Positions 1-64,000 of a DNA stretch of 64,000 bases are shown in pieces. A model generated the notes under the pieces. It had not been told where the DNA came from. It saw only the letters and a list, made by a program, of their open reading frames with translations, and searched no databases. The first letter of the stretch is position 1. The number at the start of each line of letters is the position of its first letter. A program made the position numbers and the translations under genes. Location: assembly GCF_900110685.1 (NCBI RefSeq), contig NZ_FOES01000004.1, positions 1 through 64,000 of the forward strand, read 5' to 3'. Source of the DNA: Piscibacillus halophilus (GTDB lineage: Bacteria > Bacillota > Bacilli > Bacillales > Alkalibacillaceae).

Positions 1-4
1 GAAC

Positions 5-265
5 ATGCAGATGAATGGGATGATTAATTCTAATGTTGAAAACAACGAGCGTGGTTTATTGCCGTACCCAATTATTTTAGCTGCAAATAAGGGTGAGCCA
101 GAAGCAATGAAAGTAGTTATTCTGCATTATGGAAGCTACATGACCAGTCTGTCCATGCGTAAGCTTCGTGATGAGCGCGGGAACATTTATTGGGGTATCG
201 ATGAAGATACACGTGATCGTTTGCGTTCCAAACTAATGCAGTCTATTTTAACTTTCAAAATTTAA
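5..265 (+). CDS. Tn916 Orf8-like helix-turn-helix protein of an integrative element
   Basis: The 86-residue product resembles the small HTH regulators found near the integrase end of Tn916-type conjugative elements. The shared pattern is a PYPIILAAN-like start, a central ILHYGSYM helix, and a C-terminus ending in ILTFKI (Tn916 Orf8 ends in a similar LSFEI). The frame is open to the left edge, so the start is uncertain; ATGs lie at 5 and a few codons later. In Tn916 such genes act with a sigma-like Orf7 in regulating transfer and excision. That role here is inferred from family and context: DUF3173 and integrase genes follow on the same strand. Confidence 0.75.
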   Translation: MQMNGMINSNVENNERGLLPYPIILAANKGEPEAMKVVILHYGSYMTSLSMRKLRDERGNIYWGIDEDTRDRLRSKLMQSILTFKI

Positions 266-770
266 GTAGAGAGATTTCCCCTTTCATTATATTATTTGTT
301 CTTTGACAAAGAAAGCATGGAAGATAACGCCATGCCGTATAACAAAAATCAGATACATTCTGCTGATGATAAGCAACCTGACAAGTACGCCAAGACTTCC
401 AACATGGAACGAGCGAAATAATACGTTGTCTAAAACAATCGTGGTGGATTGCTGGCGATAACCCATCAGTCAGGATAATGATACTCCTCTATCGTCATGG
501 TTCGAGCGTTTGAAGCGTCGCAAGCTATGAATAGGGCTGGAAGCAATACTTGCAGGGGTGAAATTCCCGTGGAGCTGTGACCAACAGCCGTCTGATTTTT
601 GACTTTCAGTTTAACAAGATAAGTTACAGTAACTATTAAGTTATGAGAATAAGACCTTTTTTTAGTGCAAGAGCCAAATTCACGCAACGTATTAGAATTA
701 GTTGTATAGACGCGATATAATAATAGACAGATATCAAATAGCATATCCTAGTCTATGGAAAGGAGTTTAT
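266..770 (+). ncRNA. Hairpin-rich non-coding stretch upstream of the excision genes (candidate structured RNA)
   Basis: No convincing plus-strand gene fits in this ~500 bp. It holds a run of perfect short hairpins: 299-313 (TTCTTT/AAAGAA, 3-nt loop), 315-335 (GCATGG/CCATGC), 436-451 (CAATC/GATTG), 480-493 (GATA/TATC), 574-588 (GCTGT/ACAGC) and 622-634 (AGTTAC-A-GTAACT). A 5-bp GCAAG/CTTGC pair also brackets part of 520-552. The segment 440-600 is more GC-rich than its flanks, as expected for folded RNA. It could be a structured leader or regulatory RNA for the xis-like and int genes, or a set of recombinase arm-binding sites. I do not recognise a named RNA family. Confidence 0.35.
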
Positions 771-956
771 ATGGTCACAGTCACTAAAAAAGACTTGATA
801 GCACTAGGTTATGGTCCTTCTTATTCAGCTGATATCATTAGAGAATGCAAAAAACTAATGATTTCAAAGGACCACACGTATTATCAATCTAAAAAGTTGG
901 ATCGTGTTCCTAAAGAAGCTGTAGAGGAAGTATTAGGGATAACTTTAGACGTGTGA
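771..956 (+). CDS. DUF3173 family protein (excisionase-like accessory)
   Basis: This 61-residue protein begins MVTVTKKDLIALGYGPS and ends near AVEEVLGI, the signature of DUF3173 proteins encoded directly before integrases in Gram-positive integrative elements. An AAGGAG Shine-Dalgarno sequence 7 nt upstream sets the start at 771; a longer open frame begins at 702 but has no ribosome site. By position and size it takes the place of xis in Tn916-like modules and is probably a DNA-binding accessory factor for excision. That function is inference. The integrase follows 38 bp downstream, so the two are probably cotranscribed. Confidence 0.75.
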   Translation: MVTVTKKDLIALGYGPSYSADIIRECKKLMISKDHTYYQSKKLDRVPKEAVEEVLGITLDV

Positions 957-994
957 TTTGTACTTCTTGCACTAATTGCGTAAGGAGTGAAATC

Positions 995-2206
995 ATGACT
1001 AAAGGTATCAACAAAAAAGCAAAGAACGGAACTTATTATTTTAGGGCAAATTTAGGCTATCATCCCATCACTGGTAAGCAAATCCAGAAGTACCGTAGTG
1101 GTTTTAAGACTAAAAAAGAAGCAAGGGAAGAATATTCTGAGTTACTACTAACAAAGTCAGACTCCTTAGAAGAAAAACAAGGGGACATTTTATTTCGACA
1201 GTTTATTGAAGATATTTTCTTACCTTGGTATAAAACACAAGTAAAAGGAAGAACGTACGATAATCGATTACCGACTGTAAGAAAACATTTCACTTTTTTT
1301 GATAACTTAATCACATCAGAAATTACCCCAATTCATGTTCAAAAATGGCAATTAGCATTATCTAAAAAGAAATATCGTTCTTCTTATATTAGAAATGTTC
1401 AAGGGGTGTTTTCCATGGCAATGGATCGAGCGGTTGTTTTAGGTTTAACCGAAAGTAATCCATCGAAAATTGTTGGAAATGTAAAAAAGACAAAGACAAA
1501 AATAGATTTTTGGACAAAAGAAGAATTTGAAAAAGTCATCTCCCTTTTTTATAAGGAAGACTACTATCAACATTTTTTATTTATTTCATTGTGGTTTTTG
1601 TTTATGACAGGCATGCGAATTGGAGAAGCCACTGCGATTCAATGGGAAGATATTGACTTTGACAAAGGTTTGTTATCAATCGATAAAACACTTTACTATA
1701 AGAATTTAGATAACTATTCTTTTGTAGAAACAAAAACAAAAGCTAGTGTTCGTCATATTGCATTAGATGAGGATACATTAATGTTACTCCACGAATGGAA
1801 GGAAAAGCAGCAATCTATCGTCCAAACCAATTTTGTAATGAGCTATAATGGTATCCCTACACAAAAGCATACGTTAGCAAATGCCATTACACGTTATTCA
1901 AAAAAGGCTGGGGTTCATCGAATAAGATTACATGCTTTAAGACATTCTCACGCTTCTCTGCTTATTAGTATGGGAGAAAACCCATTAATTATTAAAGATC
2001 GCCTAGGACATGAAGATATTGAAACGACACTCGGCACCTATGGACATTTGTATCCAAACAGTAATTTTGAGGTCGCTCATAAACTAAAAGGTATATTGTC
2101 TTATCAAACTGCAACTGAAAATAAAGATACTTCTCCCAAAAATCAATTCACAGTTCAATATTTGCGTAAGGACTTAGAAACAAATAATGCAATAACAATG
2201 CAATGA
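995..2206 (+). CDS. int: Tyrosine site-specific integrase of a guaA-targeting element
   Basis: The 403-residue protein has the usual three parts. Residues 1-45 form an arm-binding AP2-like domain (YYFRANLGYHP..GK..RSGF). Residues ~60-150 are the SAM-like core-binding domain. Residues ~165-375 are the catalytic domain with R208 (TGMRIGEA), H313 and R316 (HALRH), H339 (LGH) and the nucleophile Y349 (GTYGHL). It should integrate and excise the element by strand exchange at att sites. The start at 995 is set by TAAGGAG 8 nt upstream. The stop lies 57 bp from the guaA stop, converging on it, which fits an element whose target is the guaA 3' end. Confidence 0.92.
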   Translation: MTKGINKKAKNGTYYFRANLGYHPITGKQIQKYRSGFKTKKEAREEYSELLLTKSDSLEEKQGDILFRQFIEDIFLPWYKTQVKGRTYDNRLPTVRKHFTFFDNLITSEITPIHVQKWQLALSKKKYRSSYIRNVQGVFSMAMDRAVVLGLTESNPSKIVGNVKKTKTKIDFWTKEEFEKVISLFYKEDYYQHFLFISLWFLFMTGMRIGEATAIQWEDIDFDKGLLSIDKTLYYKNLDNYSFVETKTKASVRHIALDEDTLMLLHEWKEKQQSIVQTNFVMSYNGIPTQKHTLANAITRYSKKAGVHRIRLHALRHSHASLLISMGENPLIIKDRLGHEDIETTLGTYGHLYPNSNFEVAHKLKGILSYQTATENKDTSPKNQFTVQYLRKDLETNNAITMQ

Positions 2207-2217
2207 AAATAGAGTAA

Positions 2218-2255
2218 AGAGCCGAAACCCTTATAAACAAAGGGGTTTCAGCTCT
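2218..2255 (-). terminator. Intrinsic terminator of guaA (convergent with int)
   Basis: The stem AGAGC-GAAACCC pairs with GGGTTTC-GCTCT with one internal mismatch and a 12-nt loop. Read on the minus strand it is followed by a T-rich stretch, so it serves guaA best. It lies inside the integrated element, so integration may have supplied it. Confidence 0.7.
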
Positions 2256-2260
2256 CCTTC

Positions 2261-2290
2261 TACTACTCCCACTCAATGGTTGAAGGTGGC
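2261..2290. other. Probable attachment site junction at the guaA 3' end
   Basis: The last guaA codons, including ACTCCCACTCAAT on the plus strand, sit between the element's integrase and intact guaA. The 3' end of guaA is an established target for genomic islands whose integrases lie next to it. The matching direct repeat at the far end of the element is outside the window, so the exact core cannot be read here. Confidence 0.55.
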
Positions 2291-3801
2291 TTACTCGTAA
2301 TATCATATATTACGCGATTAACATGGTCCACTTCATTCACAATTCGCGTGGATATCTTTTGCAGAACATCATACGGGATTCGAGCCCAATCAGACGTCAT
2401 ACCATCGACTGATGTCACAGCACGTATTCCGATGGCATGATCATAAGTTCGTTGGTCCCCCATGACTCCTACACTTTGAATCCCTGGAAGAACCGTGAAA
2501 TATTGCCAAATGTCACGATCTAAACCTGCGTTCTTAATTTCTTCACGCAAAATCGCGTCTGACTCCCTGACAATTTCTAACTTATCTTCGGTTACTTCAC
2601 CTAATACTCTAATAGCTAGGCCCGGACCTGGAAAAGGCTGGCGCCAAACAATGTGTTCAGGAATACCTAATTCTTCTCCAAGTACCCTAACCTCATCTTT
2701 GAACAGTGTGTTCAGTGGTTCGATCAAGTCAAACTCCATTCTTTCAGGTAATCCACCCACATTATGATGTGATTTGATAGTTTGAGCTGTTTGAGTACCA
2801 CTTTCAATAATATCTGTATAAAGAGTTCCTTGGGCTAAATAATCAATGTCTTTTAATTTCGATGCTTCATCTTCAAAAACGTATATAAATTCATTACCGA
2901 TAATTTTACGTTTTTGTTCAGGATCATTGACGCCTTTTAACTTACTTAAGAAACGGTCCTGTGCATCGACTTTAATCACATTAATGTTAAAACCTTCTCT
3001 AAACATTTTCATAACATCATCGGCTTCATTCTTTCTCAATAAACCGTGATCTACGAAAATGCACGTTAATTGATCTCCAATTGCTCGGTGCAATAAGACT
3101 GCGACAACTGAAGAATCAACACCACCGCTTAATGCGCATAGAACTTTTCGATCTTTAACTTGATCTCTAATTTTTTCAACCTCTAACTCGATGAAATTCT
3201 CCATCGACCATTCACCCGAACATTGGCATATACCCATAACGAAGTTTCTTAGTAGATCATTTCCAAATTCTGAGTGTTTAACCTCTGGGTGAAATTGAAC
3301 ACCATAGAAACCTTTTTCTTTATAACTAATAGCCGCAATTGGACAAGACTCATTAGAAGCATCTACTGTAAAGCCTTCTGGCACCTTAGTTACATGGTCA
3401 CCATGACTCATCCAGACTTGTTGTTCATCAGGTAATGCTGTAAATAAATCTGAGTCGTTTTCTCTTTTAATAGTAGCTTTACCATACTCTCTTTTTCCAG
3501 CTCGTCCGACTTCTCCACCTAAGTGAAATGACATTAATTGCATTCCATAGCAAATACCTAATATCGGAATACCTAGTTCAAAAATTTCTGGATCAATCGA
3601 AAATGCATCCTCACCATAAACACTGTTAGGTCCACCAGATAAAATAATACCAGTCGGCTCTAATTCTTTTAGTTCAGAAGCTGTTACATGATGTGGATGT
3701 AATTCACTAAAAACGCCTATCTCACGAATTCTGCGAGTTATTAATTGATTGTACTGACTACCGTAATCAAGAACAATGATTTTTTCATTAATTGCTTTCA
3801 T
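2263..3801 (-). CDS. guaA: GMP synthase (glutamine-hydrolysing)
   Basis: This 512-residue enzyme converts XMP to GMP using ATP and glutamine, the last step of guanine nucleotide synthesis. Residues 1-195 are the class I glutamine amidotransferase domain, with the nucleophile in GICYGMQ and the catalytic His-Glu in FHPEV. A PP-loop ATP pyrophosphatase domain follows (ALSGGVDSS), then the C-terminal dimerisation domain ending in TIEWE. Length is typical. The gene is intact despite the integrated element at its 3' end. A guanine riboswitch and attenuator lie in its leader, and guaB is next upstream, so the two last steps of the branch are neighbours. Confidence 0.98.
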
Positions 3802-3832
3802 CTAAACACCTCTAATCTGTTCCGCCCCAAAT

Positions 3833-3882
3833 AAAAAACTAGAATTCCACCTCAAAAATAGCTATAAAGGCAGAATTCTAGT
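3833..3882 (-). terminator. Attenuator terminator of the guaA riboswitch
   Basis: A perfect 10-bp stem, ACTAGAATTC with GAATTCTAGT, is followed on the minus strand by a run of T. It lies between the purine aptamer and the guaA start. This is the expected expression platform: ligand binding should favour this terminator and lower guaA transcription. Confidence 0.85.
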
Positions 3883-3900
3883 CATAAGACTAATTAATGC

Positions 3901-3970
3901 CTTCATAGTCAGGTTGTTTACGGCAACCCGGTAGAGACTCTTGCCCCGTATTGGCAAGGATATATGAAGT
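3901..3970 (-). promoter_or_regulatory. Guanine-type purine riboswitch aptamer in the guaA leader
   Basis: Read on the minus strand, P1 is closed by CTTCATA and TATGAAG. P2 is CTTGCC/GGCAAG with loop AATACGG. The J2/3 segment is GTCTCTACC. P3 is GGGTTG/CAACCT with loop CCGTAAA. J3/1 reads GACTATG. The C in GACTATG corresponds to the specificity base (C74 of the xpt aptamer) and predicts guanine rather than adenine binding. The terminator at 3833-3882 follows. It should switch guaA off when guanine or hypoxanthine is plentiful. Confidence 0.9.
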
Positions 3971-4008
3971 GTATCACCGTTTCTTATTAGGGGTCGGTTA
4001 ATTTTTAA

Positions 4009-5537
<1,529 letters not shown>

Positions 5538-5573
5538 CACAAAGAGAATAAATAAAAAGATTCAAAATAAACA

Positions 5574-5612
5574 GAAAAAGTCAAGGTCATGGGACAACCC
5601 ATAATCTTGACT
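5574..5612 (-). terminator. Intrinsic terminator after nif3/yqfO
   Basis: AGTCAAG pairs with CTTGACT, with an inner ATGGG/CCCAT stem, and the minus strand continues into TTTTTCTG. It closes the trmK-yqfO unit before guaB. Confidence 0.75.
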
Positions 5613-5621
5613 GTATCAATA

Positions 5622-6728
5622 TTAAATGACCTTAAAAGGCTCCGTCATTACTTTCGACTCTATGAATTCAACGTCTAGGTCTTGACTTCGTTCCCTTAAG
5701 ATTTTGCTTAATTCTGTTTTCATAACTTTTTCAATGTGATGACCTGGGTCAATCATTTTTAGTCCCATCCCTAATGCATCATGGGCAGTATGATAATAAA
5801 TATCACCAGTGATCAAGACATCGGCACCTTTCATTTTGGCTTGGTTAATATATTTATTACCATCGCCACCAATTACCGCTACACGCTTAATTTGTTTTGA
5901 TTCATCTCCAACGACTCTAACAAATGGCACATCAAAAGATTGCTTAACATGTTCTGCAAATTGCTTGAGGGATTGGGTTTGAGACAATGCTCCAATACGT
6001 CCTAGTCCTCGTTTGGTTCCGGATAATTTTACAGGATAAACATCATAAGCCATCTCTTCGTATGGATGAGCTTCTTTAGCCACTTGAATAACATTGTTTA
6101 AAATAGACTCTGGTACAACGGTTTCCATTCTAACTTCTAAAACTTTTTCTATCTCCCCTTGTGAACCGATATAAGGGTTCGTTCCATCTAACGGTTTAAA
6201 CGTCCCCGTTCCAGGTGTGTTAAATGTACAGTGGCTGTAGTTTCCAATATGGCCGGCGCCAGCTTCAGATAAAGCATCCCGAAATTGATTTTCATGACTC
6301 TCTGGTACGAATACGACTAATTTATACAGACGCTCTTCGCCTGTCTCAACTAGTATGTCGGTGTTTTCTATACCTAGCTGATTCATGAGCATATCGTTAA
6401 CACCACTAGAGGCAATGTCTAAGTTCGTATGTGCAGCGTAAACCGAGATATTGTGCTGAATTAATTTCTGAATGATTCGTCCTTTTTCACTGTTTAAATC
6501 AATAGATTTAAGTGGTTTGAAGATTAATGGGTGATGAGCAATAATTAACTCGACATGATTCTCAATTGCTTCATCTACTACACTTTCTAAAACATCTAAA
6601 GCAACCATAACTCTAGATACTTTCGCGTTATAGCTTCCTACATGTAACCCGATTTTATCTCCTTCAAATGCATATGATTTAGGCGCAAATTCTTCAAGTA
6701 TATTGATAACATCCTTAACTGTCGTCAT
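5622..6728 (-). CDS. yqfO: Nif3-like dinuclear metal centre protein (YqfO)
   Basis: This 368-residue protein belongs to the NIF3/GTP cyclohydrolase I type 2 family, which forms hexamers with a dinuclear metal site. The metal ligands are visible in IIAHHPLIF near the N-terminus and in DPGHHIE near the C-terminus. A central insertion (about residues 125-230) matches the PII-like/CutA-like domain typical of Bacillus YqfO. The ATG at 6728 follows AAGGAGG; the gene overlaps the 3' end of trmK by 14 bp, as in relatives. The physiological function of the family remains unsettled. Confidence 0.93.
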   Translation of the reverse strand: MTTVKDVINILEEFAPKSYAFEGDKIGLHVGSYNAKVSRVMVALDVLESVVDEAIENHVELIIAHHPLIFKPLKSIDLNSEKGRIIQKLIQHNISVYAAHTNLDIASSGVNDMLMNQLGIENTDILVETGEERLYKLVVFVPESHENQFRDALSEAGAGHIGNYSHCTFNTPGTGTFKPLDGTNPYIGSQGEIEKVLEVRMETVVPESILNNVIQVAKEAHPYEEMAYDVYPVKLSGTKRGLGRIGALSQTQSLKQFAEHVKQSFDVPFVRVVGDESKQIKRVAVIGGDGNKYINQAKMKGADVLITGDIYYHTAHDALGMGLKMIDPGHHIEKVMKTELSKILRERSQDLDVEFIESKVMTEPFKVI

Positions 6729-7422
6729 CACTTATTTCCTCCTTAATCCATTGCGTTTGTTGGATAAATTCGTTCAACTTAGATGCTTGAACATTAGATG
6801 ACTGTTTCATTTGTTGAATAATTCTCTCTTTTTTATGTAAAACACCACTCCATTTTCTTATAAAAACCTCACCTTTTGTTTGTAATAAAATGGGACCTAA
6901 ATAAAGTTCCTTAGATGAGTAATGAATTGTTTTAGAACTTGACTCTAACACTAATATTTCATATATATAACCATCTTCATCCAAAATTTCTTCTTCAATG
7001 ATTTCATATTGATGTTTAACAGCAAATTCTCTAATAGATTGAGCATCAATATTTGGCTGGAGAACTAACCTTTTGATGCTAGAAAGTTTGGAAAGTCCAT
7101 TCTCTAAAATACTCGTTATCAAAGTTCCTCCCATACCCGCAATTACGATACAATCAACCTCTCCTGGATTTATTACCTCTAAACCATTTCCTAACCGCAC
7201 ATCAATCCGGTTTGATAGGTCATACTTCTTCACTTGATTGATTGCAGCCTCTAATGGTCCGACATTAACCTCTCCCGCTATGGCCTTAACACTCGAATGA
7301 GTTAGACAAACATAACACGGTAAATAAGCATGATCAGAACCGATATCCGCAAACACATTCGTTTCAGGAGGGACATAGCCTGCAACTTTTTCTAACCGTT
7401 TTGATAATTTAATTGTTGTCAT
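6715..7422 (-). CDS. trmK: tRNA (adenine-22-N1)-methyltransferase
   Basis: TrmK methylates N1 of A22 in the D-loop region of tRNA using SAM. The 235-residue product begins MTTIKLSKRLEKVAGYVP; the SAM-binding motif is ADIGSDHAYLP and a later IAGMGG loop is diagnostic of the family. AAGGAAG lies 6 nt before the ATG at 7422; a TTG six bases earlier is less well placed. It overlaps yqfO, and the cytochrome gene cccA lies upstream, the same order as in B. subtilis. Confidence 0.95.
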   Translation of the reverse strand: MTTIKLSKRLEKVAGYVPPETNVFADIGSDHAYLPCYVCLTHSSVKAIAGEVNVGPLEAAINQVKKYDLSNRIDVRLGNGLEVINPGEVDCIVIAGMGGTLITSILENGLSKLSSIKRLVLQPNIDAQSIREFAVKHQYEIIEEEILDEDGYIYEILVLESSSKTIHYSSKELYLGPILLQTKGEVFIRKWSGVLHKKERIIQQMKQSSNVQASKLNEFIQQTQWIKEEISDDDS

Positions 7423-7445
7423 TTTCAACTTCCTTATCCAATTTT

Positions 7446-7479
7446 AAAAAAGTCCAGAAACATCATGATGTTCTGGACT
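7446..7479 (-). terminator. Intrinsic terminator after cccA
   Basis: AGTCCAGAA pairs with TTCTGGACT around an inner CATCATGATG palindrome. The minus strand continues into six T. Confidence 0.8.
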
Positions 7480-7486
7480 TTACTTA

Positions 7487-7852
7487 TTATTCTTCTTGAC
7501 CATTCAATAACCATTCGGCAATAACTTCTGCCTCATCAGCTGTCGCATAGTCTCCTGTCATTAAATTACTACCCTCAACACCGTTACTGATAATATCAAC
7601 AAGTTCTTCTTGTGAGTAGCGATCTCCAACAGTCGTTAAATCTGGAGCATTACCTGAACCACTAAGGTCAGCACCATGACAAGATGTACAGTTATTCTGT
7701 TCTACTAGTTCTGCAGGGTCAAGTGTTTCTTCGCCTCCACCTTCACCTTCTGCTTGGTCCATTTGAGCTAGGCCCACCCCGCCCATTACGACCATTGTTA
7801 CAATACCAAGTAAAGCAATAAGTGCGTATGGCATAATTAAATTTTTCTTCAT
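7487..7852 (-). CDS. cccA: Membrane-anchored cytochrome c-550
   Basis: A 121-residue c-type cytochrome that carries electrons on the outer face of the membrane. The N-terminus MKKNLIMPYALIALLGIV is an uncleaved membrane anchor of about 20 hydrophobic residues. A Gly/Glu-rich linker follows. The haem site CTSCH is at about residues 58-62, and the likely axial Met lies in NLMTGDY. The ATG at 7852 follows a GGAGGTC sequence; the frame opens further upstream but without support. It sits between trmK and the sigA region, as in B. subtilis. Confidence 0.93.
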   Translation of the reverse strand: MKKNLIMPYALIALLGIVTMVVMGGVGLAQMDQAEGEGGGEETLDPAELVEQNNCTSCHGADLSGSGNAPDLTTVGDRYSQEELVDIISNGVEGSNLMTGDYATADEAEVIAEWLLNGQEE

Positions 7853-7957
7853 GTTATTTGACCTCCTTCGTTGCGCTATATGTAAAACGTATAAACTCAA
7901 ACTATACTTATTTTACTCGAAAAAAGTTCAAACTGAAAGGGAGAAATTGTGAATATT

Positions 7958-8485
7958 TTATATAAATAAATTTACTAGTAAGATTAATAAACCAACTAGA
8001 CCAGATACCATTAAGTAAATCCATTTGTTCCAAAAACCTAATGAAATCCATAATAAACAATGAAAGAAAACTATCAAATAATAGTTCAATTGAAGATCTA
8101 AAACTTTACCCAATGATATAGTACCTGTAAGCCCAACTAATAATATTAATATGATGGGGAGGTGTACCACTATAGAATTGATTCTCTTATAATATACAAC
8201 ATGGATAATCGCAATCGCTAATACTCCGACAATTAAAGCTAAACTCATGAATAAAGAGTTATCCATCCATAGGATTAAGTAAATGGAAATAGGGATGAAA
8301 AGCAACAGGAAGAGAAAGTTAATATAAAACCATAACCTTCCTTGTTGCTTTTGATTGGAATGATCAAGTCCCTCACCATGAGAATAAATCATTAATAGAA
8401 AATCACAATATTGTGCAGGTAAAAGTTTTGATTCTTTCCAATACTGTATTTCTTTTATAATGAGTTCCTTTCGTTCAATGCCCAT
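7958..8485 (-). CDS. Multi-pass membrane protein of unknown function
   Basis: I do not recognise this 175-residue protein. Residues 1-48 are soluble and charged (WKESKLLPAQYCDFLLMIYSHGEGL). Then come about five hydrophobic segments, at roughly 50-70, 77-97, 105-125, 131-150 and 155-174. GGGGGT precedes the ATG. The soluble N-terminus resembles the leader of bacterial multi-pass proteins that begin with a short helical domain, but I cannot assign a family. It lies 25 bp downstream of sigA and may be read from the dnaG-sigA transcript. Confidence 0.75.
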   Translation of the reverse strand: MGIERKELIIKEIQYWKESKLLPAQYCDFLLMIYSHGEGLDHSNQKQQGRLWFYINFLFLLLFIPISIYLILWMDNSLFMSLALIVGVLAIAIIHVVYYKRINSIVVHLPIILILLVGLTGTISLGKVLDLQLNYYLIVFFHCLLWISLGFWNKWIYLMVSGLVGLLILLVNLFI

Positions 8486-8510
8486 GGTACCCCCAATGAA
8501 AATACATTAC

Positions 8511-9635
8511 CTACTCTAAGAAATCTTTTAAGCGTTTGCTACGACTAGGATGTCTTAACTTTCTAAGAGCTTTAGCCTCAATTTGACGGATACGTTCTCT
8601 CGTCACCCCAAAGACTTTCCCTACTTCTTCAAGTGTTCTAGTTCTGCCATCATCAAGGCCAAAACGAAGACGTAACACATTTTCTTCTCGATCAGTTAGA
8701 GTATCTAATACATCTTCTAGTTGCTCTTTTAATAATTCATAAGCCGCATAATCTGAAGGTGATTGGGCTTCTTGGTCTTCAATAAAATCACCTAGATGAG
8801 AGTCATCCTCTTCACCAATTGGTGTCTCTAAAGAAACAGGTTCTTGAGCAATTTTCAGAATTTCTCGTACTTTATCTGGAGTTAAATCCATTTCTTCAGC
8901 AATTTCTTCAGGAGTTGGTTCGCGTCCTAAATCCTGTAATAATTGACGTTGAACACGAATTAATTTATTAATGGTTTCAACCATATGAACTGGGATACGA
9001 ATCGTTCTAGCTTGGTCAGCTATTGCACGAGTGATTGCTTGACGAATCCACCATGTCGCATACGTACTAAACTTAAATCCCTTGCGATAATCAAACTTCT
9101 CAACGGCTTTAATTAAGCCCATATTTCCTTCTTGAATTAAATCAAGGAATAGCATACCTCTACCAACATAACGCTTCGCAATACTTACAACTAGTCGTAA
9201 GTTGGCTTCTGCTAACTTCTGTTTTGCTAGCTCATCTCCCTGTTCAATGCGGTTAGCTAATTCAATCTCATCGTCCGCTGTTAAAAGATCGACACGACCT
9301 ATTTCTTTAAGATACATTCTCACTGGGTCATTGATTTTCACCCCTGGTGGGACACTTAGGTCATTTAAATCGAATTCTTCTTCTTTTTCTATTTTCTGCA
9401 TGTTAGGGTCCTCGTCATTTTCACCTATCACGTCAATGCCTTCATCGGCAAGGGTTTCGTAAAATTCGTCCATTTGATCTGAATCCAGGTCAAAATGGCC
9501 TAATTTATCGGCGATTTCTTCATATACGAGAACGCCTCGTTTTTTACCAATCTCAAGTAACTGTTCTTTTGATTGATCGAGTGTTAGGTCTTGTTCTTCT
9601 AGACCTTCTTTTGGATCTACTGGCTTATTAGCCAT
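8511..9635 (-). CDS. sigA: Primary RNA polymerase sigma factor SigA (RpoD)
   Basis: The 374-residue vegetative sigma factor directs RNA polymerase to -10/-35 promoters. An acidic region 1.1 (about residues 1-95) precedes region 1.2 ([11 protein letters not shown]). Region 2 carries the RpoD box, with [10 protein letters not shown]. Region 3 follows. Region 4 has the helix-turn-helix [27 protein letters not shown] and ends [15 protein letters not shown] lies 8 nt before the ATG. It is directly downstream of dnaG, the standard macromolecular synthesis operon arrangement. Confidence 0.99.
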
Positions 9636-9669
9636 CCATAACCCCTCCTTCCAAACTGGTTGCTGATAT

Positions 9670-11487
9670 TCATGTCATGTTCTTCTTCTTTAACTCAATT
9701 ATTTTCATTCCAATTCGCGCTGCAGATTGATGATCATTTTCTTTTTCAGCTTGCTTTAACATCTGCTTTAAAGTTCTAAGCTCTGGACTTGAATCACTTT
9801 CCTTCTTAATCACATGAATATAGTCATCAAGCTCTTGTTCACTTAACTCATCATTTATTGGCATTAAAGCTAACTCTACAGCTAATTGTTTAATTGAACC
9901 GTCATTTAAACGTTCAACAAATCGGCTAACGTTCGGTTCGTTCCCTTCCTCATAATATGCGTATAAATAGGTGACTAATACTTGATGATCTTCAAGATTA
10001 AATGAGGCACCTAATCGATTTTGAACTCGATCCGCAATGTACGGATCCTGAAGCATATGTGCAATTAGATGTCTTTCGGCATTTTGATAAGCACTAAATA
10101 ATTTTTGAGGTTTGTTCCAATTATTATGCTCAAAGCTTTTTTTCTTAACATGATTATCATTATCTTTTGAGCGGCGCATTATTCTTCTACGGCTGTCGAT
10201 TTCTTGAAGTAAGGTACTTCGGTCTAATTTAAATGTTTCTTCCAATTCATTTAAATAAAAATCTCTTTCAACTGCCTGATTAACCGTAGCGATAATATCT
10301 AACGCTTTTTCAACATATTGAACCCTATCGTGATCTGTATTTAAATTGTAGTTCTTTTTTATATATTGTAGTGAAAAAGCCACATAACTTTCGGCTGATT
10401 GAATCAGCTTTTGAAATGCTTCAGAACCATGTTTTTCAAAATATTCATCAGGATCCATCTCATTAGGTACATTCGCTACTCTTGCGTTCATTCCTGCATC
10501 GTTTACAAGTTTTGCTGATTTGTAACTAGCTTCTTTACCAGGGGAATCTCCGTCAAAACAAATAATGACTTCATCGACGTATTGTTTCAATATTTTTACA
10601 TGTGTATCTGAAAGGCTTGTCCCCATCGTGGCAACTGCATGATAAACACCTGCTTGATAAGCTTTAATCACATCTGCATAACCTTCAAACAGTACCACTT
10701 GGTTTAGTTTTTGAAAATGTCGCCTTGCTTGATGAAAATTATATAGAATTTTACCTTTATGAAAGAATTTTGATTCAGGACTATTTAAATATTTAGGTTG
10801 TATATCATCTTGTATAGACCTTCCGCCATAACCAATGATTTTACCTTGGTGATTGTGAATCGGAAAAATAACTCTTCCTTGAAATCTGTCAAAAAAGGTA
10901 TTCCCATCTCGGCTGCTTAATAAACCGTATTGAACCAAATTTTCAACCTCAAAACCTTTACCTTTTAGAAAGGTGCTCAAGAATTGATCTTTCCTTGGAG
11001 AATACCCTATTTGAAAGTGTTCGATAGCCTCTTCAGAAAATCCTCTATTTTTTAAGTAGTTAAGAGCATCTTTGCCATCTTTAGTGTGTTTCAGTACATG
11101 ATGAAACAATTTGTTAGACCATTCATATGCTTTTAAAACACTTTGATCTTCATTTGAATAAGCAGGTCCTTGTTGTCTGTTAAGCCACTCATCTGGTAAT
11201 GAATCACCACTTTTATCGGCTAAATGCTTAATGGCTTCAATAAAAGATAAGTTTTCAATTTCCATGATAAAAGATGTGACATTACCACCTTTACCACAAC
11301 CAAAACAATGAAAAATTTGTTTTTCCGGTGATACAGAAAATGACGGAGTGTCTTCACCATGAAAAGGACATAACCCAAAATAGTTACGACCTTTTTTGGT
11401 TAATTTAATGTAATCACTTATAACATCGACAATGTTATTGTTATTTATTATTTGGTCTATTGTCTCTTGTGGAATTCTGTTTGCCAT
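9670..11487 (-). CDS. dnaG: DNA primase
   Basis: DnaG makes the RNA primers for lagging-strand synthesis and interacts with the replicative helicase. The 605-residue product has the CHC2 zinc-binding domain ([21 protein letters not shown], about residues 39-65), a DnaG catalytic core, the Toprim domain with FEGYADVI and FDGDSPG, and a C-terminal helicase-binding region. The ATG at 11487 (MANRIPQ) follows GGTGATGAAG; an in-frame ATG four codons earlier has no ribosome site. It is transcribed with sigA. Confidence 0.98.
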
Positions 11488-11770
11488 CTTCATCACCATG
11501 TGATTTATTTCGATACTTGTTACAAAATACCTTCAAGCATCGACAAAAAATTACCCTTGTAAAAATATTGTCACATTATTTGATTCATTATATTATATGT
11601 ATACCCTCTATGTAGTTGGAGAAACTAGTGTGTACCTTAGTAAGATTATCTATTATTCTACTTCTTTCCACAAATATCGATTATAACTTATTCATTTAAA
11701 ATATGCGAACAGTTTGATTGATGTTTTAATATTTGGAATTAATAGATATTTATTGTCTGATACAAATGAA
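11488..11770 (-). promoter_or_regulatory. AT-rich intergenic region with likely dnaG-sigA promoter
   Basis: No gene is visible in this ~280 bp. On the minus strand TTCGCA (11704-11709) lies 18 bp before TATAAT (11680-11685), a plausible sigma-A promoter. A second TATAAT-containing run, around 11585-11600, lacks a clear -35 box. yqxD, which sits here in B. subtilis, is absent. Confidence 0.4.
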
Positions 11771-11792
11771 AAAGCTGCTATAGTTAGCAGCT
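11771..11792 (-). terminator. Intrinsic terminator upstream of the ppsR 3' end
   Basis: The inverted repeat AGCTGCT/AGCAGCT has a 6-nt loop and is followed on the minus strand by TTTTTCATT. Genes here run leftward and ppsR ends at 11805, so a transcript passing from ppsR meets this hairpin only if ppsR is read the other way. It could instead be a plus-strand structure with a weak T tract. Direction and role are therefore uncertain. Confidence 0.3.
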
Positions 11793-11804
11793 AAAATTAG
11801 TTTT

Positions 11805-12602
11805 TTACTTTTTTATTTTTCTCAAAATAACATTGGCTGTTTCTTCGACAGCTTTGTTCGATACATCAATAGTATCACAGCCTATTTCTTCTACAACTTT
11901 GTTAAAATAATCAATTTCTTCTTGTATTCGTTCTTTCCTCGCATAATTGGCTGATCCATCTAACCCTAATGCTTTTAACCTTTCCGTTCTAATATGGTTT
12001 AATTTTTCTGAACTTATCCTTAATCCGATACACTTTTCAGCCGGTACTTGGAACAGTTCTTCTGGTGGGTCTACCTCAGGGACAATAGGTACATTCGCTA
12101 CTTTGAGACGTTTATGAGCTAAAAATTGTGATAGAGGTGTCTTAGACGTTCTTGATACACCAATTAAAACTAAATCCGCTTTTAAAATGCCTTTTGCATC
12201 GCGTCCATCATCATATTTAACGGCAAACTCAATGGCTTCAACCCGTTTATAATAATCTTCGTCTAATTTATGTACCAAACCAGGTTGTAAGGTTGGCTTC
12301 TTTTGTAAATGGTCTTCTAACTCTTCTAATAATGGTCCTAGTAAATCTATAGCTCTTACTTGAAACTGATTAGATAAATCTTTCATTTTTTGTCTAAACT
12401 CAGGTTTTACTAATGTAAAAGCAATCATCCCATTATTTTCTTTAGCTAAATTAAAGGCGTCAACCATCGTAGCTTCATCATCTACATAAGGTATGCGCTG
12501 TATTTTCATATTTTGATCCGAAAACTGGCTTAATGCTGCTTTAGCTAGAAGCTCTGCCGTTTCACCGACAGAATCTGAAAGCACATAAAAAATAGAACTC
12601 AT
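11805..12602 (-). CDS. ppsR: Pyruvate, phosphate dikinase regulatory protein (YqfL)
   Basis: This 265-residue DUF299 protein is predicted to inactivate and reactivate PPDK/PEP synthase through ADP-dependent phosphorylation and Pi-dependent dephosphorylation. The N-terminus [16 protein letters not shown] and the P-loop-like [11 protein letters not shown] are the family signatures. The gene lies 19 bp after ccpN, the repressor of gluconeogenic genes, as in B. subtilis where the two form an operon. GGGAGGA precedes the ATG at 12602. Confidence 0.95.
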
Positions 12603-12621
12603 CTAAAATCCTCCCTATAAC

Positions 12622-13245
12622 TTATTCCTCTCTGACTAAGTCGACAAATGCTTTAGTGATGTTTGTTTTAGTTAATCGTCCTACCACTTCTTGTCCATCT
12701 TCACGATCTACCACAACCGGTAGAGCATCGATTTGGTTTTCAATTAACTTAGTGGCCGCATCGACTAATAAATCATCCTTATAGCATATTTTGATCTTCG
12801 GTATTCTAGTCATGATAATATGTACCGGAACGTCTGACAACTCTTGATTTCCCATGGAAGCTCTAAGTAAATCTTTTCTAGATAGTACCCCGACTAATAG
12901 GGCCTTTTGATTCACCACAAATAAAGTTCCTACATCCTCTAAAAACATCGTTGTAATAGCATCATATACAGATACTTGATCATTGACAACCACTGGAACA
13001 GAATGTTGGTCTCGAACTTTTAATTTTTTTACTTGTTCTGAAATCAGTTCACTGCCTGTTTTTCCTGTATAAAAATACCCTACCCTCGGCCGAGCATCAA
13101 GAAACCCAGCCATGGTTAGGATGGCTAAATCAGGTCTTAAAGTCGCTCTTGTTAAGTTTAAACGTTCTGCTATATTTTCCCCTGTAATAGGTCCACTCTC
13201 TTTAACGATTTCTATGATTTGTTCTTGTCGGTGAGTTAATTCCAT
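12622..13245 (-). CDS. ccpN: Repressor of gluconeogenesis CcpN (HTH-CBS)
   Basis: The 207-residue regulator has an N-terminal winged helix-turn-helix (about residues 1-60, LTHRQEQIIEIV..GENIAERLNLTRATLRPDL) followed by two CBS domains (about 80-205). In B. subtilis CcpN represses gapB and pckA in the presence of glucose and senses adenine nucleotides through the CBS pair. The pairing with ppsR downstream is conserved. In B. subtilis glyQS lies immediately upstream; here recO does. Confidence 0.95.
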   Translation of the reverse strand: MELTHRQEQIIEIVKESGPITGENIAERLNLTRATLRPDLAILTMAGFLDARPRVGYFYTGKTGSELISEQVKKLKVRDQHSVPVVVNDQVSVYDAITTMFLEDVGTLFVVNQKALLVGVLSRKDLLRASMGNQELSDVPVHIIMTRIPKIKICYKDDLLVDAATKLIENQIDALPVVVDREDGQEVVGRLTKTNITKAFVDLVREE

Positions 13246-13314
13246 CTTATTACCACCTCTACCTAATCTGACATACTATATTTAAATATTATATACTATT
13301 TCGGCAACAGAATA

Positions 13315-13338
13315 AAGAAAACTCGCCAATCGGCGAGT
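13315..13338 (-). terminator. Intrinsic terminator after recO
   Basis: A perfect 7-bp stem ACTCGCC/GGCGAGT with a 4-nt loop is followed on the minus strand by TTTCTTTATT. It separates recO from ccpN. Confidence 0.8.
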
Positions 13339-13396
13339 AAATAGGTGGCTCCAAATAATAAATTTGCGTCATCACGTGTTTACTATATCACATAAC

Positions 13397-14140
13397 CTAC
13401 TCTAATAAGTGAATTTGATCGAGAAAACGCTTAGATTTGATCGGCATACCTCCAAAACGCTCATAGTAGTGATCTAAAATATCCCGAATTAACTTTAATG
13501 TTTCATTTTTAATATTTAAATTACGAATTCTTTTAATACTTGTTTGACTCATAAGCTTAAGAACATTATATATTTGAGGTGTTATCTTAATATAATCTTC
13601 AGAGCGATATATACATTGATCACAAATCACGCCACCTTCATACACTGAAAAAGCTGCTACAGGTCTTTCAGTATGACCATTCACACAACTATCTACTACT
13701 GGAGCAATTCCAGCAACGTAATACATTTTTAGTTCAAACATTATAGATATAGCTAAAGGCGAATCACCGTCTATAATTCGCTCTAAACTCACATAAAGTT
13801 CATCAAATATGTTAGAATTGGGCTCTTTTTCATTAACGACTTTCGATAAAAGTTCACAGATATATGATACATAAGCCGTTAAAACAATATCTTCTCGAAT
13901 TGTCCTCATGCTATGTAATATTTCACCCTGATGTATGGTCCCTAATCCTCGTCCCATTTGCACTAAAAAAGAACCATATATAAATGGCTGCGTAATAGCA
14001 GCCATTCGACTTTTGGACTTTTTAGCGCCTCTAGCAACAGCACTAATTAAACCATATTCTCTTGTATATAAAGTTACAATTTTATTATTTTCCCCGTAAT
14101 CTTTAGTTCTGAGAACAATACCTTCAACTTTTTCAAACAT
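13397..14140 (-). CDS. recO: DNA repair protein RecO
   Basis: The 247-residue recombination mediator helps load RecA onto SSB-coated DNA together with RecR. An N-terminal OB fold begins EGIVLRTKDYGENNKIVTLYT. The C-terminal part holds a likely zinc site with Cys residues around CVNGH and CDQC. The family position between era-yqzL and the ccpN region is conserved. The start at 14140 gives the usual length. Confidence 0.95.
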   Translation of the reverse strand: MFEKVEGIVLRTKDYGENNKIVTLYTREYGLISAVARGAKKSKSRMAAITQPFIYGSFLVQMGRGLGTIHQGEILHSMRTIREDIVLTAYVSYICELLSKVVNEKEPNSNIFDELYVSLERIIDGDSPLAISIMFELKMYYVAGIAPVVDSCVNGHTERPVAAFSVYEGGVICDQCIYRSEDYIKITPQIYNVLKLMSQTSIKRIRNLNIKNETLKLIRDILDHYYERFGGMPIKSKRFLDQIHLLE

Positions 14141-14166
14141 CCGTCTCCCGTGCCTTTTATTAAATT

Positions 14167-14316
14167 TTATTGACTATTGTTCGCTAACGTCGTTTTCGAC
14201 TGTTGCATTTGATCCTTTTGGTGCGTACTTCGATAGGCTTCCTCCATTTGTTTCATCAATAAATATGTCTCAACACTTCCAGTTTTACTAAAAACTTTCC
14301 AAGGTAAATCGATCAT
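14167..14316 (-). CDS. yqzL: YqzL family small protein
   Basis: A 49-codon gene lies between era and recO. It starts at 14316 (MIDLPWKVFSKTGSVETYLL) and ends at TAA 14167-14169, with GGTGGAG 8 nt upstream of the ATG. The DxxWKVFxxTGSxxTYLLxK pattern and the location match B. subtilis YqzL, a small conserved protein of unknown function. Here the C-terminal tail is longer and Gln/Thr-rich. Confidence 0.85.
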   Translation of the reverse strand: MIDLPWKVFSKTGSVETYLLMKQMEEAYRSTHQKDQMQQSKTTLANNSQ

Positions 14317-14488
14317 TAAAATCTCCACCTTTCAGATTTATTGATCACAAACAAATGTCCACTCTGCTTGATACACACCTGCAAAGATAATTGCATGGTG
14401 ATTTCAATCAGGATGAAAACATTTTTTATATATTCATATCTTCTCTCGAATTAGCAACTTCATAAGTATTAAAAATTACCAGTTGACA

Positions 14489-15394
14489 TTAGTACTCATC
14501 TTCGTTATAGCCAAAATCACGTAATTGATGCATCCGGTTACGCCAATCTTTCTCGACTTTCACCCATAATTCTAAATAAATTTTTGAGCCTAAAAGATTT
14601 TCAATATCTTTTCTTGCTTCAGTTCCAATTTGACGTAACATTTTTCCTTGTTTTCCAATAATAATTCCTTTTTGTGATGGACGCTCTACAATAATAGCAG
14701 CTTGTACATCAATTAGTTTAGATTCCTCGTCAGATTGAATTCCTTCAATAACAACTGCAATCGAATGAGGAACTTCTTCACGAGTATAATGTAACACTTT
14801 TTCTCTAATTAATTCACTTATAATAAAGCGTTCTGGATGATCTGTTATTTGATCTTCTGGATAGAATTGAGGTCCTTCTGGCAAATAACTTTCCATAACC
14901 TCTAATAGATGGTTCACATTATTTCCATTAAGCGCTGAAATCGGAACAATCTCTTTAAAATTCAGCTTTTCTTTATAAAACGAAATTAACGGTAATAATT
15001 CGTCCGGGTGAACTTCATCTATTTTATTGATAACCAAAAATATCGGTTGTTTAACATTTTGTAGCTTATCAATTATAAATTGATCACCTTTACCAAATCC
15101 TTCTTTTGCGTTCACCATAAACATAACTAAATCGACTTCATTTAAAGTGTTGATAGAAGATTGAACCATAAAGTCGCCTAATTTGTGCTTAGGTTTATGA
15201 ATTCCAGGTGTATCTATAAAAACAAACTGAGCATTTTCTTTCGTGAATACACCTTGAATTTTATTACGAGTCGTTTGAGGTTTATCACTCATGATCGCAA
15301 TCTTCTGACCTAGCACGTGATTCATAAAAGTTGATTTCCCTACATTTGGTCGTCCAATAATCGCTATAAATCCTGATCTAAAGTTGTCATTCAT
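14489..15394 (-). CDS. era: GTPase Era
   Basis: Era binds the 3' end of 16S rRNA and acts in small-subunit maturation. The 301-residue product has the GTPase motifs G1 [10 protein letters not shown]3 DTPG and G4 NKID, and a C-terminal KH domain with [16 protein letters not shown]. In B. subtilis cdd lies between dgkA and era; here it is absent and the dgkA terminator fills the gap. Confidence 0.98.
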
Positions 15395-15481
15395 ATATTA
15401 AGTCTCTCCTAGTTAGGTTTGTTTTTTATTTTACTATAAAGCTGAGCAGATTTCATTTGTTCGACAAAAGATATCGATAAA

Positions 15482-15517
15482 AGACAAAAGAGTATTCATT
15501 TTAAACGAATACTCTTT
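15482..15517 (-). terminator. Intrinsic terminator after dgkA
   Basis: A perfect 11-bp stem AAAGAGTATTC/GAATACTCTTT spans 15487-15517. The minus strand continues into TTGTCTTTTATC. Confidence 0.75.
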
Positions 15518-15519
15518 CA

Positions 15520-15870
15520 TTAAAAGAAATTTATGATCTTGGGTAAAAATATGATAATGCCAATCATGGCGGCAAATATAGCGGCAACAAGAACTGCCCC
15601 TGCACTAATGTCCTTAATATTACGTGCGTGTTCATGCCTTCCAGTAAATATTTGATCGGTTATTTTCTCAATAGATGTATTCAATAGTTCTGCAATTAAG
15701 ACGATGGCAATTGCAATTAATATGAATACCCATTCAATCGCATTTAAGGTTAAAATTAATCCGGTAAATAACACAATAAGCATAGCTACCATATGTATTT
15801 TCATATTTCTTTCAAATTGAATGGCTTTGAAAATACCTCTTATGGCATGTCTAAATCCGATCTTATTCAT
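15520..15870 (-). CDS. dgkA: Diacylglycerol/undecaprenol kinase
   Basis: The 116-residue membrane kinase has three hydrophobic helices and the family motif AELLNTSIEKITD, which carries the catalytic and metal-binding Glu residues. In Gram-positive bacteria this enzyme phosphorylates undecaprenol, feeding the lipid carrier pool for cell-wall synthesis. The ATG overlaps the end of ybeY by 8 bp, suggesting translational coupling. Confidence 0.95.
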   Translation of the reverse strand: MNKIGFRHAIRGIFKAIQFERNMKIHMVAMLIVLFTGLILTLNAIEWVFILIAIAIVLIAELLNTSIEKITDQIFTGRHEHARNIKDISAGAVLVAAIFAAMIGIIIFLPKIINFF

Positions 15871-16333
15871 CTCGCTTCAATCCGAATTCCTCTAGAATAT
15901 GTTCTTGTCTTTCGAACATTTCTTTTTCTTCTTCAACGGTTTGATGATCATATCCCAATAAATGAAGAAAGCCATGAACGATTAGAAAACCTAATTCACG
16001 TTGATATGAATGATTATATTCTTCGGCTTGCTCTTTAGCCTTTTCTAACGACACGACGATATCTCCCAAATGTTCGGGTAAGTTATCTCCCACTATTTCC
16101 ATTTCATTTTCTCCAGACTCTTGCATAGCAAATGAAATCACATCTGTTGGCTGGTCTTTTTGTCGATATTCACGATTAATATCTTGAATCTGCGTGTTAT
16201 TAACAAATGTAACGGACATCTCCGCTTCTGAATTCACTTCTTCCATTTCAGCTGCATACTGCAACAACTTCGATAACCAATTCTTTTCTTCTTCTGTTAT
16301 CTGGTTAAGTTCATCATTAAAATCAATGTTCAT
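15863..16333 (-). CDS. ybeY: Endoribonuclease YbeY (rRNA maturation factor)
   Basis: A 156-residue UPF0054 metalloprotein involved in 16S rRNA 3' maturation and ribosome quality control. The zinc triad is in HGFLHLLGYDH near the C-terminus (about residues 121-131). AGGAGG lies 8 nt before the ATG. It is tightly packed between pgpH and dgkA. Confidence 0.97.
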   Translation of the reverse strand: MNIDFNDELNQITEEEKNWLSKLLQYAAEMEEVNSEAEMSVTFVNNTQIQDINREYRQKDQPTDVISFAMQESGENEMEIVGDNLPEHLGDIVVSLEKAKEQAEEYNHSYQRELGFLIVHGFLHLLGYDHQTVEEEKEMFERQEHILEEFGLKRDE

Positions 16334-16334
16334 T

Positions 16335-17786
16335 TTAGTGACCTCCTGGCATTAAATGCATCATGTTGTCCTTAGGGTATTCAATTCTAGCATGGAAAAT
16401 CCCATTTAACATATCACAAATATTCTTCTCTATCGTTAAAACTTCATGAATCGTTAAATCACTATCATTAAATTGGCCATCCATTAAACGATCATTTATA
16501 ATCGAGCGCACAATTTGTTTGATTTCCTCATTAGTGGGTTGAGTCTTTGATCTAACAGCCGCTTCAACTGAATCACATATATTGATGATAGCGGCTTCTT
16601 TAGTTTGAGGAATCGGACCCTTATATCTAAAGGTTGATTCTTGAACTTTAGAATTTCGTTCTTTTGCTTTGTAATAAAAATACTTTAATAAAGTCGTCCC
16701 ATGATGTTGTTCAGCTATATCAATAATCTCCTGAGGCAAACCGTATTCTTTAAGTAATTGGGCACTATCATATGGATGTTGTAAAATTATCCGTGCACTA
16801 TCTTCTGGTGGTAGAGAATCGTGAGGATTATGACCACTTTGATTTTCTATAAACATATGCGGCTTTAATGCCTTTCCAACATCGTGATAATAGGCTGCTA
16901 CACGAGCTAACAATCCGTTAGCTCCAATCGATTCACAAGCTGATTCACTTAAGTTTGCAACCATCACACTGTGTTGGTACGTTCCAGGAGCTTCCACTAA
17001 AACTTTACGTAATAATGGATGATTAGGATTTGATAAGGATAACAATTTCGACTCTGTTAACATATTAAACCCAGCTTCTATTAAAGGTAATATACCTAAT
17101 GTCAATATCACTGCAAATAATACTGAAACCATTGAAAATACCAAAGAAAGTATAAAGTCCGACGACATCATAGTCCAGGTTGACCATGTTCTAAGTTCAA
17201 ATATAACAATTAATACAAAATGGACCGATAATAAAGATGTCGAGGTCTTTAGCAAAGTCTTTCGGTCTTTTATAGACTCAAACATAAATACCGCAAACCA
17301 TTGAGATAGCAACAAATAAATAAACAATTGCCACATGCCAAAGTCGGTAGCTATAAATAAGAAACTACCGAACACAGCCATCATGACCGATGATATTAAT
17401 GCAAATCGTTCATTGATAAAATATTTTATTAATATTGAAAAAGCGGCTATTGGTGTCATATAAAAAATTATTGGAAGATCTATATCAATGGCTTGTATAG
17501 CAAACATTATTAATAGCATGCCAGAGCCTAAGAACGAAAAGGTTATCGTTTCTTGACTATACCAGTTCGGTTGGTTATGAATTTCAATGCGAAGCAGTAC
17601 TCCTAATAATAAACCAACACTTATGGCCATCAACAATTCATTTACCGTCATGTATTGTTGAAAATATTGAATAACCATTAACCCTATGAATACAGTCGGT
17701 GTCATGAAAAGCGTTAATATATTGTAGATATTAATATTTTTAAAATTAACGAAGAAAAGTGTTTTTTGCTTTTTTGCTAAATTCAT
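16335..17786 (-). CDS. pgpH: HD-domain c-di-AMP phosphodiesterase PgpH, lacking the extracytoplasmic domain
   Basis: The C-terminal half matches PgpH/YqfF. A membrane domain ends LPLIEAGFNML, the characteristic LSNPNHPLLRKVLVEAPGTYQHS follows, then the HD residues (YYHDVGK, EQHHG). Such enzymes cleave the second messenger c-di-AMP. The protein is only about 484 residues, against roughly 700 in B. subtilis. About eight hydrophobic segments are visible, but the first is joined to the second by ~10 residues where a ~220-residue 7TMR-HDED domain normally sits. The ATG at 17786 follows GGTG; other starts are 17792 and a TTG at 17807. Confidence 0.9.
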   Translation of the reverse strand: MNLAKKQKTLFFVNFKNINIYNILTLFMTPTVFIGLMVIQYFQQYMTVNELLMAISVGLLLGVLLRIEIHNQPNWYSQETITFSFLGSGMLLIMFAIQAIDIDLPIIFYMTPIAAFSILIKYFINERFALISSVMMAVFGSFLFIATDFGMWQLFIYLLLSQWFAVFMFESIKDRKTLLKTSTSLLSVHFVLIVIFELRTWSTWTMMSSDFILSLVFSMVSVLFAVILTLGILPLIEAGFNMLTESKLLSLSNPNHPLLRKVLVEAPGTYQHSVMVANLSESACESIGANGLLARVAAYYHDVGKALKPHMFIENQSGHNPHDSLPPEDSARIILQHPYDSAQLLKEYGLPQEIIDIAEQHHGTTLLKYFYYKAKERNSKVQESTFRYKGPIPQTKEAAIINICDSVEAAVRSKTQPTNEEIKQIVRSIINDRLMDGQFNDSDLTIHEVLTIEKNICDMLNGIFHARIEYPKDNMMHLMPGGH

Positions 17787-17812
17787 TTTCATACACCAAC
17801 TTTTCAATTATA

Positions 17813-18766
17813 TTATTTTTCGTAGGCTTCAATGACTTTTTGAACGAGAGGATGTCTTACAACATCTGAACCTTTTAAGTAGTTAAACGAAATACCGTTA
17901 ATACCACTTAAACGATCTTCAGCTACTTTCAATCCTGATGTTACACCTTTAGGTAAATCAATTTGGGTAATATCCCCTGTGATGACCATTTTTGAACCAA
18001 AACCTAAACGAGTAATAAACATCTTCATTTGCTCAGGTGTAGTATTTTGAGCTTCATCTAAAATAACAAAAGCATCGTCTAGTGTACGTCCTCGCATATA
18101 AGCCAAAGGAGCAATTTCGATCGTTCCCCGCTCTAATAAACGTACTGTATGTTCCGTCCCAATTACATCATGGAGAGCATCATATAATGGCCTTAAATAT
18201 GGATCAACTTTTTCTTTTAAATCACCCGGTAAAAAACCTAAGCTCTCACCCGCTTCTACCGCTGGACGGGTTAGAATTAAGCGTTTGACCTCTCCATTTC
18301 TTAAAGCCTTAGCAGCCATTACAACAGCTAAGTATGTTTTACCAGTTCCGGCTGGCCCAATTCCAAAAACTAAATCATTCTTTTTTATAGATGAAACATA
18401 ACCACGTTGCCCTAATGTTTTAACACGAATCGGTTTTCCTTGCTGGTTTTTAGTAATTTCATCTTCAAATAAAGTTTCAAACTGCTCTATTTTACCTGAT
18501 TTTGCTAACTCTAATCCATATATGACATCACGTTCAGTGATGTTAATGCCTTTTTTAATAACTTTTAGAACTGATTCTAATAAAGAAAAAACGATATTAA
18601 CATCTTCTTCTTCCCCAACAATTTTCACTTGTCCACCGCGAGTGATAATTTTAACAGGGATGAAATGTTCGATTTGTTTTATGTTACGATCATTTGTTCC
18701 AAATAAGTTTAATGTATCTGAATGATCTTCTAAGTGTAAGTCAATCGTTTTATTCGTTTCTGTCAT
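17813..18766 (-). CDS. phoH: PhoH-like ATPase
   Basis: A 317-residue PhoH/YbeZ family ATPase, often linked to RNA metabolism and genomically to YbeY. An N-terminal KH-like segment (about residues 20-90) precedes the P-loop GPAGTGKTYLAV and the Walker B FVILDEAQN. AAGGAG 8 nt before the ATG lies inside the 3' end of yqfD, so translation is probably coupled. Gene order yqfD-phoH-pgpH-ybeY is conserved in Bacilli. Confidence 0.95.
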   Translation of the reverse strand: MTETNKTIDLHLEDHSDTLNLFGTNDRNIKQIEHFIPVKIITRGGQVKIVGEEEDVNIVFSLLESVLKVIKKGINITERDVIYGLELAKSGKIEQFETLFEDEITKNQQGKPIRVKTLGQRGYVSSIKKNDLVFGIGPAGTGKTYLAVVMAAKALRNGEVKRLILTRPAVEAGESLGFLPGDLKEKVDPYLRPLYDALHDVIGTEHTVRLLERGTIEIAPLAYMRGRTLDDAFVILDEAQNTTPEQMKMFITRLGFGSKMVITGDITQIDLPKGVTSGLKVAEDRLSGINGISFNYLKGSDVVRHPLVQKVIEAYEK

Positions 18767-18769
18767 ACA

Positions 18770-19924
18770 TCAGTCTCCTTGATCAATAATTTGTTCTTTG
18801 GTGATATCTTCTAAAACTTTAACAAACATTTCTAATTTAACTTTATCATTGTCCCTTTCCTCGTGCAAAACTTTTTGGTAGAGCACTTCAACAGACTGTC
18901 CGAGCTTACGTTTAAGCTGTTCATCAATGACCTCTTCAATAACTTGATTATCATCGATGGTATCGACAGATGTGTTCTCTGGATAGAAATAACGTTTCTC
19001 AATAGAAAATGGTGTCTCCCAAAATAAAAAATAAATTGGTTTAGTTTCTTCTAATAACAGACGATCATTTTCCGATTTGTTTGGAAACCAATCCCTCTGA
19101 CCAAATCCAACTCCGTATTCCTTTTCAACATCATCTATAAGGTCTTTCTTTTCTACAGCTAAATCAACTGTTCCTGTTATATTATACCAAACTTCTGCTA
19201 TAACTTCCCCTTCAGAATAAGTGTAAATATCTTTTTCATCATCTAATTTTCCAGTTACTAAAACATCTCCTTTACGTACAACATCGTTTATTCTAACGAG
19301 TGGTCGTCCATTTGTTACATACATTTGTTGAATGGTTCCAGAATTAGTTGCTATTAAATTACTTGGGTCTCGTTCTTGATCATGAATAGTATTTTTATTT
19401 TCCTCGATCATTATGTGAAATGAAGTGCCTGTCCGTTTTATTCCCACATATGATACATCTTCAATTTTATTCATAATTTCTCGCTCAATAGAGCTAATGG
19501 ATTCCATACTTTGTATAAATGTCCCTCTGTTTAATCCTAAAGTCTCTATTAATTCCTCAACTTCATATCTAACTTCTGGTGTTCCCCCGGTAATCTCAAC
19601 TTTCCAAATCATATTCGACAGAACAAATATAAAACTTATGACTAACACGACACTTATAATGATTGGAAATATTTTCTTTCGTTTTTGATAATAATGTGGT
19701 GCTCCACCCCTCTTTTGAAATGAAACTTTACACTTAAATTCTCTTCTTATACTTCTCAAATGGAAAGCATCTAAATAACGCATTCTTAAAGTAATCGTAT
19801 TTTCATTTACTCTTTTCACATTATAAAAAGGTATATCATTCCTATGAAGGTGTTTAATCATAAGTTCTGGGGATTTACCTGTAATCGTTACGTAGACATA
19901 CCCATTAAAAAATTTTTTACTAAT
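18770..19924 (-). CDS. yqfD: Sporulation protein YqfD, probably initiated at ATT
   Basis: YqfD is a mother-cell sporulation membrane protein with one transmembrane helix (about residues 90-112) and a large C-terminal domain. The first ATG (19861) would cut off a segment homologous to the start of B. subtilis YqfD. Upstream, the frame continues through ISKKFFNGYVYVTITGKSPEL to an ATT at 19922-19924. A near-perfect AGGAGGGA (19931-19938) lies 7 nt before that ATT, and an in-frame TAG lies just beyond. No ATG, GTG or TTG occurs between the TAG and 19861. With ATT the protein is 384 residues, close to the family length. Confidence 0.85.
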   Translation of the reverse strand: MSKKFFNGYVYVTITGKSPELMIKHLHRNDIPFYNVKRVNENTITLRMRYLDAFHLRSIRREFKCKVSFQKRGGAPHYYQKRKKIFPIIISVVLVISFIFVLSNMIWKVEITGGTPEVRYEVEELIETLGLNRGTFIQSMESISSIEREIMNKIEDVSYVGIKRTGTSFHIMIEENKNTIHDQERDPSNLIATNSGTIQQMYVTNGRPLVRINDVVRKGDVLVTGKLDDEKDIYTYSEGEVIAEVWYNITGTVDLAVEKKDLIDDVEKEYGVGFGQRDWFPNKSENDRLLLEETKPIYFLFWETPFSIEKRYFYPENTSVDTIDDNQVIEEVIDEQLKRKLGQSVEVLYQKVLHEERDNDKVKLEMFVKVLEDITKEQIIDQGD

Positions 19925-19945
19925 CGTTGGTCCCTCCTATCTATT

Positions 19946-20224
19946 TTACCTTTTGTGTTCGACGCTGTTGATTTTTCCTTCAATCACGATCTCTTTCTTT
20001 AATAAATTTTTTATCACCATGTCTTCACCATGAACTCTTATTAAACCATTGTGTTGTTTCACTTCAATAAGATTTGATTCAAATGTTATCAGCCCATTAT
20101 GGTTTTCAATATATAAATGAATGTCACCTACCATCGTTATACGTGGGTAATCAAAAACAATATCAGCAGGTAATTTTAATTGTCCGGTTAGCCATTGATT
20201 GATTCGTTTTCGCACTGGTCCCAT
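19946..20224 (-). CDS. yqfC: Sporulation protein YqfC
   Basis: The 92-residue YqfC family protein is made in the mother cell under sigma-E in B. subtilis. The visible pattern is RKRINQWL..LPADIVFDYPRITMVG..YIENHNGL, followed by repeated HNGLI turns, suggesting a beta-solenoid-like fold. It precedes yqfD in the same unit, and a sigma-E-like promoter lies just upstream. Confidence 0.93.
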   Translation of the reverse strand: MGPVRKRINQWLTGQLKLPADIVFDYPRITMVGDIHLYIENHNGLITFESNLIEVKQHNGLIRVHGEDMVIKNLLKKEIVIEGKINSVEHKR

Positions 20225-20246
20225 TCAAAATCCCCCTATCAACACC

Positions 20247-20273
20247 AATTTATGAAAGAATTCATAAATGTAT
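20247..20273 (-). promoter_or_regulatory. Candidate sigma-E promoter of yqfC-yqfD
   Basis: On the minus strand ATA (20271-20273) is followed after 16 bp by CATAAATT (20247-20254). This matches the sigma-E pattern ATA-N16-CATACANT at all but one -10 position. It lies 23 bp before the yqfC start, consistent with mother-cell expression known for this pair. Confidence 0.5.
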
Positions 20274-20304
20274 CACAATATACTATGAACTAAATTTAAA
20301 AAAC

Positions 20305-20339
20305 AAAAAAACCAGGATAGTTTTATTCACTATCCTGGT
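20305..20339 (-). terminator. Intrinsic terminator after the floA-linked unknown gene
   Basis: A perfect 11-bp stem ACCAGGATAGT/ACTATCCTGGT with a 7-nt loop is followed on the minus strand by six T. It separates the floA unit from yqfC. Confidence 0.85.
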
Positions 20340-20348
20340 CTTGAACGA

Positions 20349-20798
20349 TTACCTATTTTGTTTGGCTTTCGGTTTACCTAAAACTTCTGCCATCATTAAA
20401 CTTTCGATTAATCGTCTATTATTTAAATTTTTACGAATAGAAACGCCATGTACTGCGTCTTGATCTTTTTTAAATAACGAATGTTGTTTAATCTTATCTA
20501 AATTTTTATCTGTCTTACTTTGTTCACGTCTCTCTCTTGATTCTTGTAATTGTTCATACCACTTATTGGTCGTATCAATTTGAATATCCTCCTCAGTTTC
20601 TGTTCTTGAAAGTGTATCAACTTTTACTTCGGCAGGTTTTTGTTCCGTTTTTTCATAAGTGGTAGGTTTTGGTCTTTCTTTACGAACAGGCCGTTCTTCT
20701 GAACTATTATCTTCAGACTTTTTAAATAGACTTAATAGACCTGCAATTAATGCGATGAGTACAAAAGCATTATTAAATAAAGCTTCTATTAATCCCAT
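20349..20798 (-). CDS. Unknown protein downstream of floA
   Basis: I do not recognise this 149-residue product. Residues 1-25 form a membrane anchor (MGLIEALFNNAFVLIALIAG). A long, highly charged Glu/Lys/Arg/Thr-rich middle is probably disordered. The C-terminus SIRKNLNNRRLIESLMMAEVL looks like an ordered amphipathic helix. It follows floA by 25 bp and ends at a terminator, so it belongs to the yqeZ-floA unit. The place is held by yqfB in B. subtilis, but sequence resemblance is not apparent. A role with flotillin microdomains is possible, though only inferred from position. Confidence 0.7.
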   Translation of the reverse strand: MGLIEALFNNAFVLIALIAGLLSLFKKSEDNSSEERPVRKERPKPTTYEKTEQKPAEVKVDTLSRTETEEDIQIDTTNKWYEQLQESRERREQSKTDKNLDKIKQHSLFKKDQDAVHGVSIRKNLNNRRLIESLMMAEVLGKPKAKQNR

Positions 20799-20822
20799 GT
20801 TATATCACCTGACCATTCAGGA

Positions 20823-21824
20823 TTATTTCTGTTCATCATGATGATCGTCAGAATCCTCTTTATTCAGCTTACTAATCATTTCACGCATATCTGTGTCGGC
20901 TAAAACGTTCTTGTAGTTCACATAATCCATAACGCCCATATTACCACTGCGTAATGCTTCAGCAAGCGCTTTTGGAACTTCAGCTTCTGCTTCAACAACT
21001 CGTGCCTGCATTTCTTGTACTTTTGCAACGTTCTCTTGTTCTTGTGCAACCGCCATAGCACGGCGCTCTTCCGCTTTCGCCTGGGCAATATTTTTATCAG
21101 CTTCCGCCTGGTCCATTTGTAACATAGCCCCAATGTTCTTACCGATATCTACATCAGCAATATCGATTGATAAGATTTCAAAAGCGGTTCCAGCATCTAA
21201 TCCTTTAGATAAGACATTTTGAGAAATTAAATCTGGATTCTCTAGTACTTCTCCGTGACTCTTAGAAGAACCGATTGTACTTACAACACCTTCACCAACA
21301 CGTGCAATAACCGTATCTTCTCCTGCACCACCAACTAAACGATCAATGTTAGCACGGACTGTAATTCTAGCTTTCGCCTTAACCTCGATACCGTCCATTG
21401 CAACACCGGCAATAAATGGTGTCTCAATTACTTTAGGGTTAACACTCATTTGAACCGCTTCAAGAACGTCACGACCAGCTAAATCAATCGCTGCACAACG
21501 TTCGAAACTTAATTCTATGTTCGCACGGTGAGCCGCAATAAGTGCGTTTACCACACGGTCAACATTACCACCTGCTAAGTAGTGACTCTCTAATTGATTC
21601 GTCTTAACATCTAATCCCGCTTTATGTGCTTTAATTAAAGGATTGATGACCATTCGTGGTACAACTCGACGTAACCTCATACCAATTAAAGTAAAAATGC
21701 TAATTCTAACACCAGCTGCTAATGCACTAATCCATAGCATCACTGGTACAAATGTAAATAAAATAGCAATGGCTATAATGAGTACAGCCACAATTATAAG
21801 TGGAAATAAACTTTCAGTCCCCAT
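20823..21824 (-). CDS. floA: Flotillin-like protein FloA
   Basis: FloA (YqfA) is a membrane scaffold protein of functional membrane microdomains. The 333-residue product has an N-terminal hairpin-type hydrophobic region (about residues 8-50), an SPFH/band-7-like domain, and a coiled-coil stretch rich in EA repeats at about 225-280 ([20 protein letters not shown]). GGAGGAG precedes the ATG at 21824. It follows the NfeD-type gene yqeZ, its usual partner. Confidence 0.97.
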
Positions 21825-21851
21825 TCATACTCCTCCTAAATAATAATTATT

Positions 21852-23174
21852 TTATTTTTGAACTTCTCGAACGACAATTCGAGAACCTTCAACCTTAACT
21901 ATTTCGACTTCTGCTTCGCTAGCAATGAATGATCCTTCAGAAACAACATCTAGACGTTCCCCGTCAAACACAGCCGTGCCAGAAGGTCTTAAATATGTCA
22001 ACGCACGACCTTTTAAACCAATTAAATCCATACGGTTTTCATTCGATACATAGCCTAATTCGGATTTCGTTGAATCCTGTAAGACAATATGTCTAAGTAT
22101 TCCCTTATTGAAATCTAACTTTTTGAACAAGACGATAACTAAAACGATTGAAACAAGTAAAGCGATTCCAATACTAAATGCCATATGTCCCATATCAGCA
22201 CCAGACACTAATAATGCACCTAATATGGCACCACCACCAATAATTCCTAATATTCCACTTGGTACAAATATCTCAAGTATAATACATATGAGGCCGACTA
22301 ACAATAATATGACAGACTCATATCCTGCTAAACCTGCGACTAAATGTCCATAGAAAAATAATATTAACGATACTAATCCTAATATACCAGGAATTCCAAA
22401 ACCTGGCGAGTATAATTCGACAATTAATCCAATACTTGCAATAGATAATAAAATTGGAATGACAACTGGGTTGGTTATAAACCTCGCTATTTGTTCCGAG
22501 ATGGTTAATTCTGACTCCGTTATTTGTGGATTGTTAATTTCAAGTAATTCAAACAAATCACGTCTATTCTCAGCTATACCTTCTGCATAACCAACCTCAA
22601 CTGCCTCCTCAGGACTTAAAGTTAAAAATTCTCCTTCAGGTGCGCCATAATCAGGTAAGTCAATGTTTTCATTGGCCATTGCTTCAGCATATAATGGATC
22701 GCGCCCATTGGATTCTGCTGATGCACGCATCGCTTTAATCCAGTCTGACTGAGCTTTTTTATCTGCAGCGTTTCCATCAGACGTAATCACTCCAGCCGCT
22801 CCCATACGAGCATTAGGCTTAAAATATATTTCATCTGCATTAAGTGCTATGTATGAACCAGCAGATGCTGCCTGATTAATGACATATGCTACCGTAGGTA
22901 TATCAGTTCCTGTAATAAGATTGGCGATGTCATTTGCAGAATCAACCCTCCCACCAGGAGAATCAATTTCAAATACAATTAAATCTGCAAAGCTTTCCTC
23001 AGCTTCTCTAATACTTCTTTCCAAAAATGCGACTAATCCTTGTTCAACATCATCCTCTACAGGTATTACATAAATCGAAGCAGAATCTTCATGTTGGTCT
23101 GCATCAATCGGCGCTTGGTTTAACCATAAAAACGAAAGCGTTAAAATGATTAATACATATAATCTTCTTTTCAT
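21852..23174 (-). CDS. yqeZ: NfeD-family membrane serine protease YqeZ
   Basis: The 440-residue protein starts with a signal peptide (MKRRLYVLIILTLSFLWL). A ClpP-like protease domain follows, with SPGGRVDSAN and the nucleophile region ASAGSYIALNAD; a Lys/Arg-type dyad follows in FKPNARMGAAG. About four to five membrane helices lie at roughly 235-350, and a C-terminal OB-fold NfeD domain (GLKGRALTYLRPSGTAVFDG) ends the protein. In B. subtilis it is coexpressed with FloA and affects membrane microdomains. Confidence 0.95.
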   Translation of the reverse strand: MKRRLYVLIILTLSFLWLNQAPIDADQHEDSASIYVIPVEDDVEQGLVAFLERSIREAEESFADLIVFEIDSPGGRVDSANDIANLITGTDIPTVAYVINQAASAGSYIALNADEIYFKPNARMGAAGVITSDGNAADKKAQSDWIKAMRASAESNGRDPLYAEAMANENIDLPDYGAPEGEFLTLSPEEAVEVGYAEGIAENRRDLFELLEINNPQITESELTISEQIARFITNPVVIPILLSIASIGLIVELYSPGFGIPGILGLVSLILFFYGHLVAGLAGYESVILLLVGLICIILEIFVPSGILGIIGGGAILGALLVSGADMGHMAFSIGIALLVSIVLVIVLFKKLDFNKGILRHIVLQDSTKSELGYVSNENRMDLIGLKGRALTYLRPSGTAVFDGERLDVVSEGSFIASEAEVEIVKVEGSRIVVREVQK

Positions 23175-23239
23175 CTGAACCCCCCTCTCACACTATTATC
23201 CTAAAATTATATACGTTTAAGCAACCAATTTTGTTTCAA

Positions 23240-23298
23240 AAAAATAAATACCTAACCTGAACATAAATCATATAAATATGTTCAAAGGTTAGGTATTT
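23240..23298 (-). terminator. Intrinsic terminator after yqeY
   Basis: A perfect 13-bp stem AAATACCTAACCT/AGGTTAGGTATTT with an inner GAACAT/ATGTTC pair is followed on the minus strand by ATTTTTTTGAAAC. Confidence 0.85.
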
Positions 23299-23310
23299 AT
23301 CATATAGTCA

Positions 23311-23754
23311 TTATTGTAAATGGTTCAAAACCATTTTATTTACTTTAGAGCCATCTGCTTGACCTTTAACCTTAGGCATAACGGCACTCATCACTTTCCC
23401 CATATCACTTTTGGATGATGCTCCGACTTCATTAATCGTTTTAATGACAATTTGCTCAAGTTCTTCATCAGACAATTGCTCTGGTAAATAACTTTGAATA
23501 ATTTCTAATTCTTGCTCCGTTTTTCCTGCTAGATCTTCACGATTTGCATTCTTAAACTCCTGGAGGGAATCTTTTCTTTGCTTTACTTCACGCGTTAACA
23601 CTTGCATTTCATCGTCTTCAGATAACTCTTCGCCCTTTTTAATAGCTTCATTCTGTAATGAAGACTTCACCATGCGAATAACAGTGAGACGATCTTTTTC
23701 CTTGTTCTTTAATGCTTGTTTCATATCTTGATTTAAACGTTCAAGCAAAGTCAT
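23311..23754 (-). CDS. yqeY: GatB/YqeY domain protein
   Basis: A 147-residue protein homologous to the tail domain of the amidotransferase subunit GatB, which contacts tRNA. It is helical throughout ([26 protein letters not shown]) and ends in the conserved [15 protein letters not shown]. Its own function is not established. It follows rpsU by 18 bp and is cotranscribed with it, as in other Bacilli. Confidence 0.95.
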
Positions 23755-23772
23755 TCCATGTTACACCCTCTT

Positions 23773-23949
23773 CTATTTTTTACGCTTTCTAGCAGCTTCT
23801 GACTTTTTCTTTCTACGTACGCTAGGCTTTTCGTAGTATTCACGCTTACGATACTCAGACAATGTGCCGTTCTTTGAAACACTACGTCTAAAGCGTCGAA
23901 GAGCATCTTCAATTGACTCATTTTTTTTAACGCGAGTGGTATTTGACAT
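23773..23949 (-). CDS. rpsU: Ribosomal protein bS21
   Basis: The 58-residue small-subunit protein begins [20 protein letters not shown] at 23949, after GGAGGGAGGG. A longer open frame upstream has no ribosome site. The basic C-terminus [18 protein letters not shown] is typical. It heads the rpsU-yqeY unit. Confidence 0.97.
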
Positions 23950-24013
23950 GCTCAACCCTCCCTCCAAATAAAACACAAAATAAAACATGTGCACCTTTCA
24001 CACATCTTTAGTT

Positions 24014-24042
24014 ATTATATTAAACATTTCTATAAAAATCAA
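24014..24042 (-). promoter_or_regulatory. Sigma-A promoter of rpsU-yqeY
   Basis: On the minus strand TTGATT (24037-24042) and TATAAT (24014-24019) are separated by 17 bp, 64 bp upstream of the rpsU start. Confidence 0.7.
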
Positions 24043-24106
24043 TAACCATCAAACTTTTATTCATGTTTCCAATACAATCCCATAAAATTAAATGAGGTGT
24101 TGATGC

Positions 24107-25036
24107 ATGTACCATGTTATTATGACAATCTTTTTATACATTGGAATATTCCTTTTTGGAATAACATTAATGCGACTAGGAATTAAAGGTCTGACTTTTA
24201 ATCACCTTGAGAAAATCACTCCTAATTTATCACCTATTAATGGGCTTTTATTAGGGTTATTCATGACGATGATTCTACAAAGCAGTTCAGCATCTATAGC
24301 TTTATTAATCACCTTTTTAGCTACTATTAAAGTGTCATTACCTTTCGCCATAAGCTTTTTAATTGGGGCTAATATTGGGACAACCTTTACAGCTCAATTG
24401 TTTGTATGGAATGAGATTCATTTAATGTTTCTATTTCTTGTGACTGGGTTTCTCATGATTCTAATTTCTCGCCATAGAATTTTATTAATTGGATTGATCA
24501 TTTTTGGATTAGGCGTTATATTTAGCGCACTTAATGGATTTGAAAGCCTAGTCCACATGATTCCAACCGAACGCATACAATATATTGTGGATTCTGATCA
24601 TAATACACCGTTTGCGCTATCCGTATTCGGAATGATTTTTACGATGATCATTCAATCTTCGACAGTCGCAACAGGCATGTTGATGAGTTTCTCACATGAA
24701 GGTACCATTCCATTAATTCAAGTTTATTATGTATTACTAGGCGCTAATATCGGAACGTGCTTTACCGTTTATTTAGTGTCACTTAGACAACCATATGAAG
24801 CACGCATTACAGCTTATGCCCATATCTGGATGAATGTTCTTGGGGCGATTATTGCTTTCCCTTTATTGGTAGGACAACCTTTAGTGGAAATCGCCCAATG
24901 GTTATCTAATATTCCGGAACAACAAGTTGTATGGATCGCGGTCAGTTATAATATATTAGTTGGCATCATCTTCTTCGTTTTCATGAAGCCATTTATCAAA
25001 ATTCTAACCGTCATACATAGACAGCGTGCAAATTAA
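24107..25036 (+). CDS. yqeW: Na/Pi cotransporter family protein YqeW
   Basis: A 309-residue membrane protein with the duplicated QSS-type motifs of the NptA/PNaS family: LQSSSASIAL at about residues 56-66 and IQSSTVATGM at about 182-192. Each is followed by a GANIGTxFT segment. Eight or so hydrophobic helices are visible. It should move phosphate with sodium, but the substrate is inferred from the family. GAGGTG lies 7-8 nt before the ATG at 24107. No C-terminal PhoU-like domain is present. The gene is divergent from rpsU, as in B. subtilis. Confidence 0.9.
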   Translation: MYHVIMTIFLYIGIFLFGITLMRLGIKGLTFNHLEKITPNLSPINGLLLGLFMTMILQSSSASIALLITFLATIKVSLPFAISFLIGANIGTTFTAQLFVWNEIHLMFLFLVTGFLMILISRHRILLIGLIIFGLGVIFSALNGFESLVHMIPTERIQYIVDSDHNTPFALSVFGMIFTMIIQSSTVATGMLMSFSHEGTIPLIQVYYVLLGANIGTCFTVYLVSLRQPYEARITAYAHIWMNVLGAIIAFPLLVGQPLVEIAQWLSNIPEQQVVWIAVSYNILVGIIFFVFMKPFIKILTVIHRQRAN

Positions 25037-25040
25037 ACAA

Positions 25041-25080
25041 TAAAAAAGAGCCATGAACAATCAATGATTCATGGCTCTTC
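25041..25080. terminator. Bidirectional terminator between yqeW and deoC
   Basis: AAGAGCCATGAA pairs perfectly with TTCATGGCTCTT. An A run precedes and a short T-containing run follows, serving the converging yqeW and deoC genes. Confidence 0.75.
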
Positions 25081-25086
25081 TGTATA

Positions 25087-25761
25087 TTAGTAATCACTAG
25101 TTGATTCGTTTCCTTTAACAATATCTACACCAGCTGAAGCACCAATACGAGTAGCACCAGCATCAATCACCGCATTAGCATCTTCTAGATTACGAACACC
25201 ACCTGATGCTTTAACACCCATTTCAGGTCCGACTGTTAATCTCATAAGGCGAACATCTTCCACGGTAGCTCCGCCTCCTGAAAAACCAGTAGAAGTTTTA
25301 ACAAAATCCGCACCAGCTTGTTTAGCTAGTTCACAAGCTTTTACTTTTTCATCTTTTGTCAGTAATGAAGTTTCAATAATTACTTTAACAAGTGCTTGAT
25401 CTCTAGCAGCATCAACCACTGCTTTAATATCTCGTTCTACTTCTTCATAACGTCCATCTTTTAGTGAACCAATATTAATCACCATATCAATTTCATTAGC
25501 GCCATTTTCTATCGCATTTTTAGTCTCAAAAGCTTTTGTTTCAGGAGTAGTCGCTCCTAACGGAAATCCAATTACAGTACAAACTTTTACGTCTGAGCCT
25601 TTTAATAATTCATGGCAATGTGCAACCCACGTTGGATTAACACATACTGATGCAAATCCATACTCTTTCGCTTCGGCACAAATTTCGTTAATTTTTTCTG
25701 CCTGTGTATCAGGTTTTAATTGAGTATGATCAATCATTGATGCTAAGTTTGTATTTGTCAT
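25087..25761 (-). CDS. deoC: Deoxyribose-phosphate aldolase
   Basis: DeoC cleaves 2-deoxyribose-5-phosphate to acetaldehyde and glyceraldehyde-3-phosphate in deoxynucleoside catabolism. The 224-residue TIM barrel has the Schiff-base Lys in [13 protein letters not shown] (about residue 155) and the phosphate-binding KASGGVR and GASAG loops. AAGGAG sits 8 nt before the ATG at 25761. It follows mtaB directly, so it is probably read from the dnaK-region transcript or from mtaB. Confidence 0.96.
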
Positions 25762-25773
25762 ATTAAACACTCC

Positions 25774-27126
25774 TTATTGATTAACAGCTTGTTTAGTCGG
25801 GGCATTATCCATTACACGAACAAATTCCGCTTCATTATATGGATAACCTGCTTTTGTAATTTTTACTCTAACAATTTTTCCTACCATATCTTCTGTAGCA
25901 GGGAATACGACTTTAAGGTAGTTATCTGTGTAACCTTCATAAAGGCCACTATTAGGATCTTTTTTATAACGTTCCTCTGGAATTACTTCTAGAACTTCAT
26001 CTTCATACCGTGACGCATATTCTTTAGCTTGTTGATTAGATAGTTCTATCAATTTACGCACGCGTTCATGTTTCGTTTCGTCGTCAATTTGATCCTTCAT
26101 ACGTGCAGCTGGCGTCCCTGTTCGCTGAGAATAAGGGAACACATGTAATTCAGAAAAACCTATTTCTTGAATGGAGCGATAAGTTTCCATGAACTCTTCT
26201 TCAGTCTCACCAGGAAATCCTACAATCACATCTGAAGTAATGGCAAGACCAGGTAATGCTTGTTTAACTTTTTTCACTCTCGACATATAAAATTCCATCG
26301 TATATTTACGACGCATACGCTTAAGAACGGTATCAGAGCCAGATTGGAGTGGAATGTGCAAGTGTCGAACTACTTTTTCAGATTGATCTAATACTTCGAT
26401 GACTTCATCGGTTATTTGACTAGCTTCGATTGAAGATATTCGAATTCGTTTTAATCCATGAACTTGAGATTCAAGATCACGCAATAGTTGAGCTAAGTTA
26501 TAGTCTTTTAAGTCCTCACCGTAACCGCCTGTATGAATACCTGTTAAGACAATTTCCTTATATCCTGCGTCTACTAACTGCTGAGCTTGCTTAACCACGT
26601 CTTCTGGTGGACGTGAACGCATTAACCCTCGAGCCCAAGGGATAATACAGAACGTACAGAAATTGTTACATCCTTCTTGGATTTTAAGAGAGGCACGCGT
26701 ACGATCTGTAAATTGTGGTACATCCATCTCTTCAAATACACGTGTTTTCATGATGTTTTTTACACCATTTATAGGCTCGCGATCTTTTTTGTATTGCTCT
26801 ATGTATTCAAGCATTTTACGACGTTCTTGTGTCCCTACCACAATATCGACACCAGGAATCTCCATGATTTCATCTGGTGATGTTTGAGCATAACAACCTG
26901 TAACACATATGACAGCCTCAGGATTTTTACGAACGGCACGTCGAATCACTTGACGGCTTTTCCGATCACCTGTATTAGTTACTGTACACGTGTTAATAAC
27001 ATAAACATCTGAGTGTTGGTTAAAGTCAACACGCTCATAGTCATGTTCTTTAAAAAATTGCCAAATGGCCTCTGTTTCATAGTGGTTTACTTTACACCCT
27101 AAAGTGTGAAACGCAACAGTTGTCAC
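25774..27126 (-). CDS. mtaB: tRNA t6A37 methylthiotransferase MtaB (YqeV)
   Basis: MtaB is a radical-SAM enzyme that adds a methylthio group to t6A at position 37 of ANN-decoding tRNAs. The 450-residue product has an N-terminal UPF0004 domain (VAFHTLGCKVNHYETEA), the radical-SAM cluster CNNFCTFCIIPWARG, and a C-terminal TRAM domain. I place the start at GTG 27126, after GGAGGTG and overlapping the rsmE stop; a longer frame opens at 27141. Confidence 0.95.
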   Translation of the reverse strand: MTTVAFHTLGCKVNHYETEAIWQFFKEHDYERVDFNQHSDVYVINTCTVTNTGDRKSRQVIRRAVRKNPEAVICVTGCYAQTSPDEIMEIPGVDIVVGTQERRKMLEYIEQYKKDREPINGVKNIMKTRVFEEMDVPQFTDRTRASLKIQEGCNNFCTFCIIPWARGLMRSRPPEDVVKQAQQLVDAGYKEIVLTGIHTGGYGEDLKDYNLAQLLRDLESQVHGLKRIRISSIEASQITDEVIEVLDQSEKVVRHLHIPLQSGSDTVLKRMRRKYTMEFYMSRVKKVKQALPGLAITSDVIVGFPGETEEEFMETYRSIQEIGFSELHVFPYSQRTGTPAARMKDQIDDETKHERVRKLIELSNQQAKEYASRYEDEVLEVIPEERYKKDPNSGLYEGYTDNYLKVVFPATEDMVGKIVRVKITKAGYPYNEAEFVRVMDNAPTKQAVNQ

Positions 27127-27884
27127 ACTTCGCACCTCCATTCTTCAAAATAAAATGACATTGCCGATAAAGCATATAACGGAGCTGTTTCAGTTCTTAA
27201 AATCCGTGGTCCAAGCCGGATTGAACGACATTTCAATTCCTCAAGGAAATGGATTTCTTCATCTGAAAAACCACCTTCAGGCCCGACGATTAAAAGGATA
27301 TGTTCGCCTTCTTTTACCTGTTGAATGGCTTCTTTAAAAGATGGTGAATGTTTTACATCCTCTTTAGCAACCAATTCACTTGCCACCCAACAGTGATCAA
27401 ATGAGTGGTTATTAAATAATTCCTTTAAAGTGTGTTTTTCATGAATCGTTGGAACAACAGCACGATGAGATTGTTCACTAGCTTCTTTCGCAATCTTACG
27501 AAGGCGTTCTAGCTTTTTTTGTTCTTTTTTATGATCCCATTTTACAATAGAACGATCCAGTTGTAATGGGGCAAAATATTTCATCCCTAACTCTGTCGCT
27601 TTCTGTACAATGAAATCTAATTTATCACCTTTTGGTAAACCTTGAGCTAATGTTACCGTAATTGGCAGCTCTTGGTTTTCATTCAATTTTTCAAGTACCT
27701 GACAAGTTACTTCTTTGTCATGAATTTGAACAATTTCACAAAGATAAGACATTCCATTTGAGCTACAAATAATAGATTGTCCTTCTTTCATCCTCATAAC
27801 ATTGACAATATGATGATAATCATCATCTGTAATGGTGAGGGTTTGATCCTGCCATTGGTTAGATGGGACAAAATAACGTTGCAT
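27123..27884 (-). CDS. rsmE: 16S rRNA m3U1498 methyltransferase
   Basis: RsmE methylates N3 of U1498 in 16S rRNA. The 253-residue product has an N-terminal PUA-like domain (FVPSNQW..ITDDDYHHIVNVMRMKEG) and a C-terminal SPOUT knot with GPEGGFSDEE and LGPRILRTETAP. It lies between prmA and mtaB, the same order as in B. subtilis. Confidence 0.97.
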   Translation of the reverse strand: MQRYFVPSNQWQDQTLTITDDDYHHIVNVMRMKEGQSIICSSNGMSYLCEIVQIHDKEVTCQVLEKLNENQELPITVTLAQGLPKGDKLDFIVQKATELGMKYFAPLQLDRSIVKWDHKKEQKKLERLRKIAKEASEQSHRAVVPTIHEKHTLKELFNNHSFDHCWVASELVAKEDVKHSPSFKEAIQQVKEGEHILLIVGPEGGFSDEEIHFLEELKCRSIRLGPRILRTETAPLYALSAMSFYFEEWRCEV

Positions 27885-27898
27885 GTTACTTACCTCTT

Positions 27899-28843
27899 TT
27901 ACTCAGGCTTTTTAGCGACCATTGAAATCCAGTCTTCCATTGCGTTTACTTCTACTATTTCAAAGCCAGAAGCTATTAAAGCTTCTTTAACTTCGTTTTT
28001 CTTACCTTGAATGATCCCAGATGTAATAAAATATCCACCAGGTTGTACTTTGTCGTAGGCATCATCAATAAATTCTAAAATAATTTCTGCTAAAATATTC
28101 GACACAATAATATCAGCACCTGGTTCAACGCCCTCTAATAGATTATTTTGCTCAGCTTCTACACGATTTTGAACTTGATTTAATTTAACATTTATCTGTG
28201 TACTCTTAACAGCAACCTCGTCTAAATCAAAAGCTTTAATGCGTTTAGCACCTAAATGTGCTGCTGCAATAGTTAAAACACCAGAGCCAGACCCAACGTC
28301 ATAAACCACATGCCCCTCTTTCACATATTGTTCCAAAGCTTGTATGGATAATACAGTCGTTGGATGTGTCCCAGTTCCGAAGGCCATACCAGGGTCTAGC
28401 TCAATGATGATTTCGTCACTACTCACTGGTTCATACTCTTCCCAAGTAGGAATTATTGTAATTTTTTCGGAAATTTTTACTGGTTTATAATATTTTTTCC
28501 ACGCCGTAGCCCATTCTTCTTCGTTCACTTCTGATATTGTTACATTGTTGTGTCCAATATCAATATCGTATTTAACTAGATTATTGATGGATTGTTTAAT
28601 TTCATCTACCGTTTCACCTAAAAAGCTATTCACGGGTAGATAGGCCTTAATGTAGACACCCTCTTCAGGATAATTATTTGGATCAAGTTCATAAATGGTA
28701 CCAAATAGTTTCACGTCGTCTTCTCGATATAAATCTTGCGGGTCTTCAATTACAACACCACTTGCTCCTGCCTCGTGAAGAATATTAGATATCGGTTCAA
28801 TTGCTTCATTAGTGGTATGAACCTTTAACTCGGACCACTTCAT
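27899..28843 (-). CDS. prmA: Ribosomal protein L11 methyltransferase
   Basis: PrmA methylates ribosomal protein L11. The 314-residue enzyme has an N-terminal substrate-recognition domain and a Rossmann methyltransferase domain with DPGMAFGTGTHPTT, VYDVGSGSGVLTIAAAHLG and the catalytic-loop VSNILAEII. It follows dnaJ by 58 bp. Confidence 0.97.
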   Translation of the reverse strand: MKWSELKVHTTNEAIEPISNILHEAGASGVVIEDPQDLYREDDVKLFGTIYELDPNNYPEEGVYIKAYLPVNSFLGETVDEIKQSINNLVKYDIDIGHNNVTISEVNEEEWATAWKKYYKPVKISEKITIIPTWEEYEPVSSDEIIIELDPGMAFGTGTHPTTVLSIQALEQYVKEGHVVYDVGSGSGVLTIAAAHLGAKRIKAFDLDEVAVKSTQINVKLNQVQNRVEAEQNNLLEGVEPGADIIVSNILAEIILEFIDDAYDKVQPGGYFITSGIIQGKKNEVKEALIASGFEIVEVNAMEDWISMVAKKPE

Positions 28844-28901
28844 AACGGATCACTCACTTTGACATTTTTTAACCTATTTATACCTTTATCAAGTCCATTA
28901 C

Positions 28902-30029
28902 TTAGCCTTTAAAAGCGCGTTTCATGCGTTGAAACAAGTTATCTTGTTGTTCATCTAAAGATTGGTCTCCACTTAATTCATGGAACTCTCTTAATAATTC
29001 TTTTTGACGTTCATTTAAATTCTTAGGAACAACAACTTTTATTAAAATGTGTTGGTCCCCTTGCCCATGCCCATGAACGTTCGGAGCCCCTTTACCTTTT
29101 AACCTAAAGTGCGTTCCTGTTTGAGTACCAGCTGGAACTTTTAGTTTGACACGGCCATGAACGGTTGGAACTTCGATTTCATCCCCTAAAGCAGCTTGAG
29201 TAAAGGTGATAGGCATTTCGCATAAGATATCGTCACCATCGCGTTCAAAGAATTCATGCCGTTTCACACGAATAACGACAAATAAATCACCTGCTGGACC
29301 TCCATTGACACCAGGCCCGCCTTGACCGGTCACTCGAATCTGTTGACCATCATCAACACCAGCAGGAATACGAATATCGATTTTCTTACGTTTCTTCACT
29401 TTACCATCGCCACCACAAGTGTGACATTTTTCTTCAACTTGCTTTCCGCTTCCTTGACAATGGTGACAAACTCTACGATTTACGACTCTACCAAACGGCG
29501 TGTTTTGCTCCACATTTAATTGTCCTGTACCATGACAGTGTTGACACGTATGAACTGATGTACCAGGTTTGGCACCAGACCCGTCACAAGTATCACAATT
29601 TTCTTCTTTAGGAATCTCAATCGTGGTTTCCTTGCCAAAGATTGCTTCTTCAAACTCTATTTCCATTGTATATTGAAGATCTTGACCTTGTCTTGGAGCG
29701 TTCGGGTCACGACGTCTTCTACCGCCGCCACCAAAGAACATATCAAAGATATCACCGAAATCGCCAAAGTCTTCGAAGCCGCCAAATCCACCTTGACCAG
29801 CACCTTGTTGAGTTCCGGCATGGCCAAACTGATCATATTGCTGACGTTTTTGTGCATTACTTAACACTTCATAAGCTTCTTTAACTTCTTTAAATTTATC
29901 AGCGGCATTATCTTCCTGACTAACATCAGGGTGATATTTTCTCGCTAGTTTACGATATGCTTTTTTTATTTCTTCCTTAGATGCGTCTTTAGACACACCA
30001 AGTACTTCATAATAATCTCGTTTACTCAA
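28902..30029 (-). CDS. dnaJ: Hsp40 co-chaperone DnaJ
   Basis: DnaJ stimulates DnaK ATPase and delivers substrates. The 375-residue protein begins with a TTG codon ([16 protein letters not shown]). It has the J domain with HPD at about residues 33-35, a Gly/Phe-rich linker (about 75-105), and four CxxCxGxG zinc repeats ([32 protein letters not shown]). C-terminal substrate-binding domains complete it. A terminator separates it from dnaK, and it has its own likely promoter. Confidence 0.98.
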
Positions 30030-30067
30030 TTGAAGATCACTCTCCCGTACCTTCTCGCATAGATTTT

Positions 30068-30097
30068 ATCATAACATTACCATCTTTGTTACTGCAA
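30068..30097 (-). promoter_or_regulatory. Candidate sigma-A promoter of dnaJ
   Basis: On the minus strand TTGCAG (30092-30097) is followed after 18 bp by TATGAT (30068-30073), some 40 bp before the dnaJ TTG start. Confidence 0.5.
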
Positions 30098-30182
30098 TCA
30101 CTTAAGGGAATATACGAATAATTAAAATAAACAGTATTTTAATTAAGAATAAAAAACGTTTATTTTAGTCCTAAATGATGAT

Positions 30183-30227
30183 GCTGAAAAAAAGTCAAAG
30201 TCAAGATTGTCCTGACTTTGACTTTTT
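30183..30227 (-). terminator. Intrinsic terminator between dnaK and dnaJ
   Basis: AAAAAGTCAAAGTCA (30189-30203) pairs perfectly with TGACTTTGACTTTTT (30213-30227). On the minus strand the stem ends in TTTTT followed by TTCAGC. It should uncouple dnaJ partly from hrcA-grpE-dnaK. Confidence 0.8.
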
Positions 30228-30236
30228 AAGTAAAAG

Positions 30237-32096
<1,860 letters not shown>

Positions 32097-32107
32097 TTAT
32101 TATTTTT

Positions 32108-32674
32108 TTATTCATTAACCTTAACCATTGCTGGTCGGATTACCCGATCTTTCAATTTATAACCTTTTTGTAGAACTTCAACCACTTGATTAGATTCATA
32201 GCCTTCCTCTTGCACTTGCATCACGGCTTGGTGCAAGTTAGGGTCAAACTCTTCTTTTTCCGCTTGAATCTCTTCTACTCCAGCTTTTCCAAGTGCTTGA
32301 TGAAGCTGGTTATATACCATTTTCATTCCTTCTACAAATGACTGACTTCCTTCATCGTTCACTTCTGTTTGAAGTGCTCGTTCAAAGTTATCTAATACAG
32401 GTAAAATTTCCGTAACTAACTCTTGGGATTTATATTTCAAGTCATTCTCTCGTTCCTTTTGAGTACGACGACGGAAATTATCAAAGTCGGCTTGTGTACG
32501 CAAAAACTTGTTCTTTAATTCTTCTTTTTCAGTTTCAAGTTGTTTAATTTGTTTTTGTAGCTGTTCATCGCTGTGTTGCTCTTGTTCTTCATTAACAGAT
32601 TCATTACTTCCTTCGACCTGTTCATCGTTAGTAACTTTTTCTTGTTGTTCTTGGTTCATTGTTTTTTCATCCAT
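32108..32674 (-). CDS. grpE: DnaK nucleotide exchange factor GrpE
   Basis: GrpE releases ADP from DnaK. The 188-residue protein has a strongly acidic and Gln-rich N-terminus (residues 1-40), a long coiled coil (QLQKQIKQLETEKEELKNKFLRT), and the C-terminal beta domain ending VIRPAMVKVNE. GGAGGTGA precedes the ATG. Confidence 0.97.
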   Translation of the reverse strand: MDEKTMNQEQQEKVTNDEQVEGSNESVNEEQEQHSDEQLQKQIKQLETEKEELKNKFLRTQADFDNFRRRTQKERENDLKYKSQELVTEILPVLDNFERALQTEVNDEGSQSFVEGMKMVYNQLHQALGKAGVEEIQAEKEEFDPNLHQAVMQVQEEGYESNQVVEVLQKGYKLKDRVIRPAMVKVNE

Positions 32675-32822
32675 TTCGTCACCTCCAACGATTCCCTTCC
32701 TTTTCCAATTGTTAAATATACCATGAATTCAGAAAATGACAAGTATTTAACCGTAAGAAAACTTGGCTATTGAATCTTGCCAAGTTTTTTATAACACTTT
32801 AACAATATAAGCATTTCCGCTT

Positions 32823-33854
32823 TTATTGTTCAGTAAACCACTTCTGTAATGTCTGGGACATTTGGCCACTCCATAAATCTAAAATCGATACAGCTTTCGC
32901 ATAATCCATACGTGTGGGCCCGAGCAACGCAATCGTACCAACCTGATTATCACCAAGTGAGTAAGTAGTTGTAATTAAGGTACAGTTACTCATTTCTTCA
33001 ATCTTATTTTCCTGCCCAATATAAATGTGCAGTCCTTCATCTTCACTCTTTAAGACAGGGGCAATCTGTTCTTCACTTTCCATAATGTCAAATAGAGATC
33101 TAATTTTATCGACATCAGCGAATTCAGGTTGAGATAATATATTTGTCTTACCACTTACGTATAGGTTAGTAGGTTGTTCTGTAAACAAGGCTTGATTAAG
33201 TAATTGATAAGATTTGTGAAAGTCATTTGTATATTTTTTGAGAAGATACTTAACTTCTGTTTCAATAAATCTGTCAAGATATACAATTGGGACTCCACTT
33301 AATTTTTCATTAAGAATATTAACTGTTTTTTCTAAATCGGACTGGTCCAATTCTTCAGGAATAGCAAAAGAACGGTGTTCCACATGTCCTTTATCTGTAA
33401 TAAGTATGGCAATTGCTGATTGGTTATTTAACGGAACAATTTGTAACTGTTTAAGTTTTGTTTCATAAACTTGGGGACCTAGCACCAGTGTTGTATACCT
33501 CGTCAACTCAGATAAAATGTGTGCAGAGTTCTGCATAACACGTTCAAGTTCAATCATTCGATCACTAAATGATTGTTGAATCTGATTAATTTCCTGTTTG
33601 GACAACTTCAATGGTGACATAATATGATCCACATAATATCGATACCCTTTTTCTGAAGGTATACGACCAGATGATGAATGTGTTTTTTCTAGATAACCTA
33701 AGTCTTCTAAATCAGCCATTTCGTTTCGGATAGTCGCAGGGCTGAAAGATATACTTTCTTTCTTAGCGATATTACGTGATCCTACAGGTTGTGCAGTCTC
33801 AATGAAGTCATCAACAATAACTTTAAGAACCAGTAATTGACGATTAGTTAACAT
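32823..33854 (-). CDS. hrcA: Heat-inducible transcription repressor HrcA
   Basis: HrcA binds CIRCE and represses class I heat-shock genes. The 343-residue product starts MLTNRQLLVLKVIVDDF; the winged HTH region contains ATIRNEMADLEDLGYLEKTHSSSGRIPSE. Two upstream in-frame codons could extend it to 33875, but that would overlap the CIRCE element. It heads the hrcA-grpE-dnaK operon. Confidence 0.97.
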   Translation of the reverse strand: MLTNRQLLVLKVIVDDFIETAQPVGSRNIAKKESISFSPATIRNEMADLEDLGYLEKTHSSSGRIPSEKGYRYYVDHIMSPLKLSKQEINQIQQSFSDRMIELERVMQNSAHILSELTRYTTLVLGPQVYETKLKQLQIVPLNNQSAIAILITDKGHVEHRSFAIPEELDQSDLEKTVNILNEKLSGVPIVYLDRFIETEVKYLLKKYTNDFHKSYQLLNQALFTEQPTNLYVSGKTNILSQPEFADVDKIRSLFDIMESEEQIAPVLKSEDEGLHIYIGQENKIEEMSNCTLITTTYSLGDNQVGTIALLGPTRMDYAKAVSILDLWSGQMSQTLQKWFTEQ

Positions 33855-33868
33855 GTCTATCACCCCTG

Positions 33869-33895
33869 TTAGCACTCAATTGTTTCGAGTGCTAA
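33869..33895. promoter_or_regulatory. CIRCE operator of the hrcA-grpE-dnaK operon
   Basis: TTAGCACTC-N9-GAGTGCTAA is present without mismatch, 15 bp before the hrcA start. It is the binding site of HrcA and makes the operon self-regulating and heat-inducible. Confidence 0.98.
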
Positions 33896-33905
33896 TTCTA
33901 ATAAT

Positions 33906-33934
33906 AAATTATCAAAATCATATTAACCTGTCAA
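33906..33934 (-). promoter_or_regulatory. Sigma-A promoter of the hrcA operon
   Basis: On the minus strand TTGACA (33929-33934) is followed after 17 bp by TAATTT (33906-33911), immediately upstream of CIRCE. The -35 box overlaps the hemW stop codon. Confidence 0.65.
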
Positions 33935-35094
33935 TTATTAAGGGATTTTTTATAAGTGTCTTCATCTAATAAAAATGAAGCGAAAACGTCATTTCCAAAC
34001 ATAAGTCCGTTCTTGGTAAGATACACTCGATCATCTTCTCTCTCTAACCAGCCTTTATGTTGTAAGTCTTGAATTTCTTTCTCATATAATTGGAATAAAG
34101 AAACGCCATATTTATGGATAAACTCATGATCCGTTACACCTGATGCTCTTCTTAATCCTAGAAACATCTCTTCTTCTAGCTTTTCTTTCAATGTAATAAC
34201 ATCGCGGTGAAGAATTGGCTTCTGGTCTTTTTCCAATGCTTCATTGTAATGGTTAACAGGTCTTAGATTGACGTATCGTTCTTGATTTAAATAACCATGA
34301 GCCCCTGCACCAAAAGCATAATATTCTTCATTATTCCAGTATGTTAGATTATGCTGACTTTCAAACCCTTTAACAGCATAATTGCTTATTTCATAATGAC
34401 GTTTACCAGCACCCTCCATCATTTCCATTAGCATTAACAACATTTCTGCCTCGTCTTCTTCTGGTGGTTTATTAAGCTTTCCTTGTTGATGCCTCATATG
34501 AAAGACGGTTCTTGGCTCTATTTGCAGCGCATAGGCAGAATAATGCGGTAAATCAAAAGCAAGGGCCATGTCTAACGTCTTTTTGAAATGATCGATACTC
34601 TGATCTGGTAATGCATAAATGAAATCCATACTTATATTATTCAAGTCGTAATGTTGAAGCATCTCTACTGTCTTTTGAACATCACCTACTGTATGGTTCC
34701 GATTTAGGAGTTTGAGGAACTCATCATCTAATACCTGAACCCCTAGTGAAACGCGGTTAATTCCAAAGTCTTTCATTATTTTGACGTGGCCTTCTTCAAA
34801 TTCACCTGGGTTTGCTTCTATCGTAAATTCTTCGACTTGTTCAACGTTAATAAACTCATTAATCGTTTTCAGTAAAAATTCTAATTGATTTTCATTTAAG
34901 CTAGTAGGTGTCCCTCCACCTAGATATACTGTTCTTGGAGATATTGTTTGATTACCTATATAAAGTCCCATTTCTTTTCTTAAATTTTCAAGATAGGCAT
35001 CAGCTAATTCTCGGTTATAATATATTTTTGCAAAATCACAATAATGGCAGATTTCATGGCAAAACGGAATGTGTATATAAACGGATCGGTCCAT
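33931..35094 (-). CDS. hemW: Haem chaperone HemW (radical SAM)
   Basis: HemW resembles oxygen-independent coproporphyrinogen oxidase but acts in haem delivery. The 387-residue product begins MDRSVYIHIPFCHEICHYCDF, carrying the CX3CX2C cluster motif, but lacks the extra Cys of true HemN. GGAGG is 8 nt before the ATG at 35094. It lies between lepA and hrcA, the usual order. Confidence 0.95.
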   Translation of the reverse strand: MDRSVYIHIPFCHEICHYCDFAKIYYNRELADAYLENLRKEMGLYIGNQTISPRTVYLGGGTPTSLNENQLEFLLKTINEFINVEQVEEFTIEANPGEFEEGHVKIMKDFGINRVSLGVQVLDDEFLKLLNRNHTVGDVQKTVEMLQHYDLNNISMDFIYALPDQSIDHFKKTLDMALAFDLPHYSAYALQIEPRTVFHMRHQQGKLNKPPEEDEAEMLLMLMEMMEGAGKRHYEISNYAVKGFESQHNLTYWNNEEYYAFGAGAHGYLNQERYVNLRPVNHYNEALEKDQKPILHRDVITLKEKLEEEMFLGLRRASGVTDHEFIHKYGVSLFQLYEKEIQDLQHKGWLEREDDRVYLTKNGLMFGNDVFASFLLDEDTYKKSLNN

Positions 35095-35116
35095 CACTGC
35101 CACCTCCTTCTTTACA

Positions 35117-35147
35117 AGATAAAAGGGCAGACCTTTTGGCCGCCCTT
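35117..35147 (-). terminator. Intrinsic terminator after lepA
   Basis: AAGGGC-GCC pairs with GGC-GCCCTT around a short loop, and the minus strand ends in TTTTATCTTG. It overlaps the last codons and stop of lepA. Confidence 0.6.
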
Positions 35148-36954
35148 ATGAATCTTCATCCATTTCTAATACGGACATAAATGCTTCTTGTGGGATTTCC
35201 ACTTTACCAACCATTTTCATCCGCTTCTTACCTTCTTTTTGTTTTTCAAGAAGCTTTCTCTTACGTGAAATGTCACCGCCGTAACATTTCGATAAGACAT
35301 TTTTACGCATCGCTTTGATCGTTGTTCTTGCCACCACTTTATTACCAATGGCTGCTTGAACAGGTACTTCAAACTGCTGTCGAGGAATAATTTTCTTTAA
35401 CTTTTCTGCAATATGCTTTCCTCGGTGATATGCAAAATCACGGTGTACAATAAATGATAACGCATCAACCGTTTCACCATTAAGTAAAATATCCATTTTA
35501 ACTAAGTTTGATGGTTTATACCCACTTAACTCATAATCAAATGATGCGTATCCTTTAGTTTGTGATTTTAATTGGTCGAAAAAGTCATATACAATTTCGG
35601 ATAGAGGAATTTCATAAACAATATTCACTCGATTCTCATCTAAATATTGCATGTCAATGTATTGTCCGCGTTTCTTTTGACATATTTCCATAACCGGACC
35701 TACAAAGTCATTGGGAACCATAACGGTTGCCTTAACAAATGGCTCACGTACTTCTTTTATATTTTTAGACTCTGGCATTAACGAAGGGTTCTCAATATTA
35801 ATAGTTTCCCCATCCGTCAACTCTACTTCATAAATAACACTTGGTGCTGTTGTGATAAGATCAATATTAAATTCACGTTCAATTCGTTCTTGGATGATTT
35901 CCATATGAAGGAGTCCTAAGAATCCACAACGGAAACCAAAGCCAAGTGCTTGTGAAGTTTCAGGTTCATACTGTAAGGATGAATCATTCAATTCAAGACG
36001 CTCTAAAGCTTCACGTAAATCGTTATAATTATCCGCGTCCACCGGGAACAAACCGCAATATACCATAGGGTTTAATCGCTTATAACCAGGTAACGGTTCA
36101 TCTGCAGGGTTATTCGCTAATGTAATGGTATCCCCAACTCGTGAGTCTCCAACATTTTTAATCGATGCAGTTAAGAAACCAACGTCACCGACCCTTAATT
36201 CATCTTTACTTATTGGTTTAGGAGTAAATACTCCAAGCTCAGACACTTCAAAGGTTTTACCAGTCTGCATCATCTTAATTTCATCGCCGACTTTAATGCT
36301 TCCTTCTTTAACACAAATATAAGCAATAACACCGCGGTAAGGGTCATACAACGAATCAAAGATAAGAGCTTTCGTAGGTTCTTTTGGATCTCCTGTTGGT
36401 GCTGGAATATCCGTTACGATTCTCTCTAAAATTTCGTCAATGCCTACTCCATCTTTTGCCGAGGCTAAAATCGCATCATCTGCATCAATTCCGATAACAT
36501 CTTCAATTTCTTGCTTCACTCGATCAACATCTGCACTAGGTAAGTCAATTTTATTAATTACTGGAATTATTTCTAAATCATTATCAAGCGCTAAATACAC
36601 ATTGGCTAATGTTTGCGCCTCAATACCTTGCGCAGCATCCACGACGAGTAATGCCCCCTCACATGCAGCTAAGCTTCTTGATACTTCATATGTAAAATCG
36701 ACATGTCCCGGCGTATCGATTAAATGAAATAAGTAATCTTCACCGTCATTAGCTTCATATTTGAGTTGTACTGCATTTAACTTAATCGTAATTCCGCGCT
36801 CGCGCTCTAAATCCATAGCGTCTAAGAATTGTTCTTTCATTTCACGTTCTGTTAACGCTTTTGTTTTCTCTAATATACGGTCTGCTAATGTTGACTTCCC
36901 ATGGTCAATATGGGCAATAATCGAGAAATTTCGGACATTCTGTTGTTCTGCCAA
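35146..36954 (-). CDS. lepA: Elongation factor 4 (LepA)
   Basis: LepA is a ribosome-associated GTPase, related to EF-G, that acts in initiation and back-translocation. The 602-residue protein starts at a TTG ([27 protein letters not shown]); GGAGTGATG lies upstream. Motifs G1 [10 protein letters not shown]3 DTPGHVDF and G4 NKIDLP are intact, and the C-terminal domain is specific to LepA. A strong promoter lies 42 bp upstream. Confidence 0.98.
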
Positions 36955-36995
36955 CTTTCATCACTCCTGTTTCTACGTCCAATAACACTAGCTCG

Positions 36996-37024
36996 ATTAT
37001 AGCAATTGAACCTATAATATTCAA
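36996..37024 (-). promoter_or_regulatory. Sigma-A promoter of lepA
   Basis: On the minus strand TTGAAT (37019-37024) and a perfect TATAAT (36996-37001) are 17 bp apart. Confidence 0.75.
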
Positions 37025-37156
37025 TCAAATATCTTTAACGGTACAAAAAGAAACCCATTGTTAAATTAAATAATTTCGTTACTGTGGAAAAATGTTCAAT
37101 AACCAGTAAATGATTACATTAAAACGCACTCCTCATATCACCATAAATAACAGTAC

Positions 37157-37190
37157 AAAAAAAGCTTGGAATCAACACCCAAGCGTTTTT
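37157..37190. terminator. Intrinsic terminator after the DUF1569 gene
   Basis: GCTTGG (37164-37169) pairs with CCAAGC (37179-37184), flanked by A and T runs on both sides. It can work in both directions; on the minus strand it ends the DUF1569 gene. Confidence 0.7.
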
Positions 37191-37247
37191 TATTTAGTCT
37201 TTTTCAACTAAAAGCACCCGTTAATAAAAAGTCCCCACTTCAGCTAA

Positions 37248-37697
37248 CTAAACCCCAAACTGTTTTAAGTGATGGTCAAGGTGCTTATAAATCCCTTTTC
37301 CCCATTGCTCAGAAGTAAGTTTACCGAAAAAAGGATGTGGATGATTTGTACACTTTTGAGGACCATTATTTTGAAATGCTATAATCTTTTGTTTTAGTTT
37401 TTCCTTTTCTGTATCAAATTCTTTTTCATCTAGAATTAAAATGGTAGGGATTGTGGACATGTTTTGAGGTAATGGCTTGTCGTTATAAAAAATTGGTTTC
37501 ACAAACTTCCCAATTAATATCCCTAACCAACCTCTCGAAGGAAAAGCGTTTCCCATTGCAATGTCTTGAAAGGACGAGCAATGTGCAAGCATTTTGGCAA
37601 CATCCATTTTACCCCATTGCGGTTTTGAAGATGGGTTTAAATTGTCGATACGGTTTACCATTTCCTCTGCATGCAATTGATTAAAAATATTCTTCAT
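37248..37697 (-). CDS. DUF1569 domain protein (DinB-like fold)
   Basis: A 149-residue protein starting MKNIFNQLHAEEMVNRIDNL at 37697, with GGGG about 7 nt upstream. Features of the DUF1569 family are PQWGKMDVAKMLAHCSSFQD, with a probable metal His, and the C-terminal GIYKHLDHHLKQFGV, which adds two further His residues. The family has a DinB/YfiT-like four-helix fold; activity is unknown. It stands alone between lepA and the spore operon with its own terminator, and is not part of the B. subtilis order here, so it is probably an acquired or relocated gene. Confidence 0.8.
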   Translation of the reverse strand: MKNIFNQLHAEEMVNRIDNLNPSSKPQWGKMDVAKMLAHCSSFQDIAMGNAFPSRGWLGILIGKFVKPIFYNDKPLPQNMSTIPTILILDEKEFDTEKEKLKQKIIAFQNNGPQKCTNHPHPFFGKLTSEQWGKGIYKHLDHHLKQFGV

Positions 37698-38133
37698 TAT
37701 TGTCCCCCTTGGCATTTTGGTTAACACATACCCACAATTGATTAATTAAACTATCCTGCCCGTATGTTTAGGAACTTTCCAACACAACTCTACATTTATT
37801 TTAACATGAAAACTCCATACCTACTTAGTTAATAAAAATCAACATAGCAATTAGCACGTTGACAATAATCATCGTGTAATTTAAAAAGCAATTTTATATG
37901 CAAATCCAAGTGTTTATATTCAATAAGCATTGATATATAAGGAAAAACAACAGACCAAATCATATGAGATTTGGTCATTAAATTAGTGAGTTATTTTAAA
38001 TTGTTTCTCCACCGAGACGGAACTACTACACTACTTATTGTTAAATGAGTGTCTTTCTGAAACATCAATTCATCCTGAGAGGGAGAAGGATCACTAGCTC
38101 GTAATTTTTCTTGATTATTATGCAAAACCGTTA
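37698..38133. other. Intergenic region between the DUF1569 gene and yqxA
   Basis: About 435 bp with no confident gene. It contains the operon terminator at 37945-37976 and the likely promoter zone of the DUF1569 gene. There is also a 44-codon open frame on the minus strand (37991-38125, TTG start, no ribosome site) that I do not call as a gene. Confidence 0.5.
37945..37976 (-). terminator. Intrinsic terminator of the gpr-spoIIP-yqxA unit
   Basis: GACCAAATC (37953-37961) pairs perfectly with GATTTGGTC (37968-37976) with a 6-nt loop. The minus strand continues TGTTGTTTTTCC. Confidence 0.75.
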
Positions 38134-38430
38134 TTAAAAGAACATGGCACTAAACCGATAGAGAAATTGGAAAATGACTGAAAATAAGGTTTTTACAAAG
38201 TTCTCAAGTGAAGATGCTACAGTATAGAAAGATCCAGAGTTGGTCGTTACCTCTTCATTTAAAACTTCATTATGAGTTTCTTCAAATGAATCAGTGGATA
38301 CACTTGATTGTTTTAGGTCTTCTTCAGTTTGTATGGTATTAACCTCTGGTTCTGTTTGATTCGTCGTTGCTGTTTGCATCCCCAAATAAAAGATAAAGAA
38401 ACAGACGATTATCCAAAAAAATGCTCTCAT
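38134..38430 (-). CDS. yqxA: YqxA-like DUF3679 membrane protein
   Basis: A 98-residue protein with an N-terminal membrane helix (MRAFFWIIVCFFIFYLGMQTA), an acidic Thr/Glu-rich middle and a hydrophobic C-terminal helix (FVKTLFSVIFQFLYRFSAMFF). Position directly after spoIIP and the GMQxA motif after the first helix match YqxA of B. subtilis, of unknown function. The ATG at 38430 is better spaced from AAGGAG than the one at 38436. Confidence 0.75.
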   Translation of the reverse strand: MRAFFWIIVCFFIFYLGMQTATTNQTEPEVNTIQTEEDLKQSSVSTDSFEETHNEVLNEEVTTNSGSFYTVASSLENFVKTLFSVIFQFLYRFSAMFF

Positions 38431-38447
38431 AGCCATTCTCCTTTTCG

Positions 38448-39569
38448 TTATTGACGTTTAGCGCCTTCTTGTTCCATGTAGTATTCGGTAAAAACTTCCG
38501 CAAACGCATCTAATGCACGATTTAACTCTTCGTAGCTGTTCTCCACTCCACCAACTTCGACTAATAAAGCTTGATCGGTTAAATCTTGATTGTATACTCC
38601 GTTTACACCTGGTCCTCCTTTAACCTCTATACCTCGACTAAGCCCAGGGTATTTCTCCTCTAGTAATTCGTGTAACTGGCTCGCTAGTTTCAAGTTTTCT
38701 TCATAAGACTTATGATCTTCACCTACAATGAACCAAAGTCTCGCCATTTCCTTTCCATTAACAGTAGTTGTGGTGACATTTCTTCGCTGAGCGTCACGGT
38801 GTATATCTATTAAATATTTAACTTGATCATTGCTACTTAACACATCTTGTACGACTTCTCGAGATACATCGTAAGATTGACTGTATCCTTCTGGCGGGAG
38901 TAATCGATAATAATCCGTTTGATCCACAAACGTTTTTATTCCGTTATTCTCTAGTTGTTCACCTAGATATTGACTTAGCTTCATGACATTTTCTTCTGAA
39001 TGAAATGATTCATCGAAGTTAGTCCCTTCCGGTAATTCAGGTAAAAAAGATTCTCTATTATGTGTTGTATATATAAATACGGATTCATCACTAATATCGA
39101 GTTCAGGTTCTTCCACAGGTGATTCATCTTCCTGATCATCAAATAAATGATCTGGTGGCGCTGTTTCGATAGCAGTTGTGAACATGTTCGTACCTTCACC
39201 CGCTACTACAATCGTACTATTCGTATTCGGAAACCTTGGTAGCTCATGCCCAAATAGTAACCGAGTATCTTGATAAGGTAGGCTTGTGAATAAAGGTAAC
39301 GCAAAGCTTGCTAAGGATAATTGTTCATCGTGTTGATCATTTAGTCCATCCATAATAGGTTGATCAATGGTCATGAAAAAAGAATAAGAAGCACCGTCGA
39401 TTTGCTTGATCCAATCTTCAAGTATATTCGTCGATGCTTCGCTAAATGGTTTTATGGAAAATAAGGGAATAAGGAATAACAAACATATAAAGAAAATCTG
39501 AAATAATAGAAAAGGATGCTGCTTAACTTTTCGAATTTGCGACCAATTAATTTGTAATTTTTTCTTCAT
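38448..39569 (-). CDS. spoIIP: Stage II sporulation protein P
   Basis: SpoIIP is the amidase/endopeptidase of the DMP complex that dissolves septal peptidoglycan during engulfment. The 373-residue product has an N-terminal membrane anchor (about residues 18-42) and an amidase_3-like catalytic domain: a zinc His in YTTHNRES, a Glu in SFHSEENV, and LIDIHRDA, followed by VEVGGVENSYEE. In B. subtilis it is made under sigma-E and also from the gpr promoter. Here a long stem covers its ribosome binding site. Confidence 0.96.
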   Translation of the reverse strand: MKKKLQINWSQIRKVKQHPFLLFQIFFICLLFLIPLFSIKPFSEASTNILEDWIKQIDGASYSFFMTIDQPIMDGLNDQHDEQLSLASFALPLFTSLPYQDTRLLFGHELPRFPNTNSTIVVAGEGTNMFTTAIETAPPDHLFDDQEDESPVEEPELDISDESVFIYTTHNRESFLPELPEGTNFDESFHSEENVMKLSQYLGEQLENNGIKTFVDQTDYYRLLPPEGYSQSYDVSREVVQDVLSSNDQVKYLIDIHRDAQRRNVTTTTVNGKEMARLWFIVGEDHKSYEENLKLASQLHELLEEKYPGLSRGIEVKGGPGVNGVYNQDLTDQALLVEVGGVENSYEELNRALDAFAEVFTEYYMEQEGAKRQ

Positions 39570-39633
39570 CTACCTTTTCAACCTTTCTACTAAAGTTCTA
39601 TTAAAACTCTATTCAGAAGGTTGAAAAGGTAGA
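39569..39633 (-). repeat. Perfect 17-bp inverted repeat masking the spoIIP ribosome binding site
   Basis: CTACCTTTTCAACCTT (39570-39585) pairs with AAGGTTGAAAAGGTAG (39617-39632), extended by one T-A pair, around a 31-nt loop. In the mRNA the 3' arm contains the AAAGG-type Shine-Dalgarno and ends at the A of the AUG. Neither strand has a T run after the stem, so it is not an intrinsic terminator. Confidence 0.85.
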
Positions 39634-39638
39634 ACCAA

Positions 39639-40733
39639 TTATTTTAAATAATGTTTCGCATTTTCTGGAGTAATGGAATCATGTAATGCTTGGTTAATAC
39701 CAGAGGCAACGATTTCACTCATATATTCAATTACTTCGTCAACTTCTTTTGGAGTGACAATTAAATTATGACCAGTTGGTCTAAGTACCTCTCGAATTAA
39801 TTGACGTTTTTCATCTTCTTTCAATGCACCTACGATTCCTAAGTAAGTTTGTCTTGTCTCTTCATCTGGCAAATCTTCATCAGTGTACTCACGACGTTCA
39901 CCAAAATCCATCCCTGCTGGTGTTAATGCTTTACCCGGCTTATCACCTTCCTCCATTTCTCGACCAAAATGTTTTAAAAGAAAATCGATCGTATCATTCG
40001 TAATCGTAACTGCATCAACTACAGTCGGGATTCCAATCGAAAACACTGGAATGTTTAACGTTTCCTTGCTTACTTCTTTTCTATCGTTACCAATTCCTGA
40101 ACCCGGATTAATTCCCGTATCAGATAATTGTATTGTCGTATTAACACGGTCGATTGATCGAGCAGCTAAAGCATCTACAACAATCATAAAATCAGGATTG
40201 GTTTTTCGAACGACCCCAAAAATGACATCACTCGTCTCCATCCCTGTTAATCCCATTACGCCAGGGGTGAAAGCTGATACCGGTCTGTCCCCTTCTCCAA
40301 CCATTTCTGGGTGAAGCTCGAATAAATGGGATGTCACATATAATTTATTAACAGTGAATGGACCTAAGGCGTCAGGTGTCACATAACCATTTCCTAGTCC
40401 AACTATGAGACATTTAGCGTCATCAGGTATATTGTGTTCGTCCATCAACCGTTTGATTTCTTTAGATAATATAGTTGAGGATTGTCTTCCGAACTCTGGG
40501 TGCATATTCCTTAATTCTTGCGCTTCAACCGTTACATAATTACCCGGTTTTTTTCCAACTCGTTCTGATCCTTGTTCGTCTATCTCTACTCGGGTTAATT
40601 TGTATTTACCTTCTTGGTACTCTTTAATAATAATTCCGTCTAATTCATGCTTTTTCTCTGGGTTTTGTTCAACAAACATCTCTTTAGCTTCCACGGCTAA
40701 ATCCGTTCTGGGTCTAAATTCTTTTTGTACCAT
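39639..40733 (-). CDS. gpr: Germination protease GPR
   Basis: GPR degrades the DNA-binding small acid-soluble spore proteins at germination. The 364-residue zymogen starts MVQKEFRPRTDLAVEAKEMF at 40733, after GGAGGGA; an upstream frame overlaps the rpsT promoter and is not used. The RTDLAVEA segment marks the propeptide region. Core motifs include VGLGNGYVTPDALGP and FGVVRKTNPDFMIVVDALAARS. It is forespore-expressed in B. subtilis and precedes spoIIP. Confidence 0.97.
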   Translation of the reverse strand: MVQKEFRPRTDLAVEAKEMFVEQNPEKKHELDGIIIKEYQEGKYKLTRVEIDEQGSERVGKKPGNYVTVEAQELRNMHPEFGRQSSTILSKEIKRLMDEHNIPDDAKCLIVGLGNGYVTPDALGPFTVNKLYVTSHLFELHPEMVGEGDRPVSAFTPGVMGLTGMETSDVIFGVVRKTNPDFMIVVDALAARSIDRVNTTIQLSDTGINPGSGIGNDRKEVSKETLNIPVFSIGIPTVVDAVTITNDTIDFLLKHFGREMEEGDKPGKALTPAGMDFGERREYTDEDLPDEETRQTYLGIVGALKEDEKRQLIREVLRPTGHNLIVTPKEVDEVIEYMSEIVASGINQALHDSITPENAKHYLK

Positions 40734-40833
40734 ATGATCCCTCCTATCAATTTTATTGTTACCGAAGTATTGCAAAATAAACGAATAGTATAAACCAAAT
40801 TCATGACAAGCGAAATATCTTAACAGCAAACTA

Positions 40834-40862
40834 TTGAAAACTTATGGTGGCTTTGGTAAAAT
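40834..40862 (+). promoter_or_regulatory. Sigma-A promoter of rpsT
   Basis: TTGAAA (40834-40839) and TAAAAT (40857-40862) are 17 bp apart, 61 bp before the rpsT start. Confidence 0.65.
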
Positions 40863-40923
40863 GACTTTTGTCCATCATAAAGAAAATTTGATAACGGGAC
40901 ATTTTCATCAGGAGGTGAAGAAA

Positions 40924-41190
40924 GTGGCAAATACGAAACAAGCTACTAAGCGTATCCGCGTAAACTACGATGCTCGTATGCGCAATCAATCAGTAAAATC
41001 AGACATGCGTTCAGCAATTAAAAGTGTAGAAACAGCTGTCCATGAAAAAAATGCTGATGCAGCTAAAGAAGCGTTAACAAATGCTGTTAGCAAAATTGAT
41101 AAAGCCGTACAAAAAGGCATCATTCACAGAAATAATGGTGACCGTAAGAAGAGCTCATTAATGACAAAAGTTAATCAATTAGCTAACTAA
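40924..41190 (+). CDS. rpsT: Ribosomal protein bS20
   Basis: The 88-residue protein starts at GTG 40924 (VANTKQATKRIRVNYDAR), with CAGGAGGTG upstream. A longer frame opening at 40834 coincides with the promoter. The C-terminal HRNNGDRKKSSLMTKVNQL is the family signature. It is monocistronic, between gpr and holA on the opposite strand. Confidence 0.97.
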   Translation: MANTKQATKRIRVNYDARMRNQSVKSDMRSAIKSVETAVHEKNADAAKEALTNAVSKIDKAVQKGIIHRNNGDRKKSSLMTKVNQLAN

Positions 41191-41203
41191 TAAAGAACAT
41201 ATT

Positions 41204-41236
41204 AAAAAATCCATTTCATAAAGAAATGGATTTTTT
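41204..41236. terminator. Bidirectional terminator between rpsT and holA
   Basis: AAAAAATCCATTTC pairs perfectly with GAAATGGATTTTTT around a 5-nt loop, with A and T runs for both directions. Confidence 0.9.
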
Positions 41237-41249
41237 AATACTTTTAAAT

Positions 41250-42278
41250 TTAACTTACCTCTTTTAAACGTTGGACAACTCTCTGTAAAAACAATTCAAG
41301 AGCTAACCATTGTTCAATTTTTCCTGTTTTCATTTTCTCATCTGTTATCGCCGCTTCCATTAACATATCTTTTAAGCCACGATCTGTAAAACGTCTCTCT
41401 CTTTTTAATGCCATTTTAACTGCGTAAGGGTGAACCTGAAGTTGTTTTGCTATTTGTTGCTGTTGATACCCTTTTTGTTTTAGCAATTTTACTTGTAGAA
41501 TAATTCTAATTTGTGAACTAATGAGTGCTAATAATCCAATTGGTTCTTCGTTTTGCTTTTTCAATTCTTTTAATAATTGTATAGCTGGCCCCACTTTAAA
41601 TTCCACTAAATGATCAATTAAATTAAATGTATTCGCCTTAGCGTGGATTGATATAATTTCTTTTGCTTCTTCCAATGAAATCGGTTGATCGTTGAAATAC
41701 AGATTTAATTTGTCTAACTCATGCTGAACAGCTTCAATATGCTCGCCAACTCGTTCTGCAATTAGTTCAATAAGTTCTTCACTAAGGCTCATTCCTTTAC
41801 TTTCCGCAAGATTCCTGATAACTTGTCCCATTTCATAAGCTTTAGGCGAACTACACTCAATAAAAGTTGCACAATTCTTTAACGTTTTTACAATTTTTTT
41901 ACGCTGGTCCATCTTTTCATAAGGAACAACGATTATTAACGTCGTAAACTCAACTGGATTATGCGCAAACTCTTCTAATACGTCTATTTGATGTTCAATG
42001 TCACTCTTTACTTTTTGTCCAGTCAAAAAATAAGCACGTTGAACTTCAACTAATTTATGTTCACTAAAGAACGGAAATGTCTCCGCGTCATGAATGGCTT
42101 CTTGTATTGGTAAGGTTTCCATGTCATATGTATTTCGATCAAATTCAGGGTCTTGTTTTTTAATTTGGTTTTCGATTCGCTTTTTGACTTCTTGTATAAA
42201 GTAGGATTCCTCTCCATATAATACATAAATAGGAACCAGTTGATGGGATTTACTCTGAATAAATTCTTGTGCATGCAT
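41250..42278 (-). CDS. holA: DNA polymerase III delta subunit
   Basis: HolA (YqeN) opens the beta clamp within the clamp loader. The 342-residue product has the N-terminal PIYVLYGEESYFIQEV segment, an AAA+-like domain without a functional P-loop, and a C-terminal collar domain. The ATG at 42278 follows AAAGGTG; a GTG four codons earlier is also open. It is transcribed leftward, divergent from yqzM. Confidence 0.94.
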   Translation of the reverse strand: MHAQEFIQSKSHQLVPIYVLYGEESYFIQEVKKRIENQIKKQDPEFDRNTYDMETLPIQEAIHDAETFPFFSEHKLVEVQRAYFLTGQKVKSDIEHQIDVLEEFAHNPVEFTTLIIVVPYEKMDQRKKIVKTLKNCATFIECSSPKAYEMGQVIRNLAESKGMSLSEELIELIAERVGEHIEAVQHELDKLNLYFNDQPISLEEAKEIISIHAKANTFNLIDHLVEFKVGPAIQLLKELKKQNEEPIGLLALISSQIRIILQVKLLKQKGYQQQQIAKQLQVHPYAVKMALKRERRFTDRGLKDMLMEAAITDEKMKTGKIEQWLALELFLQRVVQRLKEVS

Positions 42279-42358
42279 CTCATTCCACACCTTTCTATGC
42301 CATTTTAATCGTATAATGAAGGCGTACAGATGACAAGTGAATTTTCAACATATAAAGA

Positions 42359-42439
42359 GGGGAACAAATTCCGTTCCCCCCAATATCTATATAAACGCCA
42401 AAAATAAAATCCCGGGAATTTTTATTTTTAGCGGCGTTT
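42359..42439. repeat. Two inverted repeats between holA and yqzM
   Basis: GGGGAAC/GTTCCCC (42359-42379, 7-nt loop) is followed by a near-perfect palindrome. In the latter, AAACGCC (42393-42399) and GGCGTTT (42433-42439) enclose AAAAATAAAA, the centre CCCGGG, and TTTTTATTTTT. Neither fits a simple terminator for a gene here, since the flanking genes diverge. The remaining ~150 bp up to yqzM shows only a TATAAT-like run at 42470-42475. Confidence 0.7.
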
Positions 42440-42591
42440 GTTGTATAGTTATTTTGTGCGTAATAAGCTATAATATTGCTGTTAACTCTTAACAGTTCAT
42501 TAAATTTCTACAGATTTTTGAAATGAATAAAAAGTGATAGATTTTTTAAAGCAGATGAATTATACTAAAATGTAGCGTAGGAGGGATATTC

Positions 42592-42726
42592 GTGAACGAA
42601 TTTGAAAAAGATGTACAATCCAAAAATAATGATGTTGTCGATTCCATCAAAGGTTTCAGTTTGTCATTCATTTTCTTCTTCGTCATTTTCTTTATTGGAA
42701 CAATTTTCAAAGTGGTTGGTTCTTAA
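42592..42726 (+). CDS. yqzM: YqzM family small membrane protein
   Basis: A 44-codon gene starts at GTG 42592 (VNEFEKDVQSKNNDVVDSIKG), after TAGGAGGGA. The C-terminal half is a single membrane helix ending TIFKVVGS. NEFEKxVQSK and the location between holA and comEC match B. subtilis YqzM, of unknown function. Confidence 0.88.
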   Translation: MNEFEKDVQSKNNDVVDSIKGFSLSFIFFFVIFFIGTIFKVVGS

Positions 42727-42757
42727 TAAAGAGATAAGAGTGACAACGAAATTAAAG

Positions 42758-42790
42758 AGACTGTATCAATAAAGATACAGTCTTTTTTAA
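42758..42790 (+). terminator. Intrinsic terminator after yqzM
   Basis: A perfect 10-bp stem AGACTGTATC/GATACAGTCT with a 6-nt loop is followed by TTTTTT. It lies just beyond the comEC stop and may end that convergent transcript too. Confidence 0.85.
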
Positions 42791-42804
42791 TACTCTAATA
42801 TAAG

Positions 42805-45006
42805 TTATGGATTAAACCTCTTTAATGTGCTATGTCCATCCACATATTTTATTGAAATAGAACCATCCTCATCTGTCCTCAATATTCGAATACCTTCATT
42901 AGTTAATCGTTCTAATACTTCTGGATCAGGATGACCATAACGATTCTGATCTCCTACAGATATTATAGCCATATGAGGGTTTGTTTCTTTAAGAAGAGTT
43001 TCACTAGTTGACGTATTACTACCATGATGAGCTACTTTTAACACATCAAGGTCTAATCGATACTTTTGGGCAATTCGTTCTTCGATTTCATTTGTAATAT
43101 CACCTGTAAACAACATATCAAAATCATCATATTTCAGAATGAAGACTAATGAACGATTATTTTCATCGTGATTCTCATCATCAAAGTTTGGTGATAAAAA
43201 CTTCATTTGAACATCGCCATGTGAAATTTGCATCCCTTCTTGTATAGTGACGAGTTTAGAAAGTTCGAGCGATTGAAATGGGTGACTGATTATAAGTTTG
43301 GGTTGAAAGTGATTAATTATTTGTTTTAAAGATCCAGCATGGTCGGTGTCATAATGACTAATTATGATTCCATCTATTCTCGAGATTCCTTTAGACCATA
43401 AATAAGGTTTTATGATATCGTTGAAATTTTTATGTTCATGACCTGAATTAAAACGAATTTCTTCACCGACATCTACAACATAAATGCCACTTCGATTAGG
43501 CAATTCTATAACAATCGACTCGGCTTGGCCGACGTCTAAAACCGTAATTTTTAAGCTTTTATCTATATAATGGCTCCCTAATTGGATATACCATAATCCA
43601 ACCATCAATATTGAGATAACTCCAGCTCTTTTTAAATACCCTGCTTCCCAACTATACATAAACCACAGAAAGAGTATGCCGTAAACCACCATGATTACTA
43701 AGTTTGGTTGCCCAACTACCCACTGCGCAAAGCTTGGTTCTCCAATCAATAAAATAACCTTCATCATTTTTTCATGAATCATAATAAAAGCATAATCTAA
43801 AAAGGCTACAACCTTATCAGGGAAAATGAACACACTAAGAGTAATGGATAACAAAAACGGAAGTACAAGTATTGAAAAATAAGGTACATATATTAAGTTC
43901 ATAGCAAACGAAAGCACATTTGTGAAATAAAAATAATAAAACTGTAGTGGAAGGATAACGAGTTGACTAATGAGGCTTACTTTTAATGAGATCATCAACC
44001 AAGAACCATTTTTCAGAAGCTTTCTTGATAAAATCAATGCAAATGTAACAGCAAAAGAAAATTGAAAAGATAATTGGTACATTAAATAAGGGTCTACTAT
44101 AAGCAATACCATAAAAACAATCGATAATATGTCGGTGACATCTAGTTTTGATTGTTTCATAAAGCTTAATACTATGACAAATATGGCCATTAATCCTGCT
44201 CGCAAAACGGGTGGTTGAGCGCCAGCGATAATGATATAAATAGGAATTATGACTAATATTAACCATTTTGATTGTTCAATGGTAAGTCGTGTCCATTTGG
44301 ACAAAACCACATAACAAAGCCCTAAAAATATACCAACATGTAACCCGGAGATCGCTAACAGATGAGAAAGACCCCAATATTGAAAAGATTTAATGATATC
44401 ATTAGGAAGACCTTCTCTTTGACCGAATAATAACGCATTAATCCACGCATAACTTTGTTCTGAAATTTGATTGATTATATTCTGTTGAATCACATAACGC
44501 CATTCAAAAAAATGTGATAGGAATGAACGACCTTGGCATTTCAATATTTCAGTGTCAAAACTGACATATAAAATACCTTGATTAGCTAAGTATTGTTGAT
44601 AATTAAATTGTCCAGGGTTCGTGGCTGCATTAGGAGTTTGAATATAACTTTTGACTATACACGACGATCCGTGATGAGGGTTTACATTAGGTTCGTTTGA
44701 ATAAAAATAAACTTTTTGGCGCTCCATTTGGCCAATAAATTTAAGTTGCTCTCCATCAATTTCAGGATCGGAAATGACCTTTACCGCCCCTTCATAATAA
44801 CCATAATCCTCTACTGCATAGTCTAAATTTGGAGAAATGATTAAGGAAAGAAGAAAACTGAACGAAGCCATTAGGAAGAGGTAGGGGTTATTAATAACTT
44901 TCTTTTTCCAAACCAAACATAAAAGAGTAAACATTAATACCCCTACACCTAAAGGAAGGTAGCCTAACATAAAGGTTAGGCTCAAAATAAACCAATTGCC
45001 TTTCAT
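42805..45006 (-). CDS. comEC: Competence DNA channel protein ComEC
   Basis: ComEC is the membrane channel for single-stranded DNA during transformation. The 733-residue product has N-terminal membrane helices, an OB-fold segment (about residues 70-160), the Competence domain with LLAISGLHVGIF, and more helices. A C-terminal metallo-beta-lactamase domain (VLDVGQAESIVIELP, IISHYDTDHAGS, VAHHGSNTS) completes it. Its ATG overlaps the comEB stop by one base, so translation is coupled. Confidence 0.96.
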   Translation of the reverse strand: MKGNWFILSLTFMLGYLPLGVGVLMFTLLCLVWKKKVINNPYLFLMASFSFLLSLIISPNLDYAVEDYGYYEGAVKVISDPEIDGEQLKFIGQMERQKVYFYSNEPNVNPHHGSSCIVKSYIQTPNAATNPGQFNYQQYLANQGILYVSFDTEILKCQGRSFLSHFFEWRYVIQQNIINQISEQSYAWINALLFGQREGLPNDIIKSFQYWGLSHLLAISGLHVGIFLGLCYVVLSKWTRLTIEQSKWLILVIIPIYIIIAGAQPPVLRAGLMAIFVIVLSFMKQSKLDVTDILSIVFMVLLIVDPYLMYQLSFQFSFAVTFALILSRKLLKNGSWLMISLKVSLISQLVILPLQFYYFYFTNVLSFAMNLIYVPYFSILVLPFLLSITLSVFIFPDKVVAFLDYAFIMIHEKMMKVILLIGEPSFAQWVVGQPNLVIMVVYGILFLWFMYSWEAGYLKRAGVISILMVGLWYIQLGSHYIDKSLKITVLDVGQAESIVIELPNRSGIYVVDVGEEIRFNSGHEHKNFNDIIKPYLWSKGISRIDGIIISHYDTDHAGSLKQIINHFQPKLIISHPFQSLELSKLVTIQEGMQISHGDVQMKFLSPNFDDENHDENNRSLVFILKYDDFDMLFTGDITNEIEERIAQKYRLDLDVLKVAHHGSNTSTSETLLKETNPHMAIISVGDQNRYGHPDPEVLERLTNEGIRILRTDEDGSISIKYVDGHSTLKRFNP

Positions 45007-45575
45007 TATTCCACGTTACTAAATAACCGATTGGCCTCTTGTGTTAATTGTTTTAATTCTTCATGATTCGTTCCGTTCTCTTCTAATTTTTGAAGCAATT
45101 GTGAGATAAAATAAAGCTTGTCTTTCGTATTTGTATCAATATGTAAATAATCTAATTCCACTTGTTCAACTTCCACCTCTGCTTCTTCAAGTAATTCAAG
45201 AGCATAGGCGTGATTTTTATAATCATGAGCATAATAAATCTTTTTAATCCCGCTTTGAATAATGGTCTTAGTACAATTTAGACACGGAAAATGTGTGACA
45301 TATATTTCAGCACCTTCAGTAGGTACACCGAATTTAGCACATTGCAAAATTGCATTTTCTTCAGCATGAATGGTTCTAACACAATGCCCATCTATGACTT
45401 TACAACCTTCATCTATGCAATGAACACTGCCTGAAACACTTCCGTTGTATCCCCCCGCAATCACTCGTTTATCTCGAACAATTGTAGCCCCTACAGATAA
45501 ACGTTCACATGTACTTCTAAGCGCTAATAAATGGCTCTGTGACATAAAATATTGATCCCAAGATATTCGTTCCAT
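45006..45575 (-). CDS. comEB: dCMP/CMP deaminase family protein ComEB
   Basis: A 189-residue zinc deaminase related to dCMP deaminase. The site is HAEENAILQCAKFG with PCLNCTKTIIQSG supplying the Cys ligands. It is in the comE operon, but in B. subtilis is not required for DNA uptake. The C-terminal ~50 residues are a helical extension. Confidence 0.95.
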   Translation of the reverse strand: MERISWDQYFMSQSHLLALRSTCERLSVGATIVRDKRVIAGGYNGSVSGSVHCIDEGCKVIDGHCVRTIHAEENAILQCAKFGVPTEGAEIYVTHFPCLNCTKTIIQSGIKKIYYAHDYKNHAYALELLEEAEVEVEQVELDYLHIDTNTKDKLYFISQLLQKLEENGTNHEELKQLTQEANRLFSNVE

Positions 45576-45624
45576 GAAACGCCCTCCTATTTACACTTTT
45601 AAATACCATTATAAATGATATCTT

Positions 45625-46206
45625 CTAAGGTACCATAATAAATTCTTGTATTCTTTCTAAAGTTTTTTTCCCTATCCCACTAATGTTTAATAAATCTTCT
45701 GCTGAATTAAAATATCCATGTTCCTCTCTATATTGAATAATCGCCTTCGCTTTTTGCTCACCTATACCCGGAATTTGGGTTAATTCATCAATATCTGCCA
45801 CATTGATTCTTATTTTGTTTGATTCGTTCATCGTCTCTACTTGTTGAGGCTGTTGATCGTTGATTGTAGCCACGTAAATAACCATTTCATCTGCTAGTAA
45901 CATAGCTAAATTTACGCTAGTTTGATCAGCACTTGACGTTAAACCACCTGCTTGCTCAATTACATCAATGACGCGCTGACCTTCCCTCATTTCGTATACA
46001 CCAGGCCTTTCAACTTCTCCCTTTACATCAACCATTATGACGTTTGAAGTTTCATTTCTTTGATCTGAGTCTGACTGATTTAGTTCGGAACTTTCGATTT
46101 CGTCAACTTCTTCAATCAGCCCATCATCTTTTTCACTCGACCAAAACCAAATAACCAGTAATACCACAGCAACAGGAATAATATACCAAAACTTATTAAT
46201 TGGCAT
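45625..46206 (-). CDS. comEA: Competence DNA receptor ComEA
   Basis: ComEA binds double-stranded DNA outside the membrane. The 193-residue protein has an N-terminal anchor (PINKFWYIIPVAVVLLVIWF), an acidic linker, an SLBB-like domain (VMVDVKGEVERPGVYEM..VIDVIEQAGG), and a C-terminal helix-hairpin-helix pair (INVADIDELTQIPGIGEQKA, DLLNISGIGKKTL). It heads comEA-comEB-comEC. Confidence 0.96.
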   Translation of the reverse strand: MPINKFWYIIPVAVVLLVIWFWSSEKDDGLIEEVDEIESSELNQSDSDQRNETSNVIMVDVKGEVERPGVYEMREGQRVIDVIEQAGGLTSSADQTSVNLAMLLADEMVIYVATINDQQPQQVETMNESNKIRINVADIDELTQIPGIGEQKAKAIIQYREEHGYFNSAEDLLNISGIGKKTLERIQEFIMVP

Positions 46207-46281
46207 GATTTAAACCTTCTTTCATATACATATTGATGAGTTAGTATTTAGGTTCGATTTGTTCACAAAGGGGGGTTAATC

Positions 46282-47112
46282 ATGAAGTGGGGAATAATCG
46301 GTACAGGAAACATGGGCCAGGTGTTATTACATGCCCTTACCTCCAGTCATGCAGTTGATCAGCACGATCTCTATTTATATAATAGGACTTTTATGAAAGC
46401 ATATGCTTTAAAACGCCAATACCAAAATGTACACGTCGTTCAAACGGTAGATTCAATTGTAAGTGAATGTGATATCATTTTTTTATGCGCGAAGCCGAAG
46501 GAAATCATTGAAATTGCAACTAAATTAAAAGATGAGGTATCTGAAGAACAAACTATTGTATCCATTACGAGTTCTGTGTCAGTTGAACATTTAGAAAGTA
46601 TATTACCTTGTACAGTGGCAAGAATGATTCCAAGTATAACAAACAGGGCATTAAGTGGAGTAACATTACTTACATTCCCGCAACACATTAAATCAGATAA
46701 AAAGGAAATCATCCTTCAGACATGTAAACATTTTTCCACGCCAGTAGAAGTTGAAGAAGAACACGTAAGGATCGCTTCTGATATTGTATCTTGTGGCCCC
46801 GCGTTCTTAAGTTATATACTGGAAGAAATGATTCAATCAGCCATTCGGAAAACTGGTTTACCAAAAGAACAAGCGACTACATTGGTTGAGCAGATGGTTA
46901 TTGGTTATGGTAAATTATTCAAGGAAAACATTTATGACTTCTCCTCACTAAAAGAAAAAGTAATGGTAAAAGGTGGTATAACCGGGGAAGGTATGGTGGC
47001 TTTAGAAGATTCATTTATCAATGTATTTGACCATGTTTTTGACGCCACGCATGATAAATTTTATACAGAGAAAGAACACATTGATCATTTAGTTAATGAA
47101 ATGAATCCTTAA
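46282..47112 (+). CDS. comER: ComER, pyrroline-5-carboxylate reductase-like protein
   Basis: The 276-residue protein has an N-terminal Rossmann motif (WGIIGTGNMGQVLLHAL) and a C-terminal ProC-like dimerisation domain with GGITGEGMVALED. In B. subtilis comER is divergent from comEA; in some relatives it has been linked to sporulation and biofilm control. Catalytic activity as P5C reductase is unproven. GGGGGG precedes the ATG. Confidence 0.93.
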   Translation: MKWGIIGTGNMGQVLLHALTSSHAVDQHDLYLYNRTFMKAYALKRQYQNVHVVQTVDSIVSECDIIFLCAKPKEIIEIATKLKDEVSEEQTIVSITSSVSVEHLESILPCTVARMIPSITNRALSGVTLLTFPQHIKSDKKEIILQTCKHFSTPVEVEEEHVRIASDIVSCGPAFLSYILEEMIQSAIRKTGLPKEQATTLVEQMVIGYGKLFKENIYDFSSLKEKVMVKGGITGEGMVALEDSFINVFDHVFDATHDKFYTEKEHIDHLVNEMNP

Positions 47113-47156
47113 AGATGTTTATGAATAATATTTTATTTAAAATTAAAAAAATTTCA

Positions 47157-47200
47157 AGTAAAAAAGCTGGTGAAAATGAAAAATCACCAGCTTTTATTCT
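47157..47200. terminator. Bidirectional terminator between comER and yqeM
   Basis: AAAAGCTGGTGA (47162-47173) pairs perfectly with TCACCAGCTTTT (47184-47195) with a 10-nt loop. It overlaps the last codons of yqeM. Confidence 0.8.
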
Positions 47201-47934
47201 TTATGACAAACAAAAAATACACGATCAACATCATGAGATTCTTCAGTTGATGTTATTTCTTTCTGAGAAAAATCGTAATAGGTTTTTATCTTATTAAAAC
47301 CCGCTTCCTTTAACATATCAACATATTCACTGATTGCAAATGTTCGTTGATGGTGACGTTCATCATGTCTTTTGTATAAACCATTTTCTTGTTTAACAAA
47401 AAACGTTAAATCATGTTCGATACTACCAGCTTGACTTCCAGGTTCTGTAAACCATACATAACTCACATCATTTTCAATAGCTGAGAAGATCTCTTGTTCA
47501 ACTAACCAATCTATATACGATTCACTATGAACATCAAAACTAAAGACTCCACGTTCATCTAAATGTTGATAAGCCCGAGAAAAAACATCCATTAGTTCGT
47601 TTTTATTCGTAACGTAATTGATTACATCGCAAAAACTAATGATTAAATCGAAAGTTTCGTTTAGATTAAATGTTCTAATATCATTTTGAAAGAAAGTCAC
47701 ACTCTGACTTCTCACTTTTGATGCGGCTACTTTTATCATGTCTTCGGACAGGTCAAAAGCTTTAACTTCATACCCTTGATTTCCCAACCTAATGGCTATT
47801 TCTCCAGTTCCACATCCCATGTCAAGTATTTTTATGTTAGATGTTGGTGTTAAAAAATTGATGAAGTGAAGCCATTCATCATAAGGGGCATCATTCATAA
47901 GATCATCATATACGTCTGCCATTTTCTTATACAT
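47194..47934 (-). CDS. yqeM: SAM-dependent methyltransferase YqeM
   Basis: A 246-residue class I methyltransferase with the SAM loop KILDMGCGTGEIAIRLG and a DLSEDMI acidic loop. The N-terminal YKKMADVYDDLMNDAPYDEW is shared by the YqeM group. The substrate is unknown. It is last in the yqeG-to-yqeM operon. Confidence 0.92.
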   Translation of the reverse strand: MYKKMADVYDDLMNDAPYDEWLHFINFLTPTSNIKILDMGCGTGEIAIRLGNQGYEVKAFDLSEDMIKVAASKVRSQSVTFFQNDIRTFNLNETFDLIISFCDVINYVTNKNELMDVFSRAYQHLDERGVFSFDVHSESYIDWLVEQEIFSAIENDVSYVWFTEPGSQAGSIEHDLTFFVKQENGLYKRHDERHHQRTFAISEYVDMLKEAGFNKIKTYYDFSQKEITSTEESHDVDRVFFVCHKE

Positions 47935-47948
47935 TTAGCAACACCTAA

Positions 47949-48293
47949 TTAAAGAGTTAATTGAATGCGATTGGCATCGCCCCATAATTTTTCTAAATTA
48001 TAATAATCTCGCTCATCTTTATGGAAAATATGAACGACAACATGTTCTAGATCAACTAGCACCCATCGGGATTGATCTCGACCTTCAATTTTCTTAACTT
48101 GATATCCGAATTCTTCTACAGCATCTTTTATACCTTTACTTATAGCATCAACTTGACGTTCATTGGTACCATGACAAATTAAGAAATAATCTGCAATTAA
48201 GGATACTTCTCTCATGTCTAAAGCTACTATATTTTCAGCGCGTTTATCGTCACATGCTTTTGCTGCAATTTCTAATAACTGTTCACTATCCAT
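47949..48293 (-). CDS. rsfS: Ribosomal silencing factor RsfS
   Basis: RsfS (YqeL) binds ribosomal protein L14 and blocks subunit joining when nutrients are short. The 114-residue product shows IVALDMREVSLIADYFLICHGTN and WVLVDLEHVVVHIFHKDERDYYNLEKLWGDA, both typical of the family. GGAGGTTA precedes the ATG. Confidence 0.97.
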   Translation of the reverse strand: MDSEQLLEIAAKACDDKRAENIVALDMREVSLIADYFLICHGTNERQVDAISKGIKDAVEEFGYQVKKIEGRDQSRWVLVDLEHVVVHIFHKDERDYYNLEKLWGDANRIQLTL

Positions 48294-48310
48294 AGATTAA
48301 CCTCCAGTAC

Positions 48311-48880
48311 TTAATTTGACAATTTCTTAGTAAAATCATTATAAGCGATAAATGTATCGGGGTAGATTGGCTGCTTTTTACTAATTAAAAATTGTATTGA
48401 ATTTTCTAAAGCATAATGACAAGCCAAATCTAAATCTTCTTCAGCAATTTTTCGAGCTTCTTTTACTGCTGGAAAATCCCTGCCAGGTTCAATATAATCA
48501 GCTACAAAAACAAGCTTTTCTGTTAAGCCCATATGCTGCTTACCTGTCGTATGGTAACGAATGGCCTCTAATACTTCTTCATCATCAATTCTAAAAAAAT
48601 GGTGTGCCATTTTTGCACCAACTGGACCATGCCAAAGCTCTAAATGATAATGTAATAAATCCTTTGGTAAGCCTACATCCTGGATGATCCAATGTTTTAA
48701 TAATTCAGGTTTCATATCTTTGGCATAATCATGCAGTGCTGCAGCTAGACCGACTTTATATTCATCTCCATTGAACTTTTGAGCAAGGTATATAGCTGTA
48801 TCTGTCACTCGTTCAACGTGTTCATAACGCTTTTGAGTCAGTACTTTTTTAGATTCAGCTAATGCCTCTTCAATTTTCAT
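48311..48880 (-). CDS. yqeK: HD-domain Ap4A hydrolase YqeK
   Basis: YqeK cleaves diadenosine tetraphosphate symmetrically. The 189-residue product has the metal motifs HVERVTDTAI, ALHDYAKDM and WHGPVGAKMAHHF. I start it at 48880 (MKIEEALAESK), inside the nadD 3' end and spaced 9-10 nt from GGGAGA; 48889 is an alternative. It follows nadD, as in other Firmicutes. Confidence 0.94.
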   Translation of the reverse strand: MKIEEALAESKKVLTQKRYEHVERVTDTAIYLAQKFNGDEYKVGLAAALHDYAKDMKPELLKHWIIQDVGLPKDLLHYHLELWHGPVGAKMAHHFFRIDDEEVLEAIRYHTTGKQHMGLTEKLVFVADYIEPGRDFPAVKEARKIAEEDLDLACHYALENSIQFLISKKQPIYPDTFIAYNDFTKKLSN

Positions 48881-49433
48881 AAAGTCCATTCTCCCTTATA
48901 TAATGTAAAACATCTTTAGTAAGCCCTTGAGGCTCTTTTCTATTTTTTAAATCTTCTCTAATAGCGGTTGAGGAAACCGGTACTTCTTCCATATTAACCA
49001 TTAAAACATCTCGATAATTGTATTCAGAATACCCTTTTCGATTGACACCTACAAACTGAACCATTCTTTTTAATTCTTCAATGTTATACCATTTCGGGAG
49101 ATCCTCAATCATATCCCCACCAATAATAAAATAAAAGAACGTTTGAGGGTATTGTTTCCTTAAATGTTTAACCGTTTCATACGTATAAGACTTTCCTTTT
49201 ATTTCATATTCAATCGTTGATATTTTAAAATTAGGTTCTTCTTCTAACATGAGATTCAACATATCGAGTCGTTGTTCTGGTTTAGCTATTGCATCACTTT
49301 TATGCGGTGGTTCATAGGTAGGAATAAACCAGATTTCATCTAACTCTAATGTTTGAAGAACCGATTTTGCCAGCTTTAAGTGACCAATATGTGGCGGATC
49401 AAATGTGCCACCGAATAAACCTATTTTTTTCAT
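48870..49433 (-). CDS. nadD: Nicotinate-nucleotide adenylyltransferase
   Basis: NadD makes deamido-NAD from nicotinate mononucleotide and ATP. The 187-residue enzyme starts MKKIGLFGGTFDPPHIGHL at 49433, with AAAGGG upstream; the ATG at 49442 sits too close to that site. HIGH and VSSTAIRE are the nucleotidyl-transfer motifs. Confidence 0.97.
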   Translation of the reverse strand: MKKIGLFGGTFDPPHIGHLKLAKSVLQTLELDEIWFIPTYEPPHKSDAIAKPEQRLDMLNLMLEEEPNFKISTIEYEIKGKSYTYETVKHLRKQYPQTFFYFIIGGDMIEDLPKWYNIEELKRMVQFVGVNRKGYSEYNYRDVLMVNMEEVPVSSTAIREDLKNRKEPQGLTKDVLHYIRENGLYEN

Positions 49434-49446
49434 GTCATGCACCCTT

Positions 49447-49746
49447 TTATGGTAACTCTAAAGTCTTGTTTTCTTCTGACTCTTTATACAGGACAATGAT
49501 ATTACCAATAATCTGGACCAATTCAGCTCCAGCTCCTTCAACTAACTGTTCTGCGACCGAATGTTTATCTTCAAAGCAATTTTGAAGTATACTGACTTTA
49601 ATCAGTTCTCTTTTTTCTAATGCATCTTCAATTTGATGAATCATATTCTCATTGACCCCATCTTTTCCTACTTGGAAGATTGGATTTAGGTAATGCGCTT
49701 CTTTTCTTAAAAAACGCTTTTGCTTGCCTGTTAACAAATTATGCAC
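49447..49746 (-). CDS. yqeI: YhbY-type CRM-domain RNA-binding protein (YqeI)
   Basis: A 99-residue CRM protein associated with the pre-50S ribosome. It starts at GTG 49746 (MHNLLTGKQKRFLRKEAHYL), overlapping the aroE stop by 8 bp, with AAGGGC upstream. FQVGKDGVNENM and the GGGxxVQxxGNxxVLY-like tail (GAELVQIIGNIIVLY) are diagnostic. Confidence 0.95.
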   Translation of the reverse strand: MHNLLTGKQKRFLRKEAHYLNPIFQVGKDGVNENMIHQIEDALEKRELIKVSILQNCFEDKHSVAEQLVEGAGAELVQIIGNIIVLYKESEENKTLELP

Positions 49747-50560
49747 GCCCTTCTATGTTAGTTTTAATGGACTTTTCAACTGAATAGCCAGTCCATATTT
49801 TAAAAGCTTTTGCTGCTTGATGCCAAAGCATTTCTTCACCAAATAGTAATTGGCCACCTTGTTTTTGACCATCAACTAAAAAACGAGTCCACATAGGTTT
49901 ATAAACAATATCACAAACAATTGTATCTTTTGCTAAATTGTGTAGTGATATGATTTGTTCAGATTCATTCGGTACCATACCCACAGTTGTTGTTTGAATC
50001 ACTAAGTCATATTGATTTAAATATCGTTCTGCCTCTTGAAGTGTTAAAGAACAACTATTAGTATATGATGATGTAATTTCTTGAGCTTTAAGTTGGGTAC
50101 GATTTGCCACATCTAATCGTAGCGGGTCTCTTGTTTGTAAGCTATAATAAATCCCTTTAGCTGCTCCGCCTGCTCCCAGTAATAACACGGATTTTTTATT
50201 TAATTGTTCATAAAAGGAGGGGGATGCTTGTTTTAACGATTCACAAAAACCCACTCCATCTGTATTATACCCGATAAGTTGATTTCCGTTTCTTTTAATC
50301 GTGTTAACTGATTTTAATTTTTTAGCTTGTTCATCAAGATGGTCTAAGTAAGGAATAACCTTTTCTTTGTAAGGAACCGTCACATTGAATCCGTCAATCC
50401 CTGATCGCTTTAAATCCCTAATCAAAGCCTCTAGTTCATCCTCTTTAACGTCATATAATTCATAAGTGCCCTCAACATTGATGAATTTTAGAAATTCTTG
50501 ATGAATGCTAGGTGATTGAGAATGATTGACCGGATGACCAACTAATCCAAAGTGATACAC
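49739..50560 (-). CDS. aroE: Shikimate dehydrogenase
   Basis: AroE reduces 3-dehydroshikimate with NADPH in aromatic amino-acid synthesis. The 273-residue product starts at GTG 50560, after GGGGGA. Shikimate-binding HSQSPSIHQ and NVTVPYKE, the catalytic Lys in the latter, and the nucleotide loop LLGAGGAAKGI are present. Confidence 0.97.
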   Translation of the reverse strand: MYHFGLVGHPVNHSQSPSIHQEFLKFINVEGTYELYDVKEDELEALIRDLKRSGIDGFNVTVPYKEKVIPYLDHLDEQAKKLKSVNTIKRNGNQLIGYNTDGVGFCESLKQASPSFYEQLNKKSVLLLGAGGAAKGIYYSLQTRDPLRLDVANRTQLKAQEITSSYTNSCSLTLQEAERYLNQYDLVIQTTTVGMVPNESEQIISLHNLAKDTIVCDIVYKPMWTRFLVDGQKQGGQLLFGEEMLWHQAAKAFKIWTGYSVEKSIKTNIEGRA

Positions 50561-50571
50561 GTATAATCCCC

Positions 50572-51678
50572 CTAAATAATAGCCTCGCGAATAATCACAC
50601 GAACTCCTTTTGGAACATATGCCGAGATTGTGACACCGCCTTTTGGTACTGTAATCCAGCCAAGGCCAGAAAATACAACATCTGTTTTATTATTAGATGT
50701 AATCCTAAATGTTTCCTTCACAAGCTCTGGCCAATTATTTAGCGTGTCATTGGTTGGAGGAGATAACAATTCCCCAAGATGTTCCTTGTATAATTGATCC
50801 GCTTTCTCTTGTTTAGTTCGATGAATACTTAAGTCGTTAGAAAAATAGCAAACATATCCAATTTTTTCTGAAGCTTGTTCAATATCAAATCTCGCCAAAC
50901 CTCCGATAAATAACGTTTGACCTTGATTTAATTGGAAAACTTTCGGTTTAATTTCTTTCTTAGGTGTAACAATCTTCAAATCATTTTTCGATAAATAATG
51001 TGACATTTGGTGATGATTAATTATTCCTGGTGTATCAATCATGTCTGATCGATCATCCAATGGGATTTCAATAAACCCTAACGTCGTACCCGGAAAATAA
51101 GATGTTGTGATGACATCTTTTTCATCTGTAGAATTTTGAATGAAATAATTAATTAACGTTGATTTTCCAACATTTGTACTTCCTACAACAAATATATCTT
51201 TTCCTTCTCTTAGACGTTCGAGTTCGAAAGCTGTTTCATCCATTCCACTTCCATCGACAGCACTTACTAAAAAGACTTCCTTAACCTGCAATCCAAAGTC
51301 TTTTGCTACACGTCTCATCCAATTTTTAACTTTGTTTAAATTTGTCGATTTAGGTAATAAATCGACCTTATTTCCTACCAGGACTATAGGATTATGACCT
51401 ACAAAATTATTTAAACCTTGTATAAAACTACCATGAACATCAAATAAATCCACGACTTTTACAATCAAACCATCTCTTTGACCTATGTCATGTAACATAT
51501 TTAAGAAATCATCGGCTGTCATATCCACATCTTGAACTTCATTGTAATGCTTCAAACGAAAACAACGCTTACACACGATTTCTTCACGTTGCAAAGCTGA
51601 TTTTGGTGCATACCCTACTTTATTTTCATCTTCAGTTTGAATTTTTGCACCACAGCCCTGACAATACAACTCTTCCAT
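50572..51678 (-). CDS. yqeH: Circularly permuted ribosome-assembly GTPase YqeH
   Basis: YqeH is needed for 30S assembly. The 368-residue product begins with a zinc finger (CQGCG..CKRC, about residues 5-37). GTPase motifs follow in permuted order: G4 GNKVDLLPK, G1 GSTNVGKSTL, G3 DTPG. A C-terminal RNA-binding domain ends the protein. Its ATG overlaps the yqeG stop (TAATG). Confidence 0.97.
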   Translation of the reverse strand: MEELYCQGCGAKIQTEDENKVGYAPKSALQREEIVCKRCFRLKHYNEVQDVDMTADDFLNMLHDIGQRDGLIVKVVDLFDVHGSFIQGLNNFVGHNPIVLVGNKVDLLPKSTNLNKVKNWMRRVAKDFGLQVKEVFLVSAVDGSGMDETAFELERLREGKDIFVVGSTNVGKSTLINYFIQNSTDEKDVITTSYFPGTTLGFIEIPLDDRSDMIDTPGIINHHQMSHYLSKNDLKIVTPKKEIKPKVFQLNQGQTLFIGGLARFDIEQASEKIGYVCYFSNDLSIHRTKQEKADQLYKEHLGELLSPPTNDTLNNWPELVKETFRITSNNKTDVVFSGLGWITVPKGGVTISAYVPKGVRVIIREAII

Positions 51679-52202
51679 TATTTATCCTCCCAATTTAATT
51701 TACCTGTCTTCTTAAAATATTGTAGTAGACGGCGCTCGATTTTTCGATTAAATCGCGTAAAAAATCCATCTGTATGAACAACAGGGACAACTAAAACCGT
51801 ATGTAAATTAGCGCGATTCCCACCAAAAACATCCGTCAACAACTGATCTCCAACGACAACAATCTTTTCATCAGGTAAATTCATTTCAGTTTTAGCACGA
51901 TTAAAAGCTGTTTGCATCGGCTTTTTCGCTTTTGATATAAATGGAATATCTAAAGGTTTTGAAAAAAATGAAACTCGATCTTCTGTGTTATTCGAAATAA
52001 TCGTCACTTGGATTCCTTCACTTCTGAGTTGTCGAAACCATTCAATCACTTCAGGAGTCGCCTCCGGCTGATTCCAAGCTACTAATGTATTATCTAAATC
52101 AGTAATAACGCCTTTAATTCCTTTTTCATTTAAAAATTCTGGAGTAATTTCTAACACTGTTTGTACATGGTCATCTGGTAAAAACAGTTTTAACAACGAC
52201 AT
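51678..52202 (-). CDS. yqeG: HAD-family phosphatase YqeG
   Basis: A 174-residue HAD IIIA hydrolase with GVITDLDNTLVAW (DxD nucleophile motif), VTIISNNT, and GDQLLTDVFGG. Related proteins dephosphorylate phosphatidylglycerophosphate, but the substrate here is not known. It heads the operon that runs to yqeM. Confidence 0.93.
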   Translation of the reverse strand: MSLLKLFLPDDHVQTVLEITPEFLNEKGIKGVITDLDNTLVAWNQPEATPEVIEWFRQLRSEGIQVTIISNNTEDRVSFFSKPLDIPFISKAKKPMQTAFNRAKTEMNLPDEKIVVVGDQLLTDVFGGNRANLHTVLVVPVVHTDGFFTRFNRKIERRLLQYFKKTGKLNWEDK

Positions 52203-52445
52203 TCACCTCAACTAATCTTTAACTAACCTTCATCATATACAATTCAACCTCATGTTTCAAAGAAAATTTTGCTAATATGTAATTTTTTCTAGTACATAAT
52301 GATTACAATATGCCAAAAATCGTTCGACAAATAACTCCAAAATTCAACTTGTGGATAAAATTATCAACATTATACACAGCTATTTAACAATATTCTTAAG
52401 GTTATCTTCGGTAAATATGAACAGTTTATACACAAGTTATCAACA
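52203..52445. promoter_or_regulatory. DnaA-box cluster upstream of sda
   Basis: Five DnaA-box-like nonamers lie within 96 bp: 52350-52358 (TGTGGATAA, perfect in reverse), 52361-52369 (TTATCAACA), 52370-52378 (TTATACACA), 52426-52434 (TTATACACA) and 52437-52445 (TTATCAACA). They end 11 bp before the sda -35 box. In B. subtilis DnaA acts directly at sda, so this fits the replication-to-sporulation checkpoint. The part from 52203 to 52349 shows nothing else. Confidence 0.85.
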
Positions 52446-52456
52446 GCTTTATTAAG

Positions 52457-52485
52457 TTGTCCAAAATTTTGTTTAATGGTAGGAT
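52457..52485 (+). promoter_or_regulatory. Sigma-A promoter of sda
   Basis: TTGTCC (52457-52462) and TAGGAT (52480-52485) are exactly 17 bp apart, 62 bp before the sda ATG, immediately downstream of the DnaA boxes. Confidence 0.6.
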
Positions 52486-52546
52486 AATAACTGTTACAAG
52501 GTGGACGACTTTCAAGGAGGTGCAAGCCGGTTCGGCGAGGGCGATT

Positions 52547-52687
52547 ATGGAACAATTATCTGATCAATTGTTAGTAGAATCGTACAAAAAAGCACGTAAA
52601 CTAGAATTAAATCACGACTTCATAAAATTGATCGAGGAGGAGCTTATTAGACGAGGCTTATATCAATATTTAAAAGAGTCCTCATAA
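52547..52687 (+). CDS. sda: Sporulation checkpoint protein Sda
   Basis: Sda is a helical hairpin that inhibits histidine kinase KinA when replication is disturbed. The 46-residue product starts at 52547 ([16 protein letters not shown]) and contains [17 protein letters not shown], closely matching the B. subtilis protein. A frame upstream of this ATG is the promoter, not coding. GCGAGG is 6 nt before the start; a stronger AAGGAGGTG 31 nt before it has no start codon in range. Confidence 0.93.
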
Positions 52688-52727
52688 ACTACCCAATAAT
52701 AAAACATATAAATATGAAGATAGCGTG

Positions 52728-52760
52728 AAAACTGGCACATGAAAATGTGTCAGTTTTTTT
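52728..52760 (+). terminator. Intrinsic terminator after sda
   Basis: AAACTG-CACA pairs with TGTG-CAGTTT, with one G-T pair, followed by seven T. Confidence 0.8.
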
Positions 52761-52870
52761 ATAATTTGAAATAAGGGGGGTTTTTCTTTTCATTAAGGAT
52801 TGAAAATCGTTATAATATTACTGTACGTTTAGAGATAGATACATATAGTGAAAGGATGGAATACATACAT

Positions 52871-55207
52871 ATGGTTTATGCCGTATTTGCACCACTCATC
52901 TTTGCAATCATAATACCTTTCTTAAGTAGGATAAAACATAAAGTTCACACCGGCTGGTTAATCCTACCTGTTCCATTATTAATCTTTATATACTTCTTAC
53001 AATTTGTAGGATCAGATTTTGAAACGGCCAGGCAGACAATCGACTGGATCCCATCTTTAAACATTGCTTTGGATTTTTATTTAGATGGACTTAGTCTATT
53101 ATTTGCCTTATTAATCAGTGGGATAGGAACTTTAGTTGTTTTATATTCCATTTACTACTTAAACAAAGAAGAACAATTAGGGCATTTCTATACGTACCTA
53201 TACATATTTATGTCCTCAATGTTAGGTGTCGTACTATCCGATAATGTCTTTGTTCTATATACTTTTTGGGAATTCACTTCTTTATCTTCATTTCTTTTAA
53301 TTGGTTACTGGCACTACCGTGAAAAATCTCGTTATGGTGCTTTAAAATCAATGCTTATTACCGTATTAGGTGGTTTTAGTTTATTAGGTGGGGTCATCCT
53401 ACTGACAATTGAAACTGGAACAACAAGTATTAGAGGAATGATCGAGCAAGCAGATTTAATCGTAAACAGCGATTATTTCTTATTCATTCTAATCTTTTTA
53501 TTACTAGGAGCATTTACAAAATCTGCTCAATTTCCATTCCATATTTGGCTACCAGATGCAATGGAAGCTCCAACACCAGTGAGTGCTTATTTACACTCTG
53601 CCACCATGGTTAAAGCGGGAATTTATTTAATGGCTCGTTTTTCACCTATTTTCTCAGAAGTACCATTATTCTTTATCATTTTAAGTATTTTCGGTCTTGT
53701 AACGCTGGCATGGGCGTCGTATATGGCTGTTAGACAGACTGATTTAAAAGGTAGTCTAGCATTTTCAACCATCAGTCAATTAGGAATGATTATGGCCATG
53801 CTAGGATTTGGTACGTCATATGCTGTGTTTGCAGCTGTTTTCCATATTTTAAATCATGCGACGTTTAAAGGTAGTCTCTTTATGGTAGCTGGAATAGTTG
53901 ACCATGAAACTGGCTCGCGTGATATTCGTAAGTTAGGCGGCTTAATGACATTCATGCCAATCTCAGCTACCCTTGCGATCTTCGGTACATTTTCGATGGC
54001 AGGTGTTCCATTACCATTCTTAAATGGATTCTACAGTAAGGAAATGTTCTTTGAGTCAGCACTCGATTTAGGTGGTTATTCAGGTGCATTTATCGAAAGC
54101 TTAATCACCGCTATACCTATTATTGCTGTAGTCGGAAGTATCTTTACCTTCGTTTATTCCATGTACCTATTTTTCGGAACGTTTAGGGGTGAATATAAGG
54201 AATCGGAGCTACCTAAAAAGCCTCATGAAGCGCCATTCATGATGTTAGTTCCCCCAATGCTTTTAGTTATTGGTGTTATGGTCATCGGGTTATTCCCGAA
54301 CATGTTCAACCAAGCCCTTATTACCCATTCAGCTGATGCCGTTTATGGAGATGAGGTCGCAAAGGATATTAAATTTTGGCACGGTTGGGACAGTCCTGCT
54401 TTTCAAATGTCATTAATTGTAGTTGCCGCAGGTATTTTACTTTATTTAACTAAAAATAAGTGGCACCACATTTATCGAGTCATTCCAGGAAGATTTAATT
54501 TTAACCGTGTTTATGATTGGATGGTCGAAAAAATTGAATCTGTTTCAAACCGAATCACAACAGCTTATATGACAGGTTCTTTACGTTTGTACATGATTCT
54601 GATCTTAACAGCGATTATTACGATTACAGCTGGAGCAATCTTAATTTCAGATGGATTTAATTTTGAGGTGCAGGATTTAGCACCTATCACCGCACCAGAA
54701 GTCATAGTAGCTTCTATCATGGCTATTGCAGCGATAGGGACAACTGTTGCTAGAAATAGAATAGCTGCCATTTTAATTCTAGGAGTCGTCGGATACGGTC
54801 TAGCCATTCTATTTGTCATGTACAGTGCGCCTGACTTAGCACTAACTCAACTTATTATAGAAACTGTAACCGTCGTGCTATTCTTGTTATGTTTCTACCA
54901 CTTACCTAACTTAACAACGAACAATAATTCAATCGTACACAAAGGGACCAACGTATTAGTGTCGATTGGTTATGGTGTACTTATGTTAGTTATTGGCGTA
55001 ACTGCTTACAATAGTCGTTTTGCTGATACGATTTCAAACTTCTTCATGGAAAATACGTATGAACTTGGCGGTGGCCATAATGCCGTAAACGTCATTTTAG
55101 TGGATTTCCGTGGAATTGATACATTATTTGAAGTGGCCGTACTATTTGGTGCCGCATTAGGAATTTTTGCTATGATCAAACTTCGCCAAGATAAGGGGGC
55201 GAAATAA
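52871..55207 (+). CDS. mrpA: Na+/H+ antiporter subunit MrpA
   Basis: MrpA is the largest subunit of the multi-protein Mrp antiporter, related to complex I NuoL, and carries proton/sodium channels. The product is about 778 residues from ATG 52871; 52856 is an alternative lying too near the AAAGG. Features include FVLYTFWEFTSLSSFLLIGYW, the broken-helix FHIWLPDAMEAPTPVSAYLHSATMVK, and a C-terminal domain ending NAVNVILVDFRG..ALGIFAMIKL. That is the normal end of MrpA, not a fused MrpB. Confidence 0.95.
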   Translation: MVYAVFAPLIFAIIIPFLSRIKHKVHTGWLILPVPLLIFIYFLQFVGSDFETARQTIDWIPSLNIALDFYLDGLSLLFALLISGIGTLVVLYSIYYLNKEEQLGHFYTYLYIFMSSMLGVVLSDNVFVLYTFWEFTSLSSFLLIGYWHYREKSRYGALKSMLITVLGGFSLLGGVILLTIETGTTSIRGMIEQADLIVNSDYFLFILIFLLLGAFTKSAQFPFHIWLPDAMEAPTPVSAYLHSATMVKAGIYLMARFSPIFSEVPLFFIILSIFGLVTLAWASYMAVRQTDLKGSLAFSTISQLGMIMAMLGFGTSYAVFAAVFHILNHATFKGSLFMVAGIVDHETGSRDIRKLGGLMTFMPISATLAIFGTFSMAGVPLPFLNGFYSKEMFFESALDLGGYSGAFIESLITAIPIIAVVGSIFTFVYSMYLFFGTFRGEYKESELPKKPHEAPFMMLVPPMLLVIGVMVIGLFPNMFNQALITHSADAVYGDEVAKDIKFWHGWDSPAFQMSLIVVAAGILLYLTKNKWHHIYRVIPGRFNFNRVYDWMVEKIESVSNRITTAYMTGSLRLYMILILTAIITITAGAILISDGFNFEVQDLAPITAPEVIVASIMAIAAIGTTVARNRIAAILILGVVGYGLAILFVMYSAPDLALTQLIIETVTVVLFLLCFYHLPNLTTNNNSIVHKGTNVLVSIGYGVLMLVIGVTAYNSRFADTISNFFMENTYELGGGHNAVNVILVDFRGIDTLFEVAVLFGAALGIFAMIKLRQDKGAK

Positions 55208-55208
55208 T

Positions 55209-55547
55209 ATGGAAATTATCATGATTGTTTTAGCATCCATCCTCTTTACAACAGGGGTATATAATTTATTACAAAAACAATTTTTAAGAATCATAATTGG
55301 TACAGCATTAATATCACATGGAGCTCACCTATTTATCCTTACAATGGGTAAGTTAAAACGTGGCGCTCCTCCTGTTGAGGACTATGGGGTCTCTAATTAT
55401 GCAGACCCCTTACCTCAAGCTTTAATTTTAACTTCCATTGTTATAAGTTTTGGTGTTACGAGTTTCTTATTAGTTCTGGCATATAGAACTTACAAACTTA
55501 ACAACACAGACAATATGGAGAAATTGCGAGGTCTGAATAATGAATAA
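55209..55547 (+). CDS. mrpC: Na+/H+ antiporter subunit MrpC
   Basis: A 112-residue NuoK-like subunit with three membrane helices. It has GTALISHGAHLFILTMG and DPLPQALILTSIVISFGVTSF. It starts one base after the mrpA stop, where mrpB is expected in seven-gene operons. Confidence 0.95.
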   Translation: MEIIMIVLASILFTTGVYNLLQKQFLRIIIGTALISHGAHLFILTMGKLKRGAPPVEDYGVSNYADPLPQALILTSIVISFGVTSFLLVLAYRTYKLNNTDNMEKLRGLNNE

Positions 55548-57030
55548 CTTAGCTATACTTCCAATCATATTACCCTTACTAGCAAGTGTCATTGTTGCAT
55601 TTATACCATCAAAACTGAATATTGTACGAAAACTCTCTCAAGCACTAATGGTAATATTTTTAATCATTGTCGGATACATAGCTTGGTTGGTTTATCATAA
55701 TGGCGTGATTGTGACACAAGGTGGTGGATGGGATGCACCTTTTGGAATATCCATTGTTGCTGACTACCTATCTATTCTCCTTGTACTAACGACGTACATT
55801 ATCGCAACAGCAGCTGTATTTTATGCACCACACTCGTTGTCCGATCAACAAGAGAAGTTTTACTTCTATACGTTCTACTTTCTTTTAATATCTGGTGTTT
55901 CTGGTGCGTTTCTAACAGGTGACCTATTTAACTTATTCGTTTTCTTTGAAGTACTATTAATGGCTTCTTATGGATTAATCGTATTAGGGAACGGTAAAGC
56001 ACAATTAAGAGAGTCTTTAAAATATGTACTTGTTAATTTATTTTCATCAATGTTGTTTGTAACAACAATTGCGTTTATTTATTCTCTTGTCGGCACCGTC
56101 AATATGGCGCATATTGCTGAACGGGTAGAGGCAATTCCTGCCGAACAACAAGGGATTATAACTGGGATCGGGGTCTTACTATTCTTCGTTTTTGCAGTTA
56201 AGGCCGCTATATTTCCACTGTATTATTGGTTACCAAATTCGTATGTCGTACCAAACCCTGTTATTTCTGCTTTGTTTGGTGCTTTATTGACCAAGATCGG
56301 TATTTACTCTATTTTCCGGGTTTATACACTTATTTTTGTACATGATACAGCGTTTACTCACCAACAACTTTTTATTTGGTTAGCGATTTTTACGATGTTG
56401 TTTGGTGTCATCGGTGCTTTATCGACTAATAATGTAAAATTAATCGTGACATATAATATCATTCCAGCAATCGGCTTCATCTTAATGGGCATTGGGTTAT
56501 ATTCTGAAGATGGTTTAGCAGGGTCAGTCTATTATTTAATGCATGATATGGTTGTTAAAGCAGCCTTATTCTTTCTAATTGGGGCCTTAGTTGTCGCAGC
56601 AGGTACAAAGGATTTATCGAAAATGAGCGGAGTCATTCAACGGTTCCCACTTCTAGGATGGTTATTCTTCTTAGGTACCATCGTTTTAGCGGGAGTTCCA
56701 CCGTTCAGTGGTTTTATTGGTAAGTTACTTCTCTTAAGAGGAGCACTTAGTCAAGAATATTTCTTATTAACGATTGTAGCCTTATTATCCAGCCTCTTAA
56801 TCCTATTATCTATGATTCGTATTTTTATTCGAGGGTTTTGGGGCGAAAAAATGGAAGGCATGACAAACGACAATCGTAAAGTTCATGCATTAACTATTCC
56901 TGCAGTTTTTCTACTAGCCATTTCTATTTTCTTAGGTGTTGGTGCAGAATATGTATTACCTTATGTCGACACGATTTCTACCTATTTATTAGACCGTACA
57001 GAATATATCTCTGCCGTACTAAAGGGGTGA
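55540..57030 (+). CDS. mrpD: Na+/H+ antiporter subunit MrpD
   Basis: A 496-residue NuoM/N-like antiporter subunit with about 14 membrane helices. Conserved charged residues are seen in LFNLFVFFEVLLMASYGL and AIFPLYYWLPNSYVVPNPVISALFGALLTKIG. The ATG overlaps the mrpC 3' end by 8 bp. Confidence 0.96.
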   Translation: MNNLAILPIILPLLASVIVAFIPSKLNIVRKLSQALMVIFLIIVGYIAWLVYHNGVIVTQGGGWDAPFGISIVADYLSILLVLTTYIIATAAVFYAPHSLSDQQEKFYFYTFYFLLISGVSGAFLTGDLFNLFVFFEVLLMASYGLIVLGNGKAQLRESLKYVLVNLFSSMLFVTTIAFIYSLVGTVNMAHIAERVEAIPAEQQGIITGIGVLLFFVFAVKAAIFPLYYWLPNSYVVPNPVISALFGALLTKIGIYSIFRVYTLIFVHDTAFTHQQLFIWLAIFTMLFGVIGALSTNNVKLIVTYNIIPAIGFILMGIGLYSEDGLAGSVYYLMHDMVVKAALFFLIGALVVAAGTKDLSKMSGVIQRFPLLGWLFFLGTIVLAGVPPFSGFIGKLLLLRGALSQEYFLLTIVALLSSLLILLSMIRIFIRGFWGEKMEGMTNDNRKVHALTIPAVFLLAISIFLGVGAEYVLPYVDTISTYLLDRTEYISAVLKG

Positions 57031-57036
57031 TCATAA

Positions 57037-57513
57037 ATGACGCTACAAATTATACTAAACATCCTCATTGCTGGTTTATGGATGTTTTTAAATGAGTCTT
57101 ATAACTTTCTAACCTTTTTCACAGGGTACTTAATCGGTATGGCACTACTATTTTTCCTAAGGCGTTTTGTACCAGATGCTTATTATCTTGAACGTGCATG
57201 GAAGATTCTCAGTCTAATCATACTTTTTATCAAGGAATTGATCCTATCAACTTGGAACATTGTTAAACTTGCTTATCAACCAAAATTAGATGTTCAACCT
57301 GGAATCTTTGCATTACCAACAGAATTAAAAAGTAATTGGGAGATTACATTATTAGCTAATTTAATTTCATTAACTCCTGGAACATTGTCAGTATCTGTTT
57401 CAGAAGATTATACAACGATTTATATTCATGCTATGGATATGCCAGATGTCGAAGAAGAAATTAATGAAATTAAAAACTCATTTGAACGCGCCATCATGGA
57501 GGTGACTAGATAA
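57037..57513 (+). CDS. mrpE: Na+/H+ antiporter subunit MrpE
   Basis: A 158-residue subunit with two or three N-terminal helices and a cytoplasmic C-terminal domain. LLANLISLTPGTLSVSVSEDYTTIYIHAMD is the family signature. It follows mrpD by 6 bp. Confidence 0.95.
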   Translation: MTLQIILNILIAGLWMFLNESYNFLTFFTGYLIGMALLFFLRRFVPDAYYLERAWKILSLIILFIKELILSTWNIVKLAYQPKLDVQPGIFALPTELKSNWEITLLANLISLTPGTLSVSVSEDYTTIYIHAMDMPDVEEEINEIKNSFERAIMEVTR

Positions 57514-57827
57514 TGCAAGATCAATTAGAGCAATTCGGAGAACAAATGCTAAATGTTGTTTTGATCATTTGCTTTGTAACTCTTACCATATCGGTTCTAC
57601 TATTGTTAATTAGAACATTTAAAGGTCCCTCAAATGCTGACCGAGCTGTTGCCATTGATACAATTGGGGTTAACATGATGGCCATTACTGGACTTGTAGC
57701 AATACAATTAGTCACCGATAAATTAAACGATGTTGTTCTGTTAATTGGTATATTACTGTTTATTGGTACTATAGCTATTGCGAAATTTATTGAAAAGGGT
57801 GTTATCATTGAACAAAATAATCATTAG
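57513..57827 (+). CDS. mrpF: Na+/H+ antiporter subunit MrpF
   Basis: A 104-residue three-helix subunit with RTFKGPSNADRAVAIDTIGVN, the conserved cytoplasmic turn of MrpF. It overlaps the mrpE stop by one base (TAATG). Confidence 0.95.
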   Translation: MQDQLEQFGEQMLNVVLIICFVTLTISVLLLLIRTFKGPSNADRAVAIDTIGVNMMAITGLVAIQLVTDKLNDVVLLIGILLFIGTIAIAKFIEKGVIIEQNNH

Positions 57828-58158
57828 TCTTTTATTATTATGCGGCACCTTTTTTGTTATTTCAGGTTCAATTGGTATATTAAGATTTCCTGATATATAT
57901 ACACGATTACATGCAGCAACAAAAGCTGCAACGCTTGGAGTAGCTGGTGTCCTCTTAGGTGCTTTCTTATTTTTATATTTTGAAAATGGAATCATTAGCG
58001 GAAAGCTGATCCTTGGAATTATCTTTATCCTAATCACAGCTCCTGTAAGTGCTCATATGATTTCGCGTGCTGCACACCAAACTGGCGTGAAATTATGGGA
58101 GCACAGTGTGAGGGATGAATTGGCACGTGATCAAGAAGAACATAAAGCTAAGATTTAA
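57808..58158 (+). CDS. mrpG: Na+/H+ antiporter subunit MrpG
   Basis: A 116-residue three-helix subunit. It starts at TTG 57808, 20 bp inside mrpF, with AAAAGGGTG upstream; the 126-residue frame from 57778 has no ribosome site. GSIGILRFPDIYTRLHAATKAATLGV and LILITAPVSAHMISRAA match MrpG. Confidence 0.95.
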   Translation: MNKIIISLLLLCGTFFVISGSIGILRFPDIYTRLHAATKAATLGVAGVLLGAFLFLYFENGIISGKLILGIIFILITAPVSAHMISRAAHQTGVKLWEHSVRDELARDQEEHKAKI

Positions 58159-58161
58159 TCG

Positions 58162-58192
58162 AGTCGACCCATAAAATCGGGTCGACTTTTTC
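58162..58192 (+). terminator. Intrinsic terminator of the mrp operon
   Basis: A perfect 9-bp stem AGTCGACCC/GGGTCGACT with an 8-nt loop is followed by TTTTTC. Confidence 0.9.
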
Positions 58193-58223
58193 TATGTGTA
58201 CACGCACTAAACCAAAGCGCCAA

Positions 58224-58231
58224 CATACATT
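58224..58231 (+). promoter_or_regulatory. Sigma-E-like -10 element before sigK
   Basis: CATACATT matches the sigma-E -10 consensus CATACANT fully, 45 bp before the sigK ATG. No good -35 partner is visible 16 bp upstream, so the call is weak. Confidence 0.3.
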
Positions 58232-58276
58232 TTAATATAGGCGGGTACCTATAATCTTTAATGTGGGGTTGGTTCA

Positions 58277-58993
58277 ATGTACACAATATTTAAGATTTTG
58301 TCTATTGTTTTTGAAAATCTTTACTTCTTTGCTTCTTATGTAAAAGGTAACGCTTTCCCACAACCATTAAGTCGTGATGAGGAGGAGGAATATCTTAAAC
58401 GATGGGAGCAAGGTGATGTCGAGGCGAGAAATAAATTGATTGAACATAATTTACGTCTAGTAGCTCATATAGCCAAAAAATACGAAAACAACAAGGAAGA
58501 TCAGGAAGATCTAATTTCGATAGGAACAATTGGATTAATCAAAGGCGTTGAGAGTTTTTCAAGTAATCGAGGAACAAAACTAGCCACTTATGTTGCTAGA
58601 TGTATTGATAATGAAATACTAATGTACTTAAGGACTTCTAAAAAGTCAAATAAGGATATGTCTTTACATGACCCTATTGGGCAAGATAAAGAAGGTAATG
58701 AAATTAGCCTGATTGATATCTTAAAATCCGATCAGCCTGATTTAGTTGAAAAAATCCAAACCTCCATGGAGATTGCCAAAGTATTTCGTTACATTAACCT
58801 ATTGGATGAGCGAGAGAAAGAGGTCATAGTTAAACGTTATGGTTTAAACGAACAAGATGAGCTTACACAAAGAGAAATAGCTAAAGAGTTAAAAATTTCC
58901 CGAAGTTATGTATCTAGAATTGAAAAAAGAGCTCTTATGAAAATGTTTCACGCCTTTTACCGGGATGAACAAAAAAAGGAACAGCAAGAATAA
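58277..58993 (+). CDS. sigK: Late mother-cell sigma factor SigK, uninterrupted
   Basis: Pro-sigma-K drives late mother-cell genes after cleavage by SpoIVFB. The 238-residue product has a hydrophobic N-terminal prosequence (about residues 1-20, [14 protein letters not shown]), region 2 ([32 protein letters not shown]) and a region 4 HTH ([24 protein letters not shown]). The coding sequence is continuous, with no skin-like element. Its place beside the mrp operon differs from B. subtilis. Confidence 0.97.
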
Positions 58994-59081
58994 TGCTATA
59001 TTTAGGCTAACATCTATCCAAACTTAAGGCATTCGCATATAGTATACTATGAGAATGTCGATAAGAATGGAGTGAACCTAA

Positions 59082-59234
59082 ATGTATTATGATCCTTCTT
59101 ACCAATACGGTTCTCCTTATTATGCACCATATCCTGTTTATCCCTATTCAAATAGTTTAGCCTATAGTTTACTCATTGTTGCACTTCTTTTATTGCTTAT
59201 TTTTGGTGGATACTACCTTTATTACGACAAATAA
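59082..59234 (+). CDS. Tyrosine-rich 50-residue membrane peptide
   Basis: Starting at ATG 59082 with GGAGTG 9-10 nt upstream, the peptide begins MYYDPSYQYGSPYYAPYPVY and contains a membrane helix (about residues 28-46) ending GGYYLYYDK. Twelve or more of 50 residues are Tyr. I do not recognise a family; the layout recalls short sporulation membrane peptides of the YjcZ sort without clear similarity. A CATATAGTA element at 59036-59044 matches the sigma-K -10 pattern CATANNNTA. Being next to sigK, it may be a mother-cell gene; this is inference. Confidence 0.65.
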   Translation: MYYDPSYQYGSPYYAPYPVYPYSNSLAYSLLIVALLLLLIFGGYYLYYDK

Positions 59235-59269
59235 AAAGCAACTTATACTCTTTGCAGTATAAGTTGCTT
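59231..59269 (-). terminator. Terminator after mtnN, convergent with the small gene
   Basis: AAGCAACTTATACT (59236-59249) pairs perfectly with AGTATAAGTTGCTT (59256-59269). The minus strand continues TTTATTTGTCG, so it fits mtnN best. Confidence 0.8.
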
Positions 59270-59275
59270 ATCTAT

Positions 59276-59971
59276 TTATTGTCGTTTTAATATTTCTACT
59301 ATCATCTCAGCACTGTTACGTGCAGCTCGTTCTAAAAATTTCTCGAAAGATATATTAGATTCCTTATTAGCCACATCTGAAATAGATCTTATAATGAGAA
59401 ATGGTGTCTGATACTGGTAACAGACTTGCGCAATGGCAGCTGCCTCCATTTCTAATGCCTTTAACCCATCAATAAGTGTGACAACCTGTTTGACGCGTTC
59501 TTCATCTGACATAAAAGAATCCCCTGTACCAATCATCCCTTCAACTACTTGAACATGATCATTTATTTCTTTCGTCGCTAATTTAGCATCTTCAATTAAT
59601 TTTACATCAGATTGATAATTCTCAGGCATTTGAGGGATTTGACCATACTGATAACCAAATGCAGTTGCGTCTGCATCATGATGTGTAATTGTCGTTCCAA
59701 TGACCACATCCCCAACGTTTAAAATAGGATCCGTCCCACCAGCAGAACCCGTATTAATCACATAATCTGGTTTAAAACGTTCATGTAAAATGGTGGTTGA
59801 TAGTGCTGCATTTACTTTTCCGATTCCAGATTGTAGTAAAACAATGTCCTGGCCTGCTAATGTTCCTTCATAGAACTTACAATTCGCAACCGTTGTTTCA
59901 TTTTCTACTGTCATTTTAGACAATAACCATTCCAGTTCTTGTTCCATTGCTCCTATAATGCCAAATTTCAT
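59276..59971 (-). CDS. mtnN: 5'-methylthioadenosine/S-adenosylhomocysteine nucleosidase
   Basis: MtnN removes adenine from MTA, SAH and 5'-deoxyadenosine, recycling SAM by-products. The 231-residue enzyme shows FGIIGAMEQELEWL, VINTGSAGG, and the catalytic regions MEMEAAAIAQV-like (LEMEAAAIAQVCYQ) and RSISDVAN. It follows yrrS and ends the greA-region unit. Confidence 0.97.
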   Translation of the reverse strand: MKFGIIGAMEQELEWLLSKMTVENETTVANCKFYEGTLAGQDIVLLQSGIGKVNAALSTTILHERFKPDYVINTGSAGGTDPILNVGDVVIGTTITHHDADATAFGYQYGQIPQMPENYQSDVKLIEDAKLATKEINDHVQVVEGMIGTGDSFMSDEERVKQVVTLIDGLKALEMEAAAIAQVCYQYQTPFLIIRSISDVANKESNISFEKFLERAARNSAEMIVEILKRQ

Positions 59972-60005
59972 GATTATACCCTCTCTTTATCTCTTCCTTG
60001 TTGTT

Positions 60006-60683
60006 TTATTGCCCTTCTAATTTTTGTTGGCCTAAATTTTCAAATAAAACGTCTACACGTTGAGGCTGCCAACCTTCATTTTCAATCCACTTTAGAGGAA
60101 TACGATAATACTCTTGATTTGACTTGTCTTCAACATAGCCAATAACTTGATCAGGAACGCCTCCGCTTTCTAACCACCAGTATTCTAAATCATCTCTTGA
60201 TACTTGTACAGCTTGAGCAATAGCTTGCTCAATTTCTTGTCGATCTTGAGAGCCATTATTTAAATCAATCGTATGTGGTTCCTCTTGTTCTGTTGGATAC
60301 GGCTGCCAATCTTGTTCAATGACTTCTCTAACTTCTTCACCATCCCCTGGCGATGTTTCTCGTTCTTCATTTTCATCTTCCATATCTTCTTCTTCAGTTT
60401 CTTCTTCATTCATTTCCTCTGATGAATCATCCGACGTATCACCCTCAGGATTTGTTTCCGATTCAGAATCGTCCTCTTGGATCGATTCTTCTTGTTCATT
60501 TTCAGGCTCTACCGATTCATCTTGTTGGACCTCATCTTCTTCATCGCCACCACCAAATACTAACATCCCGAATAAAAAAGCTGAAAGTAATACGGCAAGC
60601 ACAATAAGTAAGTTCGTGAGTTTTGTATTTTTTCGGCGTTTTTCATATCGATCGGACCTTGAATCATAATTATCAAAAGACAT
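60006..60683 (-). CDS. yrrS: YrrS-like DUF1510 membrane protein
   Basis: A 225-residue protein starting MSFDNYDSRSDRYEKRRK at 60683. A single membrane helix (about residues 22-44) is followed by a ~75-residue Glu/Asp/Ser-rich segment and a folded C-terminal DUF1510 domain (IEQAIAQAVQVSRDDLEYWW..PLKWIENEGWQP). The same organisation is seen in B. subtilis YrrS, of unknown function, whose neighbour pbpI is missing here. The acidic run is unusually long, as in salt-adapted bacteria. Confidence 0.88.
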   Translation of the reverse strand: MSFDNYDSRSDRYEKRRKNTKLTNLLIVLAVLLSAFLFGMLVFGGGDEEDEVQQDESVEPENEQEESIQEDDSESETNPEGDTSDDSSEEMNEEETEEEDMEDENEERETSPGDGEEVREVIEQDWQPYPTEQEEPHTIDLNNGSQDRQEIEQAIAQAVQVSRDDLEYWWLESGGVPDQVIGYVEDKSNQEYYRIPLKWIENEGWQPQRVDVLFENLGQQKLEGQ

Positions 60684-60718
60684 CTTAGGCACCCCTTTTT
60701 GTACTAAAATATTAGTAA

Positions 60719-60743
60719 GTCCTACACAAGGTTTGTGCAGGAC
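60719..60743 (-). terminator. Weak terminator after greA
   Basis: GTCCT-CACAA pairs with TTGTG-AGGAC around a 3-nt loop. The following minus-strand sequence ACTTACTAATATTTTAG is only modestly T-rich. Confidence 0.45.
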
Positions 60744-60757
60744 ATAGTGGGTAATTA

Positions 60758-61234
60758 TTATGAGACTTCTACAATTTCGACATCAATTTCCCCACCAGGT
60801 GTTTGAACGGTTACACGTTCTCCTACTTTTTTCCCTAGAAGGCTTTGTGCCATTGGGGAATCATTTGAAATTCTACCTTCAAATGGGTCCGATTCAGCAC
60901 TACCCACGATCTGGTATTCTTCTTCATCCCCATCAGGTAATTCAACGAATTTTACTGTCTTACCAAGTTGAACAATATCACTTGATTCTTCATCGTTTTC
61001 AATAATAACAGCGTTGCGAATCATATTTTCCACTTGTGCAATTCTAGATTCTACGAATGCTTGCTCGTCCTTTGCTGCATCATATTCTGAGTTCTCGGAT
61101 AAGTCACCAAAGCTTCGGGCAACCTTAATACGTTCAACAACCTCTGGACGACGAACGGTCTTTAATTCTTCTAATTCTTGTTCTAATTTTTTCTTACCTT
61201 CTTCTGTCATGTAAAAGCTTTTTTCTTCTGCCAT
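60758..61234 (-). CDS. greA: Transcription elongation factor GreA
   Basis: GreA rescues backtracked RNA polymerase by stimulating transcript cleavage. The 158-residue protein has an N-terminal coiled coil tipped by acidic residues ([19 protein letters not shown]) and a C-terminal FKBP-like domain. Length is normal. Confidence 0.98.
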
Positions 61235-61306
61235 AGTTCTTACACTCCTTTGAATATTAACGATTACATTTTTATATATAAGATTTAGTCTTGTCTATAT
61301 CTATGA

Positions 61307-61948
61307 TTAGTACTTGTTAATGATACTTTCTATTTTAGTCGTCAATAAATCGATTGCAACATGATTTTGTCCACCCTCTGGGATAATCACATCAGCGTAA
61401 CGCTTAGCTGGTTCCACAAATTGTAGATGCATCGGGCGAACAACATTTATATATTGATTAATGACCGATTCAAGGGTTCTTCCTCGCTCATTAATATCTC
61501 TCAATAACCGACGAATGATACGAATATCGGCATCTGTATCAACAAACACTTTTATATCCATCATATTACGTAACTTTTCGTCTTCGAGAACCAAAATTCC
61601 TTCTAAAATGATAACTTCTTTTGGTTCGACTGTAATTGTTTCTTCTGATCGAGTGTGCATTTCATAATTATACACTGGTTTTTCAATTGTTTCCCAGTTC
61701 TTTAATTGATTTAAATGCTCAACCAACAAATCATTATCGAATGCTAGTGGGTGATCATAGTTTGTATTGAGTCGATCCTCGAATGGCATATGCGATTGAT
61801 CTTTATAATAAAAATCTTGTTCCATCATTAATACAGATGTATTTTTAAAATGATCACAAATAGCTCGTGTTACAGTTGTTTTTCCTGAGCCAGTTCCTCC
61901 TGCAACACCTATAATAATAGGTTTATCCTTAACCACGATGTCTGTCAC
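61307..61948 (-). CDS. udk: Uridine kinase
   Basis: Udk phosphorylates uridine and cytidine in pyrimidine salvage. The 213-residue product has the P-loop [21 protein letters not shown], and the lid with [12 protein letters not shown]. The GTG at 61948 overlaps the yrrM stop (GTGA), indicating coupled translation. The two U32 peptidase genes found between yrrM and udk in B. subtilis are absent. Confidence 0.97.
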
Positions 61949-62586
61949 CTCTTCACTGCAATTGCTACACCATCCCCAGTCTCAACAAATGATGTATCGT
62001 ATTGAGGATGATCCATTAACCAACGATTGAAACGATCAATTTTCTCACCGAGCTTCATGAGTCGCTTTCGATCGTCATGTACTTCTTTAGAAACATAACC
62101 TTTAAATAAAACATTGTCAATTACAATGATTGAACCACTCTTTAAGTATGGGGTTATTTTTTCTACATAATTCTTATATTGACCTTTAGCCGCATCAATA
62201 AAAACAAAATCATAATCATTTATTTCGATTTTGTCTAAAAAAAGTGATGCATCTTCTAATACTAAATGAATTTGTTCAAACATATTCGCTTTATGTACGT
62301 TGTGTAAAGCTAATTGATGACGTTTTTCATCTATTTCAATAGATGTGACCTTAAGGTTTGGTTGAGTTAGAGCCATTTGAATAGCAGAGTACCCAATTGC
62401 TGTCCCAATTTCAAGAACATGATCTGGATTATGAATTCGTATTAATTGCTTTAACAGCTCAATTCCATCAACCTCCATAATTGGTACTGAATGCTCTGTA
62501 GCATAGTCTTCCATCTCTTGAATAATAGGAAGTTGATTAATGTTTTGATATAGACGAGTGATATAGTCTTTATTCGTGTTAGTCAT
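61945..62586 (-). CDS. yrrM: O-methyltransferase YrrM (TrmR-like)
   Basis: A 213-residue SAM methyltransferase of the family 3 O-methyltransferases. It has [34 protein letters not shown] and [10 protein letters not shown]. subtilis YrrM (TrmR) methylates 5-hydroxyuridine at tRNA position 34 to 5-methoxyuridine. The ATG at 62586 follows GAGGTG; a TTG ten codons earlier is less likely. The hydroxylating partners TrhP1/P2 are not adjacent here. Confidence 0.93.
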
Positions 62587-62624
62587 GTCATTGTACACCT
62601 CAGCTAATCGACTCAAATTCTTAT

Positions 62625-62663
62625 GATAAAAAACAGGAGAATGCGCAAGTCAGACGCATTCCC
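62625..62663 (-). terminator. Intrinsic terminator after mltG
   Basis: GAATGCG (62639-62645) pairs perfectly with CGCATTC (62655-62661), and the minus strand continues CTGTTTTTTATC. Confidence 0.8.
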
Positions 62664-62668
62664 TATCG

Positions 62669-63790
62669 TTAATCTTGTGGTGGGCGGTGTTCTTGAATGT
62701 TTTTATTATGTTCTTCAAGCGTTTCAGCATAATAAACCTCGCCATCATAATCAGCCACAAAATATAAATAATCATGTTCTTCAGGATATAAAGCTGCTTG
62801 TAAAGCATTCTCACGGAAATTAGCGATTGGACCAATTGGTAATCCGGTATTTTCGTAAGTGTTATAAGGCGAATCCACTTCTAAGTCTTCGTATAATACT
62901 CTCTCTTTATGTTCACCTAGTGCATATAAAACGGTCGGATCTGTTTGAAGCGGCATTTCAGGAGAAGCATTCATACGATTAAAGAAAACTCCTGAAATCA
63001 TGTTACGATCTTCTTCGCTAACAGCCTCTTCTTCAATGAGTGATGCCATCGTAATCGCTTCATGTATCGACATATTTTGTTCAATCATATCCTGACGATA
63101 CGTCATAATTCGATTATTCGTTTGTTCAAGCATTATATCAACAACATATTCTATGCTCGGATTCTCTTCATAAAATGGATATGTGACCGGAAACAAGTAC
63201 CCCTCTAATGGATAACGTATATCCTCTTGTAAAATCTCATCTTCATTAAGGAGTTCTGGATATTTGACAATAAATGAGCGAATAAATTCTTCATCATTCA
63301 TTTTATCTAAAAATTCCTCTTGATCAATCCCTGTCTCTTCTTCCAAAATTTCCGCAATTTGTTCAATCGTTGTACCTTCTGGGATTGTAACAGTAAACAG
63401 AGGATCGACCAAAATTTTTCCAGTTTTTAGAGATTCTACAATTTCACTAAGTTCCATATTACTGGCTAGCTTATATTCTCCTGCTTGAAAGTCTGTTTCA
63501 TTTTGGAACTTCAAGTAATACTTAAAAATAGTAGCATTATTGATAATGTTATTTTCCTCTAATATTTCACCAATTGTGTCAACACTTGATCCAAGGGGGA
63601 TTTCCACCTCAATAATTGTGTCGTCATCTGGATCTACAGGACTTAAACCATCTGAAACATATGTATATGTTTTATAACCAACTGCAGCTATAGTGATTAT
63701 AATAACCGTTAGTATAACGACGATTATTTTACGTGAGATTTTTGCTTCTTTTACTCGTTGATTCTTAAGATCAGAATAATTTGGACTCAT
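62669..63790 (-). CDS. mltG: Endolytic murein transglycosylase MltG
   Basis: MltG (YrrL) cleaves nascent glycan strands near the membrane. The 373-residue protein has one N-terminal membrane helix (about residues 22-44), a LysM-like subdomain, and the YceG domain with ITMASLIEEEAVSEEDRN, including the catalytic Glu, and NTYENTGLPIGPI. GGGGGA precedes the ATG. Confidence 0.96.
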   Translation of the reverse strand: MSPNYSDLKNQRVKEAKISRKIIVVILTVIIITIAAVGYKTYTYVSDGLSPVDPDDDTIIEVEIPLGSSVDTIGEILEENNIINNATIFKYYLKFQNETDFQAGEYKLASNMELSEIVESLKTGKILVDPLFTVTIPEGTTIEQIAEILEEETGIDQEEFLDKMNDEEFIRSFIVKYPELLNEDEILQEDIRYPLEGYLFPVTYPFYEENPSIEYVVDIMLEQTNNRIMTYRQDMIEQNMSIHEAITMASLIEEEAVSEEDRNMISGVFFNRMNASPEMPLQTDPTVLYALGEHKERVLYEDLEVDSPYNTYENTGLPIGPIANFRENALQAALYPEEHDYLYFVADYDGEVYYAETLEEHNKNIQEHRPPQD

Positions 63791-63880
63791 CGTCTAATCC
63801 CCCCTACACCCGTAATATTATAAATTATTTCTTTATTTTTTTCTATATTTTTTAAGATGATAAAATCATGACAATCATTT

Positions 63881-63915
63881 AAAAAGAGGGAATAGCCGCA
63901 AAAGGGCTATTCCCT
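63881..63915 (-). terminator. Intrinsic terminator after the DUF1292 gene
   Basis: AGGGAATAGCC pairs perfectly with GGCTATTCCCT (63887-63915), followed on the minus strand by TCTTTTT. Confidence 0.85.
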
Positions 63916-63925
63916 TTATTCAAAT

Positions 63926-64000
63926 CTATTCTTCGTCTTGCTCTGTAAAAGTAGCAAGCATTTCTTCAATCATATCCCATTCATCATCTGTCTCAATTTG
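63926..64000 (-). CDS. yrzB: DUF1292 protein (YrzB), 3' end only
   Basis: The last 24 codons and stop of a minus-strand gene run off the right edge. The acidic C-terminus IETDDEWDMIEEML..EQDEE matches the end of YrzB family proteins, which lie directly before mltG in B. subtilis. Function is unknown. Confidence 0.8.
   Translation of the reverse strand, partial: QIETDDEWDMIEEMLATFTEQDEE

Follow-up and report, generated by a model that had tools for sequence, protein, structure and literature searches.

The window, by which we mean the whole 64,000-nucleotide stretch of Piscibacillus halophilus DNA analysed here, carries on its minus strand a pgpH gene in the order phoH-pgpH-ybeY that is typical of PgpH genes. 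The gene spans 16335..17786 (-), stop codon included, and encodes 483 amino acids from the ATG at 17786; it was identified from its open reading frame, Pfam matches and a family profile search. Upstream lies phoH (17813..18766, -; assigned by Pfam) and downstream an open reading frame (15863..16333, -) that we take to be ybeY. A second ATG for pgpH is present at 17792, and TTG 17807 is the most upstream possible start of the open frame. Since the frame start is limited to 17807 and phoH ends at 17813, there is no space upstream for the outer 7TMR-HDED domain, as an earlier note on this DNA had stated. Elsewhere in the window, a pemK RNA motif (475-572, +; 56.2 bits) and a purine riboswitch (3886-3987, -; 84.4 bits) were recorded.

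Pfam assigned residues 53-244 of the protein to 7TM-7TMR_HD (PF07698; 5.1e-19, 69.4 bits against a cut-off of 29.4) and residues 269-409 (16560..16982, -) to the HD catalytic domain (3.5e-19), which was also delimited by alignment to 4S1B, the HD domain of Listeria PgpH; no Pfam match to 7TMR-HDED was found in the protein even at an E-value limit of 10. An AlphaFold model based on 10 short relatives predicts eight membrane helices (residues 20-42, 48-70, 77-100, 106-110 with 112-123, 126-143, 151-169, 175-202 and 209-240), with a mean pLDDT of 67.6 and block means of 85-92 over residues 21-70. Helix 1 (17661..17729, -) and helix 2 (17577..17645, -) are separated by about five residues (43-47; 17646..17660, -), rather than the approximately 10 given in the earlier note, and this junction, whose breakpoints are approximate as drawn from alignments, hhalign and the model, is the site where long relatives have the HDED domain of about 220 residues. 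Helices 3-8 (residues 77-240; 17067..17558, -), placed by the models and by structure comparison, form a six-helix core. The 19 residues ahead of helix 1 include four lysines and no acidic residue, a composition consistent with a cytoplasmic N-terminus.

The window protein is an HDED-less variant (ortholog) of PgpH and not a canonical PgpH, an assignment made because the outer 7TMR-HDED domain is missing. It shares with Listeria PgpH (Lmo1466) and Bacillus subtilis YqfF the 7TM-7TMR_HD module, the HD domain, all metal-ligand positions and the place between phoH and ybeY, but it differs from them in the absence of 7TMR-HDED, in having helices 1 and 2 only a few residues apart, and in changes at several conserved positions. 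The earlier description of a PgpH that has kept about eight helices and an intact HD domain while lacking HDED is borne out by these results.

Our search for the missing domain covered both the protein and the genome. The possibility of a divergent HDED domain concealed in the N-terminus was rejected, as hhalign could pair only a single HDED column with residues 1-52 (E 0.51). A separate HDED gene was likewise sought and rejected: PF07697 had no match anywhere in the window genome (2.99 Mb, 99.98% complete), with 3/14 control genomes including B. subtilis matched. It was equally absent from the 14 genomes that form the short or absent pgpH clade described below, with controls again matching. 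A protein of another sequence could still supply the HDED function in trans, but we consider any such partner very unlikely given the absence of PF07697 from all 14 of these genomes. The origin of helix 1 can be read in two ways. The helix pairs best with the first helix of the long forms, in the same register, although the match is weak (hhalign P 0.006, probability 6%); MAFFT and local hhalign instead place the end of the short-form helix 1 on the last HDED helix, so that helix 1 is either the retained old helix or a rebuilt one.

Within the host's GTDB family, the 22 genomes comprise 12 with a short pgpH (G000, G001, G002, G004, G005, G006, G008, G009, G010, G011, G012 and G021, from seven genera), eight with a long form containing HDED (G013-G020) and two without the gene (G003 and G007). 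Two of the short records are imperfect: in G006 a contig end truncates the gene, and the G001 record, from an 82%-complete assembly, is the sole short relative with a local frame disruption and also has no HDED match. An assembly error or frameshift hiding a full-length gene in the window is extremely improbable, as it would have to recur in 12 genomes of seven genera, all without a PF07697 match. The PgpH of Allobacillus salarius is also short, and among the best 80 named loci, which are the top-scoring matches and not a random sample, the only three without a long form belong to Alkalibacillus haloalkaliphilus (two) and A. salarius. Two other loci among these 80 are unusual but long (L064, 683 aa; L075, 641 aa and cut by a contig end). 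In G013 (L033, 2385-4525, +), the long pgpH appears as overlapping frames of 629 and 103 aa near the C-terminus, from either a frame disruption or a sequencing error.

A tree built from the PhoH, YbeY and Era proteins grouped the genomes with short or absent pgpH in one clade (ultrafast bootstrap 95). Its rows were 21 of the 22 family genomes and 16 named loci, one of them A. salarius; two rows lacked Era and one lacked PhoH, and G006 was left out because no neighbour motif was found on its short contig. The names ybeY, dgkA and era in the pgpH neighbourhoods of these genomes are our presumptive assignments. HDED is present in G013, G014 and G020, the closest relatives of the short clade. G003 and G007 are nested in the GTDB genus that holds A. 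haloalkaliphilus. In both of these genomes (L036 and L037) phoH and ybeY lie 24 bp apart with the neighbouring gene order kept, indicating a clean deletion of pgpH. The simplest history is therefore a single excision of HDED followed by one loss of pgpH, with the excision seeming to have happened in the common ancestor of the clade to which Alkalibacillus and Allobacillus belong.

Our analysis of the catalytic domain revealed close agreement with Listeria PgpH. The HD domain matched 4S1B at 8.1e-87, Foldseek comparison with 4S1B and 4S1C gave TMt values of 0.87-0.90, and the residues H272, H301, D302, H337, H361, H362 and D405 were invariant in 17/17 aligned PgpH proteins. Their assignment as metal ligands follows the alignment to 4S1B and presumes the Listeria PgpH residue numbering. 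Residue 271 (16974-16976), adjoining the ligand His272, is Gln in the window protein and His in the other 16 aligned PgpH proteins; a more distant HDED-less protein (L129, f146; see below) also has Gln at this position. Estimates of dN/dS (NG86) for two pairs of short proteins of the same family were 0.049 and 0.037 in the HD domain and 0.068 and 0.088 in the 7TM part, and for a third pair 0.106 in the 7TM part with HD saturated, the values of the second and third pairs being rough because dS exceeds 1. The first 55 or so residues of short PgpH evolve faster (dN/dS 0.22 and 0.48 in two pairs). Both the HD and the membrane parts look maintained by purifying selection in the tested pairs, and to judge from its sequence the short PgpH is most likely a catalytically active phosphodiesterase hydrolysing c-di-AMP to pApA, the reaction that defines PgpH.

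These values also bear on the proposal that pgpH in this clade is on its way to being lost, with HDED excision as the first step, completion in two species, and GdpP doing most of the work. Such a course would be consistent with the position of the two pgpH-free genomes inside the short clade, with GdpP-type GGDEF matches (PF24898) above cut-off in 22/22 family genomes (in two pieces in G006), and with the 38/397 genomes of the order sample that have no PF07698 match; because two species discarded the gene, it may be dispensable. However, the tested copies have low dN/dS, and 12 of the 14 clade members retain the gene, even where identity to the window protein falls to 49%. We therefore regard ongoing loss as somewhat unlikely.

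The c-di-AMP network of the clade appears small: within the DAC, GdpP and PgpH families it consists of a single cyclase plus one or two phosphodiesterases. Genomes of the short/absent clade have one diadenylate cyclase (0/14 with a second), and a second, DisA-sized cyclase (356-374 aa) was found in four of the 22 family genomes, all with long-form PgpH (4/8). A coincidence of HDED loss with DisA loss was considered and rejected: since only half of the long-form genomes have the second cyclase, its absence is not specific to HDED loss. The DAC and GdpP matches persist in G003 and G007, and without pgpH these species would rely on CdaA and GdpP, within the same three families.

HDED-less forms were also sought beyond the family. 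In the order sample (397 genomes) PF07698 was found in 359 genomes and PF07697 in 354, and the seven genomes with PF07698 but without PF07697 all belong to the host family (G000, G002, G004, G005, G008, G011 and G012). Two other genomes of this sample (G272 and G292; f40, g96) have weak HDED matches (2.0e-4 and 4.9e-4) with no 7TM-7TMR_HD match, representing either a remnant or chance. In the phylum sample (299 genomes) the corresponding counts were 272 and 263, and the nine differing genomes comprise the window genome, four f133 genomes that share a genus, a single f146 genome, and G645, G430 and G563. In G430 and G563 the PF07698 matches are weak and were rejected as not PgpH; the one in G563 (L135, minus strand) falls on a frame that resembles the ECF S-component QueT (E 8.3e-4) and gave a first indication of the fold likeness discussed below. 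In G645, the locus L133 (943-2127, -) holds a 394-aa PgpH-like frame with membrane helices and no HD motif between phoH and ybeY, apparently a PgpH with a decayed catalytic domain that also lacks HDED.

The HDED-less proteins of f133 and f146 (474-521 aa) resemble the window form in their short N-terminus, 7TM part, retained HD motif and adjacency to phoH, but they belong to lineages distant from the window clade, and their losses are therefore apparently separate from that in the host family. This distribution points to at least three losses of HDED within the phylum, and its repeated loss suggests that it is a modular accessory. The reverse order of events, with an ancestral short form and HDED as a later gain, could draw on the same f133 and f146 proteins and on the control Thermotoga maritima, which from profile matches alone has PF07698 without PF07697. 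It is nevertheless highly improbable, given both the presence of PF07697 in most order and phylum genomes and the HDED domains of the nearest relatives of the short clade.

To describe the changes that accompany HDED loss, 20 membrane-part positions, each conserved in at least 29/32 long proteins, were compared in nine short family proteins. Residues P50, G53, K95, S98, N189 and S244 were changed in 9/9 and L54 in 8/9, while R175, L228, G231, P234, E237, L243, L248, P112, A114 and A129 were kept in 9/9 and L123, F144 and Y157 in 5-7 of the nine; of the changed residues, P50, G53, K95, S98 and N189 are conserved in 30-32 of 32 long proteins. The invariably kept G231, P234, E237 and L248 lie in the linker to the HD domain. 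P50 and G53 sit at the outward-facing end of helix 2, and K95 and S98 close to that of helix 3. The split is imperfect, as P112 and A114 are kept although they lie near the outer end of helix 4, and S244 on the cytoplasmic side is changed. Three short proteins of other lineages (two of f133, one of f146) have P50, S98 and N189 changed in 3/3, with K95 and G53 each kept in two. The pattern might mean that the membrane core has lost its coupling to the outer domain and retained that to HD; it is suggestive only, because the short family represents one event.

Measured against 20 named long proteins, the membrane part of the short forms has diverged faster than that of the long forms, with mean distances of 0.73-0.77 (10 short) against 0.59-0.67 (seven long family members); for the HD domain the corresponding ranges were 0.33-0.37 and 0.30-0.32. 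This divergence, together with the change of K95, S98 and N189 (30-31/32 long proteins) in all nine short proteins, would be consistent with a constitutive, unregulated housekeeping phosphodiesterase whose helices became a mere anchor once HDED was gone. We consider this unlikely, as several observations point to a membrane part still under constraint. For this part two pairs have dN/dS values of 0.07-0.09 and the third pair one of 0.11, and its polar residues S161, Q162, R127 and H189 are invariant in 10/10 short proteins, the first three being common to 7/7 long family members and the last being N in long forms. Distances within groups are mixed by bin, and in the HD bin 0.30-0.35 the short 7TM parts are less diverged than the long ones (0.60 vs 0.65; five and 148 non-independent pairs).

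To see what this membrane part resembles, residues 36-250 were modelled on their own from 44 sequences (mean pLDDT 91.1, pTM 0.87), and VIA-align was run on the best 1000 Foldseek-ranked chains. The top 19 rows were chains titled S-component or ECF transporter complex (Z 12.5-8.0, 153-172 residues), the best reaching Z 12.5 over 160 residues, although Z below about 13 can arise by chance for helical bundles. They include 4huq_S, which is titled only 'a transporter' and which we take to be an S-component. The next rows had Z 7.4 with 59 residues aligned and, for the unrelated NosY, Z 7.2 over 151 residues; families other than S-components thus rank lower among these 1000 chains, without thereby being excluded. 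In the full-length short model the best membrane matches were likewise S-components (Z 11.7 to RibU). The Foldseek matches to S-components had probabilities up to 1.00 with E-values that are not significant (best 0.073; none <=0.001). Comparison by hhalign of the PgpH membrane part with eight QueT and six 5TMR sequences scored no better than shuffled and reversed controls and so gave the S-component link no support from sequence profiles; as QueT against 5TMR did no better, this comparison is uninformative.

The S-component matches span helices 3-8, with helix 2 mostly outside, and by the model these six helices of PgpH appear to resemble the S-component fold. In the part of their work available to us, Partipilo and Slotboom describe this fold in MreD and, with H0 as an additional helix, in 5TMR sensor kinases, and it is reported there for pyruvate-sensing kinases (PMC11109136). 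In the PgpH model, helix 48-70 and loop 71-76 would take the position of H0, which in those kinases runs N-out to C-in, and of the cytosolic loop that follows it, the direction of helix 2 being deduced only from the even number of helices and the cytoplasmic HD domain. Helices 2-8 of PgpH would therefore resemble the arrangement of H0 and six helices in 5TMR kinases of the LytS/YpdA/BtsS type, as far as that source describes it (PMC11109136): a cytosolic loop leads into six helices of S-component-like fold, and HD is placed where the kinases have their cytosolic catalytic domain, the PgpH side of this likeness resting on the model and the deduced topology.

PgpH differs from these kinases in having an HD phosphodiesterase instead of a kinase and an extra helix 1 before H0. 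The NXR motif between helices 1 and 2 is found in 0/44 PgpH proteins; because of this count it was not placed in the 5TMR-LYT family. Its model shares a six-helix fold with ECF S-components such as RibU, FolT, ThiT and BioY, but the AXXXA docking motif of helix 1 occurs in only 4/44 PgpH proteins, and PgpH is fused to an enzyme; the motif count is why it was not assigned as a transporter subunit. PgpH was put in neither class, and the relation is accordingly described as a fold likeness. The terms PgpH, HD domain, phosphodiesterase, PF07698, c-di-AMP and extracellular domain are all absent from the main text of PMC11109136, and no S-component reading of PgpH was found in the literature searched on S-component with PgpH or c-di-AMP. 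We tentatively suggest, as a possible reading, that PgpH may be a receptor of S-component fold fused to a phosphodiesterase, in which the '7TM' region would be H0 plus a vitamin-transporter-like binding core, HDED a removable outer accessory excised in several lineages, and the short form a minimal ligand-reading phosphodiesterase.

Taken together, we think it probable that the window gene is a true pgpH from which HDED was removed in frame once, and that its product is active, with a set point that depends on the membrane core and cytoplasmic inputs and no longer on the outer domain. The results show the architecture, its spread across the clade, one origin on the tree, an intact set of active-site residues, purifying selection in the tested pairs and the S-component likeness of the model; its catalytic activity, its regulation by the membrane core and its loss of the outer input are what we infer. 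HDED would have been excised in the clade ancestor, leaving helix 1 as an anchor, helix H0, the six-helix S-component-like core and the cytoplasmic HD phosphodiesterase. The membrane core might then set activity by reading a ligand or the state of the membrane within the bilayer, cytoplasmic inputs such as (p)ppGpp could also tune it, and whatever the outer domain reads or binds would no longer be an input. Inhibition of PgpH by (p)ppGpp has been reported in other species, and HDED function is described as unknown, in the portion of a 2023 review available to us (PMC10243994). The earlier note had proposed that activity no longer depends on the outer signal. This is supported only in part and in a narrow sense, as HDED is gone and PF07697 is missing from the genome and the 14 clade genomes; that HDED senses a signal, and that the short form is signal-independent, go beyond these results. 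Membrane regulation may persist, given purifying selection on the module and its S-component-like model, and in our view a retained membrane input is likelier than signal independence. The short PgpH is most likely a membrane-embedded receptor-phosphodiesterase stripped of its outer add-on.

Two older papers may already mention such a form: Anantharaman and Aravind 2003, reportedly the founding paper on these receptors, and Huynh 2015, said to be the Listeria PgpH paper. No description of an HDED-less PgpH was found in the literature searched, which included the available parts of PMC10243994, PMC5575661, PMC12072042, PMC5897029, PMC11302148 and PMC5986932. In this naturally occurring PgpH, maintained although it lacks HDED, the membrane module stands apart from the outer domain, and its S-component-like core hints at a cavity within the bilayer that might bind a ligand. 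If the receptor reading is true, the short form shows the entry point of the signal, and the S-component likeness, which would extend to PgpH generally, is the more interesting lead. The short form and the likeness of its core together make the question of what tunes c-di-AMP breakdown directly testable in strains used in the laboratory.
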